This document shows positions 1-6,063 of a stretch of 6,063 nt of DNA, in pieces. The stretch is from positions 1-6,063 of the forward strand of contig RFHZ01000118.1 of NCBI GenBank assembly GCA_003696125.1. The letters are read 5' to 3'. Every line of letters begins with the position of its first letter. Positions within the stretch are counted from its first letter, which is position 1. A program made the position numbers and the translations under genes. The notes beneath the pieces were generated by a model, which was not told the DNA's origin, did no database searches, and saw nothing but the letters and a program-made list of their open reading frames with translations. This stretch comes from Nitrospinota bacterium (GTDB lineage: Bacteria; Tectomicrobia; Entotheonellia; J063).

Positions 1-1170
1 CCCCAAAAGGTGGGAGAGGACTTCGGCATTGTGCTGCCCGATACGGGGAGCAAGGGCAGAGGGGGTGGGAACCGCTCCATCGATCTTGAAGGGGAGGTTG
101 GGGAAGGTGACGGCTCTCAGAAGCGGATGGGTCATGGTGACCAGCATGTGTCTGGCCTGAATCTGGGGATCATGGATCGCTTCCTCCACCGTCTTGACCG
201 GGGCACAGGGAACACCGTGTGCATCGAGGGTGGCGGTGACCTCTTTGACCGTCTGCTGCCCGATCCACTCCTGCACGAGCGACTCGACCTCTCGCCGGTG
301 GTGGATACGCTGGGGAGAGGTGGCAAAGCGAGGGTCCTGGGCCAGCTCTGGTCGTCCCATGGCCTGGGCCAGACGCGCCCAGTTTGCATCCAGACCGGCA
401 GCCAGGACTACGGCTCCGTCTCGGGCGCTAAAGAGCCCGTACGGCACCGTTTCCGGGAAGGTGTATCCTTCGCGGGTGGCCTTGACCGTGCCCTGGCTCA
501 AGAAGTAGCTTTGCACGGCGAATTCCTGCAGGGCAAACATGCAGTCGAGTAAGGAGAGATCGATATACGCTCCCCGGCCGGTCTGTTCCCGCGCATAGAG
601 GGCGGCACAGATGGCTCCCAGCCCGTGAACGCCGGTCAGGATATCGGCGACGGGTAGACGAAAGACCGGTGGGGGGCGATCCGGAAACCCGGTGATGTCC
701 ATCGCCCCGCTCAACGCATCGGCCAGCATTCCCTGTCCCCCTTTCTGCGCATAGGGACCGGTCTGCCCAAAGGTGGAGATGGAGCACATGATGAGACGGG
801 GATGGCGGGCAGAGAGGGTGGCATAGTCGAGTCCCAGTCGGGTCATCACGCCGGGACGAAAGTTCTCCACCACCACGTCTGCCCGGGCACACAACTCCCG
901 GGCAATGGCTGCCCCTTTAGGATGTTTCAGGTCAAGGGCGATGCTCTTTTTGTCGTGGTTTTGCTGGAGAAAGTATCCACTCTCTCCCTGCGTGTGATAG
1001 GCAAACCCCCGCGCATCATCCCCGGAAACCGGTCGCTCCACCTTGATTACTTCCGCTCCCAGAGCGGCCAGGCAGCGGGTGAGATAGGGACCGGCAAGGA
1101 CCCGGGTAAAGTCGAGGACCCGTACCCGGGACAGGAGTTGCGGGAAGGAATGTACAGACCGGGCTTCCAT
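1..1170 (-). CDS. CaiB/BaiF family III CoA transferase (C-terminus cut by window edge)
   Basis: The minus frame is open from an ATG at 1170 to the window edge, giving 390 residues. GGAG lies 6 nt upstream of the ATG, which supports this start. Family III enzymes move CoA between carboxylic acids through an aspartyl-CoA anhydride in the cytosol. The N-terminal block (about 16-45) reads RVLDFTRVLAGPYLTRCLAA and continues GAEVIKVERP, typical of the family. VVENFRPGVMTRLGLDY (about 100-116) and FGQTGPY (134-140) follow. PVADILTG puts the expected catalytic Asp at about 176, and TGRGAYIDLSLLD lies at about 197-209. The His-Asp pair of alpha-methylacyl-CoA racemases is not seen, so a transferase is more likely. 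IGQHNAEVLSHLLG near the left edge matches the usual C-terminal end, so only a short tail should be missing. It starts 34 bp after the aroQ-like stop, probably in one operon. The acyl substrate cannot be told from the sequence. Confidence 0.93.
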   Translation of the reverse strand, partial: MEARSVHSFPQLLSRVRVLDFTRVLAGPYLTRCLAALGAEVIKVERPVSGDDARGFAYHTQGESGYFLQQNHDKKSIALDLKHPKGAAIARELCARADVVVENFRPGVMTRLGLDYATLSARHPRLIMCSISTFGQTGPYAQKGGQGMLADALSGAMDITGFPDRPPPVFRLPVADILTGVHGLGAICAALYAREQTGRGAYIDLSLLDCMFALQEFAVQSYFLSQGTVKATREGYTFPETVPYGLFSARDGAVVLAAGLDANWARLAQAMGRPELAQDPRFATSPQRIHHRREVESLVQEWIGQQTVKEVTATLDAHGVPCAPVKTVEEAIHDPQIQARHMLVTMTHPLLRAVTFPNLPFKIDGAVPTPSALAPRIGQHNAEVLSHLLG

Positions 1171-1204
1171 ATCGTGCTCCTATATCGGCAGGCCTCTTAT
1201 GATC

Positions 1205-1651
1205 TTAGGATTGCTTCTTCTTGATGATCTCCAGCGCGGCATCGAGTCCCAGGAAGTAGACATGAATGCCGAAGCCCATGATCACACCGACCGCTGCCGG
1301 GGCGATAACCGAGTGGATCCCCCGGGCATAGTGGTTGGAGATATGGACCTCTACGTAGGGGAGGCGCTCCTTTACCCCTAGCAGGGCATCTTTGAGGGCA
1401 TATCCGGTATAGGAGAACCCTCCCGGATTCATGACAATGGCATCAAATCCCTCCTCGTACGCCCGGTAGATGCGATCGATCGTCTCGGCCTCGCTGTTGG
1501 AGTAGAAGTTTTCTACCTCAAACTGTTTTTGCCGGGCGTAGTCTTCGATCATCTTGTTCAACTCTGCCGCCGTGGTCCGTCCGTAGATCTCGGGCTGTCG
1601 AATGCCCAACCAGTTCATATTGGCTCCATGAATCATCAGGATCTTCGGCAT
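1205..1651 (-). CDS. aroQ: Type II 3-dehydroquinate dehydratase-like protein (AroQ family), divergent
   Basis: This 148-residue protein has the normal length of type II dehydroquinases, the small dodecameric enzymes that interconvert 3-dehydroquinate and 3-dehydroshikimate. Family landmarks are GANMNWLG (9-16, usually GPNLNLLG), Arg18 and Tyr23 in RQPEIYG (lid Arg and catalytic Tyr), SNSEAETID (51-59), NPGGFSYTG (75-83, usually NPGAYTHTS), and VEVHISN with the catalytic His103. IAPAAVGVIMGFG follows. The segment usually reading HAREEFRHHS is shortened to YARGIHS, removing an Arg that binds substrate in characterised enzymes; the His in NPGAYTHTS is Tyr81. The fold and core acid-base residues are therefore kept while substrate contacts differ. 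The start follows AAGGAGG by 4 nt. It lies 34 bp upstream of the CoA transferase with no other shikimate gene visible, so a catabolic or different dehydratase role is possible. Family is confident; substrate is not. Confidence 0.87.
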   Translation of the reverse strand: MPKILMIHGANMNWLGIRQPEIYGRTTAAELNKMIEDYARQKQFEVENFYSNSEAETIDRIYRAYEEGFDAIVMNPGGFSYTGYALKDALLGVKERLPYVEVHISNHYARGIHSVIAPAAVGVIMGFGIHVYFLGLDAALEIIKKKQS

Positions 1652-1706
1652 ACTTCCTCCTTTGCATGTCTCGTTGTCCGTCGTTACTCCTCGTCTCTGC
1701 GTCTAC

Positions 1707-1735
1707 TCTTTACGTCATCCCCCTCCTTTTGTCAA
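1707..1735 (-). promoter_or_regulatory. Candidate sigma-70 promoter for the aroQ-like/CoA-transferase operon
   Basis: On the minus strand a perfect TTGACA (1735-1730) is followed after 17 bp by TAAAGA (1712-1707), which matches only 3 of 6 bases of TATAAT. Transcription would start near 1700, giving a leader of about 50 nt before the aroQ-like ATG at 1651. The -35 box and spacing are good and the -10 box is weak, as in promoters that need an activator. This is inferred from sequence only. Confidence 0.4.
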
Positions 1736-1756
1736 ATGTTTTTCCTGCAGGAGGGG
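1720..1756. repeat. 8-bp inverted repeat bracketing the candidate aroQ -35 box
   Basis: CCCCTCCT (1720-1727) is the exact reverse complement of AGGAGGGG (1749-1756), with 21 bp between the arms. The candidate minus-strand TTGACA (1730-1735) lies in the interval. This could be a protein-binding site controlling the promoter. A purine-rich 8-mer pair could also arise by chance in this GC-rich DNA. Confidence 0.35.
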
Positions 1757-1881
1757 ATATTCCTGGGATCTCTCCGCTACCGCGACGCTGGAGAAAACCC
1801 TGGCAGCCTGGAAAGGAGAAAGAGTTCGTCCGGTTTGCAACATCATGCAGCAGTTAACAAGAATCGTGTTGAAAAAAAATA

Positions 1882-1912
1882 TTGACAATCAGGGAGAAAC
1901 AGGTTATGTAAT
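1882..1912 (+). promoter_or_regulatory. Candidate sigma-70 promoter upstream of the stress-protein gene
   Basis: TTGACA (1882-1887) matches the -35 consensus and sits just after an A-rich tract (1872-1879). TGTAAT (1907-1912) matches the -10 consensus at 5 of 6 positions with a rather long 19-bp spacer. TATGTA (1905-1910) gives an ideal 17-bp spacer but only 3 of 6 matches. Transcription would begin near 1919, leaving a leader of about 180 nt before the ATG at 2101. The AT-rich stretch stands out from its surroundings, which supports a real promoter. Confidence 0.5.
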
Positions 1913-1918
1913 GATGGA

Positions 1919-2100
1919 ATTCCTGGCAAGATCTTTCAGATAGACCGGTTTTCTGGGAGGTAATATGCAATCCCCCCCACCGGTACGAGCCACCGGTCTG
2001 TGGAGTGGGCATGGGTATTATGCCCTGCGACAGGGGCTAACCAGGGTTGTGCTCAGGCTCGTTGAGCATGTCCACCAGCCCGAAGAAAGGAGAGCCTTCC
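1919..2100 (+). promoter_or_regulatory. Structured 5' leader of the stress-protein mRNA, class not recognised
   Basis: This stretch follows the candidate promoter and precedes the stress-protein ATG. AGACCGGT (1942-1949) is the exact reverse complement of ACCGGTCT (1992-1999). A third ACCGGT (1979-1984) can pair with the same first arm, so two foldings compete. In the shorter one, TGGG (1954-1957) pairs with CCCA (1976-1979), placing the Shine-Dalgarno-like GGGAGG (1955-1960) in a stem. Further hairpins are CCCTG/CAGGG (2023-2027/2031-2035) and TGCTCA/TGAGCA (2050-2055/2063-2068). The last ends about 30 nt before the gene start. I do not recognise a known riboswitch consensus here, and no T-run terminator follows any hairpin. 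A regulatory RNA role is inference. Confidence 0.35.
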
Positions 2101-2571
2101 ATGTCTACCATCCTGCTTGCCGTCGCCCTCCAAAAATGGGAGCAGTACAGCGCCCACGCCCTTGCGGCCAGAGAGGTGGCTGCTGCCCTGGCTCGCGGTT
2201 CTTCCAACCACCTTCATGTCCTGAGCGTCTACGACTATGAGGATATCAAGACCAGTGGCCTTCCCCCTGAGATGGTGGTCAACTACCGGGAAGATCAGAT
2301 GCGCCGGACCGATGACTCCATGAAGCAAAAGCTGGAAGAGTACGTTGCTCCCCTCCGCTCCAACGGTTTGGAGATCACCAAGATTCTCCGTGTGGGCGAT
2401 CCGCGCGAAGAGATCGTGAAGGTGGCTACCGAGATTAAGGCCGACCTGCTGATTATCGGGACCCACAGCAAACGCGGGCTGTTCGACATCTTCCTGGGAG
2501 GAACCGCCCAGCAGGTGAGCAAGCGTGCCCCCTGCACCCTGGTGCTGGTCTCTCCCAAGAAAACAGACTGA
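2101..2571 (+). CDS. Universal stress protein (UspA) domain protein, degenerate nucleotide-binding motif
   Basis: This is a single-domain USP of 156 residues, the usual family length. AAAGGAG lies about 8-10 nt before the ATG at 2101. An in-frame ATG at 2047 would add 18 residues that do not resemble the family. USPs are cytosolic dimers of alpha/beta proteins that accumulate under stress or starvation. The N-terminal strand ILLAVAL (4-10) is followed by LHVLSVYDY (38-46), LRVGDPREEIVKVA (96-109), ADLLIIGTHSKRG (114-126) and APCTLVLVSPKK (143-154). ATP-binding members have Asp after the first strand (VAVDGS) and a G-2X-G-9X-G-S/T motif. Here the Asp position is Leu10, the second Gly is Ser123, and the last part reads GGT. 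ATP binding may therefore be weak or absent. The gene stands alone on the plus strand, with its own promoter and leader, and its stop is 6 bp from the convergent reductase stop. The partner process is unknown. Confidence 0.9.
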   Translation: MSTILLAVALQKWEQYSAHALAAREVAAALARGSSNHLHVLSVYDYEDIKTSGLPPEMVVNYREDQMRRTDDSMKQKLEEYVAPLRSNGLEITKILRVGDPREEIVKVATEIKADLLIIGTHSKRGLFDIFLGGTAQQVSKRAPCTLVLVSPKKTD

Positions 2572-2577
2572 AAGGGA

Positions 2578-3393
2578 TCAGCCGACGATATCCTCACCCC
2601 CGTCGATGCCGATGACATTACCGGTCATCCAGTAGGTCCCGGGATGGCAGAGAGCCACGATGCCGGCTGCAACATCCTGGGGAGTGGTCAACCGCTTCCC
2701 AGGATTCCGTTCCTGCGCCACGGTGATCATCTTTTCGTGTCCCGGTATCTTGCGCAAGGCCGGGGTATCGGTCACCCCTGCCCGTACCGCATTGACCGTA
2801 ATCCCCAGGGGGGCCAGCTCCAGGGCGAGCTGGCGCACGTGCGATTCCAGAGCGGCTTTGGCTGCCGAGACCGCTCCATACATGGGCCAGACACGTTGTC
2901 CTCCGGCACTGGTCATGGCAAAGACCTTCCCCCCTCGTCTCAGGAGCTTGCGGCGTACCAGATCCTGTACCCAGTAGACCAGGCTGTGCGCCATGACATC
3001 CAGGGTCATATTCATCTGGGCCGGGGTAATCTCCTCGTTCGGGGTGTCGGCGATGAACGGCTTCAGGGTACCAAAGGCGAGCGAGTGGAGCAGGACTTTG
3101 AGCTCGCCAGGCGGGGTCGTGGCCTGAAGCCGGGCTTCGATTTTCGCCAATGCCTCTGCCCGCTTGGCCGGATCGGCAGCATTCATGTTCAAAAAGAGGG
3201 CCTCTCGGCCCATGGCTTTGATCTGGGAGACGATCCGCTCCGCATTGGGCAGGGTGGATTTCCGGTCGAGGTGCACCCCAAAGATGTTCATCCCGGCCTG
3301 GGCCAGGGCGAGACTGGTTGCTTCTCCAAACCCGCTGGAGGCCCCCAGGATAAGCGCCCAATCGTTTTCTCCAAATAGGCGTTGTCCTTCCAA
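2578..3393 (-). CDS. FabL/FabI-like enoyl-ACP reductase of the SDR superfamily
   Basis: This 271-residue Rossmann oxidoreductase starts at TTG (3393), 4-5 nt after a GGGAGG site. The nucleotide-binding loop is GASSGFG (17-23, G-X3-G-X-G). LLHSLAFG (101-108) resembles the HSxAF signature of enoyl-ACP reductases. The active site reads Ser162, Tyr172 and Lys179. Tyr and Lys are six residues apart (Y-X6-K), the spacing of FabI and FabL, not the Y-X3-K of ordinary SDRs. The Ser-to-Tyr spacing of 10 also fits what I recall of Bacillus FabL. The C-terminus has ITVNAVRAGVTDTPALRKIP, in place of the more usual NAVSGG or NAVSPG, then TGNVIGIDGGEDI. The likely reaction is NAD(P)H-dependent reduction of a trans-2-enoyl-ACP or enoyl-CoA in fatty acid synthesis or a specialised pathway. 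It follows the XRE regulator by 30 bp on the same strand. Enoyl reductase is favoured over other SDR activities, but the substrate is unproved. Confidence 0.85.
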   Translation of the reverse strand: MEGQRLFGENDWALILGASSGFGEATSLALAQAGMNIFGVHLDRKSTLPNAERIVSQIKAMGREALFLNMNAADPAKRAEALAKIEARLQATTPPGELKVLLHSLAFGTLKPFIADTPNEEITPAQMNMTLDVMAHSLVYWVQDLVRRKLLRRGGKVFAMTSAGGQRVWPMYGAVSAAKAALESHVRQLALELAPLGITVNAVRAGVTDTPALRKIPGHEKMITVAQERNPGKRLTTPQDVAAGIVALCHPGTYWMTGNVIGIDGGEDIVG

Positions 3394-3423
3394 CTTTTCC
3401 TCCCTATAGACAGTGTTGAGTGT

Positions 3424-3714
3424 TCAGGACTCCGGGGTTTCCACAAATTTTGCCTCGAGATAGGCCTCGGCTTTCGGTACCTTGCGATAGGTCTTGATCG
3501 GCTGGGCAAACTCTGTATCCGAGACCAGTTCGTCATAGGAGAGTCCAAGAAGGCGGGCAAGGTTTTCGATGACCGGCTTGGGTGGGCGGAAGTACTCATG
3601 CTCGATCTTGTAGAGATAGCTCTGACTGATTCCGGCCTGTTCGGCGACTTTGCGTCGATCCAGCTTTTGCGCATCGATGAGCTGAGAGAGCTTCTTCCCG
3701 AATCGTTTCTCCAT
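3424..3714 (-). CDS. XRE-family helix-turn-helix transcriptional regulator
   Basis: This is a 96-residue DNA-binding protein. The chosen ATG (3714) is 7 nt after AAGGAGG; an in-frame ATG at 3753 would add 13 residues but has its AAGGA directly against the codon. The Cro/C1-type HTH covers about residues 5-63. FGKKLSQLIDAQKLDRRKVA forms the first helices, EQAGISQSYLYKIEHEYFRPP holds the turn and recognition helix, and IENLARLLGLSYDELV closes the domain. The remaining tail of about 33 residues (KTYRKVPKAEAYLEAKF) is charged, matches no sensor domain I know, and may aid dimerisation. It leads an operon with the enoyl reductase and faces leuC across a 317-bp region with a palindrome 59 bp upstream of its start. 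Autoregulation and control of the reductase or the LeuCD genes are reasonable inferences. A toxin-antitoxin antitoxin is less likely because the partner is a full-length enzyme. Confidence 0.9.
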   Translation of the reverse strand: MEKRFGKKLSQLIDAQKLDRRKVAEQAGISQSYLYKIEHEYFRPPKPVIENLARLLGLSYDELVSDTEFAQPIKTYRKVPKAEAYLEAKFVETPES

Positions 3715-4031
3715 ACAAACCCTCCTTGTGCATACTTTGACCCTCTGATTCATTCCTTACTGTTTCAGCAGGTAGGGGCACAGCGCGCTGCGCCCCTAGA
3801 TGTCCGGTGGCCTTTGGCCTGCCTTTCTTTGTCTCCTCCGTGACGAACTACGGTTTTCCTCATCCAGCCATTTGCATTCTACACGAAATTTCCGTATATT
3901 ACCAGCAGGAATTCATAGTCCCAGGGGGAAGTTTTTCCCGCCTCGGTTTGCTCTTCACCCCCTTCTCAGCGAAGTGCTACAGTCTAAGGCAACAGGAGAA
4001 GAGAAAGAGTCAAGGAAAGGAGTAGGTACCA
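3715..4031. promoter_or_regulatory. Divergent intergenic control region between the XRE gene and leuC
   Basis: This 317-bp stretch contains no credible gene. Besides the palindrome it holds an AT-richer core around 3870-3915. On the plus strand TATATT (3895-3900) matches the -10 consensus at 5 of 6 positions with TTGCAT 17 bp upstream (3872-3877), a poor -35; this could serve leuC with a leader of about 125 nt. On the minus strand TAGAAT (revcomp of 3878-3883) is a 5-of-6 -10 match without a good -35. GGGAA/TTCCC (3926-3930/3935-3939) is a short hairpin. No leucine-rich leader peptide or T-box element was found, so leuC attenuation is not supported. Confidence 0.35.
3773..3798. repeat. 26-bp near-perfect palindrome between the XRE gene and leuC
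   Basis: The left half TAGGGGCACAGCG and the right half CGCTGCGCCCCTA are reverse complements at 12 of 13 positions, the only mismatch being A3780/C3791. The central CAGCGCGCTG is a perfect palindrome. It lies 58 bp beyond the XRE start and about 230 bp before leuC. It may be an operator for the XRE protein. It also resembles the dispersed palindromes with TAGGGGC and GCCCCTA ends found between genes in many bacterial genomes. No T-run follows on either strand, so it is not a typical terminator. Confidence 0.6.
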
Positions 4032-5333
4032 ATGCCGATGACCCTGAGCGAAAAGATCATTGCCAAGAAAGCGGGAAAGGCCCGGGTGGCTCCCGGAGAT
4101 TTTGTGACCGTGAAACCGGATGTGATGATGGGTAACGATATCACCGCCTCCATGACCATCAGGATCCTGGAGGAACATGGGATCGATTCCTTCCCGGAAC
4201 CGGATAAGATGTTTCTGGTCATGAGTCATTTTGTGCCGGCCAAGGATATCCCCTCGGCCCGGATGGCCAAGGTGTGCCGGGATTTTGCCCGTAAACATAA
4301 CCTCAAACACTATTTTGAAACCGGCCAGGGCGGGATCGAGCATGCCCTCCTCCCCGACGAGGGATACGTGGTGGCCGGGGATCTGGTCCTGGGAGCGGAT
4401 TCGCATAGCTGTACCTATGGTGGGGTCCATACCTTTGCCACCGGCATCGGGTCTACCGATCTGGCAGCCGCCTGGGCAACGGGAGAGCTCTGGCTCAGGG
4501 TGCCGGAAACGGTCAAGGTGGTGTTTCATGGGGTCCCAGAAAATCCCTGGGTATCGGGCAAAGATCTGGTCCTCTTCTTGATCAGCCAGATCGGGGATGA
4601 TGGAGCCCTGTACCAGGCCCTGGAGTACCAGGGAGAGGCCATTGAGCATCTCTCGGTAGAGGGCCGCCTGACCATGGCCAACATGGCCATTGAAGCGGGA
4701 GCCAAGAGCGCCATCTTCCCCTGTGATCAGAAGCTGCTCGCCTATGAGGAAGGCCGGGCCAGGCGCCCTATCGACCCGGTAGAAGCGGATCAGGGGGCCT
4801 CCTACGCCCGGATCTATGAGTGGGATGCCACCAGGATCGAGCCCCAGGTGGCCTACCCGCATCTCCCCAGCAACACGCGACCGGTAAGCCAGGCCATGCA
4901 GGAGAAGATCAAGATCGATACGGTCTTCATCGGCTCCTGTACCAACGCCAGGATCGAAGATCTGCGGATAGCGGCCAGGATCCTGCAGGGAAAACACCTG
5001 GCTCCCTGGACACGTGGGGTAGCCATTCCCGCGACGCATAACATCTACCTGCAGGCCCTTTCGGAGGGACTCATCGAGATCTTTTCCCGTGCCGGGTTTA
5101 CGGTGACGGAAGGGACCTGTGGTCCCTGCCTGGGTGGATACATGGGAGTGGTGGGAGAAGGAGAACGGATGCTTTCCACCTCTAATCGAAACTTTATCGG
5201 TCGTACCGGTGATCCCAAGGGAGAGACCTATCTCTGTTCTCCGGCCGTGGCTGCGGCTTCGGCCCTCACCGGTTATATCACCGATCCGCGTGAGGTGATA
5301 GATGATAAGGAGGCGATGAGCCAGTTTGCCTGA
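4032..5333 (+). CDS. leuC: LeuC-type hydro-lyase large subunit (3-isopropylmalate dehydratase family, [4Fe-4S])
   Basis: This 433-residue protein is the short LeuC type of archaea and many anaerobes, rather than the enteric type of about 466. The start is 9 nt after AAAGGAG. With LeuD it should remove and re-add water to isomerise 2-isopropylmalate to 3-isopropylmalate in leucine synthesis. Homoaconitase, citramalate or dimethylmaleate hydratases share the fold. Visible motifs are PDVMMGNDITA (29-39), FETGQGGIEH (95-104), LGADSHSCTYGG (120-131) and TGIGSTDLA (137-145). Expected [4Fe-4S] ligands are Cys303 in GSCTNARIEDLR and Cys363 and Cys366 in TCGPCLGG. RNFIGRTGDPKGETYLCSPA and AAASALTGYITDP close the protein. 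The residue after CGPCLGG is Tyr370 where I expect His in most relatives. The small subunit follows after 207 bp of repeats, an unusual gap. Family is secure; leucine synthesis is likely but not certain without leuA or leuB in view. Confidence 0.93.
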   Translation: MPMTLSEKIIAKKAGKARVAPGDFVTVKPDVMMGNDITASMTIRILEEHGIDSFPEPDKMFLVMSHFVPAKDIPSARMAKVCRDFARKHNLKHYFETGQGGIEHALLPDEGYVVAGDLVLGADSHSCTYGGVHTFATGIGSTDLAAAWATGELWLRVPETVKVVFHGVPENPWVSGKDLVLFLISQIGDDGALYQALEYQGEAIEHLSVEGRLTMANMAIEAGAKSAIFPCDQKLLAYEEGRARRPIDPVEADQGASYARIYEWDATRIEPQVAYPHLPSNTRPVSQAMQEKIKIDTVFIGSCTNARIEDLRIAARILQGKHLAPWTRGVAIPATHNIYLQALSEGLIEIFSRAGFTVTEGTCGPCLGGYMGVVGEGERMLSTSNRNFIGRTGDPKGETYLCSPAVAAASALTGYITDPREVIDDKEAMSQFA

Positions 5334-5376
5334 AGTGGGCTGCTGGGGGAGAGACACCACGGAGGCATGGAGGGAT

Positions 5377-5419
5377 AAAGACCAGGCACAGAGGCACGAA
5401 AGACCAGGCACAGAGGCAC
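5377..5419. repeat. Two-copy 22-bp tandem repeat in the leuC-leuD spacer
   Basis: AAAGACCAGGCACAGAGGCA followed by C occurs at 5377-5397 and again, exactly, at 5399-5419, a 22-bp period with one joining base. A third copy begins at about 5420 but fades after AAAG. The purine-rich GGCACAGAGGCAC wording resembles dispersed CACAGAG/CACGGAG repeats common between genes of some bacteria. CACGGAGG occurs on both sides of the repeat block, at 5358-5365 and 5513-5520. Confidence 0.85.
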
Positions 5420-5431
5420 AAAGAATTTACA

Positions 5432-5494
5432 CAGTCCTCAGTCCTCATCACTCAGTCCTCAGTCCTCATTACTCGTTACACAGTCCTCAGTCCT
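5432..5494. repeat. Nine-unit heptamer array (CAGTCCT) in the leuC-leuD spacer
   Basis: The 63 bp divide exactly into nine 7-bp units. Units 1, 2, 4, 5, 8 and 9 are CAGTCCT; unit 3 is CATCACT, unit 6 CATTACT and unit 7 CGTTACA. A 21-bp higher-order unit (two perfect heptamers plus a degenerate one) repeats, so the array looks to have grown by duplicating triplets of heptamers. There is no coding frame of note and no unique spacers, so it is not a CRISPR array. It could be a slippage-prone, length-variable locus between two subunit genes. Confidence 0.9.
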
Positions 5495-5511
5495 GAGAGA
5501 GGGGAACAGAA

Positions 5512-5527
5512 ACACGGAGGACACGGA
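5512..5527. repeat. Short direct repeat ACACGGA next to the leuD ribosome binding site
   Basis: ACACGGA occurs at 5512-5518 and 5521-5527 with a 9-bp period. The last A of the second copy runs into AAAGGAG (5527-5533), the ribosome binding site 7 nt before the leuD ATG. The edge of the repeat block therefore touches the translation signal. Confidence 0.6.
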
Positions 5528-5540
5528 AAGGAGAGAAGGA

Positions 5541-6056
5541 ATGACAGAGATCTTGCGAGGGAAGGTGTTTCGGTACGGACGAGATATCAACACCGATCTG
5601 ATCATCCCGGCCCGCTACCTGATGACCAGTGATCCGGCGGAATTGGCCAAACACTGTATGGAAGACCATGATGCAACGTTTTTACAGCAGGTGGAGCCGG
5701 GGGACATCATCGTGGCCGAGGAGAACTTCGGCTCTGGCTCCTCGCGGGAACATGCCCCGGTGGCCATCAAGGCGAGTGGGATCTCCTGCGTGATTGCCAA
5801 GACCTTTGCCCGTATCTTCTTCCGCAACGCCATCAACATCGGCCTGCCGGTGCTCCAGTGCCCGGAAGCGGTGGATGACATCCGGCAGGGGGATCGGGTC
5901 GAGGTATCGCTGGAAAAGGGGGAGATACGGAACCTTCGCTCCGGAAAGACCTTTCATGTCACCCCCTATCCCGAGGCACTCATGGAGATCATCAAGGCCG
6001 GAGGGTTGATGAATCTGGTAAAGAAGAAACGGGGGACCTCTGTTCCCACCTGCTGA
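5541..6056 (+). CDS. leuD: LeuD-type hydro-lyase small subunit (3-isopropylmalate dehydratase family)
   Basis: This 171-residue swivelling-domain subunit partners the LeuC-type protein upstream; the active site forms between them. Family length is about 160-170. The ATG follows AAAGGAG by 7 nt. The start motif GRDINTDLIIPARYL (13-27) leads into the substrate-recognition loop YLMT (26-29). Archaeal isopropylmalate isomerases have YLRT here and many bacterial ones YLNT, so Met28 is a variation at a site tied to substrate choice. VEPGDIIVAEENFGSGSSRE and HAP (51-73) carry the conserved GSSREHAP, in which Arg69 is expected to contact substrate. FARIFFRNAINIGLPVL (89-105) and IIKAGGLMNLVKKK (150-163) complete the fold. 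It lacks an iron-sulfur site, as expected. Only 7 nt follow its stop, so downstream genes are unknown. The small subunit usually decides specificity in this family, so assignment to leucine synthesis rather than a related hydratase is probable, not proved. Confidence 0.92.
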   Translation: MTEILRGKVFRYGRDINTDLIIPARYLMTSDPAELAKHCMEDHDATFLQQVEPGDIIVAEENFGSGSSREHAPVAIKASGISCVIAKTFARIFFRNAINIGLPVLQCPEAVDDIRQGDRVEVSLEKGEIRNLRSGKTFHVTPYPEALMEIIKAGGLMNLVKKKRGTSVPTC

Positions 6057-6063
6057 TATACCC

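Follow-up and report, generated by a model that had tools for sequence, protein, structure and literature searches.

An AroQ-like protein encoded beside a CoA-transferase gene and its clade, with a probable shift of substrate away from 3-dehydroquinate

The window analyzed here, an entire contig of 6063 bases (contig C422 of genome G000), encodes on its reverse strand an AroQ-like protein of the DHquinase_II family (148 residues, 1205..1651) that falls within a clade whose members appear to be substrate-shifted. On balance we favor, with moderate confidence, the view that this protein is a dehydratase for a β-hydroxy-keto carboxylate other than 3-dehydroquinate, working in acid catabolism with a CoA-transferase partner. 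The case is built on the selective loss of one part of the active site, on the coexistence of clade members with a second family member in most of the genomes surveyed, and on gene neighborhoods that differ from those of canonical enzymes.

The PF01220 profile matches across the whole AroQ-like protein (positions 1–137 of 138, E 3e-41). The protein scores under the cutoff of the TIGR01088 aroQ equivalog model (134.8 vs 169.85 bits) but passes the looser NCBIfam subfamily model for type II 3-dehydroquinate dehydratases (NF003807, 144.3 vs a cutoff of 130). An AlphaFold2 monomer model, calculated from an alignment without three plasmid-derived rows, has a mean pLDDT of 97 and matches solved type II dehydroquinases with Z scores up to 25.4 and 0.9 Å rmsd. 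The start codon is preceded by a Shine-Dalgarno-like AAAGGAGG (1656..1663, reverse strand). In M. tuberculosis numbering, the alignment places the catalytic residues Asn12, Arg19, Tyr24, Asp88, Glu99, His101, and Arg108 all in the window protein, and finds the pair that binds the C5 hydroxyl missing, with Tyr at position 81 and Arg112 deleted.

A sequence-only reading of this DNA had named Arg18, Tyr23, His103, and Trp14, and all four are present in the 148-residue reading frame. It had also reported a change to the GPNLNLLG motif, in whose place we find GANMNWLG (codons 9–16, 1604..1627, reverse strand); sequence comparison shows Trp14 to occupy a position that is Leu or Met in canonical enzymes and Trp, Tyr, Phe, or Cys in the clade. 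The reported replacement of NPGAYTHTS by NPGGFSYTG (codons 75–83, 1403..1429, reverse strand) is seen as well, with Asn75 kept, but NPGG alone is ordinary, position 77 being Gly or Ala in canonical enzymes; judged by the alignment, the substitutions that matter are those of His81 by Tyr and of Ser83 by Gly. The third stretch, HISNHYARGIHS (codons 103–114, 1310..1345, reverse strand), has 12 residues vs 15 in canonical enzymes and keeps the equivalents of His101 and Arg108. Here the proposed exchange of HAREEFRHHS for YARGIHS holds as a replacement, although what is gone is three residues and not the whole segment, and the supposed loss of its Arg is true of Arg112 but not of the Arg108 equivalent, which is retained as Arg110 of the window protein.

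Relatives were gathered from the phylum of the window's organism, a genome collection, plasmids (of Cupriavidus, Ponticoccus, and Antarctobacter; the Cupriavidus homolog is WP_058697544), several orders, and two sets of genomes, namely 385 from the class of an Acetobacteraceae relative and 398 from the phylum of that relative; a single-protein scan of the genome collection contigs gave one relative only. We aligned 24 clade members with 32 canonical-type enzymes, using an M. tuberculosis AroQ sequence as a visual guide only, with the residue counts independent of it. In a maximum-likelihood tree the 24 relatives lie on one side of a branch with 98/94 support relative to the 32 canonical homologs, and form a distinct, mostly alphaproteobacterial clade with the type II dehydroquinase fold. 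All 18 clade members that were scanned match dehydroquinate dehydratase models.

Seven residues (Asn12, Arg19, Tyr24, Asn75, Asp88, Glu99, and His101) are invariant in 24/24 clade and 32/32 canonical sequences, Arg108 is kept in 22 of the 24 clade members, and the Ser/Thr103 carboxylate pocket is also kept. Arg112, on the other hand, occurs in 0/24 clade members, all with a 2–3 residue deletion, vs 30/32 canonical enzymes, and the His101–Ser115 stretch accordingly spans 12–13 residues in every clade member vs 15 in every canonical one. Position 81 is Tyr in 18 clade members, His in four, Phe in one, and Leu in one, compared with His in 30/32 canonical enzymes; position 83 is Gly throughout the clade (24/24) vs Ser in 32/32; and residue 84 is Tyr, His, Glu, or Lys vs Val or Ile. 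Because every clade member has the deletion and the Ser83Gly change, and 20/24 have another residue in place of His81, the sequences compared indicate that these active-site changes are due to neither chance nor sequencing error. Three further homologs stand apart. Two (L080 9414–9851 and L087 9395–9820) lie on the canonical side of the tree, yet lack Arg112 and have Phe at position 81, possibly through an independent substrate shift, and 67 bp separate the L087 homolog from a DUF4286-like gene, a neighbor that it shares with several clade members. A more distant DHquinase_II protein (L011 8434–8883) lacks the equivalents of Arg19 and Tyr24 as well as Arg112.

Work on the M. tuberculosis and H. 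pylori enzymes assigns binding of the dehydroquinate C5 hydroxyl to His81 and Arg112; Asn75, Ser/Thr103, and backbone amides bind the carboxylate, and the chemistry is carried out by Asp88, Tyr24, Arg19, and His101 (PMC6011038). The H81A and R112A variants of the C. glutamicum enzyme (CgDHQD) each lack detectable activity, and the accompanying survey of 750 sequences names variation at other active-site positions only (PMC10772564). Given these roles and the inactive alanine mutants, the clade has selectively lost one sub-site, the C5-hydroxyl clamp, and kept the rest. From this we infer a substrate that shares with dehydroquinate the carboxylate, a hydroxyl on the same carbon, and a ketone two carbons away, and that would have no C5 hydroxyl; an oxo-hydroxycyclohexane carboxylate such as 1-hydroxy-3-oxocyclohexane carboxylate, 4-carboxy-4-hydroxy-2-oxoadipate, and 4-hydroxy-4-methyl-2-oxoglutarate can be offered as chemical guesses. 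With the machinery kept and the clamp lost, the most likely activity would be dehydration of an alicyclic or open-chain β-hydroxy-keto carboxylate. The Arg19/Tyr24 lid, together with Asp88 from the neighboring subunit, is preserved in the AroQ-like protein, Asn12 and its water would sit at the ketone, and Asn75, Glu99, and His101 would serve loss of the hydroxyl. The protein would most likely still take a proton from beside the ketone and eliminate the β-hydroxyl of the carboxylate-bearing carbon. Two observations speak against a shift: a hydrogen bond of the kind made by His81 might in principle come from Tyr81, and 4/24 members keep His81.

The partner gene (1..1170, reverse strand) is cut by the contig end and encodes a CaiB/BaiF class III CoA-transferase (PF02515, E 2e-123), located, as the sequence-only reading stated, 34 bp downstream of the AroQ-like reading frame. 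Its resemblance to class III enzymes consists of a full-length family match (1–366 of 366) and of Asp176 within ADILTG, an instance of the ADxxxG motif, the catalytic Asp being assigned from the motif alone. The best NCBIfam relatives are dicarboxylate CoA-transferases, every score being far under its cutoff (297 bits vs 750 for the succinate-glutarate and 268 vs 700 for the succinyl-CoA:mesaconate CoA-transferases). The gap between the two genes (1171..1204, reverse strand) contains a Shine-Dalgarno-like AGGAGC, and a search of these 34 bp gave no terminator; with a Shine-Dalgarno-like sequence at both starts and no terminator between, cotranscription is plausible. The CoA-transferase would activate the substrate, the product, or a downstream acid as its CoA thioester.

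The remaining genes of the window (2047–6056) encode a universal stress protein, a short-chain dehydrogenase/reductase (SDR; best NCBIfam match FabL, under cutoff), an HTH regulator, and LeuC/LeuD-type 3-isopropylmalate dehydratase subunits, with no evident tie to the AroQ-like protein. Between leuC and leuD, a repetitive stretch (5340–5530) contains CCTCAGTCCTCATTACTC and AGGCACAGAGGCACAAAG, 18-bp pieces that both recur beside the chorismate synthase gene on contig C757 (L092). A contaminant origin of the window is unsupported, the two repeat pieces being shared with this aroC contig and the GC content being similar, with the 8% contamination of the assembly as a caveat.

A CaiB-type neighbor at a distance of up to 5 kb is found for 10/37 clade loci vs 0/23 canonical loci (p 0.005, a value that overstates independence because members come partly from the same orders, related genomes inflating the neighborhood counts). 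A later set of 13 clade loci, which played no part in choosing probes, was compared within 6 kb with 21 canonical loci, the odd rows L080 and L087 left out, and gave CaiB genes in 4/13 vs 0/21, TRAP transporter genes in 7/13 vs 0/21, DUF4286-like genes in 5/13 vs 0/21, and at least one gene for CaiB, enoyl-CoA hydratase, or acyl-CoA dehydrogenase in 7/13 vs 3/21. Immediate same-strand CaiB pairing is confined to the window, L058, L059, and L099, with varying gene order, and at 4/37 vs 0/23 is non-significant alone (p 0.14); the neighboring CaiB proteins are only 27–40% identical to one another. The CoA-transferase link is thus an enrichment and is not universal, since gene order varies by lineage.

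Other genes recur in these loci. A protein of ∼210 residues annotated as DUF4286 on a Cupriavidus plasmid (L016 9366–9998) has no Pfam match at E 1e-6, and its relatives adjoin the AroQ-like gene in several genomes (L126, L127, L129, L131, and L132); it may act with the AroQ-like protein. At L009, a 770-residue protein of two CaiB-type halves (4855–7167) is encoded near the AroQ-like gene, with an argininosuccinate-lyase-like gene between them.

The main rival explanation gives the AroQ-like protein the ordinary role of 3-dehydroquinate dehydratase in this organism; Tyr81, Arg110, and the changed loop would make up for the lost contacts, and the CoA-transferase would be incidental. It remains the main rival because the genome to which the window belongs yielded no second dehydroquinase: a search of this assembly (4.18 Mb, 990 contigs, 94.8% complete) found no other PF01220 match and no type I (AroD) match, and did find aroB (dehydroquinate synthase) and aroC (chorismate synthase). 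Retention of all essential catalytic residues and the above-cutoff NF003807 match also fit this explanation. Four relatives have aroQ immediately after aroB; a canonical copy cut off there by the contig end is ruled out in the window's genome, as another reading frame starts at that place. The simplest reading is a gap in a fragmented assembly, in which the canonical gene may be unassembled given the contig number and completeness. Across the class survey of 385 genomes, 13 carry a clade copy at 203 bits or more, all other matches scoring at most 143, and 12 of these 13 contain a further DHquinase_II match. A second copy of canonical type was read in eight genomes, among them G001 from the phylum of the window's organism. 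The sequence-only reading held that a sole dehydroquinase, together with absence of conserved pairing, would count against a changed substrate; the search of this genome agrees with the first of these, but pairing recurs beyond the control loci. Loss of the side chain of either His81 or Arg112 abolishes CgDHQD activity (PMC10772564), and the aroQ equivalog cutoff is missed; we therefore regard a shikimate role as unlikely. That reading's idea of a changed substrate seems well supported by the sequences and the published mutants, since Arg112 is always and His81 mostly lost, the catalytic set is intact, and second matches are so frequent.

Somewhat more doubtful is a dehydratase or isomerase of nitrogen- or amino-acid-linked metabolism acting on an oxo or imino acid, of which the CoA-transferase link would be one lineage-specific use. 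A HisC-like aminotransferase gene lies directly downstream of the clade gene in seven genomes of one order, the glutamate synthase genes gltBD adjoin three clade members, and aspartate dehydrogenase, threonine aldolase-like, and ornithine cyclodeaminase genes are found beside others. However, such contexts differ among lineages, none occurs at the window, and it is TRAP transporter, CaiB, and DUF4286-like genes that recur in the later set. Proximity to housekeeping genes, with gltBD joined by recG near several members and by argJ, also weighs against a substrate shift, as does the HisC-like neighbor in the one order. Least probable is a non-catalytic binding or scaffold protein, or a decaying paralog. 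At least one relative does look broken, the clade member at L133 (8621–8986) having the appearance of a decaying copy because of an in-frame TAG stop and the loss of similarity at its C-terminal end, but the invariance of the seven catalytic residues in all 24 deeply diverged members argues that catalysis is under selection. The substrate-shifted dehydratase stays our preferred reading.

Type II dehydroquinases are generally regarded as enzymes of the shikimate or quinate pathways and as antibacterial targets. The window protein resembles type II 3-dehydroquinate dehydratase (AroQ, EC 4.2.1.10) in fold (Z 25, rmsd 0.9 Å), catalytic residues, and carboxylate pocket, and differs from it in the absence of Arg112, the His81Tyr and Ser83Gly changes, the shorter loop after His101, its separate clade, its score below the TIGR01088 cutoff, and its different neighbors. 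With the catabolic enzymes of the QuiB/QutE type it shares the fold and, probably, a degradative setting. Those enzymes of quinate/shikimate degradation use 3-dehydroquinate as substrate and can be expected to retain the contacts to its C5 hydroxyl; genes for quinate dehydrogenase or dehydroshikimate dehydratase were not seen in the window. Among the papers searched, nothing relevant came up on dehydroquinase-like proteins that work apart from shikimate and quinate metabolism, and none dealt with the clade.

The routine annotation of these proteins as 3-dehydroquinate dehydratases is probably wrong. Taken in its fullest form, the proposal is of an undescribed specificity built on the scaffold of type II dehydroquinases, by which a non-shikimate hydroxy-keto acid would be dehydrated in a catabolic route that is linked to transporters and CoA, encoded in lineage-specific and plasmid-borne clusters and named 3-dehydroquinate dehydratase by annotation pipelines; we hold the chances for and against this to be evenly balanced. 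If it is true, automatic dehydroquinate dehydratase annotation misstates metabolism in the genomes that carry the clade, and the clade would provide a natural example of a change in specificity tied to a three-residue deletion.
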